From: an uncultured SAR86 cluster bacterium
GTDB taxonomy: Bacteria > Pseudomonadota > Gammaproteobacteria > Magnimaribacterales > Magnimaribacteraceae
Length of the DNA: 64,000 nucleotides
Direction of reading: 5' to 3'
NCBI GenBank assembly: GCA_938048695.1
Contig: CALIUO010000022.1
Span: 19,364-83,363 of the forward strand
Part shown: piece by piece, positions 1-64,000 of the stretch
How positions within the stretch are numbered: position 1 is the first letter of the stretch
Layout: the number at the start of each line of letters is the position of its first letter
Notes under the pieces: generated by a model
Told to the model about the DNA's origin: nothing
What the model saw: only the letters and a program-made list of their open reading frames with translations
Databases searched by the model: none
Program-made: the position numbers and the translations under genes

Positions 1-319
1 CTGCAGCACCGGCGATCTTTACAAGCCTTGCTTCTATGTTCATATGCACATCTTCTAGAGCAGGATCCCAATTAAACTTATCTTGTTGTATTTCATTAAG
101 TATTTTGTTGAGACCTTTTTTAATCTTGTTTAGCTCATTTGTACTAATCAACTTAGCTTTTTTTAGAATATCTGCGTACGCAATTGAGCCTTTAATATCA
201 GCCTCAAATAATCTTTTATCTATATCTATAGATGCCGAGAAAGACTGTGCCAGTTTGTCACTGCCTGAGGTAAATCTTCCCCCCCAAAGCGGGTTCACTT
301 CTTTTTCTTTTTTGGCCAT
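1..319 (-). CDS. argH: Argininosuccinate lyase, N-terminal part (runs off the window start)
   Basis: Minus-strand reading from cat at 317-319 gives MAKKEKEVNPLWGGRFTSGSDKLAQSFSASIDIDKRLFEADIKGSIAYADIL...DVHMNIEARLVKIAGA, with the ArgH LWGGRF N-terminal signature. Not in the ORF track because it is truncated. Confidence 0.9.
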   Translation of the reverse strand, partial: MAKKEKEVNPLWGGRFTSGSDKLAQSFSASIDIDKRLFEADIKGSIAYADILKKAKLISTNELNKIKKGLNKILNEIQQDKFNWDPALEDVHMNIEARLVKIAGAA

Positions 320-323
320 AGTC

Positions 324-1157
324 TTAGTCCAGGTTATCTAGAATCAATTTCGTCGGTTCTAATTGATTAATAGTATAGAAATGTATACCTGGTGCACCTT
401 TTTTTATCAACTCTTGAACTAGAGAGGAAACATAATCTATCCCAAATTTTTTAATATCTTCTTCTTCAGAGTATGAATCTAGTTGTTTGATTAATGAATC
501 AGGTAATTTTGCTCCACAGTTATTTGCCATTCTAATTAAGCTATCTTTGTTGGAAATAGGCATAATTCCTGGAGTAATTGGCTTATCACAGCCTAATTTT
601 TTGCAATTCTCTACAAATCTGAAGTATACGTCAGTGTCAAAGAAAAATTGCGTTACCGCTCCTTGTACCTCTCTAGACATTTTTTCACAAAAATACTTTA
701 AATCATGATCAGGACTAACTGCTTCTGGATGAGTTTCAGGATAAGCACCTACTTCTATCTCGAAATAGTTATCATATTCTTCATTTATGTAATCGATCAA
801 ATCTACCGCGTAACGGAAGTCCCCAATTGACCCATGACCAGAAGGAAGATCGCCTCTTAGGACTACTAATTTCTTAAGGCCCTTATCTTTATAGGCATTT
901 AACGCATGCGATATAGATTCTTTATCAGAGCCTATTCCTGAAATATGAGGAGCTATAGGAGTCTTTGTAGCATCAAATAAAGATCTACAAGCATCTAGCG
1001 TTCCTTGTTGAGTTGATCCTCCCGCCCCAAATGTAACTGAAAAATAATCTGCAGGGACGGCTTCAAAAATTTTAGCTAAATCAATAAGCTTTTTAGAGCC
1101 CGAAGCCGTTTTAGGTGGGAAAAACTCAAAACTAATTGTTTTCGAGTTTTTTTCCAT
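324..1157 (-). CDS. metF: 5,10-methylenetetrahydrofolate reductase
   Basis: ORF with FEFFPPKT, SVTFGAGGST and GAPGIHFYT motifs; lies in a SAM-cycle operon. Confidence 0.95.
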   Translation of the reverse strand: MEKNSKTISFEFFPPKTASGSKKLIDLAKIFEAVPADYFSVTFGAGGSTQQGTLDACRSLFDATKTPIAPHISGIGSDKESISHALNAYKDKGLKKLVVLRGDLPSGHGSIGDFRYAVDLIDYINEEYDNYFEIEVGAYPETHPEAVSPDHDLKYFCEKMSREVQGAVTQFFFDTDVYFRFVENCKKLGCDKPITPGIMPISNKDSLIRMANNCGAKLPDSLIKQLDSYSEEEDIKKFGIDYVSSLVQELIKKGAPGIHFYTINQLEPTKLILDNLD

Positions 1158-1168
1158 AAATTTTTTAT

Positions 1169-2566
1169 TTAATATTTATAAATCTCTGACTTGAAGGGTC
1201 CTTCTTCCGGTACATTTATGTAGTCAGCTTGATCTGAAGATAGTTTAGTCATTACCCCCCCAAAACCTTCTACCATATATGAAGCAACTTCTTCATCTAG
1301 TTTTTTAGGCAGGACTTCTACTTTTATAAGTTCTTGTTTCTTATCATCATCATTTATATGAGCAAATTTCTTTTCATATAAGTACATTTGAGCTAGAACT
1401 TGATTGGCAAAAGATCCATCCATTATTCTTGAGGGGTGACCAGTTGCATTTCCTAGATTTACTAGGCGTCCTTCTGATAACAAAATAATATAATTTTCAC
1501 TATCTAAGTCAGGAGTATCTCCAGCTTTTGTGTCTCTGAAGATTTTATGCACTTGAGGTTTTACTTCTTCCCAACTCCACTCATCACGCATGTATTGTGT
1601 GTCTATTTCAGTATCAAAGTGCCCTATATTGCATATAACAGCGCCATTCTTTACTGCTTTTAACATATGCTTATCACACACCTTGTAATTTCCAGTAGTT
1701 GTAACCACAAGATCTGTATCCTCTAATAAAACTTTATTGATCGACTCTTCTGAATCATTATTTATACCATCTATATATGGAGAAACTACTTCATAGCCAT
1801 CCATGCAAGCTTGCATTGCGCAAATAGGATCAATTTCAGTCACTCTTACAATCATTCCCTCTTGCTTTAGACTTTGAGCAGATCCTTTTCCTACGTCTCC
1901 GTATCCGATTACCAATGCTTTTCTTCCGGCTAGGAACATATCTGTTCCTCTTTTGATACCGTCATTTAAGCTATGTCTTGTTCCGTATTTATTATCATTT
2001 TTTGACTTAGTCACTGAATCATTAACGTTTATAGCAGGCACCTTGAGCTCTCCCTTTTCAATCATCTCGTTGAGCCTTAGTACACCAGTAGTTGTTTCCT
2101 CTGTAATACCGTGAATATTTTCTAATATTTCAGGATACTTATCATGAGCCATCGAAGTTAAGTCACCACCGTCATCAAGTATCATATTTGCGTCCCAAGG
2201 TTTACCCTCGCATAGAATTGTTTGTTCAATACACCAGTCAAATTCTTCTTCAGTCTGACCTTTCCAAGCAAATACCGGAACTCCTGATTCAGCAATTGCA
2301 GCTGCAGCATGGTCTTGCGTAGAAAAAATATTACATCCTGACCATCTTACTTCTGCGCCAAGTGCAGTTAGTGTTTCTATGAGTACAGCAGTTTGAATTG
2401 TCATGTGGATGCAGCCTAAAATTTTTGCACCTTTTAGTGGTTGCTCTTCACCATATCTTTCTCTTAATTTCATTAGTGCAGGCATCTCTGACTGAGCTAT
2501 CACAATCTCTTTTCTTCCCCAATCTGCTAAAGACATATCAGCGACTTTGTAATCATTATTACTCAT
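1169..2566 (-). CDS. ahcY: Adenosylhomocysteinase
   Basis: ORF with [36 protein letters not shown] and C-terminal FKSEIYKY. Confidence 0.97.
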
Positions 2567-2571
2567 AATTT

Positions 2572-3729
2572 TTATCCTTTTAAAGCCTCAGCTTTATCTG
2601 TTTTTTCCCATGTAAATGCGGATTCTTCTCTTCCAAAATGGCCATATGCAGCTGTTGACTGATATATCGGTCTTTTTAGATCTAGCATATTTATCAATTG
2701 TCTTGGTCTAAGATCAAAATGTTCTCTAACTAAGTCTGAAATCTTTTTTTCATCAATTTTGGATGTTCCAAATGTATTAACACTTATAGATGTAGGTTCT
2801 GCAACTCCAATTGCATAAGATACTTGTATTTCACACCTATCAGCTAAACCTGCAGCTACAATGTTTTTCGCAACATACCTTCCAGCATATGCTGCCGACC
2901 TATCAACTTTAGAAGGGTCCTTGCCTGAGAATGCACCTCCTCCGTGTCTTGCCATACCTCCGTATGTATCAACAATTATTTTTCTTCCTGTAAGCCCACA
3001 GTCTCCCACTGGCCCACCAATCTCAAATCTACCAGTTGGATTGATGTAGTACTTTGTATTTTCATTTAACCAATTTGATGGCAGTATCGGTTTAATTATT
3101 TCCTCCATTACACCTTCTTTAAGGTCTTCCTGGGAAATATCTGGATCATGCTGGGTAGATAACACGACTGCAGATATAGATTGTGGTTTGCCATCATCTC
3201 CATAAACGAAACTAACCTGACTTTTTGCATCTGGTCTTAGCCAAGAAAGTTTATTACTCTTTCGTATAAACGCTTGTTGTTCTACAAGTCTGTGTGAATA
3301 GGTAATTGGTGCAGGCATCAAAACTTCTGTTTCATTTGTGGCATATCCAAACATCAATCCTTGATCTCCAGCTCCCTGCTCCAGGTCTTCACCTTCTCCT
3401 TCGTTAACTCCTTGCGCAATATCTTGAGATTGTTTACCAATCGCATTTACCACTTCGCAAGTATTTCCATCGCAGCCTACATCTATGCTGTCATATCCAA
3501 TATCTAGGATTACTTTTCGAGTTAGAGCTTCGAGATCGGGTTCTGATCCGCTTGTGATTTCTCCAGCTAAAACAACAAGATTGTCTTTAACAAGAGTTTC
3601 GCATGCAACTCTAGAATCTGGGTCGTCTTTCAACATAGCATCTAGTACAGCATCAGAAATTTGATCTGCCATTTTGTCCGGATGCCCCTCTGAAACAGAC
3701 TCAGAAGTAAAAATTTTATATTCGGACAT
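2572..3729 (-). CDS. metK: S-adenosylmethionine synthetase
   Basis: ORF with [56 protein letters not shown]. Confidence 0.98.
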
Positions 3730-3804
3730 GTTGTCTCCAGTTGATCGGGAGGAAGTATTTTACACAAAACTTTAATTTTTTCACAAAAAAATGCCTTTTT
3801 ATCA

Positions 3805-3828
3805 GTATTTCTATATACATAGAAATAC
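3805..3828. promoter_or_regulatory. Perfect inverted repeat GTATTTCTAT-ATAC-ATAGAAATAC, candidate operator between metK and tkt
   Basis: Two exact 10-bp arms with a 4-nt centre in the 129-bp divergent intergenic region. Confidence 0.5.
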
Positions 3829-3858
3829 ATTTGCGCGACAATAACTAATCTCAAAAAA

Positions 3859-5847
3859 ATGAGTAAAACTTCAAGCTCACAATCAGCAAACGCACTTCGA
3901 ATACTCGCAGCAGATGCTGTGCAGCAAGCAAATTCAGGCCATCCTGGTATGCCCTTGGGAATGGCAGAAATAGCAGAGGTCCTTTGGCAACGGCATTTAA
4001 TACACAATCCTTCTAATCCCAACTGGTTCAATAGAGACAGGTTCGTGCTTTCTAATGGTCATGGTTCGATGCTCATATATTCCCTTTTGCATTTGAGTGG
4101 CTATGATCTAACTATTCAAGATCTTAAAGATTTTAGACAGCTTCATTCAAAAACAGCTGGTCACCCAGAGTACGGAGTTACTCCAGGAGTTGAAACTACT
4201 ACTGGACCACTCGGACAAGGGATATCTAATGCTGTTGGTATGGCGATAGCTGAGAAAGTTTTAGCTACTAAGTTCAATACTGAAAAGCACAAAGTTATTG
4301 ACCACATGACTTATGTGTTTACTGGTGATGGATGTTTGATGGAAGGAATCTCTCATGAGGCCTGTTCCTTGGCAGGCACTCTTGGACTGGGTAAACTAGT
4401 TGTTTTGTACGATGACAACAACATTTCGATTGATGGAGAGGTTGATGGATGGTTTACTGAGGACATTCCAGCCAGATTTCTATCTTATGGTTGGGAGGTT
4501 ATTTCTGATGTAAATGGCCATGATCTAGAAGAGATTAATGCAGCTATAAAGAAAGCTAAAACCAGTCAAAATAAGCCAACCTTAATTTGTTGCAAAACAG
4601 TAATAGGCAAAGGTTCTCCAAATAAAGAAGGAACGGCATCGACACACGGAAGTCCTCTCGGAGAAGAAGAGATTGCTTATATGAGGAAAGATCTCAAATG
4701 GGATAATGAACCTTTCGATATCCCAGCCAGTGTCTATGAAGCCTGGGATGCTAAAAAGCAAGGAAGTTCCAAAGAAGAGGAATGGAATCAATTATTTGAT
4801 CAATATCAAAAAGACAATGAAGAATTAGCGTCTGAATTGAGACGAATAATGAATGGAGACTTGCCAGAAGGGGTTGAAGAGGCCGTTTACGGTTTTGTTG
4901 ATGATGTTCAAAAAGATTTACCAAATATAGCCACCAGAGTATCTTCTCAAAGAGTGCTAAATGTTTTAGGTCCATTAATTCCTGAATTAGTAGGTGGATC
5001 AGCTGATTTAACAGGTTCAAATAATACTAATTGGGACGGTACGATTGAGATAAGGTCTGATAATTTTGCTGGAAATTATATAAATTATGGCGTCAGAGAA
5101 TTTGGTATGACAGGCATTATGAATGGAATGGTTCTTCATGGAGGCATAAGGCCTTATGGGGGAACATTTTTAACCTTTTTAGACTATGCCAGAAATGCTG
5201 TTCGCATGGCCGCTTTAATGAAGATTCAGACAATGCTTGTATACTCCCATGATTCAATTGGTGTGGGAGAAGATGGGCCCACCCATCAGCCAGTAGAACA
5301 TTTAACAAGTCTCAGAACTACCCCCAATCTTGAAACTTGGAGACCTTGTGATACTTCAGAGACAGCAATTTCTTGGCTCGCAGCTCTGGAAAATTCAGAT
5401 AAACCTACTGCACTTATATTATCGAGGCAAGGACTGCCTAACTTTGAAAGAACTGCAAAACAGATTGATTCCATAAAAAAGGGTGCTTATACGCTGCATG
5501 AGCCAAACGAAAAACCTGAATTAATATTAATTGCTACAGGGTCAGAGGTGGAAGTAGCTATTGCGGTAGCAGAGGAAGTAAAGGATAAAACACCTATTCG
5601 AGTAGTATCGATGCCTTGCTCTGAAAGATTTGATGTTCAATCAGATGACTACAAAGATTCAGTTTTAGGGAAAGGAATAAAAAGAGTTTCTATAGAGGCT
5701 TCTCATGCAGACTGGTGGAGAAAATACGTAGGGCTAGAAGGAGAAGTTATCGGTATGGATTCGTTCGGAGAATCTGCACCTGGAAAGGCTCTTTTTAACT
5801 ATTTTGGTTTCACTAAAGAGCAAATTATTTCAAAATTAGATCTCTAG
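3859..5847 (+). CDS. tkt: Transketolase
   Basis: ORF with [50 protein letters not shown]. Confidence 0.97.
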
Positions 5848-5850
5848 AAA

Positions 5851-7005
5851 ATGAGATACAAAAAGCTTAATGAAATTAGCTTAAGCGACAAGTCTGTCTT
5901 ATTAAGGCTTGATCTAAATACGCCCATCGATGCGGGCGCAGTCACAAATCAAGAAAGAATTATTAGGTCTCTACCAACAGTTAATTTCATTCTAGAATCA
6001 GGTGCCCGCTTGATAATCATGAGCCATCTAGGAAGACCTGAAGAAAACAACATGTTTCAAGAGGAATTTTCTCTAGCACCTGTAGTTAAGGAAATGGAAG
6101 GTCTATTAAACATGCAAATCCCTCTTTACTCCTTGAGTGAGATTGAAGGTTTAGATCAGGTTGATCATATTTCAATTATAGAAAATACCCGATTTAATAT
6201 TGGCGAGAAAACCAACGATATAGAATTATCAAAAAGATTGGCAGCTTTGGCCGATGTGTTCGTCATGGATGCGTTTGCAACTTCACATAGGGCTCATGCT
6301 TCGACTACTGGAGTAATAACATTTTCTGATGATGCCTGTGCGGGATTTCTGTTGGATGAGGAGCTAACTGCTTTATCAAAAGTAAAAGAAAACGCGAAAA
6401 GTTCTGTAGCTGTCTTAGGTGGTGCAAAAATCTCAACAAAATTAAGTCTTATTGATTCACTTTCCAAAACAGTGGATAAAGTAATCCTGGGTGGAGGTAT
6501 TGCAAATACTTGTTTGGCAGCTAAGGGTTATGAGGTGGGTAAGTCGCTAATTGAAGATTCTATGCTAGAAGAAGCTAAAGAGTTAATAACAAATCCTAAA
6601 ATATTAATACCGGAATCTGTAATTGTTTCTCTAAGTGCTGACGAGCCCGGAAGAATCACTTCTGCTAATTCAATACAGGAAAATGAAGCAATATTCGATA
6701 TTGCTCCTGATTCCTTTGTTGATTTGGAGCCAATTATTATGAACGCTGGAACCATTCTATGGAATGGACCGATAGGTTTTTTTGAAAAAGAAAATTTTTT
6801 TGCTGGCACAGCCATGATCGCTGAGATGATTATTTCTTCAAAAGGCTTTTCAGTTGCTGGCGGAGGAGATACTATCTCAGCTGCTGAAAAAGCAGGGGTG
6901 CTAGATAGCCTTGACTATGTTTCAACTGCAGGTGGGGCGTTCCTAGAATTCATGGAAGGAAAAAAATTACCTGCACTAGAAGCTTTGATAGATAAAGTAA
7001 ATTAA
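5851..7005 (+). CDS. pgk: Phosphoglycerate kinase
   Basis: ORF with VLLRLDLNTPID, SHLGRP, VLGGAKISTKLSLI, GGGDTISAAEKAG. Confidence 0.97.
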   Translation: MRYKKLNEISLSDKSVLLRLDLNTPIDAGAVTNQERIIRSLPTVNFILESGARLIIMSHLGRPEENNMFQEEFSLAPVVKEMEGLLNMQIPLYSLSEIEGLDQVDHISIIENTRFNIGEKTNDIELSKRLAALADVFVMDAFATSHRAHASTTGVITFSDDACAGFLLDEELTALSKVKENAKSSVAVLGGAKISTKLSLIDSLSKTVDKVILGGGIANTCLAAKGYEVGKSLIEDSMLEEAKELITNPKILIPESVIVSLSADEPGRITSANSIQENEAIFDIAPDSFVDLEPIIMNAGTILWNGPIGFFEKENFFAGTAMIAEMIISSKGFSVAGGGDTISAAEKAGVLDSLDYVSTAGGAFLEFMEGKKLPALEALIDKVN

Positions 7006-7026
7006 ATTTATTTGTGGAGAGAGAAT

Positions 7027-8037
7027 ATGAATTTTAATAGTTTAAATGAAATAGCAAGTTATATAGTTTCTGATGGAAAAGGAATATTGGCTGCTGACGA
7101 GAGTAACCCAACTTGCACAAAGCGCTTTGATTCGATAGGTGTTGAGTCTACTGAAGAAAATAGAAGAGATTATAGAGAATTGCTTTTTAGAGCCGAGGGT
7201 ATGAAAGGGAATATAGGAGGAGTTATTCTCTTTGATGAAACAATTCGTCAGAAGGCGGCCGATGGTACCTCATTGGTGGACATCATCAACGCACAGGGTG
7301 CTTTGCCTGGTATAAAGGTTGATAAAGGACTAAGCCCAATAGGTGATTCAGAAGAAAGCCTTACGCAGGGTTTAGACGGTTTAGATGAAAGACTAAAAGA
7401 ATATTTTGAACTAGGTGCAAAGTTCACCAAATGGAGAGCTGTAATAAATATCGGTGAAGGAATGCCCTCCTCCGAGGCTATTTCTGCAAATATGGAAGCT
7501 TTGGCTGATTACGCAAAAATTGTTCAAAACAATAATATGGTTCCTATGGTAGAGCCAGAAGTTTTAATGGATGGAGCTCACTCAATTGATGATTGTTATG
7601 ATGCAACCTCTCGTTGCTTGGAGTCTCTATTTTCTAATCTAACTGATAGGGGTGTTGATATAACTGGGACAATTCTTAAACCTAATATGGTTACATCAGG
7701 ATCAAAAGCTTCTAATCAAGCAAGTATCGAAGAAGTAGCTCAAAGAACTGTAGATTGTTTAAAGACAAATGTGCCTGAGAGCTTACCAGGAATTACTTTC
7801 TTGTCTGGAGGTCAATCTGATGTAGATGCTACTGCCCATCTTGATGCTATGAATAAGATAGGGGGATTTAATTGGAAGTTAAGTTTCTCTTATGGAAGGG
7901 CTTTACAACAACCTGCTCTAAAGGCATGGATGGGTCAAAGTGAGAATGGCTCATTGGCACAAGAAGCCCTCTCTCACAGGGCCTTCATGAATAAACTAGC
8001 TTCCGAAGGAAAGTGGGATCAGTCTTTAGAAAATTAA
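7027..8037 (+). CDS. Fructose-bisphosphate aldolase, class I
   Basis: ORF with GKGILAADES, GGVILFDETIRQ, TGTILKPNMVTSG, TFLSGGQSDVDATAHLDAMN; start placed at ATG 7027 after a gagaga ribosome site. Confidence 0.93.
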   Translation: MNFNSLNEIASYIVSDGKGILAADESNPTCTKRFDSIGVESTEENRRDYRELLFRAEGMKGNIGGVILFDETIRQKAADGTSLVDIINAQGALPGIKVDKGLSPIGDSEESLTQGLDGLDERLKEYFELGAKFTKWRAVINIGEGMPSSEAISANMEALADYAKIVQNNNMVPMVEPEVLMDGAHSIDDCYDATSRCLESLFSNLTDRGVDITGTILKPNMVTSGSKASNQASIEEVAQRTVDCLKTNVPESLPGITFLSGGQSDVDATAHLDAMNKIGGFNWKLSFSYGRALQQPALKAWMGQSENGSLAQEALSHRAFMNKLASEGKWDQSLEN

Positions 8038-8042
8038 CCTGA

Positions 8043-8480
8043 TTGAAATTACTTGTACAAAGAGTTTCCAAAGCTTCTGTAGAAGTAGATGAAGAAGTAA
8101 TTGGTTCGATTGGACAGGGAGTTCTGTTATTCGTAGGTTTTGATAAAGAGGACAATCTAGACACTTTAAATTCGCTTTCTGAAAAGTTACTAAATTATAA
8201 AATCTTCAATGATTCAAATCATAAGGTAGCTCTTAGCCTTATTGAAACTCAAAATGATATTTTAATTGTTCCGCAAGTGACCCTCTCTGTTGGAACAAAA
8301 AAAGGCACCAAACCAAGTTTTTCACATGCAGCTGATCCTGAAACAGGCCATGAGTTGTTTACAGACTTTAAGGGGCTTTTGGAAAGCAAGTTTAAAAGAG
8401 TTGAATCGGGAAAGTTCGGAGCGGAGATGTCAGTAAGCCTTGTTAATGAGGGCCCGATTACTTTCTGGTTTGAGCTATAA
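8043..8480 (+). CDS. dtd: D-aminoacyl-tRNA deacylase
   Basis: MKLLVQRVSKASVEVD...FGAEMSVSLVNEGPITFWFE; TTG start. Confidence 0.93.
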   Translation: MKLLVQRVSKASVEVDEEVIGSIGQGVLLFVGFDKEDNLDTLNSLSEKLLNYKIFNDSNHKVALSLIETQNDILIVPQVTLSVGTKKGTKPSFSHAADPETGHELFTDFKGLLESKFKRVESGKFGAEMSVSLVNEGPITFWFEL

Positions 8481-9209
8481 CTTTTCTTCTTTCTTATTCA
8501 CAAGTAAGTTGGCCATTACAATTCCCAATTCAAATAATATCCAGGCAGGTATGGCTAGTAATGACTGCGAAATAACATCAGGAGGAGTTACAAGCATACC
8601 AACTGTGAAACAGCCAATGATTACGTAAGGTCTTTTGCTTCTTAAGCTTTCTGAGCTGCTTATTCCGCTCCAAATTAGTAGAAATATAAACACAGGTATT
8701 TCAAAAGCGATTGAGAAAGCAAACATCATGCTTAACACAAAGTCTAGGTAACGGCTTATGTCTGTCATAATCAGGATTCCATCGGGGGCTGCTGCAGTAA
8801 AAAAACTAAACACTAATGGCAATACTAAAAAGTATGTGAAGAGAACGCCCAAATAGAACAATATCAAACTGGAAAGCATCAATAAAAAGCTAAGACTTTT
8901 TTCATTTTCATACATTCCAGGAGCTATAAACTTCCAAATCTGGTTCAATAAGAAAGGCATTGATAGAAGAAGTGATACATAAAAAGTCAACTTTAGTGGA
9001 GTTAAGAAGGGAGAGGCAACTTCCGTAGCTATCATTGATGAGTCATCGGGCAAAAAACTAAGCAGAGGCTCTGACAACATTAGGTAAATATCATTTGAGA
9101 AATAAACTAAAGCTAAAAAGCAAGTAAGAATTACAACCAAAGATTTAAGTATTCTAGATCTTAGTTCTTGTAAATGCCCTAAGAATGAGCTCTTCTCCAT
9201 AGCAGTCAA
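8475..9209 (-). CDS. tatC: Sec-independent protein translocase TatC
   Basis: FLGHLQELRSRILKSL and PFLLNQIWKFIAPGMYENEK; multiple transmembrane segments; adjacent to tatB. Confidence 0.95.
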   Translation of the reverse strand: MTAMEKSSFLGHLQELRSRILKSLVVILTCFLALVYFSNDIYLMLSEPLLSFLPDDSSMIATEVASPFLTPLKLTFYVSLLLSMPFLLNQIWKFIAPGMYENEKSLSFLLMLSSLILFYLGVLFTYFLVLPLVFSFFTAAAPDGILIMTDISRYLDFVLSMMFAFSIAFEIPVFIFLLIWSGISSSESLRSKRPYVIIGCFTVGMLVTPPDVISQSLLAIPAWILFELGIVMANLLVNKKEEKL

Positions 9210-9439
9210 TTTTTATCTTTTTCGATATCTTCAAGAATTTCTTCATTTCTTGAATCTTGATAAGCTTCATTGAGATCAAAAGCTTTATTGATTTCTGCTT
9301 TCGCGTTAGATGCTTGTCTCTTAAACCAGTAAATGGTTTTAGCACCAGATCTTACTGCACTAGGAAGCCTTTCTGGTCCGAGGACCAAAAGAGAAATAAC
9401 AGCAATTAGAAGGAGTTCAAGTAATCCTATATCGAACAT
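9206..9439 (-). CDS. tatB: Sec-independent protein translocase TatB
   Basis: MFDIGLLELLLIAVISLLVLGPERLP; operon position. Confidence 0.93.
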   Translation of the reverse strand: MFDIGLLELLLIAVISLLVLGPERLPSAVRSGAKTIYWFKRQASNAKAEINKAFDLNEAYQDSRNEEILEDIEKDKN

Positions 9440-9445
9440 AAGACT

Positions 9446-9607
9446 TTACTTATCTTTGTCTTCCTCGTCCATGGTCTTTCGAAAGCTTTTTATAGTATTA
9501 GCCAAATCAGAACCTAGGCTTTTTATTCTCTTAGTTCCGCCAAATACTAAAAGTATCACTATCAAAAGTATTAAAATTTGCCAAATACCAATACCACCTA
9601 TTCCCAT
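9446..9607 (-). CDS. tatA: Sec-independent protein translocase TatA (53 aa, absent from the ORF track)
   Basis: Manual translation MGIGGIGIWQILILLIVILLVFGGTKRIKSLGSDLANTIKSFRKTMDEEDKDK, with the TatA FG hinge and position upstream of tatB. Confidence 0.93.
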   Translation of the reverse strand: MGIGGIGIWQILILLIVILLVFGGTKRIKSLGSDLANTIKSFRKTMDEEDKDK

Positions 9608-9608
9608 A

Positions 9609-9953
9609 TTACTTCTCCTCTTCTGATGAACTTCGTGAAGCTTTTTCTAAATGACCCGAAGTGCCAAACCTAGACTCAAGCTCAGAAATTATTTCTTCTA
9701 TTTTTATATTTTCATTGCTCAACAGAATTAATGTATGAAACCACAAATCAGCCGTCTCATGTATAACTTTTTCCTGCTTACTATTCGATGTATCTAAAGT
9801 TGCTTCTAAAAGTTCCAGAGATTCCTCTAAAACTTTTTCATTTATTTTTTGATGTCCAGCATCAAACAAGGATTTCACGTAAGAGTCCTTAGTGGTTGAG
9901 TTTTTTCTCTCCTCAACCAAATCAAAGAGTTTTTGGAGGAAATCTTCTTTCAT
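9609..9953 (-). CDS. hisE: Phosphoribosyl-ATP pyrophosphatase
   Basis: SYVKSLFDAGHQKINEKVLEESLELLEA...HETADLWFHTLILL; operon position next to tatA. Confidence 0.9.
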   Translation of the reverse strand: MKEDFLQKLFDLVEERKNSTTKDSYVKSLFDAGHQKINEKVLEESLELLEATLDTSNSKQEKVIHETADLWFHTLILLSNENIKIEEIISELESRFGTSGHLEKASRSSSEEEK

Positions 9954-9957
9954 GTGA

Positions 9958-11514
9958 TTAAGTGATTATAAGAAATAGTATCAAAATAACAAAAATTATG
10001 AGGAGGATATTATTAAATCTGCTTTGTTGATATATTTTACTCATCAATTGCTTGTGCCTCTCTTCATTGGCATTTTGGTATTCTTCTAATTTTGATACCT
10101 GTTCAAGAGCAGTATCTGCTATTTCCGGGAATTTCCTAGCTTTTTCAATCCAGACTAGAGAGTTTTTCTTTGCCCATTCTGCTAGTTTTTTTGGATTGTA
10201 TCTTTCAGAGATCCAATTTTTTAGGAAGGGGTTCGCAATAGACCAAAAATCCAGGGCAGGATATAACTGTTTGCCTAGACCTTCAATATTAACGAGTGTT
10301 TTCTGAAGAAGCATTAAAGAAGGCTGCATTCTTAAATCAAATCTTCTTGCTGATTCAAATATGAATAGAAGCATTTCACCAAAGTTAATTTTTTCCATGG
10401 GTTGATCAAAGATAGGTTCACATGCAGCCCTTATAGTATTCTCCAGATCATTCATTCGTGTTTCAGGATTGACCCATTTAGACTCAATTAAAATATTCGA
10501 GACTTCCTTAAAATCTCTACCAATAACTGCTACCAGCATTCGACCTATCTGATATTGCTCTTCTTCGCTGAGCGATCCGACTATTGCATAATCTACAGCC
10601 ACATAAGCAGGATCTGAAGGGTTCTTAGAGTCGATAAAAATATTACCTGGATGCATGTCTGCGTGAAAGAAGTTATCTATAAAAACCTGCTTGAGAAATA
10701 TCTCTACACCCCTTTCTGCAACTAGTTTTAGGTCTACTCCGAGATCATTTAACGTATCTATACGATCAACTGAAACACCTTCGATCTTTTCCATAATCAG
10801 TAGGTTTTCAGAGCAATAATCCAAATAAACATCGGGAACATACAGGAGATTATTTCCTTCAAAGTTTCTTCTTGTTTGTTTGATATTTGATGCTTCAAGT
10901 CTCATATCTAGCTCCGATAGGATTACTGCCTCATACTCTGCGACAAGCCTGGATAATTGAAGCCTTTTTGCATCCTCAAATCTATTTTCTGCAAAAATTG
11001 CAATTCTTCTCATCAAAGAAATATCACTTAAAATAATTTTTTTTATACCAGGTCTTACCACCTTAATTACAACTTCTTTCTGGCTTTCTTTTAGTTTTGC
11101 AGAATAAACTTGCGCAATTGAGGCTGCAGCTAGCGGTGATGGATCAAAGCCCTCAAACACTGAACTTATATCTGAACTTAGTTCTCTTTCAATTATTTCT
11201 ATAGCGTCCTTGTCCGAAAAATGTGGCAAGTCATCTTGAAGAACCTTAAGGCTTTTAGCTATTTCAACAGGAACAACGTCTGGCCTTGTAGATAATAGTT
11301 GACCAAATTTTATAAAAATTGGTCCCAGATCTTCTAATGCGATTCTGAGTCTCTCGCCAGATGATGCTTTGGCTGAATACATGCGCCAAGGAGAAATAAA
11401 TAACAAAAAAGAAATAAAGGTCGGTTTATCAAATTTATTGAGTTCTTTATCTAAACGCGCTTTTAGTAAAGTATGTAATATTTTTATGAGTCTCAAGGAA
11501 TCTTTAAGCATCAA
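9958..11514 (-). CDS. ubiB: Ubiquinone biosynthesis protein UbiB (ABC1/ADCK-like kinase fold)
   Basis: LGPIFIKFGQLLSTRPD, AAASIAQVYSA, FFHADMHPGNIFI; C-terminal transmembrane segments. Confidence 0.95.
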   Translation of the reverse strand: MMLKDSLRLIKILHTLLKARLDKELNKFDKPTFISFLLFISPWRMYSAKASSGERLRIALEDLGPIFIKFGQLLSTRPDVVPVEIAKSLKVLQDDLPHFSDKDAIEIIERELSSDISSVFEGFDPSPLAAASIAQVYSAKLKESQKEVVIKVVRPGIKKIILSDISLMRRIAIFAENRFEDAKRLQLSRLVAEYEAVILSELDMRLEASNIKQTRRNFEGNNLLYVPDVYLDYCSENLLIMEKIEGVSVDRIDTLNDLGVDLKLVAERGVEIFLKQVFIDNFFHADMHPGNIFIDSKNPSDPAYVAVDYAIVGSLSEEEQYQIGRMLVAVIGRDFKEVSNILIESKWVNPETRMNDLENTIRAACEPIFDQPMEKINFGEMLLFIFESARRFDLRMQPSLMLLQKTLVNIEGLGKQLYPALDFWSIANPFLKNWISERYNPKKLAEWAKKNSLVWIEKARKFPEIADTALEQVSKLEEYQNANEERHKQLMSKIYQQSRFNNILLIIFVILILFLIIT

Positions 11515-12271
11515 TTAACCCCTTTTGACCTGAATGAATGGCAACCACTCCGTTAGTTAAATTCTCATACCTGCATTTAGTAAAACCACATTCCTCAAGC
11601 ATTTCTTTTAGTTCTTCTTGGGTAGGATGCATTCTTATAGATTCAGCCAAATATCTATAGCTTTCTTCAGTTTGCGCTACAAACTCACCTATTTTTGGAA
11701 TAACTTCGAAAGAAAAAAGATCATATATCTCTCTAAAGGCTTCATTTTGTGGTTTAGAAAACTCTAAGATGATCAACTTACCTCCTGGTTTTAAAGCTCT
11801 ATTTATAGATATTAGAGCCTTTTCCTTATGGGTAACATTTCTCAATCCAAAGGCTATAGTGATCAAGTCAAAGGTATTATCTTTAAAAGGAAGAAATTGA
11901 GCATCTATCTGGGCGGTTTGTATATCCTCTATTCCTTCGTCAATTAAGCGGTTTCTTCCTTCGTTGAGCATAGATGCATTGATATCACTTAGGATTAGCA
12001 TGCCTGATTCTGGGGAAATCTTGTCTCGCATTAGCTTGACCATATCACCCGTACCTCCAGCGAGATCTAGAACTTTAAAGTGTTCTTTGATTCCTGAAGT
12101 CTCTATCGTTACTTTTTTCCACAATCTATGAATACCAAATGACATTAGATCATTCATGAGATCATAGCTTTTCGATACAGTATCGAAGACATTGCCGACC
12201 AGATCTGCCTTCTTATCAGAATCAACTTCTTTAAAACCAAAGCTAGTTTTATCTTTATTGTCTTTTTTCAT
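11504..12271 (-). CDS. ubiE: Ubiquinone/menaquinone C-methyltransferase
   Basis: VFDTVSKSYDLMNDLMSFGIHRLWK, VLDLAGGTGD, ITIAFGLRNVTH. Confidence 0.96.
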   Translation of the reverse strand: MKKDNKDKTSFGFKEVDSDKKADLVGNVFDTVSKSYDLMNDLMSFGIHRLWKKVTIETSGIKEHFKVLDLAGGTGDMVKLMRDKISPESGMLILSDINASMLNEGRNRLIDEGIEDIQTAQIDAQFLPFKDNTFDLITIAFGLRNVTHKEKALISINRALKPGGKLIILEFSKPQNEAFREIYDLFSFEVIPKIGEFVAQTEESYRYLAESIRMHPTQEELKEMLEECGFTKCRYENLTNGVVAIHSGQKGLIDA

Positions 12272-12303
12272 AAAAACGATTGAGCATTCTATATCAAGCT
12301 AAG

Positions 12304-13161
12304 CTAATTAATCTTTCTGTTTAATAAAATCCTATCTATAGACCTTAAATAAATATTTAAACTTTTATTGAAGCCCTTAATTTGTCTTTCATCTATTGAT
12401 TTAAAAACGTCAGATATAATCTTTATAGCCAAGGCTTCATTCTGATCTATCTTGTCTCTAAAACTCTTACTGCCCAATGACTCAAATGAGTTTAGATAAA
12501 CAGACATCTCGATATCGTAATTAGGAGAATCACTTTTCTTAAGAAGTTGAATGAACTCTCTTATCCAGCTTTGTTGTAAGTCCGACCACTCTTGTCTTAT
12601 TTCTATATGATTTCCTAGTTTTAGTTTAACTTCTTCTATTTGTTTATCTCTCAATTTGATTCCAAGGCGATCGAATCCAGAGATATAGTTATCTAGCAAC
12701 CTTTCTTTATATTCTTTTCCTTCTTTAGCTCTTTCCTTTTCTCTATCTTGTCTAAGTTTTTCGAAATGCTGAGCAATTTCATCGATCTGGTCTTCGTTGA
12801 GATTTCTTGAGAAATTTATAATAGGTTTTTCAAAATATTGATTAATGCGCCTAAAGAGATTTTCGCCTTCGCGATAGGCTGAGCCTATATCCTTTTCTGG
12901 ATTCTCCAGATTGATACTCTTTAAACTATTCAAAAGCAATTTGACTTTTTCTAGCTCATTTTCGGTAAACCAGTTAAGAAACTCTTCTGATAAGAGTTCT
13001 ATCTCCTGATTTTGTGTATTTGTAAAATTGGCAAAATCTTTGAAATAGTCTGCTATATAGCTATCAAGCCTTTCGTACACCCAAGATCCAGCCAAAGAGC
13101 AAGAGCTTAAAGTGATAACTATCAAACAAGATATACAAAATTTTGAAATTTTTTTCACCAT
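12304..13161 (-). CDS. DUF6279-like lipoprotein
   Basis: Lipobox ITLSSCSLAG followed by WVYERLDSYIADYF and a charged helical body. Confidence 0.6.
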   Translation of the reverse strand: MVKKISKFCISCLIVITLSSCSLAGSWVYERLDSYIADYFKDFANFTNTQNQEIELLSEEFLNWFTENELEKVKLLLNSLKSINLENPEKDIGSAYREGENLFRRINQYFEKPIINFSRNLNEDQIDEIAQHFEKLRQDREKERAKEGKEYKERLLDNYISGFDRLGIKLRDKQIEEVKLKLGNHIEIRQEWSDLQQSWIREFIQLLKKSDSPNYDIEMSVYLNSFESLGSKSFRDKIDQNEALAIKIISDVFKSIDERQIKGFNKSLNIYLRSIDRILLNRKIN

Positions 13162-13204
13162 TACTAGGGGTTATTGTAATTTGCAGTTAGAATTCTGTCC
13201 GCTA

Positions 13205-13753
13205 ATGAAAGAGACAAAAAAATATCCTACCCTAGTTTGGTTAGATTTAGAAATGACAGGCCTGGAGCCCGATTCGGAAAGAATAATAGAAATAGCTACA
13301 GCAGTAACTAATCACGACCTATCTGAAATAATCGAAGGACCTAATTTGGTGATTCAACAGCCCAAAGAGTTTATTGATAACATGGATGAATGGAACACTA
13401 ATCAACACACGAAATCCGGATTAGTAGAAAGTCTTAAAGTCACCAACATAACTATTGAGGAGGCAGAAAGACAAACCCTAGAATTCCTATCTCTACATAC
13501 TGAAAAAGGCAGATCTCCATTATGTGGCAACTCAATCTCTCATGATAGGCGCTTTTTGAGAAGATATATGTCAGAACTAGATAACCATTTTCACTACAGA
13601 AATGTTGATGTCAGCTCCATAAAAGAGTTGATTAAACGCTGGAATCCAGAGTTACTTGATGGATTTAGAAAGAGTGGTGGACATAGGGCTATGGAAGATG
13701 TCCTTGAATCTATAGAAGAGTTGAAATTCTATAGAGATAAGTTCTTTATCTAG
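13205..13753 (+). CDS. orn: Oligoribonuclease
   Basis: LVWLDLEMTGLEPDSERIIEIATAVT and HRAMEDVLESIEEL; start assigned to ATG 13205 inside the longer ORF. Confidence 0.95.
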   Translation: MKETKKYPTLVWLDLEMTGLEPDSERIIEIATAVTNHDLSEIIEGPNLVIQQPKEFIDNMDEWNTNQHTKSGLVESLKVTNITIEEAERQTLEFLSLHTEKGRSPLCGNSISHDRRFLRRYMSELDNHFHYRNVDVSSIKELIKRWNPELLDGFRKSGGHRAMEDVLESIEELKFYRDKFFI

Positions 13754-14085
13754 TCGCTTTTTTTCCCAGGCCCTTCAAATATAGTATTCGCTATGGGCAT
13801 TACCTTTGCTGAGTCGTTGGAAGTAATTTTTGCAGTTCCTTTTTTATCAACTTCGTCGATTCTCATTATGCAACTCACAGGAATATAGCTTCTTTGAACT
13901 CCTTTGAACTCATTTTTTAACTTCTCTTCACTTGTATCGACTACTATTTTTGAGTTTTGATCGAATATGTATTCTTCAACTTCTATGAAACCATACATGT
14001 CACTTTGATATATTGCCTCGGCATAAATCTCATAAACTTCACCCAGCTGAACAAATACGACTTTGTAGATTCCTTTTTTTGCCAT
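13750..14085 (-). CDS. DUF1820 family protein
   Basis: KGIYKVVFVQLGEVYEIYAEAIYQSDMYGFIEVEE...YIPVSCIMRIDEV pattern. Confidence 0.75.
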   Translation of the reverse strand: MAKKGIYKVVFVQLGEVYEIYAEAIYQSDMYGFIEVEEYIFDQNSKIVVDTSEEKLKNEFKGVQRSYIPVSCIMRIDEVDKKGTAKITSNDSAKVMPIANTIFEGPGKKSD

Positions 14086-14146
14086 TACAATTCCTGCCTT
14101 TTTTTAAAAATTTAAACTATAGTTCTCGAAAAGATAACTTATATAT

Positions 14147-15472
14147 ATGGCCAAGAAGCTTTTTATCAAGACCCACGGATGTCAGATGAACGAGTATGAC
14201 TCTGCTAGGATGCAGGATTTGCTCAATGAAAGCCATGGTTTTGAAACTACTGATAACGAAGAGGAAGCGGATTTAATTTTGCTCAACACTTGCTCGATAC
14301 GTGAAAAAGCTCAAGAAAAGGTTTTTCATCAACTAGGAAGATGGAAAAAGTTAAAAGATAAAAATCCTAATCTAAAAATTGGAGTTGGAGGTTGTGTGGC
14401 CAGCCAAGAAGGCGAAAATATAATAAAAAGGGCACCTCAAGTGGATTTAGTATTTGGTCCTCAAACAATTCATAGAGTCCCGAAGCTATATCAAAATATT
14501 GCAAAAGAGGAACTTAGTCCCGTAGATATAACTTTTCCGAAAACCGAAAAATTTGAGCATTTGCCACAACAGGAGAGTGAGGGCCCAACAGCTTTTGTTT
14601 CGATAATGGAGGGTTGCAATAAGTATTGCTCGTTTTGTGTAGTTCCACACACTAGAGGCCATGAAATAAGCCGTCCTATTGAGGATATTTTAAGAGAAAT
14701 AAAAGGTTTATCTTTCCAGGGAGTCAAAGAAATTAATTTATTAGGTCAGAATGTGAATTCCTACAGAGACTCCAAATTAAAAACTAAAGGACTTGGACTA
14801 TCCAACCTCATAAGGGCTACTGCCGAAATTGATGGCATAGAAAGAATTCAATTTACCACTTCTCACCCTTTTGAGTTTGGCCAGGATCTCATAGATATCT
14901 ATACTGAAGTTCCTCAATTGATAAGCTATGTTCACCTGCCAGTTCAAAGTGGCTCTAACTCTATACTTAAACAGATGAGGCGAAGGCATACTAGAGAAGA
15001 GTATTTCGAAATTATTGAAAAACTAAAATCAGCTCGAGAGGGTATTAGTATTTCTTCTGATTTCATTGTTGGATTTCCAGGTGAAACTGAGAAAGATTTT
15101 CTAGACACTTTAGACCTTGTAGATCGAGTTGGATATGATGAGTCTTTCAGTTTCATCTATAGTCCAAGACCTAATACAACTGCCAAAGATCTAGATGACG
15201 ATGTTCCTTTAGAAGAGAAGAAAGAGAGACTATCCGCTTTACAGCACAAATTAGAAAATTCAGCCTTCAGCATAAGTAGAAAAATGGTTGGTGAAGTTAG
15301 AAGATGTCTAGTTACAGGCGTTTCTAAGAAGAATCCTGGAGAATTTCAAGCACGTACTGAAAATAATAAAGTAGTTATTTTTTCCTGCTCAGATTTATCA
15401 AAGGTTGGTAAAATAATAGACATTGAAATTGTTGAAGCAAAAAACAAATCCCTAAGAGGTGTAGCTGTCTAG
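14147..15472 (+). CDS. miaB: tRNA-2-methylthio-N6-dimethylallyladenosine synthase
   Basis: [12 protein letters not shown], radical-SAM [20 protein letters not shown]. Confidence 0.97.
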
Positions 15473-15488
15473 GCTGTATTATCATTTA

Positions 15489-16433
15489 ATGAGATTCCAG
15501 CTTGAACCCGTTGATCACGATAAAATCAGTGATTTATGTGGTCCCACTAACTCTATACTTAAACAAATTGAAGAAGAGTTAGGAATAAAAATTTTGAATA
15601 GAGGTCCCAGCTTTAAGATAAATGGAGAATCTAATAATGCTCAAATCGCCAAGGATATCATCCTTAGGATTTATGAAGATTTAGATAAAAACAAAACAAT
15701 AAGCTCAAAAGAAGTTCACTTGTATTTAAGGAAAGGAATGAATGATTTAAATAACATAAAAAAAGACAGCTCCAGTAAACAAGTCATTAAGACACCTAAT
15801 TTGATAGTTACTGCTAATCATGGAAGCCAAGATCATTATGTTGATACCATCAAGAAGAAAGTACTCACATTTGGAATAGGGCCTGCAGGAACTGGAAAAA
15901 CATTTTTGGCAGTTGCACTTGCTGTAGAGCTATTCTCAAGAGGCGAAGTTGAAAAAATCCTACTGGTCAGACCTGCAGTTGAAGCTGGTGAAAAGCTTGG
16001 CTTTTTGCCAGGTGACTTGAGTCAGAAGGTCGATCCATATTTAAGGCCGCTTTATGATGCCCTCTTCCAAATGCTTGGTTACAAGGAAACTAATCAACTT
16101 ATAGAAAGAAATATAATTGAAGTTGTACCCCTGGCTTTTATGAGAGGAAGAACTTTAAATAATTCTTTTATCATTCTTGATGAAAGTCAAAACGCTACTG
16201 TTGAACAAATGAAGATGTTCTTAACTAGATTCGGTTTTGGCTCGAAAGTAGTTATTACAGGCGACATAACTCAGATAGATCTTCCTAAAAATACTCTTTC
16301 AGGTCTAGTTCACTCTCTAGAGGTTTTAAGATCTGTAGAAGATATAGGATTAGTTGAGTTCGATACAAAAGATGTTGTTCGACATGGTTTGGTTCAGAAG
16401 ATAGTAGAAGCTTACGCAAAATTTTCTAATTAA
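15489..16433 (+). CDS. ybeZ: PhoH-like ATPase (YbeZ)
   Basis: FGIGPAGTGKTFLAVA, ILDESQNAT; between miaB and ybeY. Confidence 0.93.
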   Translation: MRFQLEPVDHDKISDLCGPTNSILKQIEEELGIKILNRGPSFKINGESNNAQIAKDIILRIYEDLDKNKTISSKEVHLYLRKGMNDLNNIKKDSSSKQVIKTPNLIVTANHGSQDHYVDTIKKKVLTFGIGPAGTGKTFLAVALAVELFSRGEVEKILLVRPAVEAGEKLGFLPGDLSQKVDPYLRPLYDALFQMLGYKETNQLIERNIIEVVPLAFMRGRTLNNSFIILDESQNATVEQMKMFLTRFGFGSKVVITGDITQIDLPKNTLSGLVHSLEVLRSVEDIGLVEFDTKDVVRHGLVQKIVEAYAKFSN

Positions 16434-16901
16434 GTGTCGGCTGCCAAATCCCAAATATTTATATCCGGAAACCTCGAAGGACTAAGCTGCACTGAGTCAA
16501 GTGTATCTGATTTAATAAAAGCACTTCTTCAAGTAAAACCAGATTTAAAGAAAAGTTTTAAAGATAGACCAGTAAATCTTTCGTTTATCTCAAAAAAAGC
16601 AATTAAAGAATTAAATTCAGAGTTTCTTAAGAAAGATAAGCCCACTAATGTATTATCTTTCCCTTCTACAGGACTGAGCTTTGGTGACGATATTCTTGGC
16701 GATATAGCAATTTGTCCCGAAATAATTAAAAAAGAAGCTGCAATACAAAATAAAGAAGAACAAGACCATTTGTCTCATTTAATTATTCATTCCCTACTTC
16801 ATTTGACAGGTTATGATCATCAAGAAGCTGATTCTGCAAACCAAATGGAGTCTCTAGAAGTAAAAGCACTGAAGAAATTAGGTATTGCGAACCCATACTG
16901 A
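16434..16901 (+). CDS. ybeY: Endoribonuclease YbeY (rRNA maturation)
   Basis: HLIIHSLLHLTGYDHQEADSANQME metal-binding motif; GTG start. Confidence 0.94.
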   Translation: MSAAKSQIFISGNLEGLSCTESSVSDLIKALLQVKPDLKKSFKDRPVNLSFISKKAIKELNSEFLKKDKPTNVLSFPSTGLSFGDDILGDIAICPEIIKKEAAIQNKEEQDHLSHLIIHSLLHLTGYDHQEADSANQMESLEVKALKKLGIANPY

Positions 16902-16942
16902 AACAAATTAATATGTGCGTGTGTTTATGAAGTGAGGCGTTA

Positions 16943-17812
16943 ATGAACGACGAGCCCCCAAGTATATCTGCTGAGTCTAGTCGACTTAGCTTTAGGAAAA
17001 GAATAAAGGACAGAATCAAAGAAATTTATCAAAATTTCTCCTATAAACCCCAAAATAAACAAGAACTCGCTGGATCTATAAGGGATTCTAGTGAGAGAGG
17101 TGTTTTAGAAAAAGGAACACTCAACATGATCGAGGGAGCATTAAAAGTTTCTACAGATCAGGTACGAGATGTAATGATTCCTAGACCGCAGGTTGTATTT
17201 ATAGACAAAGACGAGAAGCCAGAAGAATTTTTGCCAAGAGTAATTAAGTCAGGCCATTCAAGATTTCCTGTTTTAAACACTGAAAATGACAAAATTGAAG
17301 GTATTTTGTTAGCAAAAGAGCTATTACCCTTCATTTCTGCTGAAAATCTTAGTGAATTTGAGCTAGGTAAGCTCATCAGGCCGGCGAAATTAGTTCCAGA
17401 GAGTAAAAAGCTTAATATTTTACTGGATGAATTAAAGGCAAGCAGAAATCATATGGCCATAGTTTTAGATGAATATGGCGATATTACAGGCATTGTGACG
17501 ATTGAGGATGTTCTTGAAGAGATAGTGGGTGAAATTGAGGATGAGCATGATAAAGATACTGGCACTCTAATAAAGAAAATAGCAGAAGACGAATATTTGG
17601 TTTCTGCCCTAACTCCTATAGATGTCTTCAACGAGAATTTTGGATCTAACCTAAGTGATAAAGATTTTGATACTTTAGGCGGGATAGTTATGCATCACTT
17701 CGCTCGTTTTCCTAAGCCTAATGATGCAATAAATATTGAAGGGTGGCGCTTCGTTATAAACTCTCTAGAAAGAAGAAGGATTAAAAGAATTAAAGTTTCT
17801 AAAATAGGCTAA
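16943..17812 (+). CDS. corC: CBS-domain CorC/YbeX family protein
   Basis: VRDVMIPRPQVVFID, MAIVLDEYGDITGIVTIEDVLEEIVGEIEDE. Confidence 0.93.
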   Translation: MNDEPPSISAESSRLSFRKRIKDRIKEIYQNFSYKPQNKQELAGSIRDSSERGVLEKGTLNMIEGALKVSTDQVRDVMIPRPQVVFIDKDEKPEEFLPRVIKSGHSRFPVLNTENDKIEGILLAKELLPFISAENLSEFELGKLIRPAKLVPESKKLNILLDELKASRNHMAIVLDEYGDITGIVTIEDVLEEIVGEIEDEHDKDTGTLIKKIAEDEYLVSALTPIDVFNENFGSNLSDKDFDTLGGIVMHHFARFPKPNDAINIEGWRFVINSLERRRIKRIKVSKIG

Positions 17813-17851
17813 ATTAGCTTCCTCAAATTACTCTCTATCTTTAATATAGGA

Positions 17852-19357
17852 ATGATGTTCAAGAAGCAATTTCTTGCCCTTATATGTGGATTGATTTTCT
17901 CATTTGGTTTTGCGCCATTTGACTATTGGCTCTTATCTATTTTATCAATTTCTGTTCTCTATAAAACCATAAAAGAAATGCCCTCAAAGGAAGCATTTTA
18001 TACAGGATATTGGTTTGGATTTGGTATGTGGATGACTGGAATCTCTTGGTTGTATGTAAGTATTTACTATCACGGAGAAATTGGTTTCATAGGGTCTGCA
18101 TTACTTATATTGACCTTTATTTCTATCTTATCTATATATTCAGGCCTTCTATTGCTTTTGAATAGTAATTTAGAAAGGTATGGATTTCAGAAATTAATTT
18201 ATCTTTCTCTGCCATTATCGTGGGTATTAATAGAATTAATTAGATCTTATCTATTTACAGGCTTTCCATGGTTAATTTCAGGTACTATGTTGGCAGATAC
18301 TCTCATAGATGGATATACGCCAATCATAGGGGCTCAAGGAAATACTTTCTTTTTGGTTTTGATCGGTGTTTTATTATGTGAAATATATGAAAGTTTTTCT
18401 CAAAAGAGAACCGCCCTATTCCCAATAATATTTCTCTTTATTGTGCTAGTTCCTTCTTCGGTTTTGAAAAATATTGAGTGGACTATTCCCGATAATGAAT
18501 TAAAAGTTTCACTTCACCAACCCAATCTAACTTTGGAGGACAAATGGAGTCAGTTTGGAGTGATCAAAACTCATGGAATGATCCAAAGAGCAATTGACGA
18601 TGCTACAGAAGGTGAGTTAATAGTTTTCCCCGAAACAGCTTTGATTCTCTCAGAAAAGGATAACAAATCTTTCATGGAGACGATTAATTATAAGAGTTTG
18701 AATAAGAACCTTATTCTTTTAACAGGTATAGTAGAAAGGGAAAGTAATTTTAAGATCAGAAATAGACTTCAGTCCCTTGGATCTGTAGAAGCTAGTTATG
18801 ACAAGGTAAAACTTGTTCCTTTTGGAGAATTTATACCCTTAGAACGTTTTTTGGGAGGATTATTGGACATAATTGGTTTAAATCTTACAAATACAATACC
18901 CGGTACTGCACTAAACCCTATAAATAGCCCCAATATAAGGATTTCACCAAGTATTTGCTATGAAATAGCCTTTGATAGAATAGTAAGGAAAACAGCCCAT
19001 AACAGCAACATACTCATAACTGTGAGCAATGACACTTGGTTTGGCAGATCTATTGGCCCTGAACAACACCTAGAAATAGCCCAAAACAGAGCTCTGGAGC
19101 ATAAAAAGCCACTATTAAGAGCCACAAACAGCGGTGTGAGTGCAATTATTTCTCATAATGGTCAAGTAATTGAAAAACAAGGATATTTTGAAGAAAAACC
19201 CCTAAGAGGAAGTATTTTTCTATATATTGGTAATACTTTTTACTCAACTTATGGAAATTTACCTATAATCTTATTTATAATTTTTTATATAGGCCTTTCT
19301 TGTTTAAGAGCACTTTTTGGTATTAAGAAAAATAAAAAAAGAACAAATGTCACGTAA
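17852..19357 (+). CDS. lnt: Apolipoprotein N-acyltransferase
   Basis: N-terminal membrane domain, nitrilase-like VFPETALIL, KVKLVPFGEFIPLE, ICYEIAF. Confidence 0.93.
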   Translation: MMFKKQFLALICGLIFSFGFAPFDYWLLSILSISVLYKTIKEMPSKEAFYTGYWFGFGMWMTGISWLYVSIYYHGEIGFIGSALLILTFISILSIYSGLLLLLNSNLERYGFQKLIYLSLPLSWVLIELIRSYLFTGFPWLISGTMLADTLIDGYTPIIGAQGNTFFLVLIGVLLCEIYESFSQKRTALFPIIFLFIVLVPSSVLKNIEWTIPDNELKVSLHQPNLTLEDKWSQFGVIKTHGMIQRAIDDATEGELIVFPETALILSEKDNKSFMETINYKSLNKNLILLTGIVERESNFKIRNRLQSLGSVEASYDKVKLVPFGEFIPLERFLGGLLDIIGLNLTNTIPGTALNPINSPNIRISPSICYEIAFDRIVRKTAHNSNILITVSNDTWFGRSIGPEQHLEIAQNRALEHKKPLLRATNSGVSAIISHNGQVIEKQGYFEEKPLRGSIFLYIGNTFYSTYGNLPIILFIIFYIGLSCLRALFGIKKNKKRTNVT

Positions 19358-19973
19358 TAGATTAAAAAAATTTATTCTAATATCAATTTTTTCCTTATTA
19401 ATAACCTCTTGTTCTAGTTTAGTGATTAAAGAAAATATAAATAAAAACAATATTTTAGATAAGATTAATTCAATTGATTCGCAGTACAAGAATTTAGATA
19501 CATTATTATATATTGATATTGATAATCAAACGTTAGTTCATTTAAAAAAAGGTACAATATTAAAGAATTACAAAATTTCTTCCTCTTTCTATGGTACAGG
19601 TAGTGAGGAAAATAGCCTCAAAACCCCACTTGGAAAACATGAAATTTATAAGAAATTAGGTTCAAATTTACCTGAGAATGCGATTTTGAAGGGTCGTGTA
19701 TGGAATGGTGCTATAGCAGACATCATAGAAGAAGCTATTGATACCGAATTTGATCATGTAACTTCTAGGATTTTGTGGTTGGACGGACTAGAAATAGGTA
19801 AGAATAAAGGTGAGGGTATTGATTCAAGGAATAGGTACATCTATATACATGGAACTGCAGAAGAAGGTTTAATTGGAAAACCTGCTTCTGATGGGTGTAT
19901 AAGGATGTATAATAGAGATGTCATAGAGCTTTTCGATCTTGTAGAAGAAAAAGCTAAAGTCTGGATTTACTAA
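19347..19973 (+). CDS. L,D-transpeptidase (YkuD-like), predicted lipoprotein
   Basis: Lipobox LLITSCSS; catalytic YIHGTAEEGLIGKPASDGCIRMYNRDVIELFD (HGT...SDGCIRM). Confidence 0.85.
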   Translation: MSRNRLKKFILISIFSLLITSCSSLVIKENINKNNILDKINSIDSQYKNLDTLLYIDIDNQTLVHLKKGTILKNYKISSSFYGTGSEENSLKTPLGKHEIYKKLGSNLPENAILKGRVWNGAIADIIEEAIDTEFDHVTSRILWLDGLEIGKNKGEGIDSRNRYIYIHGTAEEGLIGKPASDGCIRMYNRDVIELFDLVEEKAKVWIY

Positions 19974-19981
19974 ATTTTATT

Positions 19982-20506
19982 ATGAAAAAGTTATTTTTAT
20001 TTTCTTTCATTTTCTTTGGATCTTACACGTACGCATGTCCGGAAGTTTTAGATCACGAGGTTAGGTTGTTAGATTCTTCAGAAAAGCAAAACCTTTGCGA
20101 ATATAAGGACAAAGTTGTGTTGGCCGTTAATGTTGCAAGTAGATGTGGTTTTACTTATCAATATGAAGCGTTGCAAAACTTATACTCAAAATACGGCGAG
20201 GATAAATTTGTTATCTTGGGGTTCCCTTCAAGAGACTTCATGTACCAAGAGTATAGTGATGAGTCTAAAGTTAAAGAATTTTGTAGTACAGAATACGGCG
20301 TCACATTTCCAATGTTTGCTACAACTCCTGTTAAAGGAAAAAAGGCAAATTCCTTTTATAAAACCTTAACTGAAATCTCTGGACAAAAGCCTGGATGGAA
20401 CTTTCATAAGTACCTTATTTCAAGAGAAGGCAAAGTCCAAAGTTTCGATACTAATGTAGAGCCAGATAGCGAAGAATTAACTTCTAGTATAGCCAAACTT
20501 TTGTAA
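19982..20506 (+). CDS. Glutathione peroxidase family protein with signal peptide
   Basis: MKKLFLFSFIFFGSYTYA signal; VLAVNVASRCGFTYQYEAL; WNFHKYLISREGKV. Confidence 0.88.
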   Translation: MKKLFLFSFIFFGSYTYACPEVLDHEVRLLDSSEKQNLCEYKDKVVLAVNVASRCGFTYQYEALQNLYSKYGEDKFVILGFPSRDFMYQEYSDESKVKEFCSTEYGVTFPMFATTPVKGKKANSFYKTLTEISGQKPGWNFHKYLISREGKVQSFDTNVEPDSEELTSSIAKLL

Positions 20507-20543
20507 ACAAAGTAAGTACTTACTTTCGCTATAAGTAATATAA

Positions 20544-21209
20544 TTACTGTATTACACTGATATCATTATCTGTAGTGCAGATAATTGTGTCTGCTTTTCT
20601 GCATGAAAATATTCCGTTCTCTACCACCCCGGGGATATTATTGATCTTTGCCTCTAAGTCATAAGGGACTTCAATAGGTAAATTATGAATATCAACAATT
20701 TGATTACCGTTGTCTGTCACAAACCCATGCCTATAAATAGGTTTTCCGCCCATCTTCATAAGCTCTCTAGAAACTGCACTTCTAGCTAGTTCAATCACTT
20801 CTACAGGCAGAGGAAACTGACCTAAAAGGTTTACATGTTTTGATTCATCAACAATACAAATAAATTTATTGGAAGAATAAGCAAGAATTTTTTCTCTTGT
20901 AAGGGCTCCACCACCACCTTTTATCAGTTCTTTCCTATCATTAAATTCATCTGCACCATCGATATAGAAATCTATTCCATGAACTTCATTAAGGGAAAAT
21001 TTGTCATAGGAATTATCAATAAGATTTTCTGATGCATTAGAACTGCAAACAACACCTTTAATTTGGATTTTGGCTTTATTAAGCTCTTTTATAAAAAAAT
21101 TAGTAGTAGTTCCTGTGCCGATTCCAATGACTGAGTCTTTCATAAGCTCAGGCTCTATAAGATTAAAAGCTTCCCTTGCTGATTTTTCCTTTTTTAAGTC
21201 TTGGTTCAT
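20544..21209 (-). CDS. rpiA: Ribose-5-phosphate isomerase A
   Basis: SVIGIGTGTTTNFFI, DGADEFNDRKELIKGGGGALTREKI. Confidence 0.95.
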   Translation of the reverse strand: MNQDLKKEKSAREAFNLIEPELMKDSVIGIGTGTTTNFFIKELNKAKIQIKGVVCSSNASENLIDNSYDKFSLNEVHGIDFYIDGADEFNDRKELIKGGGGALTREKILAYSSNKFICIVDESKHVNLLGQFPLPVEVIELARSAVSRELMKMGGKPIYRHGFVTDNGNQIVDIHNLPIEVPYDLEAKINNIPGVVENGIFSCRKADTIICTTDNDISVIQ

Positions 21210-21287
21210 GTTACTTTAGATGTAATGAATATTATCACTCACAAAGTATAATAGCTCGCTTTTACAGTTGTTATTTAGACTATATTA

Positions 21288-22820
21288 ATGATTTCTTCAA
21301 AAAATAAGGGTTATATAAAGCAAATAGAGACTTCTAGTGTATACGAGGTTGCACATGTAACCCCTGTAACTAAGGCAAATCAGCTATCGAAAGTTCTTAA
21401 GAACGATGTATTGCTTAAAAGAGAAGATCTTCAGCCTGTATTCTCTTTCAAAATAAGAGGAGCATATAACAAACTCTCTAAATTAAAGAAAAAAGGCATA
21501 GAAGGACCTGTAATTGCTGCTTCAGCAGGTAATCATGCACAAGGAGTTGCTTTTGGTGCTAAAAGTTTAGGCATGAAGTCTTTCATAGTTATGCCGATTA
21601 CAACCCCTTCCATAAAAGTTAACTCTGTAAAGAATTATGGAGGAAAGACAATATTGTATGGTGATAACTTCGATGAAGCTTATGCACATGCTAATAAATT
21701 GGCAGAGAAAGAAGGGTATACGTTTATCCATCCTTATGACGATAAAGATGTTATAGCTGGGCAGGGTACAGTAGGAAAAGAATTAATTGAGCAAGTTAAA
21801 GAAGGCATTGACGCAATTTTTGTTCCCGTTGGTGGGGGAGGTTTGTTGGCAGGTCTAGGCACTTATGTAAAAGCTTTAAGTCCGAAAACTAAAATTATTG
21901 GCGTTGAACCCGAAGACGCAGCCTGCTTAAAATTAGCTCTAGATAATAATAAACGTTTGTCCCTAAAAGAAGTTGGTCTATTTGCCGATGGAGTTGCCGT
22001 AAAACAAATAGGTAGGGAGACTTTCTCGCTTATTAAAGAATGGATAGATGATGTTGTAACTGTTTCAGTCGATGAAATGTGTGCCTCAGTGCAGGATACT
22101 TTTCAAGAAACAAGAATAATTTCAGAGCCCGCAGGAGCCTTAGCCTTAGCAGGATTAAAGAAATATACTCTCTCCAGAGGTCTAAAGAATAAAAAACTTG
22201 TAGCCATAAATTCAGGAGCAAATTTAAATTTTGATAGACTTGGCCATATTGTTGAAAGAGTTCAGTTAGGAGAAAGCAAAGAGGCATTGCTTAGCGTAAA
22301 AATTCCAGAAGAAAAGGGAAGTTTTAGAAAATTTTGTAATTTTCTTGGTAAGAGAAGCATCTCAGAATTCAATTACCGAGCAGAAGAAAGTGTAGAGGCA
22401 AATATATTTGTTGCTTGTAGGTTCAATGAGAAAGAGGGCAAGAGCAGGCTATTAAAACATCTTAGAACAAAAGGATTTGCGCCCAAGGATCTATCCGAAA
22501 ATGAGGTAGCAAAATTACATATAAAACACATGGTTGGCGGAAGGGCGCCAATATCTATTGCTGAAAGAGGTGAGTTCATTTTCAGAGTTGAGTTTCCGGA
22601 GCGACCTGGTGCACTAATAGATTTTCTTGATAAATTAAGCGATAGATTCAATATCACTCTCTTTCATTACAGGAATCAGGGCTCTGCTTACGGCAGAGTA
22701 TTAGTAGGATTCGAATCTAAAGAAAAAAATTATCCTCAATTGTTGAGATACTTAAATAAGACAGGATTTAGATTTTGGGATGAAACTCAGAATTCTGCTT
22801 ACAGAGCATTCTTGAAGTAA
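21288..22820 (+). CDS. ilvA: Threonine ammonia-lyase, biosynthetic
   Basis: LLKREDLQPVFSFKIRGAYN, AASAGNHAQGVAF, VGGGGLLAG; two C-terminal regulatory ACT-like repeats. Confidence 0.95.
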   Translation: MISSKNKGYIKQIETSSVYEVAHVTPVTKANQLSKVLKNDVLLKREDLQPVFSFKIRGAYNKLSKLKKKGIEGPVIAASAGNHAQGVAFGAKSLGMKSFIVMPITTPSIKVNSVKNYGGKTILYGDNFDEAYAHANKLAEKEGYTFIHPYDDKDVIAGQGTVGKELIEQVKEGIDAIFVPVGGGGLLAGLGTYVKALSPKTKIIGVEPEDAACLKLALDNNKRLSLKEVGLFADGVAVKQIGRETFSLIKEWIDDVVTVSVDEMCASVQDTFQETRIISEPAGALALAGLKKYTLSRGLKNKKLVAINSGANLNFDRLGHIVERVQLGESKEALLSVKIPEEKGSFRKFCNFLGKRSISEFNYRAEESVEANIFVACRFNEKEGKSRLLKHLRTKGFAPKDLSENEVAKLHIKHMVGGRAPISIAERGEFIFRVEFPERPGALIDFLDKLSDRFNITLFHYRNQGSAYGRVLVGFESKEKNYPQLLRYLNKTGFRFWDETQNSAYRAFLK

Positions 22821-22826
22821 CTCATA

Positions 22827-23393
22827 TTAAAATTTATAAAACTGTTCGTTAGTGAGGCAGGCATCCACTGCCACATCATGTTTCTCAGGAAAACAGTTGG
22901 TAACTTTTTGAAATTCGTGCGCAAGTAAAATTAATTGGGGTCTTGAAGTTAACGAGAATTCCAGAGAATGGTCATAATATCCTTGTCCCATTCCTATTCT
23001 ATGACCAGCTAAGTCAAAACATACACAAGGTAGTAAAATTAGATCTAAGTTCTTGGGGTTAATTTCTTCACTACCTATCGGTTCAGCAATTCCTAGTGAA
23101 TTCTCTTCTGTGCTTTTACTGCCACCATATTTAAGAAATCTGAGCACCTTAGAACCTTCGCTCATTTTAGGTAAATAAACATCTGAACCAATTTCTAAGA
23201 GTAAATCTAACAGACCTTCAGTTCTCATTTCTTTACCAATAGAAGAATAGCAGGCGATATTTTTGTATTTTTTTAGCTCTAAATTCTTCTCCACTATAGA
23301 TAGAAGATTTTTTTCAGATTCCAAGAGCTGTTCTTTAGAAATGTCATTTCTAATTTGAATATATTTTTTTCTGAGTTTAGATTTATTACTCAT
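22827..23393 (-). CDS. 5-formyltetrahydrofolate cyclo-ligase
   Basis: DLILLPCVCFDLAGHRIGMGQGYYD; adjacent to 6S RNA as ygfA is in E. coli. Confidence 0.92.
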   Translation of the reverse strand: MSNKSKLRKKYIQIRNDISKEQLLESEKNLLSIVEKNLELKKYKNIACYSSIGKEMRTEGLLDLLLEIGSDVYLPKMSEGSKVLRFLKYGGSKSTEENSLGIAEPIGSEEINPKNLDLILLPCVCFDLAGHRIGMGQGYYDHSLEFSLTSRPQLILLAHEFQKVTNCFPEKHDVAVDACLTNEQFYKF

Positions 23394-23400
23394 CAGAGGT

Positions 23401-23576
23401 GTTTCCCAGAATACCGTTGTTGATTACTGCCCTGAACCGTGAAGTTCAAGGCGGTGACCCCGTCAATCTATCAGGCTTCCCAATAAATGGGTATGCTCAA
23501 CAAAGACCTTTCAGAGTCTCCTATTATTTTTTTATCGGCTCGAGAGTAGTAATAACTATCGAATAAACCAGGAAAC
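23401..23576 (-). ncRNA. ssrS: 6S RNA
   Basis: Lies between zapA and the formyl-THF cyclo-ligase gene. Reverse complement contains GAGCCGATA, TTGAGCATACCC, GAAGCCT and CCTTGAACTTCACGGTTCAGGG. Ends GTTTCC...GGGAAAC pair as a closing stem. A TATAAT (23589 to 23584) sits 7 nt before the predicted 5' end. Confidence 0.88.
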
Positions 23577-23583
23577 TTTATAA

Positions 23584-23589
23584 ATTATA
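23584..23589 (-). promoter_or_regulatory. -10 hexamer TATAAT of the 6S RNA promoter
   Basis: Exact TATAAT on the minus strand 7 nt upstream of the 5' closing-stem nucleotide. Confidence 0.6.
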
Positions 23590-23598
23590 ACCTAGTTA

Positions 23599-23898
23599 TT
23601 ATGCTTTAAAAGATAAAGTTTTAAGCTGTTTTTGAACCTGGAGTGTAAGGTTTTCTAATCCTTCATTGACGGATTCGTCCTTGTTGACATCTGATAAGTT
23701 TTTTAGGTATTCATTACTAATATTCAGTGCAGTAATAATAGCGGCTCTTTTCTCATCTAATCCAGAAGCCTCTTTGACTTCACTTAGTCTACTATCTAAA
23801 AAATTGGCAGCTTTCTTTAATTCTTCTGATTCTTCAGGGGGGCAGGCTATTTTATAACTTGCTCCTAAGATTTTTACCGTAGTTGTCTCTTTGCTCAT
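23599..23898 (-). CDS. zapA: Cell division protein ZapA
   Basis: VKILGASYKIACPPEESEELKKAANFLDSRLSE; synteny with 6S RNA. Confidence 0.88.
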   Translation of the reverse strand: MSKETTTVKILGASYKIACPPEESEELKKAANFLDSRLSEVKEASGLDEKRAAIITALNISNEYLKNLSDVNKDESVNEGLENLTLQVQKQLKTLSFKA

Positions 23899-24092
23899 CG
23901 GCTTCTGTGGGATTTAATTATTTTTGAAATACCTTCTTTGGCCAAATCGAGATTCTGCGTAAGCTGATTGTTCTCTTTCGACAACTGAATATTTTTCTTA
24001 GAGAGATGATCATTCACTTCTTTCAGCTGTTGACTGAGCTTTATTAGCTCATTCACTTCTCTCTCTAAATTTTCTAACTTATTTTCTGTCAT
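23895..24092 (-). CDS. Short coiled-coil protein upstream of zapA (TIGR02449/ZapB-like)
   Basis: MTENKLENLEREVNELIKLSQQLKEVNDHLSKKNIQLSKENNQL heptad pattern; 4-nt overlap with zapA. Confidence 0.7.
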   Translation of the reverse strand: MTENKLENLEREVNELIKLSQQLKEVNDHLSKKNIQLSKENNQLTQNLDLAKEGISKIIKSHRSR

Positions 24093-24171
24093 TTTCTTCT
24101 TTAAGTTTAACTTTGAACACAAATTCTTGCTACCATGTTTATCTACAAACTACTTAAAATTAGATTAAACA

Positions 24172-25476
24172 ATGAAAAATAACTTCTCTGAAAGAAGATT
24201 GCAGTTATCCAATAAAGTTTTAGATGATTCAGCGATAATTGTTGCTTCTGCTTTAGTCAAATCCAGAATATCTGATACAGACTATGCTTATCGCCAAGAT
24301 AGTAATTTCTATTATTTATCAGGATACGAAGAACCAGATTCGCTTATATTGATAAGGCCAAATCATGATAAAGAAAAGTTTATTATATTTTGTAGAGATA
24401 GAGATCCTCTCAGGGAACAGTGGGATGGTTTTAGGACTGGGCAGGATGGTGCAATTCAGGAATACCAAGCAGATAATGCTTATAGTATTAATTCAATTGA
24501 TCAAATGATGCCTGAACTTCTGGCAGGTGTTAAAAATATTTATTTTTCGATGAGTGCGCCTTGTGGAGTAGATTTAAAAATCTCTCAATGGGTTGAGGAT
24601 ATTCGTAAAAATACCAGGGCAGGAGCAGAGCCACCTCATAATTTACTTTCTTTGGATTCAATCCTGCATGAAATGAGGCTTATTAAAGAAGATCACGAGA
24701 TGGACCTTATGAAGCAAGCTGCTGACATCACTACTGAAGCACATATTAGAGCAATGCAGGCCGTTACTCCCGGCATGTTCGAATATCAACTAGAAGCTGA
24801 ATATCTATATGCGTTCAATAAGAATGGAGCAAGATCGGCTGCTTATAATTCTATAGTTGGTGGAGGTAATAATTCCTGCATACTTCACTATGTTGAGAAT
24901 AATGCTGAATTAAAAGATGGAGATTTGGTGCTTGTAGATGCTGGATGTGAATACAAATATTATGCTTCTGATGTGACACGTACTTTCCCAGTTAATGGTA
25001 AATTTTCTCCTGAACAGAAAGAAATATATTCCATAGTTTTAGAAGCTCATAAACAATCTATGGAACAAGCTAAGCCAGGTAATAAGTGGAATTTAATGCA
25101 TGAAAAATCCGTTGAAGTGATTGTTGAAGGTCTCCTGGATTTGGGTTTGTTGAAGGGCACCAAGGATCAAGTAATAGAAAACGGGGATTACTCTAAATTT
25201 TACATGCATAGGATAGGGCATTGGTTGGGTATGGATGTTCATGATGTTGGTGGATATAAACAAGATGGAGACTGGAGAGACCTTGAGAAAGGTATGGTAA
25301 TGACAATTGAACCTGGTATTTACATATTAGATTCTTTAGAGGATGTTGATGACAAATGGAAGGGGATCGGTGTGAGAATCGAAGATGATATTGTCGTAAC
25401 AGAATCTGGTTTCGAAGTTCTGACTCCCAATGTACCTAGAACTATAGAAGAAGTAGAACATACTGTTCAAGGTTAA
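24172..25476 (+). CDS. pepP: Xaa-Pro aminopeptidase
   Basis: DSNFYYLSGYEEPDS, VDAGCEYKYYASDVTRTFPVNG, HRIGHWLGMDVHDVG. Confidence 0.95.
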   Translation: MKNNFSERRLQLSNKVLDDSAIIVASALVKSRISDTDYAYRQDSNFYYLSGYEEPDSLILIRPNHDKEKFIIFCRDRDPLREQWDGFRTGQDGAIQEYQADNAYSINSIDQMMPELLAGVKNIYFSMSAPCGVDLKISQWVEDIRKNTRAGAEPPHNLLSLDSILHEMRLIKEDHEMDLMKQAADITTEAHIRAMQAVTPGMFEYQLEAEYLYAFNKNGARSAAYNSIVGGGNNSCILHYVENNAELKDGDLVLVDAGCEYKYYASDVTRTFPVNGKFSPEQKEIYSIVLEAHKQSMEQAKPGNKWNLMHEKSVEVIVEGLLDLGLLKGTKDQVIENGDYSKFYMHRIGHWLGMDVHDVGGYKQDGDWRDLEKGMVMTIEPGIYILDSLEDVDDKWKGIGVRIEDDIVVTESGFEVLTPNVPRTIEEVEHTVQG

Positions 25477-26652
25477 GTGGACTTCCAAGTATCGATCGTA
25501 GGAGGCGGTGTAGCAGGTGCCTTGCTGGCTCTAATACTGGGGAAATCAGGAATAAGCACTTGCTTGATAGACAAGGGTAAGCCCTCAGTAAAATTAAGTA
25601 ATCCTCTTCAAGGAAGAACTACCTCATTAAATCTTTTTTCAATAGAAACTTTAAAAGAAGCGGGTATCTGGGAGGATATATATCCTAACGCCAGGGTCTT
25701 TGATGAAATTTTTGTTTGGGATGCAGAAGGATCTTCTTCAGTCCAATTCAATGCTTTTGAGATAGACAAGAAGGAACTAGGTGTAATAGTTCACAATAAT
25801 ATTATCTTACAGGCTATCTTTAATTCTCTGCAAAATCTTGCAGAGGTGACTCTTATCGAAGAAGAATCTTTAGCTAAAATTTTTGAAGATCAAAATACTA
25901 TCGATCTAACGACAGAGTCAGGAAAAAAAATATCCTCTGACATATTAATCGGAGCTGACGGTTCACTCTCAAGAGTAAGAGATTTATCTAAAATACCAAT
26001 TCGTAAGTGGAGCTATGATCAGTTGGCTATTGTCTCCTCAGTAAAAACGACAAAACCTATAGGCAGTATAGCTTTTCAAATCTTTACTGATACGGGCCCT
26101 ATTGCTTTTTTACCACTAGTTGAACGGACAAACCACGCGTCTTTAATTTGGTCCACCGATAAATCTTATGGAGAGAAACTCCTTAAACTTGATAAAGAGG
26201 CATTATCGCAAGAGTTAAGGTTGAAAACAGAAGAAAGGTTCGGAGAAATTAATTTCTGTGAAGATATAAATTCTTTTCCACTTCATCAACTTCATGCCAA
26301 GAAGTTTTATAAGGAGCGCACCATTCTAGTGGGAGACTCAGCTCATACAATTCATCCTTTAGCAGGGCAGGGATTAAATTTAGGTATAGCCGATGTCAGA
26401 GAGCTATCTTACCTTCTTGCCTCCTTAAATAGGAATGGGAAGAGCTTGTTCGATAAGGAGGTTATTAAGACATACTCAAAAAAGAGGGAACCCGAGAGCT
26501 ACAAAATGATAGTTTTAATGGAAGCATTTAAAAGAGGATTCGGTTCCGAAAGTCTTTTGATACGCTTTGGGCGAAATTTTGCCTTTGATTTTGCAAATCG
26601 TGCGACGCCTCTTAAGCGTCGTTTGATTAAAGAAGCTGCAGGAATTATTTAA
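25477..26652 (+). CDS. ubiH: FAD-dependent hydroxylase of ubiquinone biosynthesis (UbiH/UbiF family)
   Basis: [46 protein letters not shown]; follows pepP as in other gammaproteobacteria; GTG start. Confidence 0.88.
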
Positions 26653-26800
26653 TTTTTGCTTCGGTATAAATGACGTGTTTTCTTATAACAGGATCAAATT
26701 TTTTGATTTCCATTTTATCCGGCATTGCAGATTTATTTTTATCTGTTGTATAAAAATGTCCAGTTCCAGCAGAAGATACTAATCTAATTTTTTCTCTCAT
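26645..26800 (-). CDS. rpmG: 50S ribosomal protein L33 (51 aa, absent from the ORF track)
   Basis: Manual translation [51 protein letters not shown]. Confidence 0.96.
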
Positions 26801-27033
26801 ATCTTTTCTCCTCTTGATCTAAGATCAGCAAGCACTTTATCGATTCCGTTCTTATCAATAGTTCTCATTCCATTTGCAGATACAGTTAAACTAACGTATC
26901 TGTTTTCAGATTCTACCCAAAACCTATGTTTATGAAGGTTTGGTTGGAAAGTCCTCTTATTCCTATTTTTGGCATGAGAAACATTATTCCCTGCTTGAGG
27001 CTTTTTCCCAGTTACTTGGCATACTTTAGACAT
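26797..27033 (-). CDS. rpmB: 50S ribosomal protein L28
   Basis: [47 protein letters not shown]. Confidence 0.97.
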
Positions 27034-27080
27034 AATTTATTAAATATTTCTTTGTAGAGCCGCGTTTTATACCAGAAGCA

Positions 27081-27111
27081 TTGACAGCAAGCAAGAATAA
27101 GCCGCTATAAT
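27081..27111 (+). promoter_or_regulatory. Candidate sigma70-like promoter for coaBC (TTGACA, 19 bp, TATAAT)
   Basis: TTGACA at 27081-27086 and TATAAT at 27106-27111; spacer is slightly long. Confidence 0.45.
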
Positions 27112-27133
27112 CTCGACCTTAAGGAAACAAAAT

Positions 27134-28345
27134 TTGAAATCTTTAGCTAACAAAAATATTTTACTTGGAGTAACGGGTGGTATAGCTGCCTATAAATCAG
27201 CTGAAATTGTAAGACATTTGAAAAAGTCTGGTGCCTCTGTCCGAGTAGTTATGACTAGGTCCGCTGAAGAATTCATTACATCACTCACCTTACAGGCTTT
27301 GTCTGGTAATAGAGTTTCTACTGAACTACTTGATGCCGAAGCAGAAGCGGCAATGGGCCACATTGAGTTAGCAAAATGGGCTGATGGAATTCTAATTGCA
27401 CCTGCTACAGCCAATACAATTGCTAGGCTTTCATCTGGAAGAGGTGATGATTTGCTCTCCACTGTAACTCTTGCATTTGATGGACCTATCTCAGTTGCTC
27501 CAGCTATGAATCAAGCTATGTGGAGAGATGAAAGGACACAAGAAAATTTAAAAAAACTAATAGATCAAGATTTTGGTATCTGTGGACCGGGATCAGGAGA
27601 GCAGGCTTGTGGTGATGTAGGTCTTGGAAGGATGCTAGAACCCTTAGATATAATAAATATGTTTTCGCTCTCTTTTAATGAAGGAACATTATCAGGAAAA
27701 AAAATTCTTATAACTGCTGGCCCCACTCAAGAGCCAATAGATCCAGTTAGATTTATAACCAATAGAAGCTCTGGAAAAATGGGTTATAGTCTAGTTGAGG
27801 CTGCTCTGGATTCAGGTGCAAATGTTACTCTCATCAGTGGACCAGTGAATATAGAACCTCCTTCAAATTGTAATTTTGTATCTATAAAAACTGCCAAAGA
27901 AATGTACGATGCAGTGATGCATCATATATCGGGAATGGATGTATACATTGGCACGGCCGCTGTCTCAGACTATAGTCCGGCTAAGGCTAGCGACTCTAAA
28001 ATTAAAAAAGATGGAAGCAATTCTCCTGTGATTCTAGAGCTAAAAGAAAATCAAGATATTTTGAAGTCAGTTAGTGAACTAGAGCAGAGGCCATACGTAG
28101 TGGGCTTTGCTGCCGAAACCAATGACTTGATCAAAAATGCGGAAAAGAAATTATCCAATAAAAATCTTGATTTAATTATTGCTAATGATGTTTCGAATAA
28201 AGAAATAGGATTTGATTCTGATGACAACGAAGTTACCCTCATCACTGAAAAAGAAAAATATCTTATTGAAAGACAAAATAAAAGGAAGGTTTCAAAAAAA
28301 ATAATAGATTTCATATCGGGGAGGATCAATGATCAAAATAACTAA
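27134..28345 (+). CDS. coaBC: Bifunctional phosphopantothenoylcysteine decarboxylase/phosphopantothenate-cysteine ligase
   Basis: LLGVTGGIAAYKSAEIVRHLKK, APAMNQAMW, ITAGPTQEPIDPVRFITNRSSGKMG; TTG start. Confidence 0.95.
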   Translation: MKSLANKNILLGVTGGIAAYKSAEIVRHLKKSGASVRVVMTRSAEEFITSLTLQALSGNRVSTELLDAEAEAAMGHIELAKWADGILIAPATANTIARLSSGRGDDLLSTVTLAFDGPISVAPAMNQAMWRDERTQENLKKLIDQDFGICGPGSGEQACGDVGLGRMLEPLDIINMFSLSFNEGTLSGKKILITAGPTQEPIDPVRFITNRSSGKMGYSLVEAALDSGANVTLISGPVNIEPPSNCNFVSIKTAKEMYDAVMHHISGMDVYIGTAAVSDYSPAKASDSKIKKDGSNSPVILELKENQDILKSVSELEQRPYVVGFAAETNDLIKNAEKKLSNKNLDLIIANDVSNKEIGFDSDDNEVTLITEKEKYLIERQNKRKVSKKIIDFISGRINDQNN

Positions 28346-29606
28346 ACCAGAGAAGGTAGGATTTTCAACAGAAAAATTAGAACACATAGGAGAATCTATG
28401 CGTTCTCTAATAGACGCTAAAAAAATACCAGGAACAGTTACCTTGGTAGCTAGAAGAGGCGAAGTTGTGCATTTTGAAGCTAACGGCATGAGAGATATAG
28501 AGAAGGGCTTAGCGATGGAAACAGATACAATTCATAGAATTTATTCTCAATCTAAGCCTGTAACTGGCGCTGCTTTGATGATGCTTTTTGAAGAAGGCAA
28601 GTTTCTAATGACAGATCCAATCTCTAAATATTTCCCTGAGTTTGCAGAGATGCAAGTTCATACCGGCGGAGAAGGAGAAAACATGACGACTGAGGCAGCT
28701 TCTTCTCCAATTACGATTCAACAACTTGCCACACACACTTCAGGGTTATCCTATTCCTTTATGCCTGGACCCATAGGCTCTATGTATGTTTCTGAAGAGG
28801 TTGAAAGAGGGCTGGGTAACGTTCCAAGTGCCGGAGGAGAATTTTTTACTGCTGGTACAAAACCACCTTTTGACAATTTAAGAGAATGGACTAAAGCACT
28901 GGCCGAAATTCCTCTTGTTGCACAACCGGGAACTATATGGAATTACAGTGTTGGTATGGATGTAATGGGAGCATTGATAGAAGAGCTCTCCGGCATGTCT
29001 TTTGGAGAATTTTTGGAGGAAAGAATCTTTGGTCCTTTAGGTATGGAAGATACTGGTTTTACCGTACCAGATAAAAAGCTAGATAGATTTTCAGCTAATT
29101 ATGGTCCTTTGCCAGGAAATATAATGTTAATGGACGATCCTGAAAAGTCTGGTTACAGAACTCCACCTCAGCTCGAATCAGGTGGAGGAGGTTTGGTAAG
29201 TACTGTTGGAGATTACCTTAAATTTGCTCAAATGTTATTGAATAAAGGTGAATATGAAGGAAAAAGGTATTTAGGCAAAAAGACAGTTGAATTCATGACT
29301 TCAAATCATATGGGGTCCGAGAGTGCTGATGAAGGCTTAACTAACTTATTCAACATGCTAGGCAGTGGATACAGAGTTAGAGGCATGGGTTTTGGTGTCA
29401 CGGGCTCAGTAGTTATCAATCCCGCTTTGTCTGGTCTACCAGTTTCTGAAGGAGTTTTTAGTTGGGGAGGCGCAGCAAGCACACATTTTTGGATAGACCA
29501 TAAAGAAGATCTCATTGGCATTGTTCATACGCAACTATTGCCTGATGGTACTTATCCCGTAAGGGAGCTTATGCAATTAGCTACATATCAGGCGATAATT
29601 GAATAA
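28329..29606 (+). CDS. Serine hydrolase, class C beta-lactamase-like
   Basis: SxxK as RIYSQSKPVTGAALM, YSVGMDVMGALIEELSG, HTSGLSY. Confidence 0.88.
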   Translation: MIKITKPEKVGFSTEKLEHIGESMRSLIDAKKIPGTVTLVARRGEVVHFEANGMRDIEKGLAMETDTIHRIYSQSKPVTGAALMMLFEEGKFLMTDPISKYFPEFAEMQVHTGGEGENMTTEAASSPITIQQLATHTSGLSYSFMPGPIGSMYVSEEVERGLGNVPSAGGEFFTAGTKPPFDNLREWTKALAEIPLVAQPGTIWNYSVGMDVMGALIEELSGMSFGEFLEERIFGPLGMEDTGFTVPDKKLDRFSANYGPLPGNIMLMDDPEKSGYRTPPQLESGGGGLVSTVGDYLKFAQMLLNKGEYEGKRYLGKKTVEFMTSNHMGSESADEGLTNLFNMLGSGYRVRGMGFGVTGSVVINPALSGLPVSEGVFSWGGAASTHFWIDHKEDLIGIVHTQLLPDGTYPVRELMQLATYQAIIE

Positions 29607-29634
29607 AAAAAAGACGCATAAAGCGTCTTTTTTT
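29606..29634. terminator. Bidirectional intrinsic terminator AAAAAAAGACGC-ATAAA-GCGTCTTTTTTT
   Basis: 12-bp perfect stem with flanking A and T runs between two convergent genes. Confidence 0.9.
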
Positions 29635-29649
29635 ATCTTTAAACAATTT

Positions 29650-30069
29650 TTATTTTTCTTCGGAAGAGTCCTCTGATTCAACTTTTTCCTCAGGTGTTGC
29701 CTCTTCAGTCGTCTCTTCGACTGCTGGTTCTTCAACCGCAACCTCTTCCGTTGCTGATTCTTCGGCAGCTTCTTGAATCGCTGGTTCTTCTTCTGAAGCC
29801 ATTTCGGCTTCCGGTGTTGGTTTGGTTTTATTACCAAAACGTTTTCTAAACTTATCTACCCTACCACCTGTATCAACAAGCTTCTGTTTGCCTGTATAAA
29901 AGGGGTGTGAGGCAGAAGAGATATCAAGAACACAATAAGGGTAAGTTTTTCCATCTTCCCATTCCTTTGTTTCATCTGTTTTCAGAGTGGAACGTACGAT
30001 GAAATAGTAATCCATGCTTTTGTCATGAAATAGAACTTCTCTGTATTCTGGATGGATGTCTTTTTGCAT
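29650..30069 (-). CDS. rpmE2: 50S ribosomal protein L31 type B with a long acidic C-terminal extension
   Basis: [33 protein letters not shown]...[26 protein letters not shown] matches type B L31, followed by about 60 E/A/T/P/S-rich residues. Confidence 0.93.
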
Positions 30070-30167
30070 TTAATAATCTTGTATTTAAAAATATGGAGGA
30101 GCACTATACCAGACAGACAAAACATGGCAAATGCAAAATTTCAATTAGAATACTTGATACTTTATTT

Positions 30168-32378
30168 ATGAATTCAGATTTAGTAGAAGTTTTAGTTCCG
30201 ATTCCTTTAATGGAGAGATTCTCCTACTTACCACCTAAGAATAAAGGTTTTCCACTAAAAAAAGGATCTAGAGTTTTAGTGCCTTTTGGGAAAAGACAGC
30301 TAGTTGCTGTTATATGGGGTTTTAGTAAACAGGAAGTATCAGACAAAAGAAAGTATAAGCATATCACTGAAGTTTTAGATCTATCCCCTCTTTTGGATGC
30401 CACTTCACTTAGTCTGGCCGAATGGTCTTCTCGTTATTATCATTATCCACTCGGAGAGATTATTCAGTATTTTTTTCCACCTTCGCTCAGAAAAGGTAAA
30501 GAAGCTAAGTTTAGAGAAAGTAAGTATTTAGAATTAACTTCTAAGGGATCTTTTATATCTCTTGACGACTTAGCACGTGCACCAAGCCAACAAAAACTGA
30601 TAACTCTTTTAAAAGAAAAAAAGGAAATATCTCTTAAATCAACGCAGGCCTTTGGCATAAGTTCCACAGCAATAAATGCTCTATTAGAAAAGGGTTTCAT
30701 TTCAAGATTTTCCAGAGAATTATCCCCATACAAGAAACTAGAGAATAAAAAATTAAAATCTTCAAAGATGCTCAATTCTGAGCAAAATATAGCCGTTGAG
30801 GCTATAAAAAAAGTACAAGGCAAAAATAAAACTTTTTTACTAGATGGTATAACTGGTAGCGGTAAGACTGAAGTTTATCTTCAAGCAATACAGGATATTA
30901 TCAATCAAGGTAAACAAGCTTTAATCCTAATTCCTGAGATCGGACTTGCTCCTCAAGCAGAAGAGAGGTTTAGAGAATATTTCGGGGATAGAGTAATGTC
31001 TTTTCACTCAGCTAAAAATGAACGTGAAAAAGTTGATGCTTGGTTAGGAGCATCCCGAGGCTTAGTTGATATCATCATTGGAACACGCTCTAGCGTATTT
31101 TTACCCATGAAAAATTTGGGAATAATTGTTGTAGATGAAGAGCATGATCTGTCATTTAAACAAATGGATAAATTTCGCTATTCTGCTAGAGATATGGCTC
31201 TATACAGAGCCAAGTTACAAAAAATACCAGTTGTTTTAGCTTCTGCCACCCCATCTTTGGAAACTCTAAGGAATGCACATGAAGATAAATACGAAGTATT
31301 AAAATTGAATGAGAGGGCTACAGGGGCAAGCTTACCCACTTTCCAAGCAGTTGATTTGAGAGGCAAAGAGCTAAGTGAAGGCTTAAGCAAAGAGCTTCTA
31401 GAGGCAACCCAGTCAGAATTAGATAAAGGTAATCAAGTATTAATTTTTCTCAATAGAAGAGGATATGCTCCATCAATGATATGCAAGGTCTGTGGTTGGA
31501 TATCAAATTGTTCCAGGTGCGATGCGTTAATGACGGTTCATAAAAACCCATTAAGGCTAAATTGCCATCATTGTGAGGCACAGAAATCTTATCCAAAAAA
31601 ATGTGAGTCTTGTGGTTCCGATGATTTTTTAACATATGGTTTTGGTACAGAGAGAATTGAAGAATTTTTACAGAATAAATTTCCAAAAGTTAAAACTCTA
31701 AGAATTGATAGCGATTCAACACGAAAAAAGGAAACTTTGAATGAATATTTTGATGAAATTAGAAAAGGAAAGCCAATGATTCTTCTTGGAACACAGCTCC
31801 TTGCAAAGGGTCATCATTTTCCAAATGTCACTCTCGTAGGTATTGTAGATGCGGACTCTGGCCTTTTTAGTGCTGACTTCAGAGGAAGCGAGAGAGTTGC
31901 ACAACTCATGACACAGGTTTCTGGAAGAGCAGGCAGGGATAAAAAGCACGGTCGAGTTATTTTGCAATCTTATTGCACTGATCATCCGCAAATCGAAGAG
32001 ATAATATCTGGCAGTTACGAAAGATTTGCACAAAAAATATTAGAGGAAAGAAAAATATCGAATATTCCACCTTTTTCATTTCAGGCTAAGATTTTTGCCG
32101 AATCTCCTAAAAGTTTAGTTAGCAGAGACTTTATCTTAAACTTACTAAACAGATCGAGGATTGATGAAAGGACACGAAAGAATGTGCGTCTAGTTGGGCC
32201 ATTGCCTTCCATAATGGAAAAAAAGTCTGGAGTTTATAGATGGGAGTTAAGTATTTTTTCTAAAAGCAGGTCTAACTTGCACAAATTTTTAGATGTTATG
32301 CAGTCAAGACTTTACGATCCGAAATTATCCAAACAAGTGCGATGGTCTATTGATGTAGATCCACTCTCTTCATTGTAG
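30168..32378 (+). CDS. priA: Primosomal protein N' (replication restart helicase)
   Basis: LLDGITGSGKTEVYLQAI, VDEEHDLSFKQ, zinc motif CKVCGWISNCSRCDALMTVH...CHHCEA, SGRAGRDKKHG; start assigned to ATG 30168. Confidence 0.95.
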   Translation: MNSDLVEVLVPIPLMERFSYLPPKNKGFPLKKGSRVLVPFGKRQLVAVIWGFSKQEVSDKRKYKHITEVLDLSPLLDATSLSLAEWSSRYYHYPLGEIIQYFFPPSLRKGKEAKFRESKYLELTSKGSFISLDDLARAPSQQKLITLLKEKKEISLKSTQAFGISSTAINALLEKGFISRFSRELSPYKKLENKKLKSSKMLNSEQNIAVEAIKKVQGKNKTFLLDGITGSGKTEVYLQAIQDIINQGKQALILIPEIGLAPQAEERFREYFGDRVMSFHSAKNEREKVDAWLGASRGLVDIIIGTRSSVFLPMKNLGIIVVDEEHDLSFKQMDKFRYSARDMALYRAKLQKIPVVLASATPSLETLRNAHEDKYEVLKLNERATGASLPTFQAVDLRGKELSEGLSKELLEATQSELDKGNQVLIFLNRRGYAPSMICKVCGWISNCSRCDALMTVHKNPLRLNCHHCEAQKSYPKKCESCGSDDFLTYGFGTERIEEFLQNKFPKVKTLRIDSDSTRKKETLNEYFDEIRKGKPMILLGTQLLAKGHHFPNVTLVGIVDADSGLFSADFRGSERVAQLMTQVSGRAGRDKKHGRVILQSYCTDHPQIEEIISGSYERFAQKILEERKISNIPPFSFQAKIFAESPKSLVSRDFILNLLNRSRIDERTRKNVRLVGPLPSIMEKKSGVYRWELSIFSKSRSNLHKFLDVMQSRLYDPKLSKQVRWSIDVDPLSSL

Positions 32379-33227
32379 ATCTAAGCCTGTTAATTTAGAG
32401 CTTATTTCCCATAACTGATTAGCTTGTTCAGAACTATTAGCCGCTTTTGAAACTTTTTCTATTTTACAGTCTACGAAATATTCCCCAGAAACATCTTTTA
32501 CCTCAGAAGAACTACACAAGTAGATTGAAGTTTCTGCACCTTTATCAGTCTTTCTGGCAAATGGTTTAGCTAAAAACATTAGAAAGTTCCAAACCCCTTT
32601 GTTGTTTGAGCCAATTCCAGTACTTACGAATCCTGGGTGCAGGCAATTTACTGTTACATCAAAATCTGAGAGCTTCTTAGCAAGTGACTTGGTAAAGAGG
32701 ATATTGGCTAATTTTGATTGTCCATAAACTTGCATAGGCTTGAAAGTTTCCTCTGACTGCAAATCCTCAAAATTCATATCCTTTACAAATTGATGAGCTC
32801 CAGAAGCAACATTTATCACTCGCGATTCCTTTGTCTCTTTCAGTTTCTCTGTAAGCAGTAAAGAAAAAGTATAGTACGCAAGATGGTTAACTGAAAAAAC
32901 CTCTTCGAATCCGTCGACGGTCTCATTTCTCTCTCTGTTCATTATTCCTGCATTATTAAGAAGAATATCTAATGGCTTATTCAGAGCTAAGAATTCGTTT
33001 GCTGCCTTCTTTACTTCAGCTTGAGAAGACAAATCGGCAATAATCATAGTTGCTTCTCTACCTGAGTCATTTTGTAATTCCTGCTTTAAACGATTGCCTT
33101 TTTCTTCATTTCTCGCAATGAATATAATCTCTGCTCCCATCTTATTTAATTCTTTCGCCGATTCTTCGCCTATTCCACTTGTGGCTCCTGTTATCAAACA
33201 GACTTTATTTGCTAGGTTCTCATTCAT
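32370..33227 (-). CDS. Short-chain dehydrogenase/reductase
   Basis: CLITGATSGIGEESAKEL, LLNNAGIM, YGQSKLANILFTK. Confidence 0.9.
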   Translation of the reverse strand: MNENLANKVCLITGATSGIGEESAKELNKMGAEIIFIARNEEKGNRLKQELQNDSGREATMIIADLSSQAEVKKAANEFLALNKPLDILLNNAGIMNRERNETVDGFEEVFSVNHLAYYTFSLLLTEKLKETKESRVINVASGAHQFVKDMNFEDLQSEETFKPMQVYGQSKLANILFTKSLAKKLSDFDVTVNCLHPGFVSTGIGSNNKGVWNFLMFLAKPFARKTDKGAETSIYLCSSSEVKDVSGEYFVDCKIEKVSKAANSSEQANQLWEISSKLTGLDLQ

Positions 33228-33267
33228 ATTTATTGCCTTTAATTGAGGTAAGTATTAGATTTAGAGT

Positions 33268-33888
33268 ATGAGTCTATATGATAAATATGTTCTCCCCAAA
33301 TTTCTTAATTGTGCTTGTGGGTTTAAGCCAGTAGCTCGACAGAGAAAGAAAGTAGTACCTCTGGCTGAAGGAAAAGTTCTAGAAGTAGGTATCGGATCTG
33401 GACTGAATTTACCCTTTTATAATAAATCAAAAATTGATGAACTATGGGGACTAGATCCATCTGAAGAGTTAAGTGAAATGGCTAGGAAAGTAGCAGATGA
33501 CGAACAGATGGAAGTTAAGTTTATATCATCTGGAGCTGAAGAGATTCCCCTTCCTGATGATCATTTCGACTCAGTATTGGTTACTTACACTATGTGCACT
33601 ATCCCAGAGGTGATAAGAGCCAATAGTGAAATAAGAAGAGTATTAAAGAATGGCGGTAAGATGATATTTTGTGAGCACGGTGAAGCTCCGGATGAAAACA
33701 TAAGAAAGTGGCAAAAGAGAATTAATCCGATTTGGGGAAAAATTGCTGGGGGTTGCAATATCAATAGAAAAATTCCTTCATTAATCCAAGATTCTGGCTT
33801 TGATATTATCGAGATGGAAGAAATGTATCTTCCAAGTACACCTAAAATAGCCGGATACAATTACTGGGGATATGCAGTAGCAAAATAA
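33268..33888 (+). CDS. Class I SAM-dependent methyltransferase
   Basis: VLEVGIGSGLNLPFYN, LPDDHFDSVLVTYTMCTIPE, GGKMIFCEHG. Confidence 0.88.
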   Translation: MSLYDKYVLPKFLNCACGFKPVARQRKKVVPLAEGKVLEVGIGSGLNLPFYNKSKIDELWGLDPSEELSEMARKVADDEQMEVKFISSGAEEIPLPDDHFDSVLVTYTMCTIPEVIRANSEIRRVLKNGGKMIFCEHGEAPDENIRKWQKRINPIWGKIAGGCNINRKIPSLIQDSGFDIIEMEEMYLPSTPKIAGYNYWGYAVAK

Positions 33889-34970
33889 TGAAATTTAGGT
33901 GGATCCTTCTAATTCTATTCTTATCGATTTTAACTTTTCAGTCTAAAAATATTTTAACTTTTGTGGGTGTTGAGTTAGGTGTCTATTTTGGATTTAAGGA
34001 GCTAGACAAAAATTCTAGTGGATTTATCGAGAGAGAAGAATGGTCTGAAGGAATGTTCTCGTTGTTAGATTTCAATAGAGATAATTTAGCAAGTAAGGAA
34101 GAGTTTAGAGAATTTATTAAAGAGTTTTCAAAAGAATTCTCCTGGGAAAATGAGCTCAATGACAAATATATTTACCCTAGTCAGCTGAAAAAAGGCTCTT
34201 TTCAGAGCACCTTAATAAACACTTCTATAGGTTATTATATTTACATTCCTGATGCCTATCAGGAGAAACCAGAAAAAAGATTCAGGACCGTATATTACCT
34301 TCATGGAGGTAGGCCAGGTAATGAAGCCAGAGAAGCTTTTATATCTCACTACGTTCATGAAGTTTTTAAAAACCCCTCTATAGATCCCGCAATTTACATA
34401 TTTGTTAATGGCGGAGAGCTCAGCCATTACAATTCGGATGAATTAAATTCATATGGAGAAGATGTCTTTATAAAAGAACTTATTCCTCATATAGATAAGG
34501 TCTATAGAACGATCGCTAAAAGGCAAGGTCGTGGTTTAGAGGGATTTTCTCAAGGCGGAAGGGCAGCAACACGTTATATGTTTAAGTATTCTGATCTATT
34601 CGGAACAGTTTCAGCTGGAGGCGGTTCATACACAATTGAAAAGCTTATAAAGGAAAGTCAGGGCTTTGAAGACGATCCACGAGATGATAAAGAGACTATC
34701 TATTATGTAGGTATGGGTAATGATGCTTGGTCTTTAGCAGAACAACACAAATCTTCTCAAAATGTTACACCAAAATTAATGTTATGGTCAGGAACGGAGG
34801 ATATGAACTATAAGAGTGTTGAGGAGTATCATTCTTTCCTAGAAAAATTAAAAATTGAACATAAGCTTTTGTCTATTGAAGGCGTTGATCATAATTCTTC
34901 AGTCTTTTACGAAAAAGCCGGAACAAGCTTAGTCAAATTTCATATAGGAGAGTCAGACAATGCTAACTAG
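33888..34970 (+). CDS. Secreted or membrane-anchored esterase with an N-terminal EF-hand pair
   Basis: N-terminal hydrophobic segment; EF loops DKNSSGFIEREE and DFNRDNLASKEE; esterase-D-like YYLHGGRPGNEAR and GLEGFSQGGRAATRY nucleophile elbow. Confidence 0.8.
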   Translation: MKFRWILLILFLSILTFQSKNILTFVGVELGVYFGFKELDKNSSGFIEREEWSEGMFSLLDFNRDNLASKEEFREFIKEFSKEFSWENELNDKYIYPSQLKKGSFQSTLINTSIGYYIYIPDAYQEKPEKRFRTVYYLHGGRPGNEAREAFISHYVHEVFKNPSIDPAIYIFVNGGELSHYNSDELNSYGEDVFIKELIPHIDKVYRTIAKRQGRGLEGFSQGGRAATRYMFKYSDLFGTVSAGGGSYTIEKLIKESQGFEDDPRDDKETIYYVGMGNDAWSLAEQHKSSQNVTPKLMLWSGTEDMNYKSVEEYHSFLEKLKIEHKLLSIEGVDHNSSVFYEKAGTSLVKFHIGESDNAN

Positions 34971-35871
34971 ATTATTCTTTACTTTGTTGTTCGCCTTCAC
35001 GTCTTGTTTGATGTCTGAAGAAAGAACCATTATCCATGAAGGGGTTGAAAGAGAATTCCTTGTCCATATACCTGATAATCTTACTGAAGATTCACCGATT
35101 GTATTTGTTATTCATGGATTCACGGGATCGGCTAAACAGATTATGGAATATTCAGGCATGAATGCAGTCGCTGATCGAGAGGGATTCATGGTTATTTATC
35201 CCCAAGGAACCACAGACAGTGGAGGTAATACTTTCTTTAATGTTGGCTATGAATTTCATAAAGATTCAACAATTAATGATGTGTCTTTTATAAGAGATCT
35301 ATTCATATTACTTTCTGAAGAATATAGCCTGAAAAGAAAACAAGGGTTTGCTACTGGTATGTCCAATGGAGGAGATATGAGCTATCTACTTGCTTGTACT
35401 TCATCAGATTTATTCAGAGCTGTTGCTCCCGTGGCGGGATCTCTCATGAGTAAGACTAAAGATGAATGCGATACACAATCTCCAGTGCCTATTTTTGAAA
35501 TACATGGAACTGGAGATCAAATAACTTTATTTGATGGAGATATGGAAAATGTTGGAGGCTGGGGAGCCTATTACGATTTGCCATCAACAATAAGTTTTTT
35601 TGCTGATGCTTATAACTTAGATGAGAAGTTTACAAAAATGATTACCAAAAAAGGGGAAGATTCTGACTATGATATTTATTTTGAACGCCACTGGTCTCAA
35701 GATTCCGATGAGGAAGTATGGATGTATAAAATAGTTGAGGGTAGGCATGTATGGCCAGGTTTTACTATTAATTGGTGGGAAAATCCTATCTTTTGGTATT
35801 ACTTTGGGTCGGGCAATGAAGATATTAATGCTTCTGAAGAAGTATGGTCATTCTTCAAAAAATACTTATAG
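34960..35871 (+). CDS. Secreted polyhydroxybutyrate-depolymerase/feruloyl-esterase-like hydrolase
   Basis: Signal peptide; PIVFVIHGFTGSAKQIMEYSGMNAVADREGFMVIYPQG; GMSNGGDMSYLLAC. Confidence 0.85.
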   Translation: MLTRLFFTLLFAFTSCLMSEERTIIHEGVEREFLVHIPDNLTEDSPIVFVIHGFTGSAKQIMEYSGMNAVADREGFMVIYPQGTTDSGGNTFFNVGYEFHKDSTINDVSFIRDLFILLSEEYSLKRKQGFATGMSNGGDMSYLLACTSSDLFRAVAPVAGSLMSKTKDECDTQSPVPIFEIHGTGDQITLFDGDMENVGGWGAYYDLPSTISFFADAYNLDEKFTKMITKKGEDSDYDIYFERHWSQDSDEEVWMYKIVEGRHVWPGFTINWWENPIFWYYFGSGNEDINASEEVWSFFKKYL

Positions 35872-35873
35872 TT

Positions 35874-36812
35874 CTAATTAGTTAAGGAAACCAACACCTC
35901 TCTATTTTTAATACCTGAAAAGGGTTTTCTTCCATGCATTACCCGATAGTTATCAATCAATAAGATATCATTATCCTGCCACGATCTGAGTAAGGTTAAT
36001 GATTGAGCTAGCTCACCAATGACCTCAATATATGATTGCTTTATTTCTTCACCATTGCCAAATCTAACAGGAGGGATTTGATTTTCTGAATTTTTCTTCC
36101 AACCTAGAGATGCTGCAATAACCTGATTAAAAAAGGATTTCTTTCCATCCCTAAGTTCTTTTGTGGCTTTGAGAGTTTTTGTTGTTACGGATAAGTTATC
36201 ACCCTCTATCCAATTCCAAGAATAACCTAGGTCTGTTAACTTTGCTTCAGCATGATTTTTTGAGCTTACCCCAAGAGTTTTTTGCCAACTTCTTCCTTGA
36301 CCTGATATTAATTCATCCCCGCTAGACATTATGGAGTTATATATAACTCCAAATTTTTCAAAGCTTTCTACAAGAGCCCTATCAGCTTTCAGTAATGCTT
36401 CGTAAAGTTCATCAGAGCGACATAGAGGAGTTTCTCCACCAGTTTCTGAAGCAGATTTACAAAAAAAGAAAATATTCTTAGGGTAGGTTGGAGTTTGTGC
36501 CATTTCATGATGAAGGAAAATCTCCACTTCTCTTGGAGCCTCATTGGCAGTAAATACTTTATTGGTTTTATTTATTCTGACTGCATTAGAAAGAGATTCT
36601 TCGTAAGTAAAAGTATCGTAATTGAAAGTCGATACAAATTGATCAAAGTCTTCTGCGGTTTCTATTGGGAGATCTTTAAAAAGAATAGCACCTTGCTCTT
36701 CAAGTTTAAGTTCAATAGATTTTTTATTTTCTTTAAGCCAATCTTGAGTTGCAGTTATATTTGTTAAACCCAAGTCATTTTCTATAACCTGTAAGAAAGT
36801 TGGATTAGTCAT
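35874..36812 (-). CDS. TauD/TfdA-family 2-oxoglutarate/Fe(II) oxygenase, SyrP/clavaminate-synthase-like
   Basis: HxE metal motif in EIFLHHEMAQTPTYPKNIFFFCKSASETGGETPLCRSDELY and distal His in DNYRVMHGRKPF; start assigned to MTNPTFL at 36812. Confidence 0.8.
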   Translation of the reverse strand: MTNPTFLQVIENDLGLTNITATQDWLKENKKSIELKLEEQGAILFKDLPIETAEDFDQFVSTFNYDTFTYEESLSNAVRINKTNKVFTANEAPREVEIFLHHEMAQTPTYPKNIFFFCKSASETGGETPLCRSDELYEALLKADRALVESFEKFGVIYNSIMSSGDELISGQGRSWQKTLGVSSKNHAEAKLTDLGYSWNWIEGDNLSVTTKTLKATKELRDGKKSFFNQVIAASLGWKKNSENQIPPVRFGNGEEIKQSYIEVIGELAQSLTLLRSWQDNDILLIDNYRVMHGRKPFSGIKNREVLVSLTN

Positions 36813-37773
36813 AAATTGGAAAGAAAGTATTGAAGGCATCTTCACAAAAAATTCCTGGATCGTTATATCGTCTATTAATATTTAGGGCTGATATCTTCTC
36901 TAAGACCGATTGTTCAAGTTTAATCTTTGAAGCATCCAGATTTTCTTTCATTCGCTTTTCATTTGTGCTTTTAACAACAATAGACGTCCCTCTATTTAAG
37001 GCCCAACTAAGTACTAATTGAGCTGGCGATATTTCAAGTTCCTTTGCTGTTGATTTTATAGTTTCATTCCTTAGAAGTGATTCTGTCTCTTCGGCTCCAC
37101 CTATCTCTTCATAGGAAATTGATCCTAAAGGTGAAAAGGCAGTAACTTCTAGACCATAGTTTTTTGCTAAACGTATAAGTTTTTCTTGCGTAAGATGAGG
37201 ATGAGATTCAATTTGAAGCATGTCAGGTTTAATCTCGCAGTAATTCATGAGATCGTGAAGTAGGCCCGATGAGTAATTACATACTCCTAGATATTTTGTT
37301 CTTTCTTCCTGCTTGAGTGATTCCATTGCATGCCATGTATCAGATAGTGAAACCCTAGAAGGAATCATTTTGGGATCATTACTATCCGGATCATTAAACC
37401 ATTCGGGAGGATACCGTTCGTCGAAAGGAACGAATTCTAGAGAAATTGGGAAATGGATCATATATAAATCAATATAATCTAGTTGAAGATCTTCTAAGGT
37501 TTTTTCAAGTGCAAGATTAACATGGTCTGGATGATGATAAGTGTTCCATAATTTTGATGTTATCCAAAGGTCCTCTCGTTTGCATAATCCCATATCTAAA
37601 GCTTTTTTTATCCCTTCACCTACTTCCTTCTCATTCCCATAGTCTGAAGCAGAATCAAAATGCCTGTATCCAATCTCTATCGCCTTACAAACAGTATCTG
37701 AGCTTATATTTTTTGGAACCTTCCAAAGCCCAAAGCCAACTTTAGGCATTTCTTTAATCGATTTATATTTCAT
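36805..37773 (-). CDS. Aldo/keto reductase
   Basis: VGFGLWKVPK, GYRHFDSASDYGNEKEVGEGI, LDYIDLYMIHFP, SPAQLVLSWAL. Confidence 0.92.
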   Translation of the reverse strand: MKYKSIKEMPKVGFGLWKVPKNISSDTVCKAIEIGYRHFDSASDYGNEKEVGEGIKKALDMGLCKREDLWITSKLWNTYHHPDHVNLALEKTLEDLQLDYIDLYMIHFPISLEFVPFDERYPPEWFNDPDSNDPKMIPSRVSLSDTWHAMESLKQEERTKYLGVCNYSSGLLHDLMNYCEIKPDMLQIESHPHLTQEKLIRLAKNYGLEVTAFSPLGSISYEEIGGAEETESLLRNETIKSTAKELEISPAQLVLSWALNRGTSIVVKSTNEKRMKENLDASKIKLEQSVLEKISALNINRRYNDPGIFCEDAFNTFFPIYD

Positions 37774-37777
37774 ATTA

Positions 37778-38839
37778 TTATTTTAAAAATTCTTCAAGAT
37801 AAATAGGATCGCCAGTTGTAATTGATTCTTGGGCCGCTAAGCCTAGTACGATTGAATTAAACCCACTCTGAGTATCTACCAATGGTTTATGTCCTGACTT
37901 TATGCAATTAATCAACTCTAAATGCTCTACATAACTTGCACCGTGATGAAATCCAATCTCTTTTATTCTAGAGTCCTGACTAACTTCTAAAGTTTTGAAG
38001 GAGTATTCTTTTCTATTGGTTAGTAAAAGTTCGCTACCAGGGATATTAGTTTCTAATTTACCTTTATCTCCTGTCAAAACAATTTCTTGCTCGTATTTTC
38101 CTCCCTCAGCAAACATACATAAATCTAACATAGCTCTTTGACCTCCTTCGTAATCGATTATTACAAAGGAGTTATCAATGATGTCCGGTTTTTTGCCATT
38201 GTAATTTTCATTTAAATGATTGACATCTTGGCCACCTGAAGCATAAATTTTTGTCGGCTTGCTCGGGACTAGTAGATTCATTAGATCAAAAAAGTGGCAG
38301 CATTTTTCAACCAGCGTGCCACCTGTATTTTTATTAAATCTATTCCAGTCATCAACCTTTTCTAAAAACGGAAACCTATGTTCTCTAATTGAAAGCATCT
38401 TTATATTTCCTATATCACAAGAATGATTAATCAGAGATTGGATAGGAGCCATGAATCTATACTCAAGGCCTACCCACACTATACCTTGATGTTTTTTACT
38501 CTTTTCGAGTACTTCTAGTCCATCTACTAAGTTAGTGCACATGGGCTTTTCAAGTAAAACATGTTTATCAGTTTCAAAGACATCTCTCATGACATCAATA
38601 TGTGTAAAGTTTGGACTTGCCACTACCACTACATCGATATCCGGGCGTTTTAATAATTCTTTATAATCGTTATATTGTTGAGGTTTAAATTTTTCTCCAC
38701 AAGCAGCCATACCCCACTGTCTAGAATTCTCATTAGGATCAGCAATTGCAGAGATATTTACTTCTGAAATTTTTTTTAGATTGCGTATATGCTCACAACC
38801 CATCATACCGGTTCCTATAATTCCATAATTTAGCGACAT
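37778..38839 (-). CDS. Gfo/Idh/MocA family oxidoreductase
   Basis: YGIIGTGMMGCEHIRNL, VVVASPNFTHIDVM, KHVLLEKPMCTNL. Confidence 0.9.
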   Translation of the reverse strand: MSLNYGIIGTGMMGCEHIRNLKKISEVNISAIADPNENSRQWGMAACGEKFKPQQYNDYKELLKRPDIDVVVVASPNFTHIDVMRDVFETDKHVLLEKPMCTNLVDGLEVLEKSKKHQGIVWVGLEYRFMAPIQSLINHSCDIGNIKMLSIREHRFPFLEKVDDWNRFNKNTGGTLVEKCCHFFDLMNLLVPSKPTKIYASGGQDVNHLNENYNGKKPDIIDNSFVIIDYEGGQRAMLDLCMFAEGGKYEQEIVLTGDKGKLETNIPGSELLLTNRKEYSFKTLEVSQDSRIKEIGFHHGASYVEHLELINCIKSGHKPLVDTQSGFNSIVLGLAAQESITTGDPIYLEEFLK

Positions 38840-38935
38840 AATTATTCGATTTCTCTAAACTTTTTACTCTTTGATACTTATACTTAGAGAGTCCTCAACC
38901 ATAACAGTAAATAATATATATTTCTTTAAAAAATA

Positions 38936-40042
38936 TTGAGCAAATTAGAAAAATTTGAAGTTGACAGCTTGGTTATCGGCGGAGGAGTCTCCGGTGTAGC
39001 TATTGCTAGAGAGCTCTGTACTAGATATGAAAGTGTATTTCTAATAGAAAGAAATAATCAGATAGCTCAGGAAACTTCCAGTCGTAATTCAGAAGTAATA
39101 CATGCTGGCATGTACTATGACCAAGATTCCTTGAAATCTAAGCTTTGCTTAAAAGGCAAAGAACTTCTATATGATTATTTGAAGGAGAGAAAGATAGAAT
39201 TTAATCGTTGCGGTAAATACATCTTATCTTCGACTGACCAAGAATCAGAAACCCTAAATGGTATTTATGAAAACGGACTTGAATGCGGAGTTGATGACTT
39301 AATGTATGACAGCTCCCTTGAATCAAAATACCCATTCCTTGCTTTTAAAGAGGCAATATTCTCTCCATCAACAGGAATCTTTGACAGCCATTCATTTATT
39401 CATTCTCTGAGTAGAGATTTTGAGAGTGAAGGTGGCAACGTAATTCTTGGTAACGAGATATTAGATATAAATGAATCTATCAGAGGTTTTGAAATTCTCG
39501 TTGAAGATAAAAAAACTAAGAACCAATTTCTTGTGATTACCAAGATCTTGGTTAATTCAGCCGGTCTAAATGCTGTTCATATCGCAAATCTTATAAATGA
39601 AGAAAATATCTATAAAGAGGAATTTGTAAAGGGTGAATACTATATTTATCAGGGTAAAGAGCGATTAGACAATCTTATTTATCCAACACCAACCGAAAAT
39701 AGTTTAGGTCTCCATGCAACTATAGATCTAGGAAAGGGTATTAGGTTTGGACCTTCCGCATATGTAGTGGATGCAATTGACTATAGTCTTTCTGTAGACC
39801 AAAAATCATTTTTTCTAAAGTCAGTACAATCTTATTGGCCCGGAATAAGAGAGCAAGATCTTACTCCCGGTTACTCTGGTATAAGGCCAAAACTCCAGGG
39901 AGAGAAAGATTTTGTGGTTGATTCGGGCTCCATGAACAACAGCCAGTATGTGAATGTTCTTGGATATGCCTCTCCAGGTCTGACATCCTCTTTAGCTTTA
40001 GCAATCGAAGTATCTAATAGAATTGAAGTAGGTCTATCTTAA
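38936..40042 (+). CDS. FAD-dependent oxidoreductase, L-2-hydroxyglutarate oxidase (LhgO)-like
   Basis: DSLVIGGGVSGVAIARELC, ETSSRNSEVIHAGMYYDQDSLKSKLCLKG, FVKGEYY, GYSGIRPKLQG; TTG start. Confidence 0.85.
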   Translation: MSKLEKFEVDSLVIGGGVSGVAIARELCTRYESVFLIERNNQIAQETSSRNSEVIHAGMYYDQDSLKSKLCLKGKELLYDYLKERKIEFNRCGKYILSSTDQESETLNGIYENGLECGVDDLMYDSSLESKYPFLAFKEAIFSPSTGIFDSHSFIHSLSRDFESEGGNVILGNEILDINESIRGFEILVEDKKTKNQFLVITKILVNSAGLNAVHIANLINEENIYKEEFVKGEYYIYQGKERLDNLIYPTPTENSLGLHATIDLGKGIRFGPSAYVVDAIDYSLSVDQKSFFLKSVQSYWPGIREQDLTPGYSGIRPKLQGEKDFVVDSGSMNNSQYVNVLGYASPGLTSSLALAIEVSNRIEVGLS

Positions 40043-40909
40043 ACCTGAACCAACTTTAATATTGGACCAGAGAACTTCATTTTGTTCCGCACTAACAAAT
40101 TCATACCTAGCTGTATTTTTTTCAATAGTCATTTTTAGAAATCCTGGAGTTTCTATATTAAATTTACCGGATTCTGTATCTTTCGGTGATCCCCCAGGCA
40201 GAGCTCCTGTTGCGCTTATTAATTGCAGAGTATTTTTATGATCACCTTCGTCTGCAAGAACATGATTATGACCGGTAATATAAATATCAAAGATTCCAAA
40301 AACATAGTTCTCTAAAAATATTGCCAATTGTGGATTTGCTCTGTCTCTATCGCCTGAGCTGTACAATGGATGATGAGCTACAGCTATAGAAAAATTGCAT
40401 TTATCTTTGAGTTTCCTCACTTCTTCTTCTAGCCACCTAATCTGATTACCTCTCTTATAAAAATAATATAACTTATCGAAAATTGTTGTATCTAGAGCAA
40501 AAAAACATAATTCTCCGAAAGTTTTAGTATAAAAATTACTGGGATGAAAAATAGACGGGTAATTTTTTGCAACTTCAAGATAGACACTGGGATCCCCTTT
40601 GTAATCATGGTTACCTACTGTTAAATACAAAGGAATTTCTGTCTCCAGAAATGGTTGAAAAGGTTTTAGGAAACTATCTTGAAGTTCTGGATCATCAATA
40701 GATTGAACTCCAAGTTGTGTAATGTCCCCTAGATGCCAAACTAAAGAACAATCAGAATTAGCTAATGCTTTAACTACCATTGTTTGAGTGGGATTAACTT
40801 CTCCTGCATCTCCAACAAAGCAAAAGATACTTGATTCCTCAGAAGATACTGAGGTATTGACCATCACAATAAACAAAAACAATAAGGCTCTTAAATATTT
40901 TTTAATCAT
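40034..40909 (-). CDS. Secreted metallophosphoesterase (purple acid phosphatase-like)
   Basis: Signal peptide; GDAGE, HLGDIT, VGNHDYKG, AVAHHPLYSSG, TGHNHVL metal motifs. Confidence 0.87.
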   Translation of the reverse strand: MIKKYLRALLFLFIVMVNTSVSSEESSIFCFVGDAGEVNPTQTMVVKALANSDCSLVWHLGDITQLGVQSIDDPELQDSFLKPFQPFLETEIPLYLTVGNHDYKGDPSVYLEVAKNYPSIFHPSNFYTKTFGELCFFALDTTIFDKLYYFYKRGNQIRWLEEEVRKLKDKCNFSIAVAHHPLYSSGDRDRANPQLAIFLENYVFGIFDIYITGHNHVLADEGDHKNTLQLISATGALPGGSPKDTESGKFNIETPGFLKMTIEKNTARYEFVSAEQNEVLWSNIKVGSGLR

Positions 40910-41343
40910 GATATTTGTAACTCTCTTTTACTATTTGATGCCTTGTAAGAAATGTGAACATGGAAATCGGGAGAGGGGAGAACCGCTTCGCCGTTTTTAG
41001 GCCATTCAATGATGGTAACTGATTTAAGTTCATTCAAATATTCATCTATACCTATCTCTTCAAGTTCTATGGGTTCAGAAATCCTGTATAAGTCAAAATG
41101 AAAGATTCTATGAGTTTTGGTTTGATGTATTTCTACCAAATTGTAGGTCGGACTTTTCACTAACTCATTGTAATCAAAACCCTTTAGCATTCCTTTGGTG
41201 AAGGTGGTTTTTCCTGCTCCAAGCTCGCCTTCTAAAAATACAACTACGGATTTATCAGATTTAAGATTAAGTATTTCTATAGCTAAGTCTTCTCCAGCAG
41301 CCATAGTTTCATTTTCATTAGAAGTTTCTATAATTTTAGTCAT
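40906..41343 (-). CDS. tsaE: tRNA threonylcarbamoyladenosine biosynthesis protein TsaE
   Basis: FLEGELGAGKTTFTKGMLKGFDY, SPTYNLVEIH, HFDLYR, IIEWPKNG. Confidence 0.93.
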   Translation of the reverse strand: MTKIIETSNENETMAAGEDLAIEILNLKSDKSVVVFLEGELGAGKTTFTKGMLKGFDYNELVKSPTYNLVEIHQTKTHRIFHFDLYRISEPIELEEIGIDEYLNELKSVTIIEWPKNGEAVLPSPDFHVHISYKASNSKRELQIS

Positions 41344-42850
41344 ATCTGAGTAACGATCTAAGCTCAGATATTACATCACTGGGGGTAAGACCTACCTCAC
41401 CAGTCTCTAGGGAGGCTAAGTCTGCGGCCTTTGAATGTAAATCAACTCCAGCCTCTGCCGCATCTTTCAGGCTTAGTCCCTGTGCCAATATCCCGGCAAT
41501 GATACCTGTTAACACATCGCCCATACCTCCAGTTGCCATTCCAGGATTGCCAGAATTGCAAAGACCCCATTTTTGACCTCCATTACCTTTGTAACAAACT
41601 ATTGATCCAGATCCTTTCAAAACTACGGTTGCATTAAATTTCTTTTGTAACTTAGCTGCTGAACCAAACCTATCGGATTCTACGTTTGAAACATTTGTGT
41701 TTAAAAGTCTGGCTGCTTCTCCGGGATGAGGAGTAAGAATTAGATTTTTGGGTAACTTACTGGATAATTTTAATTGAGTCAGAAGATTGAGTGCGTCAGC
41801 ATCCATAATGACTGGAACATCTCTTTTCTCAGCTTCCCAAAAAACTCTTTGTATCATTTGCTCTGACCAAGCTGTTTGTCCTAATCCCGGTCCAATAGCT
41901 ATCACGTCAGGTTTAAGGAGATGTTCTTCTAAGTCCTGTCCAGAGTTCACGCCTTTAACCATAACCTCTGGACAGGAAACCAAACTAGCACTTACATGCT
42001 CAGGTCTTGTAACTAAGCTAGTCAAGCCTGAACCAGAATAAACTGCCGCCTTAGAGCAAAGTATTCCTGCTCCTCCAAATCCTCTATCTCCACCTACGAC
42101 AACAACATGACCGAAGTTTCCTTTATGCGCATCTTCCTCTCTATAGATAACTCTTCCCATTGAATTTTCATAATTGATAATGGAACTAGTCGAAGGTACC
42201 TCAGAAAACAGCTTTTTGGGTATATCTAAATCTGAATAAAACACTTCTCCTGAAGCTTTTTTTCCGTGCGAAGTAAAACAACCTCGTTTTTGAGCAACAA
42301 AAGAGGTTGTAATATCAGCTAGGACATACGCATCTTCCGCATTTCCCGTATCAGGATTCACGCCAGAAGGTATATCAAGTGAAACAACTGGAATTTTCAT
42401 CCCAAGCTGATTTAAAACCAAGATTGAATCTTTGATATTTTTTCTTAAGCTACCCTTTAAGCCCGTTCCTAATAATGCATCAACCAAAACTGCATTTTTA
42501 GAGATCCTATGATTTTTGAGTGATTTTGAAGAAATTACTTTCACATTCGATTCCTTCATTTCATGGAAAGCCTTTCTGGTTACTCCTTTTAAATCTTTAG
42601 GTGAATTACTCATAACCACTGTTACTTTAAGCCCAAACTCTTTCGCGTAAGCTCCTAGAAGAAAGCCATCTCCAGAATTCTTTCCTTTTGAACAAAAAAT
42701 AATTAATTCCTCAACAGGATTAAGTTCCCTTAGGATAATATCAAGAGAGAACTCTGCAGCCATTTGCATCAGAGAATATCCAGATATATTTTTTTGTTTA
42801 ATTGCTAGGTTATCTATTTTTCTTGTTTCCCTAGCGGTATATAGTTTCAT
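41336..42850 (-). CDS. nnr: Bifunctional NAD(P)HX epimerase/dehydratase
   Basis: Two domains: YSLMQMAAEF...CSKGKNSGDGFLLG, and GPGLGQ, LTPHPGEAARLL, GNPGMATGGMGDVLTGIIA. Confidence 0.93.
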   Translation of the reverse strand: MKLYTARETRKIDNLAIKQKNISGYSLMQMAAEFSLDIILRELNPVEELIIFCSKGKNSGDGFLLGAYAKEFGLKVTVVMSNSPKDLKGVTRKAFHEMKESNVKVISSKSLKNHRISKNAVLVDALLGTGLKGSLRKNIKDSILVLNQLGMKIPVVSLDIPSGVNPDTGNAEDAYVLADITTSFVAQKRGCFTSHGKKASGEVFYSDLDIPKKLFSEVPSTSSIINYENSMGRVIYREEDAHKGNFGHVVVVGGDRGFGGAGILCSKAAVYSGSGLTSLVTRPEHVSASLVSCPEVMVKGVNSGQDLEEHLLKPDVIAIGPGLGQTAWSEQMIQRVFWEAEKRDVPVIMDADALNLLTQLKLSSKLPKNLILTPHPGEAARLLNTNVSNVESDRFGSAAKLQKKFNATVVLKGSGSIVCYKGNGGQKWGLCNSGNPGMATGGMGDVLTGIIAGILAQGLSLKDAAEAGVDLHSKAADLASLETGEVGLTPSDVISELRSLLRYD

Positions 42851-42913
42851 TTTGTTCTAACTCTTAATTTATTAAAATTATATCTCTAGGTTAGACTCTC
42901 TACTAATTTAATA

Positions 42914-43990
42914 ATGAATTATTTAGCCACTAAAAATATAGAAATTAATTTATCTGATCAGATAAAGGACTGGGCCAAAGAGTTTGGTTTTAGTTCGGTT
43001 GGTATAACGGACATAGATCTCTCAGAAGATCAAAGATATCTAGATAAATGGTTAGAGAATGGATATCAAGGTGAAATGACTTATTTGATTCGTAATAATT
43101 CTAAGAGAGAGTTCCCTGATCAATTATTTCAAGGCACAAAAAGAATTATTTCTGTGACGATGAATTATCTCCCGGAAGAATACAACGGACAGGAGTTATT
43201 GGAGAGAAGTGACAGGGCATTCATTTCAGGATACGCACGAGGAAGAGATTATCACAAATTGATGAGATCAAGATTGAAGAAATTGGCAAAAAAGATCAAA
43301 GATCATGCTCCAAATTCAAATAGAGTATTTGTTGACAGCGCCCCCGTATTAGAAAAAGCAATTGCTCAAAAAGCAGGCTTGGGTTGGATTGGAAAGAACA
43401 CACTTCTTTTGAATAAAAACTCTGGCTCTTATTTCTTTCTTGGAGAGATCTACACCGATTTAGATCTAATAGTTGATAATCCTGTTGCACAAAGTCATTG
43501 TGGCACCTGTACATCCTGTATGGATGTATGCCCAACAAGTGCCTTTGTAGGACCTCACGAACTTGATGCTAGAAAATGTATATCTTATTTGACGATTGAA
43601 TATAAAGGCATCATACCTCCAGAATTAAGATCAAAAATGGGTAATAGAATTTTTGGCTGTGATGATTGCCAAATATATTGTCCTTGGAACAAATTTACTC
43701 ATTTTACTGATGAGCTTGATTTTTTACCTCGTCATCAACTTGATGATATAGATTTATGTGAATTATTTAGATGGAGCGAAGACGATTTTTTACAGAAGAC
43801 TGAAGGATCACCTATCAGGAGAGCAGGGTATGAATCTTGGTTAAGAAATATTGCAATTGCACTTGGTAATGCAAACTTTTCGCAAGAAATAATGCAATCC
43901 CTAAACCTCAGAAAAGACTCCACTTCAGAGATAGTGAAAGAGCATGTAAACTGGGCGATAAAGGAACAAGAAAGGAAATCTTATGAGTGA
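42914..43990 (+). CDS. queG: Epoxyqueuosine reductase
   Basis: Fe-S motifs CGTCTSCMDVCPTSAF and CDDCQIYCPWN; WIGKNTLLL. Confidence 0.95.
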   Translation: MNYLATKNIEINLSDQIKDWAKEFGFSSVGITDIDLSEDQRYLDKWLENGYQGEMTYLIRNNSKREFPDQLFQGTKRIISVTMNYLPEEYNGQELLERSDRAFISGYARGRDYHKLMRSRLKKLAKKIKDHAPNSNRVFVDSAPVLEKAIAQKAGLGWIGKNTLLLNKNSGSYFFLGEIYTDLDLIVDNPVAQSHCGTCTSCMDVCPTSAFVGPHELDARKCISYLTIEYKGIIPPELRSKMGNRIFGCDDCQIYCPWNKFTHFTDELDFLPRHQLDDIDLCELFRWSEDDFLQKTEGSPIRRAGYESWLRNIAIALGNANFSQEIMQSLNLRKDSTSEIVKEHVNWAIKEQERKSYE

Positions 43991-44996
43991 TATTGAGATA
44001 AAACTAGAGCCACAAGATGAGTTTAATCATCAACCTGATGAAGCTTCTAATTATAACGAAAGCATGTACTTTAATGTTTTTGATCACAACAAACAGATGG
44101 GAGGATGGTTCAGGTTAGGCAATAGACCTAATGAGGGTTATGCAGAGATGACCTGCTGTATTTATTTACCCGATGGAAGGATAGGTTTCATGTTTGGAAG
44201 GCCGGAGATAACAACAAACGATGTTTTCGACGCAGGTGGTATGAAATTTGAGGTTATTGAGCCGTTTAAGTCTTTAAAGGTTCAATACAAAGGGAAGATA
44301 TTACTTTTAGATAATCCTAAAGATATGCTTAATCCGAGTAAGGCTTTCAAAGAAAATCCTAGAGTAGAGTGTGAAGCCGATATAAATATAACTGGTATTT
44401 CTCCTATGTTTGGAGGCCAGGCAGTAAGGACAGACGGAAAACCCCTAGAAAGAGATCCCGAAAAGAGCTTTTCTAAAGCTCACTATGAACAGCATACTGC
44501 CGGTAAGGGTGCTATTAAAATTAATGGCGAAGAATGGTCCATAGATGGTCTAGGCTTGAGAGATAAGAGCTGGGGACCAAGATATTGGCAAGCTATTGAA
44601 TGGTACAGATGGTTGACTATTAATATTAATGATGAAGTTGGTTTTATGTTTAGTATTGTTCATCAAAGTGAGGATTCCGAGAGGAGAGGTGGGATTGTCT
44701 TGAAAGATGGAAAGTACGAAACCATTAAGGATTGCAAGATTGAAACCCAATATGATGATGATCACTTCCAAAAAACTTTTACTGCATGGGCCAAAACAGA
44801 TGAAGATGAATACGAAGTAAAAGGAAGGGTCCTGTCTTTGATTCCTTTGAGAAACAGGAGAAATACACCTGAAGGTGAAAGCTTAGTTACAAGGATAACG
44901 GAAGGGATGACAGAGTATACTTACAAGGGGATTGTGGGATATGGAATGTCAGAATATTTAGATCAGGTTATAGACGGGAAGCCAATTGGGCCATGA
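43983..44996 (+). CDS. Uncharacterised protein, possibly DUF7064/7065-like (lipocalin/AttH-like fold)
   Basis: SMYFNVFDHNKQMGGWFRLGNRPNEGYAEMTCCIYLPDGRIGF and GLGLRDKSWGPRYW; family assignment from memory of the pattern only. Confidence 0.5.
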   Translation: MSDIEIKLEPQDEFNHQPDEASNYNESMYFNVFDHNKQMGGWFRLGNRPNEGYAEMTCCIYLPDGRIGFMFGRPEITTNDVFDAGGMKFEVIEPFKSLKVQYKGKILLLDNPKDMLNPSKAFKENPRVECEADINITGISPMFGGQAVRTDGKPLERDPEKSFSKAHYEQHTAGKGAIKINGEEWSIDGLGLRDKSWGPRYWQAIEWYRWLTININDEVGFMFSIVHQSEDSERRGGIVLKDGKYETIKDCKIETQYDDDHFQKTFTAWAKTDEDEYEVKGRVLSLIPLRNRRNTPEGESLVTRITEGMTEYTYKGIVGYGMSEYLDQVIDGKPIGP

Positions 44997-45979
44997 AAAT
45001 TAGTGTAGTTGATCAATCTCCAATCTTCTCCAATTCAAATGCTGATGAGGCTATAAAAGAGACAAGAGATCTTGCAAAGTATAGCGATTCATTAGGTTTA
45101 AATCGCTTTTGGTTGGCAGAACACCACGGATCAACATCCTTTGCCGGCTGCTCACCGGAGATTCTTATTCCAAGTCTCGCAGCTCAGACTGAATCTATTA
45201 GAGTGGGATCAGGTGGAGTGATGCTAATGCACTACAGCCCTTACAAAGTGGCCGAAAATTTCAGATTATTGGAATCTTTGTTTCCAAACAGGATTGATCT
45301 CGGTCTTGGTAGAGCTCCTGGAAGTGACGCTTATCAAGCTGGAGCTTTGGCTTATGGATCAAAAACTACTGGACCAGAATTTTTTGCGACTAAAATGAAT
45401 GACTTGAAATCTTTTCTCGAAGGCAGTGTTTCTTCTACGGAATCTTTTGAGTCTGTAAACGTTACGCCTGGCTTAGGCGAGTTGCCCGAGGTCTGGTTAC
45501 TAGTGTCTTCAAGGCAAGGAGCTGAATACGCTGCGCACTTTGGCTTGCCAATGTCTTTAGCTTATTTTATTGATCCGTCCTGTATTGATCTGGCTGAAGT
45601 CTATAGAGACAATTTTCAACCTTCAATATTTTCAGATGAACCAAAAATCAGTGTGGGCGTGTTCTCAATTTGTGCTGATACAGATAAAGAGGCAGAAGAG
45701 CTCTCTTTAAGTGCTGCGGCATGGAGACAGAATTCTCAAAAGGGTATATTTGGTGCATTTCCTACATTAGACGAAGCCAAGTCTTCTATAAACGGTGACC
45801 TTGTTGGTACAAACGACAATCGGACTTTTGTAGGATCCCCCCAGACGGTAAGGCAGAAACTTCAACCATTACTGGATAGAGTCAAGCCAGAAGAACTGAA
45901 AATTATTACAATCTGCGAACCTTTTTCCTCCAGAGTCAGATCTTATGATTTAATCAACCAATCTTTCTCAATAAATTAA
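44993..45979 (+). CDS. LLM-class (luciferase-like) flavin-dependent oxidoreductase
   Basis: FWLAEHHGSTSFAGCSPEILI, RVGSGGVMLMHYSPYKVAENFRLLESLFPNRIDLGLGRAPG. Confidence 0.92.
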   Translation: MKISVVDQSPIFSNSNADEAIKETRDLAKYSDSLGLNRFWLAEHHGSTSFAGCSPEILIPSLAAQTESIRVGSGGVMLMHYSPYKVAENFRLLESLFPNRIDLGLGRAPGSDAYQAGALAYGSKTTGPEFFATKMNDLKSFLEGSVSSTESFESVNVTPGLGELPEVWLLVSSRQGAEYAAHFGLPMSLAYFIDPSCIDLAEVYRDNFQPSIFSDEPKISVGVFSICADTDKEAEELSLSAAAWRQNSQKGIFGAFPTLDEAKSSINGDLVGTNDNRTFVGSPQTVRQKLQPLLDRVKPEELKIITICEPFSSRVRSYDLINQSFSIN

Positions 45980-45989
45980 TCTAAATTAA

Positions 45990-47225
45990 ATGGAATTAAT
46001 TAGATCTCGACTTCTTAGTGAAGGTAGTTTTTGGCATATCAGCAGTCTGAGCGCTGTTTATTTATCTCAAGGTTTGTCCGGAGGAACTCTTTTTGCACTA
46101 ACCACTTACCTTGTATCTAGCGGAAGTTCTGTCAGTGATATTTCTTTATTGCTTTCGATAACAATGATTCCTTGGACCTTGAAAGTTTTTATGGGTCCTA
46201 TCATTGATACTTTTACTATCAATAGGTTCGGCAGAAGAAGGTTTTGGGTTTTGATCAGTCAATTAATGATGATCTTAGCTCTTTTACCTTTGGTCTTTAT
46301 AGATGTTAATGCGGTTAATTTCGTTTTAATTGCTCTGTTGACAGCTCATAACACTTTTGTTGCCATATCAGATATTGCTATTGATGCCTTAGCTGCAGAC
46401 AGTTTGCGAGAAGATCAACTAGCGAAAGCAAATGGCTTTATGTGGGGGAGTAAGACCCTTGGTAGAGGTGTTGGAATGGCAACTGCAACTTCTATCTTCT
46501 ATGGTTATGGAGTTAATGAAGGATTTGCCTTATTGGTCTTAATAATGTCGTTTGTTCTTATCCTTCCTATTTTGTCTAAAGAATTGGACTATAAAGCAGG
46601 GTTTGAAACTATGCTTTACAAGAATCGTCTTACTTTATATGAATTATTTTCTGGTATCCGGGAGAGTCTTTTTAATAAAAGTGCTCTTGCTGCAATGATT
46701 TTCATGCTTTTTGCGAATATTGGATATGGTATTTTTGACGTTATTTATAATGAGTTTTACATCAGCGAGCTTGGATGGACTGGAGAAGAAATTGGTTATA
46801 TGAGACCTTACGGAATGTGGTTAGGAGGACTCATTGGTCTTTCTGCAGGCTTAATGACTCTTTACTTTAGAAAACGTTTCTTACTTCTTCTTTTTGTAAC
46901 AGGTCAAGCTGTTGTTTATCTAGCAGCCAGCTCTTTTACTCCTGATACATCTAGTTTTTTCACTTCTGCCGTGTTGATTGGAGTTGACGCTGTTGATGCT
47001 GGATGGTCAGTGCTTATATTCTCAGTATTAATGGCACTTTGCGTTACTCAAACCAGCGCAACAAATTTTGGAATTTTCATGGGATTTGGCAATATCTCAA
47101 TGCTAATTGGTAATAATATTGCCCCCTCAGTCCTAGGAACAGGGGATTATGCTTTCGCCTTTACCTTTGCAGCCATTACCTTGATTCCTTGTTGGATAAC
47201 AGGTTATTACCTTACAAGAGACTAA
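45990..47225 (+). CDS. MFS transporter (AmpG-like)
   Basis: About 12 hydrophobic segments; PWTLKVFMGPIIDTF, FGRRRFWVL, SDIAIDALAADSL. Confidence 0.8.
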   Translation: MELIRSRLLSEGSFWHISSLSAVYLSQGLSGGTLFALTTYLVSSGSSVSDISLLLSITMIPWTLKVFMGPIIDTFTINRFGRRRFWVLISQLMMILALLPLVFIDVNAVNFVLIALLTAHNTFVAISDIAIDALAADSLREDQLAKANGFMWGSKTLGRGVGMATATSIFYGYGVNEGFALLVLIMSFVLILPILSKELDYKAGFETMLYKNRLTLYELFSGIRESLFNKSALAAMIFMLFANIGYGIFDVIYNEFYISELGWTGEEIGYMRPYGMWLGGLIGLSAGLMTLYFRKRFLLLLFVTGQAVVYLAASSFTPDTSSFFTSAVLIGVDAVDAGWSVLIFSVLMALCVTQTSATNFGIFMGFGNISMLIGNNIAPSVLGTGDYAFAFTFAAITLIPCWITGYYLTRD

Positions 47226-49525
47226 TTAAGTTTTCTCTTATCGAATCTTACAAGCAATTGAGGAAATAAAAAGAAGTCTATAAATAAGGCAGTCATGAAT
47301 GCAATGGAGGAGAATCTGGCAAAATCTCCCAAAGGTTTAAAACTTACTAAAGTTAAAGCAAGAAATCCTATACTTAGTACTACGGTCATTATAATTAAGG
47401 GAAATCCCACTGCTTCAAATGAGTAGATAATTGACTCTTCTGGACTCTTTTGAAGTTCAGTTCTAGCCAGATCATATTTACTCAATAAATGTACTGTGAA
47501 ATCTACAATTATGCCCAATGTTGATCCCATTCCTACAGCAACCATGAACCCTACATTTCCGTTCACTAGAGCCCAAATTCCAAAGGCTGTCCCTATAGGA
47601 AGTACGTTCGGAAATGAAGAAATAATTCCAAAAACAAATGATCTATAGAACAATCCCAATATGAGCGTGATTAATATCAAGCCTAGAAATACTCCAATAA
47701 GGAGGTTATTAACAATGACTTCATTTATAAAAGTAAAAACGACTCTAAATCCAGCTGGCGGGGAAATTGTATCCAGCAGATTATTTGTTACAAGATAGTC
47801 ATCAACTTTCTCACTGAAACTCAGATATTCTTTTGAGCTCATGTCTTTCAGTGAGCTGGCTATTTTGATTGTGCCTCTGTCTTGGCTTATTGAGCTATTA
47901 AGATCAAGGCCCAGCGGTAAAGACATCTCATAGAAGAATAAATATTGTGAGGCCAAATCTTCATTTTCTGGAATAATTTTCCAATTATCATCATCTCCAT
48001 GCATGCTGCGATTTAAAGTTTTCATGGTTGTTGCAAGAGAAGTAACATGGTTAACCTCATCCAGTCCTTCCAGCCATTCTGTAAATTCATCAACTTGATT
48101 CAGAAACTTGGGGCTGGATACATTGCCAGATGGTGATGTTGCCTTAAAACTAACCGGAAAAGTAACTCCCATTCTTTCGTCTAACCATATTGTGTCAGGT
48201 GCAAAAGAAGTAAATCTGTCACTGTACATTTGTGTAGGGTTTTCATCTAAATTGTTCAGAGGAATAAGACAAATTAAGATAAGAGAGATGGAGGGAACTA
48301 TCCAGATTAACTTTTTGCCATTTTTTAAGCTGAATTTTGCAATTTTATTTGCAATAGCAGTTTGTCCTGAGATCGTCTTAGGTGGAGAGATATCGAAATA
48401 AGAGGTAAGAGGAGCTATAAGGAATATCGTAAAAATAAATGCAAGCCCAACTCCTATTGCTATGCCATTACCTAAATTTCTCAACGGCTCTATTTCTAGC
48501 ACATTGAAAGATAAGAAACCTATACAGGTAGTTATCGTTGTTAGAAATAAAGGTTGAAGGTTTAGTTCCAGACTTCTTATCATGGCATTACGACTACTTA
48601 CTTCTTTTGCTCTTTCTTGAAAGTAGATAGTAAATAAGTGAACGCAATCTGCTAGAGCCAGAGTAATAACTAAGATAGGGTAGGTAATAATCATTTGATT
48701 AAGTGAATTTCCTATCCAACCTATTGATCCAAAGTTTGCCACTACAGAACAAATAACAACACCTAAAGTCGCGAAGACTGCGTATGTACTCCTTAGCAAG
48801 AAAAATACTGATAAAAAAATTAAAATAATCATCAAGGGCAAAATGTAGGGCATTTCTGTCTGAACGAGTCTTGGGCTGATGTATTCTTGGTAGGGATTAC
48901 CAAGCAGTCTTATATCTAATTCTTGGTATTTAGGTAATTCTAGTTGCAAGAAATTTAAAATATGTTCGATTGTTTCAGTTAATCTTGCTGCTTGGTCCTC
49001 ACCTGGAGGATCAATGACAATGCTGATTACGGTGGTTTCTTTATCTTTGGATATTATTGATCCAAAGATTGCATCTTGGGTTTCTACGATTTTGCTTCTT
49101 TCTTCTATGTATCCATCTGATAGGCTTAGAGCATTCTCTATGAAGGGTTCCACAAGCAGATCATCTGCCTCAGATCGAACATATGAAAAATTTGTAAGGC
49201 TATCTACCCTAACTGAATGAGGAATTGTCCAAGATAGTTCTGTGAGCCTCTCTATAAGATCAAGCGTCCTTTTTTTAAAGATAGATGTTCCTCTCCCATC
49301 TATTGCAATAATTATGTTATCGGTAGGAATAAAAGTTTCATCAATTTCATTATTTAGCTGGGTAGCAGGATGGTTCTCAGGAAAAAATGATTCTAAGTCG
49401 GGATCAAATGTTAAATATTGAGATCCAATCCCAAGAAATAGCATAAAGAAAAGGCTGCCAACTATACTCAACAGTCTATTTTTTATAATTGCGTTAGCTA
49501 GATATTTTTTATTAAAGAATTGCAT
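47222..49525 (-). CDS. RND-superfamily (MMPL-type) exporter
   Basis: 767 aa with two sets of membrane segments and large periplasmic loops; LALADCVHLFTIYFQER, GSTLGIIVDFTVHLLSKYD. Confidence 0.87.
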   Translation of the reverse strand: MQFFNKKYLANAIIKNRLLSIVGSLFFMLFLGIGSQYLTFDPDLESFFPENHPATQLNNEIDETFIPTDNIIIAIDGRGTSIFKKRTLDLIERLTELSWTIPHSVRVDSLTNFSYVRSEADDLLVEPFIENALSLSDGYIEERSKIVETQDAIFGSIISKDKETTVISIVIDPPGEDQAARLTETIEHILNFLQLELPKYQELDIRLLGNPYQEYISPRLVQTEMPYILPLMIILIFLSVFFLLRSTYAVFATLGVVICSVVANFGSIGWIGNSLNQMIITYPILVITLALADCVHLFTIYFQERAKEVSSRNAMIRSLELNLQPLFLTTITTCIGFLSFNVLEIEPLRNLGNGIAIGVGLAFIFTIFLIAPLTSYFDISPPKTISGQTAIANKIAKFSLKNGKKLIWIVPSISLILICLIPLNNLDENPTQMYSDRFTSFAPDTIWLDERMGVTFPVSFKATSPSGNVSSPKFLNQVDEFTEWLEGLDEVNHVTSLATTMKTLNRSMHGDDDNWKIIPENEDLASQYLFFYEMSLPLGLDLNSSISQDRGTIKIASSLKDMSSKEYLSFSEKVDDYLVTNNLLDTISPPAGFRVVFTFINEVIVNNLLIGVFLGLILITLILGLFYRSFVFGIISSFPNVLPIGTAFGIWALVNGNVGFMVAVGMGSTLGIIVDFTVHLLSKYDLARTELQKSPEESIIYSFEAVGFPLIIMTVVLSIGFLALTLVSFKPLGDFARFSSIAFMTALFIDFFLFPQLLVRFDKRKLN

Positions 49526-49527
49526 GT

Positions 49528-50688
49528 TTATAGATAATAAGTAAATTCAATTTTGAAGAAATCATCCTCCCTGAAAGCTTCGAATAATTTAGGCTCATTG
49601 TTATCCTCATCTGTATCTTCAAAATAAACGCCTTCCAGGGCGATCAAACAACACTCGCCAACTCTTCTTGAAGATTCCAAAAGAAATCCTAGCTCTTTGC
49701 TAACATCATTCCAGATGAAACCAGATAGGATTTGACTATCAAGCTCGTCATTAAAACTTAGTCTAGTCCCAAGCACAGTTGGAGAACTCTTTAATCGATC
49801 ATCATGATTCCCCTCAAATATCCAACCTAGATCAATTCTGCTATCAAAAATACCGACCTGAGTGTATTCAAAACCATAAGTTGCGGCTGAAAATCTATCG
49901 CCTTGCCCAGCTCTTGAAATTGCTTCTACTTTTATTGCTAAACTTCCTATTAAATAAAGAAGTTCTAGACCAAACTGATCAATTGTTTCGTAATAAGGAA
50001 TCAGGGGTTTGTCTATACTTCCAGTTGGAAACAATCTTGGTTCTCTGGTGGTTCCAGAAAAGTAAGATATAGCTATGTCTAGCTGATCATAATAATTTGA
50101 CCATCTGGCAGCAAAGTCAGTTCTCTTGTTTTTTGCAGATGATTCGTAAATAGATTCATTTTTATCAATTATCAAAGGAAGTCGCAATCTCCCTTCTTGC
50201 CCAGAAAACTGCCTCTCTCTGAAGCTAAATAAAGCGTAAATATCTAATACTCCCCATTCTTCTTCTAAGGAAACCTTCACCATGGGCTGTCCAAGTTTTT
50301 CTTCTCCATCAAATCCTTCTGTAAAGTCAGTCTGATTAATAATATCAACTCGATGAGTTGTTTCGGTTACTCCCCAAAACTCTTTACTTATTCCAAATTT
50401 AATTTCTCTCTCTTCACCAATATGTAACAAGTAAAATTCTTGCAAGTCTAAAAGATTTCTCTTAGGGTCCTGGCTATCTTTTCGGATCTTGGGTTTTAAA
50501 TGAAATATATAATCTTCTTCTTCATGAAATATTTCTGGTGAATATGAAAATGACGAATGAATTTTGTCTTGATAAGAAGTTCCCTCATTAAAGAAATATC
50601 GATTGTCTAATATAACTTCACCTAAGAATTCATAAGCGAATATGTTATTCAATAGAAAGAGGGCAACTATTGTTAACAAAAACTTCAT
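49528..50688 (-). CDS. Predicted outer-membrane beta-barrel protein
   Basis: Signal peptide, alternating amphipathic strands, C-terminal FKIEFTYYL; between LolA-like and MMPL genes. Confidence 0.65.
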   Translation of the reverse strand: MKFLLTIVALFLLNNIFAYEFLGEVILDNRYFFNEGTSYQDKIHSSFSYSPEIFHEEEDYIFHLKPKIRKDSQDPKRNLLDLQEFYLLHIGEEREIKFGISKEFWGVTETTHRVDIINQTDFTEGFDGEEKLGQPMVKVSLEEEWGVLDIYALFSFRERQFSGQEGRLRLPLIIDKNESIYESSAKNKRTDFAARWSNYYDQLDIAISYFSGTTREPRLFPTGSIDKPLIPYYETIDQFGLELLYLIGSLAIKVEAISRAGQGDRFSAATYGFEYTQVGIFDSRIDLGWIFEGNHDDRLKSSPTVLGTRLSFNDELDSQILSGFIWNDVSKELGFLLESSRRVGECCLIALEGVYFEDTDEDNNEPKLFEAFREDDFFKIEFTYYL

Positions 50689-50693
50689 TGAGT

Positions 50694-51494
50694 TTATCTA
50701 GATCTTTTAAGACTATTTTGCGAAAAGTCCCTATCATCAAATCCATTCTTATATTTGACCTCTCTGAAACTAAGAACAGAGCTCTTGCCATTTTGATTGT
50801 TGATCATAGTTACCTTATGAGGTTGCCAATAAGCCTCATTATAGATTTTGTAATCAGAGAAGATTTGGGTCTTCAAATGAAATGATTTTTTATCATAGTG
50901 ATGAATTTTTCTTGTTAAAAAATTTTCACTATCTATCCAGACTATTTGTTTTGTATACCCGGAATAAGGATCAAGAGGTTTCCTTTCAATAACATGGCAA
51001 AGTATTCCATCTAGTTCTTCTTCTCGAAGGTATTCATATTCATATTTTTCAACTTCTTGAAAAGAAAAGTCCTCGAAAGAGAATTCGCTACCTAAGAACG
51101 GACCGGATCTATTTTTTGAAGCAATCCTTTTTACTCTTTTAAGTGCTGGCAGGTATAACCATTGATCATCAGGTTCTACTTTATGAGAATAAGAAAGAAT
51201 ACCAACACCTCTAACATCCCTAGGGCTTTCAAATACTGCTAAAGATTTGTCGCCATCTCCAGGAACTTCAAGCCTTTTAAACCTGAGTTTTCTTGTAACT
51301 ACATCTCCTTTTTTACTGATTAACTCCATGGTCATTTCAGATGAGCTATCTCCATATCCATCAAAGTTTTCATCGCTTTTTAAAGCAATTTCTAAACCTT
51401 TGTTTGCTAAAACTTCTCCTGAAAATATAAAAAGCATGCCAAATATGCACGCGATTATTGATTTTCTATGAAATAAAACATTTGCAAGACTCAT
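50694..51494 (-). CDS. Periplasmic LolA-like protein (outer membrane lipoprotein-sorting protein family)
   Basis: Signal peptide; DDQWLYLPALKRVKRIASKNRSGPFLGSEFSFEDF and LDPYSGYTKQIVWIDSENFLTRKIHHYD. Confidence 0.82.
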   Translation of the reverse strand: MSLANVLFHRKSIIACIFGMLFIFSGEVLANKGLEIALKSDENFDGYGDSSSEMTMELISKKGDVVTRKLRFKRLEVPGDGDKSLAVFESPRDVRGVGILSYSHKVEPDDQWLYLPALKRVKRIASKNRSGPFLGSEFSFEDFSFQEVEKYEYEYLREEELDGILCHVIERKPLDPYSGYTKQIVWIDSENFLTRKIHHYDKKSFHLKTQIFSDYKIYNEAYWQPHKVTMINNQNGKSSVLSFREVKYKNGFDDRDFSQNSLKRSR

Positions 51495-52150
51495 GTCAAA
51501 ACTCCTCCGTGTAAATTTCTAATGATTAATTGAGATTCTTTGCTCAGATATGGTTCTGAGACTTTAATTAATAGCCCCATGCCTCTTTGCATCAAGAAAT
51601 TTTCGTCTTTATCAGGATATTTTTTTGAAGAGAGAGCAAACCAATTATCGGCAACAAGAAAAATAATTTCACTCAGCTCATCTAGTTCATTTTCTTTAAA
51701 GTCGAATACTCCTTGATCTCTACCAATAAGAGCTTCTTCCTTAATCTTATTAAATCGCAATTGAGTTAACTCATTCAATTTATTGGTGATAGATCTATCA
51801 GAGGAGAGATTATCAGCAAGATTATCTCTAAACAGATATCTGAAGTCCCAATTAAAATAGTACTGAGATAAGAGTTGTTTAATTAAAATTTCTAAGTCAA
51901 TTTTCCCCATCATATCTAACTCCACATCAATATTTTTTTTAAAAAGTTCAATATGAGATTCAACTAAACTTTTTTTTGATTTGAAGTGATACCAAAGAGT
52001 CCCCTCGCGAACTTTTGAAGACGATGCCAAAAGTGAAGTCGTAACACTTGCGAACCCTTTTCTATTGAAAAGCTCAAGACTATTTTTGAGTAGCTTATCT
52101 CTGGTACAGTCGCTAAACAGAGCAGTTGTACGAGTTGATAAATTTTTCAT
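51491..52150 (-). CDS. TetR-family transcriptional regulator
   Basis: SLELFNRKGFASVTTSLLASSSKVREGTLWYHFKSKKSLVESHI helix-turn-helix; start assigned to ATG at 52150, directly after the operator palindromes. Confidence 0.85.
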   Translation of the reverse strand: MKNLSTRTTALFSDCTRDKLLKNSLELFNRKGFASVTTSLLASSSKVREGTLWYHFKSKKSLVESHIELFKKNIDVELDMMGKIDLEILIKQLLSQYYFNWDFRYLFRDNLADNLSSDRSITNKLNELTQLRFNKIKEEALIGRDQGVFDFKENELDELSEIIFLVADNWFALSSKKYPDKDENFLMQRGMGLLIKVSEPYLSKESQLIIRNLHGGVLT

Positions 52151-52187
52151 TAGGGTACTTACCCTAAATTTTAGGGTACTTACCCTA
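52151..52187. promoter_or_regulatory. Two identical 16-bp palindromes TAGGGTACTTACCCTA (52151-52166 and 52172-52187), candidate TetR operators
   Basis: Read directly: 7-bp perfect arms TAGGGTA/TACCCTA with centre CT, repeated with exactly 21-bp offset. Confidence 0.85.
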
Positions 52188-52195
52188 GAAGTCAA
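52168..52195 (-). promoter_or_regulatory. Candidate promoter of the TetR/exporter operon: TTGACT, 16 bp, TAAAAT
   Basis: -35 at 52195 to 52190 and -10 at 52173 to 52168 on the minus strand; one palindrome fills the spacer and the other follows the -10. Confidence 0.7.
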
Positions 52196-52224
52196 CTCTC
52201 ATTTAGTTAATTCTCTTAATATAT

Positions 52225-53109
52225 TTATTTATCTAGGTAATTTTGTTGGACACTAGAGAAATCGAGACCTTCAAATCCTTGGTTATTTAATTCTTCATAA
52301 AGTTCTCTAGCCAGTCTTCCCATGGGAGTATTAGACTTAGACTGATTTGCTAATTCTTTAGCTAGGTTGAGGTCTTTAAGCATCAAGGAGTTTAAAAAGC
52401 CACCAGAATAGTTGTTACTGGCAGGAGCTTCTTTCATTACCCCTGGAAAAGGATTATATTTTTCTAGAGACCAGTTCCCCCCAGAGCTATTCTTCATGAT
52501 CTCAGACAAAATGATAGGATCTAGTCCGTTATTTACTCCCATTGCTATAGTTTCAGCAGTCCCACACATATGGATTGCTAGAAGCATATTATTACAAAGC
52601 TTAGCTATCTGGCCTGAGCCCGCCTTACCGGCATAAAAGATTTTATCTCCCATAATTTTGAAAAGAGGAGCTGCTTTTTCAAGATCGGCTTCTTCACCAC
52701 CAACAATAAAAGTCAGAGTACCTAACTCAGCTCCTTTTACACCACCCGATACGGGAGCATCTAGCATAGAAATATTCATCTCTTTTGCTTTTTTTGAAAC
52801 CTTTTTGGAAACCTCAGGATTTATAGTGGACGATTCAATAACAATCATATTTTTACTAATTTTCTCTAGTAAACCTTCTTTCAAGAATATGTTTTCAACA
52901 GCCTTATCATTCGGCAACATGGTAATTAGAGCATCTATATTTTCTATAACTTCTGAGGCAGAGCTTTTAGTTTTCATACCCAATTCATCTGCTCTTTGCA
53001 TTGCCTCCTTTGATAAATCAAAAGCATTTACTTCAATATCGGCTTTTAAGATGTTATTCGCCATCGGTAAGCCCATATTTCCTAAACCAATAAAACCAAC
53101 TTTTTTCAT
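52225..53109 (-). CDS. mmsB: 3-hydroxyisobutyrate dehydrogenase
   Basis: VGFIGLGNMGLPMANNIL, MLDAPVSGGVKGAELGTLTFIVGG, AGSGQIAKLCNNMLLAI; start assigned to MKKVGFIG. Confidence 0.93.
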   Translation of the reverse strand: MKKVGFIGLGNMGLPMANNILKADIEVNAFDLSKEAMQRADELGMKTKSSASEVIENIDALITMLPNDKAVENIFLKEGLLEKISKNMIVIESSTINPEVSKKVSKKAKEMNISMLDAPVSGGVKGAELGTLTFIVGGEEADLEKAAPLFKIMGDKIFYAGKAGSGQIAKLCNNMLLAIHMCGTAETIAMGVNNGLDPIILSEIMKNSSGGNWSLEKYNPFPGVMKEAPASNNYSGGFLNSLMLKDLNLAKELANQSKSNTPMGRLARELYEELNNQGFEGLDFSSVQQNYLDK

Positions 53110-53111
53110 TT

Positions 53112-54224
53112 TTAAAGATCCTCCAGAGGATTTTTCTCCCATGCTAAGTCCGTATGCTTATCTAACCATGACTGTTTAACATTTTTAATAGAATCATATT
53201 TCCAGTTCGGTTTATTATCCTTATCTATTATTAGAGCTCTTATACCCTCTTTAAAGTCACCTCTTCTTGTAATCTGTATAGCTAAGTTAAGCTCAAAATT
53301 AAATACCTCTTTTAAGTTTAAGCTTGAAGATTTTAAATGCTGAAGCCATATTAAATGTGCTGACGTAGGACTCCCTTTGATTAGTGATTCTTGTCCTTTC
53401 TTAAACCATTCGTCATCTTCTGTATGACTCATTATGTTATCTATAACTCCGAAGAGGTCTTCTTCATTAGTCATTGATTGAATTTTGTCTAATTCATCTT
53501 CAATCTTACTTACAGGAAAGCTCTCTACTACTTTTAAGTAGGAACTACTATTAAGTATTGAATCAAGTAAAGTTAAGTTCTGTTTAACATCATCATGCCA
53601 ACTCAACTCAACTACATCCGTAAGGAAATCTTCCATCTTTGCTGAGCTCAAATAACTATCGGCTAAATTACAGAAAACCAAATCGGAAGCGTTAAGCGGG
53701 GAGGCTGTAAGCATAATATAGAGTCCAAGGCCTTCGGGTAGATCTTTTATCACAGATGTGAAACCTACATCAGGGAATAGGCCAACGCCAATTTCTGGCA
53801 TTGCAAACTTTGTTCTTTCTGTAGCAATCTTATAAGTACTGGCAAACATCAGACCGGCCCCGCCACCCATAACGATGCCATCTAAAATAGAGATTATTGG
53901 TTTTGGAAAATTATGGATTTTATAGTCCAGTCTATATTCAGATTCAAAAAAAGTTTCGGCAAAAATTGGTCCCTCTGGAGAACACATTGATTCATAAAGG
54001 GCTCTGATATCTCCACCAGCACAAAATGCTTTTTCACCTGCACCGCTGATTAGGATCATTTTTATTTGGGGATCTAATTCCCATTGATCTAATAGATCAG
54101 AGATTTCGTTAACCATATTTAGGGTTAATGAATTTAATGTTTCTGGAGAGTTGAGAGTTATATGTCCAATCTCGGTATCATTCTGACACCTCAATCTCTC
54201 AACAATTAGTTGATCATTAGGCAT
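53112..54224 (-). CDS. 3-hydroxyisobutyryl-CoA hydrolase (enoyl-CoA hydratase/isomerase superfamily)
   Basis: GAGEKAFCAGGDIRALYE, GIVMGGGAGLM, MPEIGVGLFPDVG. Confidence 0.9.
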   Translation of the reverse strand: MPNDQLIVERLRCQNDTEIGHITLNSPETLNSLTLNMVNEISDLLDQWELDPQIKMILISGAGEKAFCAGGDIRALYESMCSPEGPIFAETFFESEYRLDYKIHNFPKPIISILDGIVMGGGAGLMFASTYKIATERTKFAMPEIGVGLFPDVGFTSVIKDLPEGLGLYIMLTASPLNASDLVFCNLADSYLSSAKMEDFLTDVVELSWHDDVKQNLTLLDSILNSSSYLKVVESFPVSKIEDELDKIQSMTNEEDLFGVIDNIMSHTEDDEWFKKGQESLIKGSPTSAHLIWLQHLKSSSLNLKEVFNFELNLAIQITRRGDFKEGIRALIIDKDNKPNWKYDSIKNVKQSWLDKHTDLAWEKNPLEDL

Positions 54225-54987
54225 TTTGCCAATTCGGTTTTCGCTTATCTAAAAAGGCCTCAACCCCTTCCTTTTGATCTTTTGTATCAAATAATTTTAC
54301 AAACGGTTCCAGTTCTTCGTTGTAAGGCTCATCAGATAGGCGAGCTTTATGAATTAGTTCCTTACATTGTGCAATACTACCGGGACTTTGGTTTGCTACA
54401 GAAGAGGCTATAGACATAGCAGCCTCTAGACTCTTTCCATCTTCAACCTTTTCTTCAATTAGTCCAATTTTAAGAGCTTGATCAGGTTTTATTTGCTCTC
54501 CAGTCAAAATAATTCTTTTAGCCCAACCTTCTCCAACCAATCTTGGAAGAACCTGAGTACCTCCACCACATGGAAGTAAGCCAACTTTAGGTTCTGGTAG
54601 AGCCAAGATAGCTTTTTCTTCTGCCACTCTGATGTCACAAGCCAATGCGCACTCTAGTCCGCCGCCCATAGCAAATCCATTTATCGCCGCTATTGAAACA
54701 CCTCGAAATTTACTAAGCGCTTTGAAAGCTTTTGAGAAAGCATTACTCATTTCATTGGCAGCATCTTTTCCACCTTCATGAAAAACCTTAAGATCAGCTC
54801 CAGCAGAGAAGAACTTTTCTCCCTGACCAGTAATTACCAGCGAGAAGATTTCATCATCTTTATTTAGAAGCTCAATAATTTCTTCTAATCCAGAAAGGCT
54901 CTCTAGATCCCAAGTATTTGCGCTAGGATTATTAATTGTAATCTTTGCAGTATTATCTATTTTTTCGAGTATTAATTTATCTGTCAT
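54217..54987 (-). CDS. Enoyl-CoA hydratase
   Basis: GQGEKFFSAGADLKVF, AAINGFAMGGGLECALACDIRVA, LPEPKVGLLPCGGGTQ. Confidence 0.92.
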   Translation of the reverse strand: MTDKLILEKIDNTAKITINNPSANTWDLESLSGLEEIIELLNKDDEIFSLVITGQGEKFFSAGADLKVFHEGGKDAANEMSNAFSKAFKALSKFRGVSIAAINGFAMGGGLECALACDIRVAEEKAILALPEPKVGLLPCGGGTQVLPRLVGEGWAKRIILTGEQIKPDQALKIGLIEEKVEDGKSLEAAMSIASSVANQSPGSIAQCKELIHKARLSDEPYNEELEPFVKLFDTKDQKEGVEAFLDKRKPNWQNA

Positions 54988-54992
54988 AATTT

Positions 54993-56153
54993 TTATTGAA
55001 TTATTGAAGCAGCGTCTTCCATTATCATTCTGCGTCCTATTATCATTTTCATAATTTCATTTGTTCCTTCTAATATTTGATGGACTCTTACATCTCTTAC
55101 ATGTCTTTCCAGAGGATACTCTTGAATATATCCATAACCTCCAAATATTTGAAGAGCTTCATTGCAAACATTAAATCCAACATCAGTAGCAAATCGCTTC
55201 GCCATAGCCGAATAAACGGTTGCTTCAGAATCATTGCTATCGATTTTTGAAGCTGCGAGTCGCGTCATAGTCCTGGCTGCAATTAATTCAGTTACCATAT
55301 CAGCTATTTTGAATTGCATACCTTGAAATTCAGCAATCCTTTTTCCAAATTGCTCTCTCTCATTCATATATTTTTGAGCTTCCTCTAATGCAGACTGAGC
55401 GGTTCCTATTGAGCACGTGGCTATATTTATTCGTCCTCCGTCCAACCCTTGCATAGCAATTTTGAAACCATTTCCTTCTTCGCCGATCAAATTCTTTTTT
55501 GAAACCTTAACATCAGTTAAAGATACCAACCTGGTAGGTTGATTCTTCCAACCCATCTTTGGCTCATTTTTTCCATACTCTATACCCGGCGAGTCAGCAG
55601 GTATAAGAAAACATGAAATACCTTTCGCTCCTGAATCTCCTGTTCTGGCCATAAGTATAAGACAGTCTGTAGCACCCGATCCTGATATGAAAGCTTTCGA
55701 ACCATTTAAAATAAAATTATCTCCATCCTTTTTGGCAGTAGTTCTCAAGGACGCTGCATCAGAACCAGATCCAGGTTCGGTAAGACAATAAGAGGCTAGT
55801 TTTGCACCTGTGCTAAGTTGAGGAAACCACTCTGCTTTTAATTCTTCTGAAGCAAACTTACTTACCATCCAAATTGCCATATTATGAATTGTCATAAAAG
55901 CTGTTGTGCTGGTGCATCCTTGGGCAAGCTGCTCAAAAACTATTGAAGCATCTAGTCTGCCTAGACCCATTCCACCCAAACTTGTATCTACGTAAAGCGA
56001 CAAGAAACCGAGCTCTCCTGCTTTAGTCAAAGTTTCTTTTGGAAAAAAAGACTCTTTATCCCATTCAGCAGCAAAAGGTTTAAGTTCTTTGTCAGCAAAG
56101 TTCCTTGCTAAGTCTCTATAATTTTTCTGATCAGAATTTAAGTCAAAATCCAT
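54993..56153 (-). CDS. Acyl-CoA dehydrogenase (probably isobutyryl-CoA)
   Basis: YCLTEPGSGSDAASLRTTA, ERHVRDVRVHQILEGTNEIMKMIIGR; valine-degradation context. Confidence 0.92.
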   Translation of the reverse strand: MDFDLNSDQKNYRDLARNFADKELKPFAAEWDKESFFPKETLTKAGELGFLSLYVDTSLGGMGLGRLDASIVFEQLAQGCTSTTAFMTIHNMAIWMVSKFASEELKAEWFPQLSTGAKLASYCLTEPGSGSDAASLRTTAKKDGDNFILNGSKAFISGSGATDCLILMARTGDSGAKGISCFLIPADSPGIEYGKNEPKMGWKNQPTRLVSLTDVKVSKKNLIGEEGNGFKIAMQGLDGGRINIATCSIGTAQSALEEAQKYMNEREQFGKRIAEFQGMQFKIADMVTELIAARTMTRLAASKIDSNDSEATVYSAMAKRFATDVGFNVCNEALQIFGGYGYIQEYPLERHVRDVRVHQILEGTNEIMKMIIGRRMIMEDAASIIQ

Positions 56154-56156
56154 CTA

Positions 56157-57647
56157 TCACTCCAAATTGATGGTCAAGTTTTTCGTTCTTTCTTCATCAT
56201 CTTCAAACCATCTTTCAGTTACAGTCTTTGTTTCAGTATAAAATCTAACTGCCTGTTTTCCGTAAGCATGAAGATCGCCATAAAAAGACTGCTTCCATCC
56301 TGTAAAAGAGAAAAAAGGCAATGGAACCGGAATCGGTACGTTTATCCCAACCTGGCCTACCTCAATTTCGTGTCTAAATTTTCTAGCAGATCTTCCTGAT
56401 GCAGTGAATATAGATGTCCCATTACCATAAGGATTAGCATTAATTAGCTTTATTGCTTCTTCAAGGGTATCAACTTCTATGCACAATAAAACAGGTCCAA
56501 ATATTTCAGTTTTATATATCTCAGATTCTGTTTTAACTTCAGAAAACAGGGTAGTTCCAACCCAATTGCCATTGGGATATCCTTCCACTTCACAATTACT
56601 TCCATCTATCAGGCATTTTGCTTCTTTCTTTCCTGTAGAGATTAAATCAATGATTCTTTGTTTAGCTTGAGAGCTAATAACAGGACCAAACCCAGACTCT
56701 TCTGAGTCCCAAGGACCAGGTTTAACCATTTCCATTTCATTTTTAAGATCTTCTATCCAATTTTTAGAAGAGCCTACGAAAACAGCTACACTGATGGCCA
56801 TACATCTTTGACCAGCAGCCCCAACCGAAGACCCAACTAAGCTATCAATAGTTTTATTTTTATTGGCATCTGGCATAACTACCATATGATTTTTAGCTCC
56901 AGCAAACGACTGCACTCTTTTAAGATGTTCTGTTCCTGTTTTATAAATATATTGTCCAACTGGGACCGATCCTACAAAGGATATAGCTTTTATGTCAGGA
57001 TGCTTTATAAGAACATCTACTTGGCTTTTATTTCCATGTATTACTTGTAGGATATTTGGAGGGGCTCCCGCCTCTAAAAATAGTTCTGCAAGTTTATTGG
57101 CAGTCATTGGATCTTGTTCAGAAGGTTTTAATATAAATGTATTACCGCAAGCTATTGCCATCGGAAACATCCATAAAGGGATCATGGCAGGAAAGTTAAA
57201 TGGGGTTATACCCAAACAGACTCCAAGAGATTGGATGTAGCTGTAAGAGTCGATTTCTCTAGCGACATTTTCTACAGTTTCTCCCATCAGCAGGGGAGTA
57301 ATATTTGCAGCTTGTTCTACAACCTCTATGCCTCTCCAAACATCACCTTTAGCATCTTCAAAAGTTTTTCCGTTTTCTTTGCTAAGTATTCTTGCAATTT
57401 CATCCTGATTCTTTTTGAGAAGTTCCTGATATTTCATCATTACTCTAGACCTTTCAGGTGGAGGTGTTTCTTTCCAAGAAAGAAAAGCTTCTTTGGCAGA
57501 TTTAATAGCTCTTTGAACTTCCTGGTCTGTTGCACAAGGAGCTTCACAAAGCACTTCTTGAGTGGCAGGATCTAAAACTTCAATCCACTCTTTTGTATCA
57601 CTTTTTATAAATTGTCCTTCTATAAAGAGGTTTAATTTTTCAGTCAT
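56157..57647 (-). CDS. mmsA: Methylmalonate-semialdehyde dehydrogenase (CoA acylating)
   Basis: [64 protein letters not shown]. Confidence 0.95.
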
Positions 57648-57734
57648 AAAGTATTTCTTCTTGATTTAACTGAAGTATCTTACTATCTTTCATTCAAACT
57701 TAAATAAATTGAATTCAAACGGGGAGAGGAGTAG

Positions 57735-58709
57735 ATGCTAAAAACAAGAATTACTGAATTATTTGGAATAGAACATCCTGTGATACAAGGAGGAATGCAG
57801 TGGGTAGGATACGCTGAACTTGTTTCGGCTGTATCAAATGCTGGAGCTCTGGGTATTTTAACCGCTCTAACTCAACCAACACCTGAAGATTTAGCTAAAG
57901 AGATAGAAAGAACAAGAGAGATGACAGATAAGCCTTTTGGTGTGAACTTAACTGTTCTACCGACAATAAACCCTCCCCCTTATGAAGAATACGCACAAGC
58001 AATTGTTGGGTCTGGTGTAAAAATAGTAGAAACTGCCGGAAGAAGTCCAGAGCCATTCATGGAGCTTTTTAAAGAATATGATGTAAAAGTTATTCATAAG
58101 TGCACTTCTGTTAGGCACGCTCTTAAAGCTCAGTCTGTTGGAGTAAGTGCTATAACAATCGACGGATTTGAGTGTGCTGGACATCCTGGTGAAGATGACA
58201 TTCCCTCCCTGGTTTTATTACCTCAAGCGGCTGAAGCCCTTGATGTTCCTGTAGCAGGCTGTGGAGGATTCAGTGATGCAAAAAGTATGGTTGCAGCATT
58301 AGCACTTGGAGGTGAAGCGATAGTAATGGGCACTCGATTTATGGCAACGCAAGAAGCCGGGATTCATCAAAATGTAAAAGAAAAGATGACAGAAGCTGAT
58401 GAGCTTTCAACTAACCTTATGTTTAGGACAATGCATAATACAGCGAGAGTATTTAAAAATTCAGTTTCTGATCAAGTAGTTGAAATTGAATCAACAGGCA
58501 CTGCCACCTTTGAAGATGTAAAAGACCTGGTAGCCGGTCAGAGAGGTAGAGTGGTTTTTGAAGAAGGAGATTTAGAGCATGGTATCTGGTCTGCAGGAAT
58601 TTCTGTTGCAAGAGTTAAAGATGTACCGACTTGCAAGGAAATGGTTTCGAGACTTGTTTCTGAGGCAGAAGAAATTATTGATGGACGCCTTCAATCAGTA
58701 AAAGCTTAA
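57735..58709 (+). CDS. Nitronate monooxygenase family protein
   Basis: GIEHPVIQGGMQWVGYAELVSAVSNAGALGILTAL, CAGHPGEDD, GEAIVMGTRFMAT. Confidence 0.92.
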   Translation: MLKTRITELFGIEHPVIQGGMQWVGYAELVSAVSNAGALGILTALTQPTPEDLAKEIERTREMTDKPFGVNLTVLPTINPPPYEEYAQAIVGSGVKIVETAGRSPEPFMELFKEYDVKVIHKCTSVRHALKAQSVGVSAITIDGFECAGHPGEDDIPSLVLLPQAAEALDVPVAGCGGFSDAKSMVAALALGGEAIVMGTRFMATQEAGIHQNVKEKMTEADELSTNLMFRTMHNTARVFKNSVSDQVVEIESTGTATFEDVKDLVAGQRGRVVFEEGDLEHGIWSAGISVARVKDVPTCKEMVSRLVSEAEEIIDGRLQSVKA

Positions 58710-58719
58710 AGGTTTAAAT

Positions 58720-59037
58720 ATGGATGATGTAAAAGTTTACATGGTGGTAAATCTAGATATCAAAGATAAAGATACTTACTTGAAATATGAAAAGGGCTTC
58801 TTTCCGATGTTAAAAAAACATGGTGGAGAATTTTTAACCTTTGATGATACCTTCAGGCACATAGAGGGCCCAGAACCTTTAGCTGGAGGCAGGGTAATCA
58901 TATTCTCTTTTCCTTCAGAAGCGGCTGCTGATGCTTGGTATAACGACCCTGAATACCAAGAATTATCTGAGTTTAGACGAGAAGGGGCCCCATTAAGATC
59001 TCTCAGTCTAGTTAAAGGATTACCGGCTAGAAAGTAA
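58720..59037 (+). CDS. DUF1330 family protein
   Basis: YMVVNLDIKDKDTYLKYEKGFFPMLKKHGGEFL...IIFSFPSEAAADAWYNDPEYQEL. Confidence 0.85.
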   Translation: MDDVKVYMVVNLDIKDKDTYLKYEKGFFPMLKKHGGEFLTFDDTFRHIEGPEPLAGGRVIIFSFPSEAAADAWYNDPEYQELSEFRREGAPLRSLSLVKGLPARK

Positions 59038-59038
59038 A

Positions 59039-59200
59039 TTAGTTAAAGAAGGTGTAGTAAATTAAAAGAAGCAAAACTACGTCTACAAACATCAACACGC
59101 TAATGGATGTGCATCCATAATCTATCTCCTCCTTATGGAGCGACCTGTGAATTGAAAATGAAAAGTAAAGAAATATAAGAAGTAAAACGGTCTTTATCAC
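59039..59200 (-). CDS. Probable 53-aa two-transmembrane small protein (unlisted smORF)
   Basis: GTG start 4 nt after the hydrolase stop; MIKTVLLLIFLYFSFSIHRSLHKEEIDYGCTSISVLMFVDVVLLLLIYYTFFN; fills the gap up to the DUF1330 stop. Confidence 0.5.
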   Translation of the reverse strand: MIKTVLLLIFLYFSFSIHRSLHKEEIDYGCTSISVLMFVDVVLLLLIYYTFFN

Positions 59201-59204
59201 TTAT

Positions 59205-60080
59205 TCAAATCCAATTGATTGCAATTTCCTTAATGGCTTTAGCTAATTCTAGCGGCTGATCCAATAAAACATGATGCGCTGCTTTTTCAATAGGAATCAT
59301 AGGCGTTCCTGAAGGTACATTCTCAGCAATAAAATTAAGGATCTCCTCGCTCATCATATTGCTTTCTGTTCCGTAAATTATTCCCAAATCACACTCTAAC
59401 TCAAAGGCAATATTTCTAAGCATATGCGAAAAACCCAGCTTATCAAAAATTGTATCGTCAAACTTCCACTGAAACCCGTTATTCGCTTCTTTTATAGACC
59501 ATTCCGCTATGTACTTCACTAGATAATCGTTCTCACACTCTTGCTCTGGTGTTAGTCTAAATCTTTCTAAGATACTATCCCTATCAGGATATGTTTTGAT
59601 TCTTCTTATTGGACCGCTTCTTACATGTGTCGAGTAGTCATAAGTTGGAGGTCTTATTGGAGAGTCAACCATAATAACCCCTGCAATTTTCTTATCAGAA
59701 ATATAACCCGCAGTTGCACTCATGAAACCTCCCATGCTATGACCGCAAATAATCGGATTTCCGTTGTTAAAAAAACCACTATCCTCTGCAACTGCCAGGA
59801 TCTCTTTGCCATATAGCTCAGGTGAATAATCTTCTCTATGACCGCTATCTCCCATACCTGATAGATCTATTGCACTGACTTGGAATTCTTCCAACAAAAG
59901 AGGTGCTATGAAATCCCACCAATGGGAATGACTGCCACTTCCATGAACTAAAACTATTCCAGGCTTAGAATCGTCTCCCCATTTTTGATAATGTATAGAA
60001 TTTCCTTCTACCAATATATTTCTTTGTTCTTTGTTAACAGCCAAAGCTTCTTTGAACCAATCCGGATGAGAATCTATCAT
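59205..60080 (-). CDS. Alpha/beta hydrolase
   Basis: GIVLVHGSGSHSHWWDFI, SAIDLSGMGDSG, ICGHSMGGFMSAT. Confidence 0.9.
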   Translation of the reverse strand: MIDSHPDWFKEALAVNKEQRNILVEGNSIHYQKWGDDSKPGIVLVHGSGSHSHWWDFIAPLLLEEFQVSAIDLSGMGDSGHREDYSPELYGKEILAVAEDSGFFNNGNPIICGHSMGGFMSATAGYISDKKIAGVIMVDSPIRPPTYDYSTHVRSGPIRRIKTYPDRDSILERFRLTPEQECENDYLVKYIAEWSIKEANNGFQWKFDDTIFDKLGFSHMLRNIAFELECDLGIIYGTESNMMSEEILNFIAENVPSGTPMIPIEKAAHHVLLDQPLELAKAIKEIAINWI

Positions 60081-60165
60081 TTAGACATTCCTTTGAAATA
60101 AATTTATAGTTAATTAAGTTTTTGAGGACGCTAGTCTATTATAATCTGTAAAATAAGGATGATTT

Positions 60166-61014
60166 ATGAAAAATCCATTGCAAGGCGCAAATACCCAAAT
60201 GGCAGATCCTGATGCTGAACCCTCTATTCCTCAACCTGCAGCAACAGTTTTATTGGTTAGAGATTCACAAGAAGAAGGAGTTGAAGTCTTCTTAGTAGAA
60301 AGAGCATCTAAAGCGAATTTTGGTGGCGCTTTTGTATTCCCGGGAGGCAAAGTTGATCCTGAAGATGGACTGGATCATATGGAGGCAATAACAACAGGTG
60401 CATCCGATAGTGAGTTATCAAATATCCTTGGAGAGGAAAAGGGTGGTTTAGCTTATTGGGTTGCTTGTATACGAGAATGTTTTGAAGAGGCTGGAATTTT
60501 AATAGCCTATCGTAAAGATGGATCTGCATTTGATCCTTCGAACTCGGAAGAACGAGAAAGGTTCGTAGATTATAGAAATAGACTTAATGCAGGAGAAGCA
60601 GTTTTAGAAAAAATGTGTGAGGAGGAAAACTTAACTCTAGCAACTGAAAGACTAGCCTACTTAGCTCATTGGATTACACCCAAGATAGAGAAAAGAAGAT
60701 ATACAACCCGTTTCTTCGTTGCTATTTCCCCTAGCGGACAAGAAGGACTTCATGATGGCTCCGAGAGCGTAAACAGCCTATGGATTAAACCAGAAGATGC
60801 TCTGCAGCAACAAAAGGAAGGAAAATTATTGTTGATAATGCCTACTATAAAAAATTTAGAAAGTATTTGTGGATATTCTAATGTAGAGGAATTGCTTAAA
60901 GATAAATCATCGATTGACCCTTCAACAATTCCTACAATTGAACCCAAATTCTTTATGGAGAATGGAAAAATGGTCGGTCTTTTACCTGGCGATGAAGGAT
61001 ATGAGGACCATTGA
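60166..61014 (+). CDS. NUDIX hydrolase
   Basis: GGAFVFPGGKVDPED...ACIRECFEEAGILI Nudix-box-like pattern with an insertion. Confidence 0.88.
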   Translation: MKNPLQGANTQMADPDAEPSIPQPAATVLLVRDSQEEGVEVFLVERASKANFGGAFVFPGGKVDPEDGLDHMEAITTGASDSELSNILGEEKGGLAYWVACIRECFEEAGILIAYRKDGSAFDPSNSEERERFVDYRNRLNAGEAVLEKMCEEENLTLATERLAYLAHWITPKIEKRRYTTRFFVAISPSGQEGLHDGSESVNSLWIKPEDALQQQKEGKLLLIMPTIKNLESICGYSNVEELLKDKSSIDPSTIPTIEPKFFMENGKMVGLLPGDEGYEDH

Positions 61015-61838
61015 TGCAACCTGAGCAAGTAGTTCAAATTTCTCCGCTAATAAGAAGAATCACAGCTGGTAACGGAAGTGTTTTTACGGGTCCAGGAACA
61101 AATACATATTTAGTAGGTCATGAAGAAGTAACTGTTATTGATCCCGGGCCAGCAATGGAACAACACATTGAAGCAATCTTATCTGCATCGAAAAATATAA
61201 AACAGATATTGGTAACTCATACCCATCCTGATCATTCGCCGGGAGTAAGGTTACTCAAAAAAGAATTAGATATACCTGCTTACGGTATGCTTACCAATAC
61301 CTCAAAGAACCAAGATACTTCATTTAAACCTGAAAGAATCTTAGAAGATGAAGAACTATTCGAAGAGGAAGAATACACTCTTGAAGTGGTGCATACACCA
61401 GGACATGCTTCAAATCACTTATGCTTTATTCTTAGAGAAGAAAAGTTTATTTTTACTGGTGATCACATCATGAACGGATCTACTGTAGTTATAGGTCCTC
61501 CAGATGGAAATATGAAACAGTATATTGAATCTTTAGAAAAACTAAAAAACTACGAGATTGAAAAGATTGCGCCTGGCCATGGCGAGGTCTTAGAAAGCCC
61601 ACACCAAGTTGCTGATTGGATTATTAATCATAGACTCGAAAGAGAAAAGAAAGTTTTTGAAGCTTTAAAGAAAGTTACCAGAGGAACGCCAGATACCTTG
61701 GTTGAAAAGGTTTATGACGATGTTGACTCTTCATTATTTCCCATTGCCAAAGCATCACTACTAGCGCACTTAATTAAACTTGAAGAAGATCAAGTAATAG
61801 TGCGATCTGGTGATGAATATATCTATCAGGGAAGTTAG
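61014..61838 (+). CDS. MBL-fold metallo-hydrolase (LACTB2-like)
   Basis: [51 protein letters not shown]; 1-nt overlap (TGATG) with the NUDIX gene. Confidence 0.9.
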
Positions 61839-62476
61839 TTAATTTTTACACCCGTACCTGCAAGGGCACAGTAACCGTCAGGATTTTTAGCCAAGTATTG
61901 TTGGTGATAATGTTCGGCATAATAAAAACTTTCCGATTTTTTAACTTCAGTAGTTATATTTCCCAGTCCGTGCTTATTCAATTGAGCCTGATATTGCGCT
62001 TTAGTTTCATTGATGATTTCTTTTTCCTCTTCTGTACTGTAATAAATACCTGACCTGTATTGTGTACCAATATCATTTCCTTGCCTCATTCCTTGTGTGG
62101 GATCATGATCTTCCCAAAAGGTCTTCAATAGAGATTCATAACTGATAGTGTCGGGATCATATACTACTAAAACCACCTCATTATGACCTGTAAAACCAGT
62201 ACATACTTCTTTATAGGATGGATTCTTCGTAAATCCTCCTGCGTATCCTGCTGAGGTCGAATATACACCCTCTAACTCCCAAAACCTCCTTTCAACACCC
62301 CAAAAACAACCCATGCCAAAAACAGCTTGCTTTAGGTTTTCAGGGAATGGACCTTTTAATGGAGTACCTTTTACAAAGTGTTCTTCCGGGACCTCTACCT
62401 CTTCATCTCTTCCACTTAAAGCTTCTGATTCAAGTGGAAGAATACTTTTTTTATTTAGTAAATCTATTAATGACAT
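61835..62476 (-). CDS. msrA: Peptide methionine sulfoxide reductase MsrA
   Basis: [57 protein letters not shown]. Confidence 0.95.
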
Positions 62477-64000
62477 TATTTATTTTCTCTATTTATTATT
62501 AGCTCTTCTACTACAGAAGGATCTGCCAGAGTAGTAGTATCACCCAAGTTATCAATTTCATTAGTGGCTATCTTTCTAAGTATCCTTCTCATGATTTTAC
62601 CCGATCTTGTTTTTGGCAATCCAGGTGCCCATTGAATAATATCAGGTTTGGCAATTGGTCCTATTTCTTTTGATACAAGTTGGACTAGGTCAGCTTTTAG
62701 ATCTTCACTCGGAGATGTTTCTGACATGAGTGTTACATAACAATAGATACCTTGTCCTTTAATTTCATGTTCATAACCGACTACCGCTGCTTCTGCTACC
62801 TGTTGATGTAAAACCAATGCACTTTCTACTTCTGCTGTCCCGAGTCTATGGCCAGATACATTTAATACATCATCTACTCTACCTGTGATCCAATAATATC
62901 CATCTGCATCTCTTCTGGCCCCATCTCCTGTTGTGTAATACCCAGGATATAAAGAGTAATAAGTATCGATGCACCTTTGATGATCTCCATAAACAGTTCT
63001 TATTTGTGACGGCCAACTAGATTTAATCACAAGATTTCCCGATCCTTCTCCAATAATTTCTTTTCCATTTTCATCAAGCAACGCAGGTTCAATTCCTAAA
63101 AATGGCTTAGTGGCACTTCCAGGCTTCATCGGGGTGAATCCAGCAATGGGAGTAATCATCATCGCCCCAGTTTCGGTTTGCCACCATGTATCGACTATTG
63201 GACAAGAAGAATCTCCTACTACTTTAAAGTACCATTCCCATGCTTCGGGATTAATAGGCTCACCAACTGTTCCAAGCACCCTTAAAGATTTTCTAGATGA
63301 AGACTCTACAAAGTCATCTCCTTGTGCCATCAATGCCCTTAAGGCCGTTGGTGCTGTATAAAAAATATTTACTTTATGTTTGTCAATTACTTCCCAAAAT
63401 CTTGAAGGAGATGGATAAGTAGGAATGCCCTCAAAAATTACAGAAGTAGCACAATTAGCTAGCGGTCCATAAACGATATACGAGTGGCCAGTGACCCAAC
63501 CTACATCGGCTGTGCACCAGTAAATTTCATCTTCTTTGTAGTCAAATACTAACTTATGGGATATCGAAGTTTGAAGCAGATATCCTGCCGTTGTATGCAA
63601 CACACCTTTTGGCTTGCCTGTTGAACCAGATGTATAAAGAATGAAAAGGGGGTCCTCCGCATCCATTACCTCTGGAGGACATTCATTTGAAACATTTTTA
63701 GAAATTTCTTCGTATCTAACATCGCAATCTAGGTTCCAAGAAATTTCAGCACTTGTTCTTGTAACAACTAAAACAGTATGAACATTTGGACATCCTTTCA
63801 AGGCTTCATCGACATTTTGTTTCAGAGGAACAACCTTTCCTCCTCTTAAACCTTCATCGGCTGTTATTACAGTTTGACAGTCTGAGTCGAGGATTCTATC
63901 TTTTAAAGATTCAGGTGAAAAACCTCCAAAAACAACGGAATGTATTGCACCTATTCTTGCACAGGCGAGCATGGCATAAGTTGCTTCTGGGATCATGGGC
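62476..64000 (-). CDS. acs: Acetyl-CoA synthetase, C-terminal part (5' end outside the window)
   Basis: [83 protein letters not shown]; frame is open to the window edge. Confidence 0.93.

Follow-up and report, generated by a model that had tools for sequence, protein, structure and literature searches.

A TetR-family regulator gene in an uncultured SAR86 cluster bacterium is preceded by two copies of one 16-bp palindrome set closely around its promoter, which raises the question of what the palindromes do and which protein reads them. The window analyzed here is a stretch of 64,000 nucleotides from a draft genome of 1.33 Mb (85% complete). An earlier note on this DNA had proposed that the regulator binds the repeats and switches off its own promoter together with the three genes downstream; the comparison below supports this proposal by conservation of the repeats, by their co-occurrence with the regulator, and by their appearance at a second operon.

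The regulator gene heads an exporter operon

The tetR gene and the three exporter genes that follow it share one strand and are separated by -4 to +5 bp (Table 1). The encoded regulator matches the TetR_N helix-turn-helix profile PF00440 at 41.1 bits against a cut-off of 24, which places it in the TetR family, and carries a TetR-type sensor domain (PF13972, 51.1 bits). Its structural model is all-helical, and the best PDB matches, 3rh2 (Shewanella Sama_0099) and 3nnr (Marinobacter Maqu_3571), are the closest solved relatives by both profile and fold; with a mean pLDDT of 66.7 (moderate), the TetR-type fold is indicated mainly by the profile. Both entries stem from structural genomics, and we found neither an operator nor a ligand for either.

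The transporter contains MMPL domains (PF03176, 62.1 bits; cut-off 20.5), which assigns it to the HAE3/MMPL group, and its best NCBIfam match, TIGR00921 (HAE3), scores 136, below the cut-off of 352. The same combination of an HAE3/MMPL transporter, a LolA-superfamily component, and an outer-membrane protein is found in AmeABCD of Castellaniella defragrans, associated with monoterpenes (PMC6394551), and in the alkane-induced TOL_3187/3188 of Thalassolituus, associated with long alkanes (PMC6304351). The window operon is not of the tetrapartite AmeABCD type, having only three exporter genes and an outer-membrane protein that lacks a Pfam match; AmeA is a DUF1302 protein and AmeC is unmatched in it (PMC6394551), and TOL_3187 fuses the LolA-like and MMPL domains that are encoded by separate genes here (PMC6304351).

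Across the family, the exporter genes usually stand right behind the valine-catabolism genes running from mmsA to mmsB (window 47222-57647). This family-wide gene order suggests that branched-chain breakdown is functionally linked to the exporter, and the exporter genes may also be transcribed by read-through from the upstream valine operon.

Table 1. Coordinates of genes and control elements around tetR in the window
Feature	Position	Strand	Remarks
MMPL/HAE3-family RND transporter, 767 aa	47222..49525	-	profile matches
Probable outer-membrane beta-barrel protein	49528..50688	-	no Pfam match; role from operon position and analogy (AmeABCD, TOL_3188)
LolA-like periplasmic protein	50694..51494	-	PF17131; 4 bp overlap with tetR stop
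tetR, 219-aa TetR-family regulator	51491..52150	-	PF00440 and PF13972
Putative operator O2 (inner), TAGGGTACTTACCCTA	52151..52166	.	touches tetR start codon; kept in 5 orthologous loci
Inferred transcription start	52160..52161	-	inside O2, about 10 nt before ATG; inferred from -10 position
-10 hexamer TAAAAT	52168..52173	-	TAATAT in most orthologues
Putative operator O1 (outer), TAGGGTACTTACCCTA	52172..52187	.	in -35/-10 spacer; kept in 5 orthologous loci
-35 hexamer TTGACT	52190..52195	-	TTGACT or TTGATA in orthologues
mmsB (3-hydroxyisobutyrate dehydrogenase)	52225..53112	-	end gene of valine-catabolism block; 74 bp upstream of tetR

Twin palindromes lie across the promoter

Read 5' to 3' on the minus strand, the promoter region has the order TTGACT-TC-TAGGGTAAGTACCCTA-AAATT-TAGGGTAAGTACCCTA-ATG. 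The two palindromes proposed in the earlier note were confirmed as identical copies at an offset of 21 bp, the exact repeat extending over 17 bp (TTAGGGTACTTACCCTA); within each copy 14 of the 16 positions are palindromic, around a CT/AG center. The outer copy had been described as filling the 16-bp spacer between -35 and -10. The spacer length is correct, but O1 occupies only 14 of these bases, its last two (TA) being the first two of the -10 hexamer. The inner copy lies between the -10 and the start codon, as claimed, and the A of the ATG at 52150 immediately abuts it.

Such an arrangement is not expected by chance, since neither the rest of the 64-kb window nor any of 20 first-order Markov simulations contained an exact 16-mer repeat at an offset of 17 to 40. 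The genome-wide search for the motif that the earlier note had recommended returned no third strong copy in the genome itself, and matches with one or two mismatches were about as frequent as those of a reversed-pattern control. A wider regulon in this genome was accordingly discarded as a candidate.

The distance between the end of the -10 hexamer and the ATG is 16 to 19 nt in all six loci compared in the genus, and if transcription starts at the usual distance from the -10, the tetR leader is likely to be roughly 10 nt long. In the window, the reading frame of tetR stays open as far upstream as a TTG at 52195, and the repeat could in principle be coding, with tetR starting at this TTG and the 21-bp repeat encoding RVSTLKF-RVSTLMK. 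We give this reading a negligible probability: an in-frame stop directly precedes the ATG in four of five orthologues, the N-termini align from M1 across orthologues, and offsets of 20 and 22 bp, present in some relatives, break the frame. These stops rule out the TTG-extended open reading frame and, together with the M1 alignment, identify ATG 52150 as the true start and the repeat as noncoding. The absence of a Shine-Dalgarno site at tetR, pointed out previously, was likewise observed, but it does not set the gene apart, because 33 of the 46 window genes also lack an SD-like 4-mer between -20 and -4 (present in 13 of 46, and at 15% of random positions). Starts independent of a Shine-Dalgarno site look common in this genome, judging by these 46 genes.

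The sites are conserved with the regulator in the genus

Orthologues of tetR with 75 to 79% identity occupy the same place in five genomes of the genus (G010, G014, G001, G018, and G006, the same records as loci L034-L038), all of them draft metagenome assemblies. Both palindromes, the -35, and the -10 are retained in all five, with the ATG 0 to 1 nt after O2. The earlier note had held that loss of the repeats in close relatives keeping the operon would speak against its reading; every one of these five tetR-keeping relatives has kept both. Identity between genomes is 86% in the promoter/operator block, 77% in the tetR gene, and 62% in the upstream 25 bp. The locus thus has what is expected of an autorepressor site, namely, a palindrome over the gene's own core promoter that is conserved with the gene.

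The offset between the palindromes is 20, 21, or 22 bp, both in the five orthologous loci and across all eight loci bearing the motif, so the previously suggested placement on the same helix face is only approximate and strict same-face cooperativity is not required. All 16 sites share GGG, ACCC, and the final A without exception. The variable 4-bp centers of the two copies in one genome agree more often than do centers from different genomes (permutation P of about 0.01 to 0.03; 5 to 8 related loci), which is suggestive, at most, of the two copies evolving in concert within each genome.

These data also bear on the possibility that the palindromes act as RNA, forming a strong hairpin by the tetR AUG in read-through transcripts of the valine operon and thereby controlling translation or processing. 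Pairing between the copies is possible, with a predicted energy of about -17 to -21 kcal/mol in four loci, and tetR follows mmsB on the same strand after only 74 bp. We nevertheless consider an RNA role very unlikely, because (i) the half-site letters, including the invariant GGG and ACCC, are conserved beyond what pairing requires; (ii) the outer copy of G014 (TCGGGT..ACCCTA) and the inner copy of G044 (GGGC..ACCC) break pairs; (iii) the copies overlap the conserved -35 and -10, so that they would be only partly transcribed from that promoter; and (iv) no T-run follows the palindromes.

The motif follows the TetR subfamily to a second operon

The TetR subfamily occurs in 8 of 203 genomes of the order, and the twin motif was found in exactly the same eight, once each and at that operon, with zero matches for a reversed pattern in the same scan. 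Of the 369 genomes in a sample of the class, the window genome has the twin motif and the 368 others have none. Ten more distant homologues in the class (L123-L132) have no twin motif, which limits the operator comparison to SAR86. Since motif and gene are adjacent and share the inheritance of one locus, their co-occurrence partly reflects linkage and does not amount to independent statistics. Seven genomes of the same genus have no tetR; they keep the exporter, with a short gap to mmsB and no palindromes, and on the same point raised by the earlier note, these exporter-keeping relatives lack repeats and regulator alike. The palindromes are present in every relative that has the repressor and missing from those that do not, which marks them almost certainly as its own sites.

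The strongest argument that this TetR reads the operator is that the operator class accompanies the subfamily at another target as well. The next closest homologues, with 38% and 35% identity, come from two other SAR86 genera (L039, SAR86E contig AMWX01000012; L109, genome G044), and there tetR lies downstream of a gene of the fatty-acid-desaturase family (PF00487). The region upstream of one desaturase gene reads TTGACA-TA-TTGGGTGATTACCCAA-ATAATA-CTGGGTAAATACCCAA and that upstream of the other TTGACT-AT-TTGGGTAGTTACCCAA-TATAAT-TTGGGCAATTACCCAA, so the order of -35, palindrome, -10, and palindrome is kept, at an offset of 22. The half-site is TTGGGT..ACCCAA, in which the second base and its partner have changed from A/T to T/A relative to the exporter-type TAGGGT. 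The desaturase and tetR loci with this TTGGGT-type twin operator span 5134-6654 in L039 and 7234-8690 in L109.

Binding by some regulator other than the adjacent TetR is conceivable, the more so as the window genome is a draft. It would have to be reconciled with the lack of the motif in every SAR86 genome without this TetR subfamily and with its reappearance beside the same subfamily at an unrelated operon, and we rate it as very unlikely.

Proposed mechanism and comparison with known systems

As a whole, the observations are best explained, and in our judgment with good confidence, by the palindromes being a double operator through which the adjacent TetR represses its own promoter and the three exporter genes. 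Judging by the comparisons, binding of TetR to O1 and O2 is very probable and repression of this promoter by it is highly likely, if somewhat less so, whereas we see an even chance that two TetR dimers cooperate. One dimer would bind each copy; at O1 it would cover the spacer between -35 and -10 and extend two bases into the -10, and at O2 the predicted start site and the leader, such that occupation of either site would block RNA polymerase. TetR would thereby repress tetR and the co-transcribed genes for the LolA-like, outer-membrane, and HAE3/MMPL proteins, and its release by a ligand would lead to derepression. The ligand is probably hydrophobic or lipid-like, by analogy with the TetR relatives beside a desaturase and with the HAE3/LolA exporters of apolar compounds (AmeABCD, TOL_3187/3188).

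Some TetR-family proteins activate transcription or require a co-ligand, and the protein could likewise bind here as an activator or a ligand-dependent corepressor, not as a ligand-released repressor. This is very improbable, as one site lies over the spacer and the other over the start region of the core promoter, where a repressor is expected, and the spacer has an ordinary length of 16 to 17 bp.

Repression by a TetR protein of its own gene through duplicated palindromes is an established textbook mechanism. The window locus resembles the TetR/tetO1-tetO2 systems of Tn10 and Tn1721, in which two tandem palindromic operators are combined with autorepression. There, however, tetR and tetA are divergent, and both the operator sequence and the sensor domain differ from those of the window. 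The tetR mRNA of Tn1721 is leaderless according to the title of Baumeister et al. (1991) as cited in PMC3848588, whereas a leaderless state is deduced from sequence at the window locus. NfxB/TNfxB of MexCD-OprJ/TMexCD-TOprJ is likewise a local TetR-family regulator beside an RND efflux operon, and it is self-repressing, its binding sites in the promoter region being two inverted repeats; these repeats, of 24 bp each, are located between the genes for regulator and pump, as opposed to two 16-bp palindromes at one promoter of a regulator-first operon here (PMC11077950). NfxB belongs to a TetR subfamily different from that of the window protein. The MexCD-OprJ/TMexCD-TOprJ pump is of the HAE1 type, and the window pump is HAE3. 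QacR and CprB are TetR-family repressors that also place two dimers on one operator region, cooperatively in their case; in the CprB complex a single 22-bp site is bound by both dimers, each from its own side, with QacR analogous, in contrast to the two complete, separate palindromes about two turns apart in the window (PMC4150764). For AmeABCD and TOL_3187/3188, the available portions of the reports describe no twin-operator TetR (PMC6394551, PMC6304351).

The literature searched held nothing relevant on TetR regulators or leaderless genes in SAR86 or on the operator word, and in it we found no study of a SAR86 regulator. For this abundant marine lineage, the locus supplies a concrete and testable operator together with the genes that its regulator would control, and ties an uncharacterized HAE3-like exporter to a local sensor. 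It also offers two natural variants of operator specificity within a single TetR subfamily.

Gain or loss of the regulator

The gap between mmsB and the exporter in the tetR-less G008 reads as the left flank found in G018 (GAAACTTAAATCAT) fused to the last codons of the G018 tetR (AGAATTTAGTATATG). An apparent scar is seen when the two are compared (L092 versus L037), with AATTTA at both edges. From this junction, G008 is best read as the product of one deletion between short AATTTA repeats that would have removed the promoter, both operators, and nearly all of tetR; alternatively, the difference may reflect an insertion in G018.

In trees of the upstream genes, five tetR-bearing genomes group together, but G018 falls among the tetR-less ones; G000 groups with G010 by its upstream genes but with the tetR-less G003 by its exporter genes. 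Seen from the window (47222-51494, compared with L091), the exporter genes group with tetR-less G003 and the upstream valine genes with tetR-bearing G010. Because gene trees on either side of tetR disagree, loss and recombination near tetR are likely. A single gain of tetR in the genus was considered and is not a simple account, given these conflicting groupings.

It is tempting, though doubtful, to regard promoter, twin operator, and tetR as a portable cassette that comes and goes in one piece, by which an exporter otherwise appended to the valine operon would become inducible separately, with operator copies evolving in concert and two sister cassettes (TAGGGT for the exporter, TTGGGT for the desaturase). 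If so, the sister cassettes would be a natural pair for studying shifts in TetR operator specificity.

The junction downstream of mmsB varies in other ways as well. In G004, mmsB is followed by an apparent convergent MFS-like gene, with neither tetR nor the exporter between them. In G020 and G024, from other genera, a quinone-oxidoreductase-like gene on the opposite strand lies between mmsB and the exporter (L102 4545-5552; L103 2558-3523), occupying the junction where the window has tetR.
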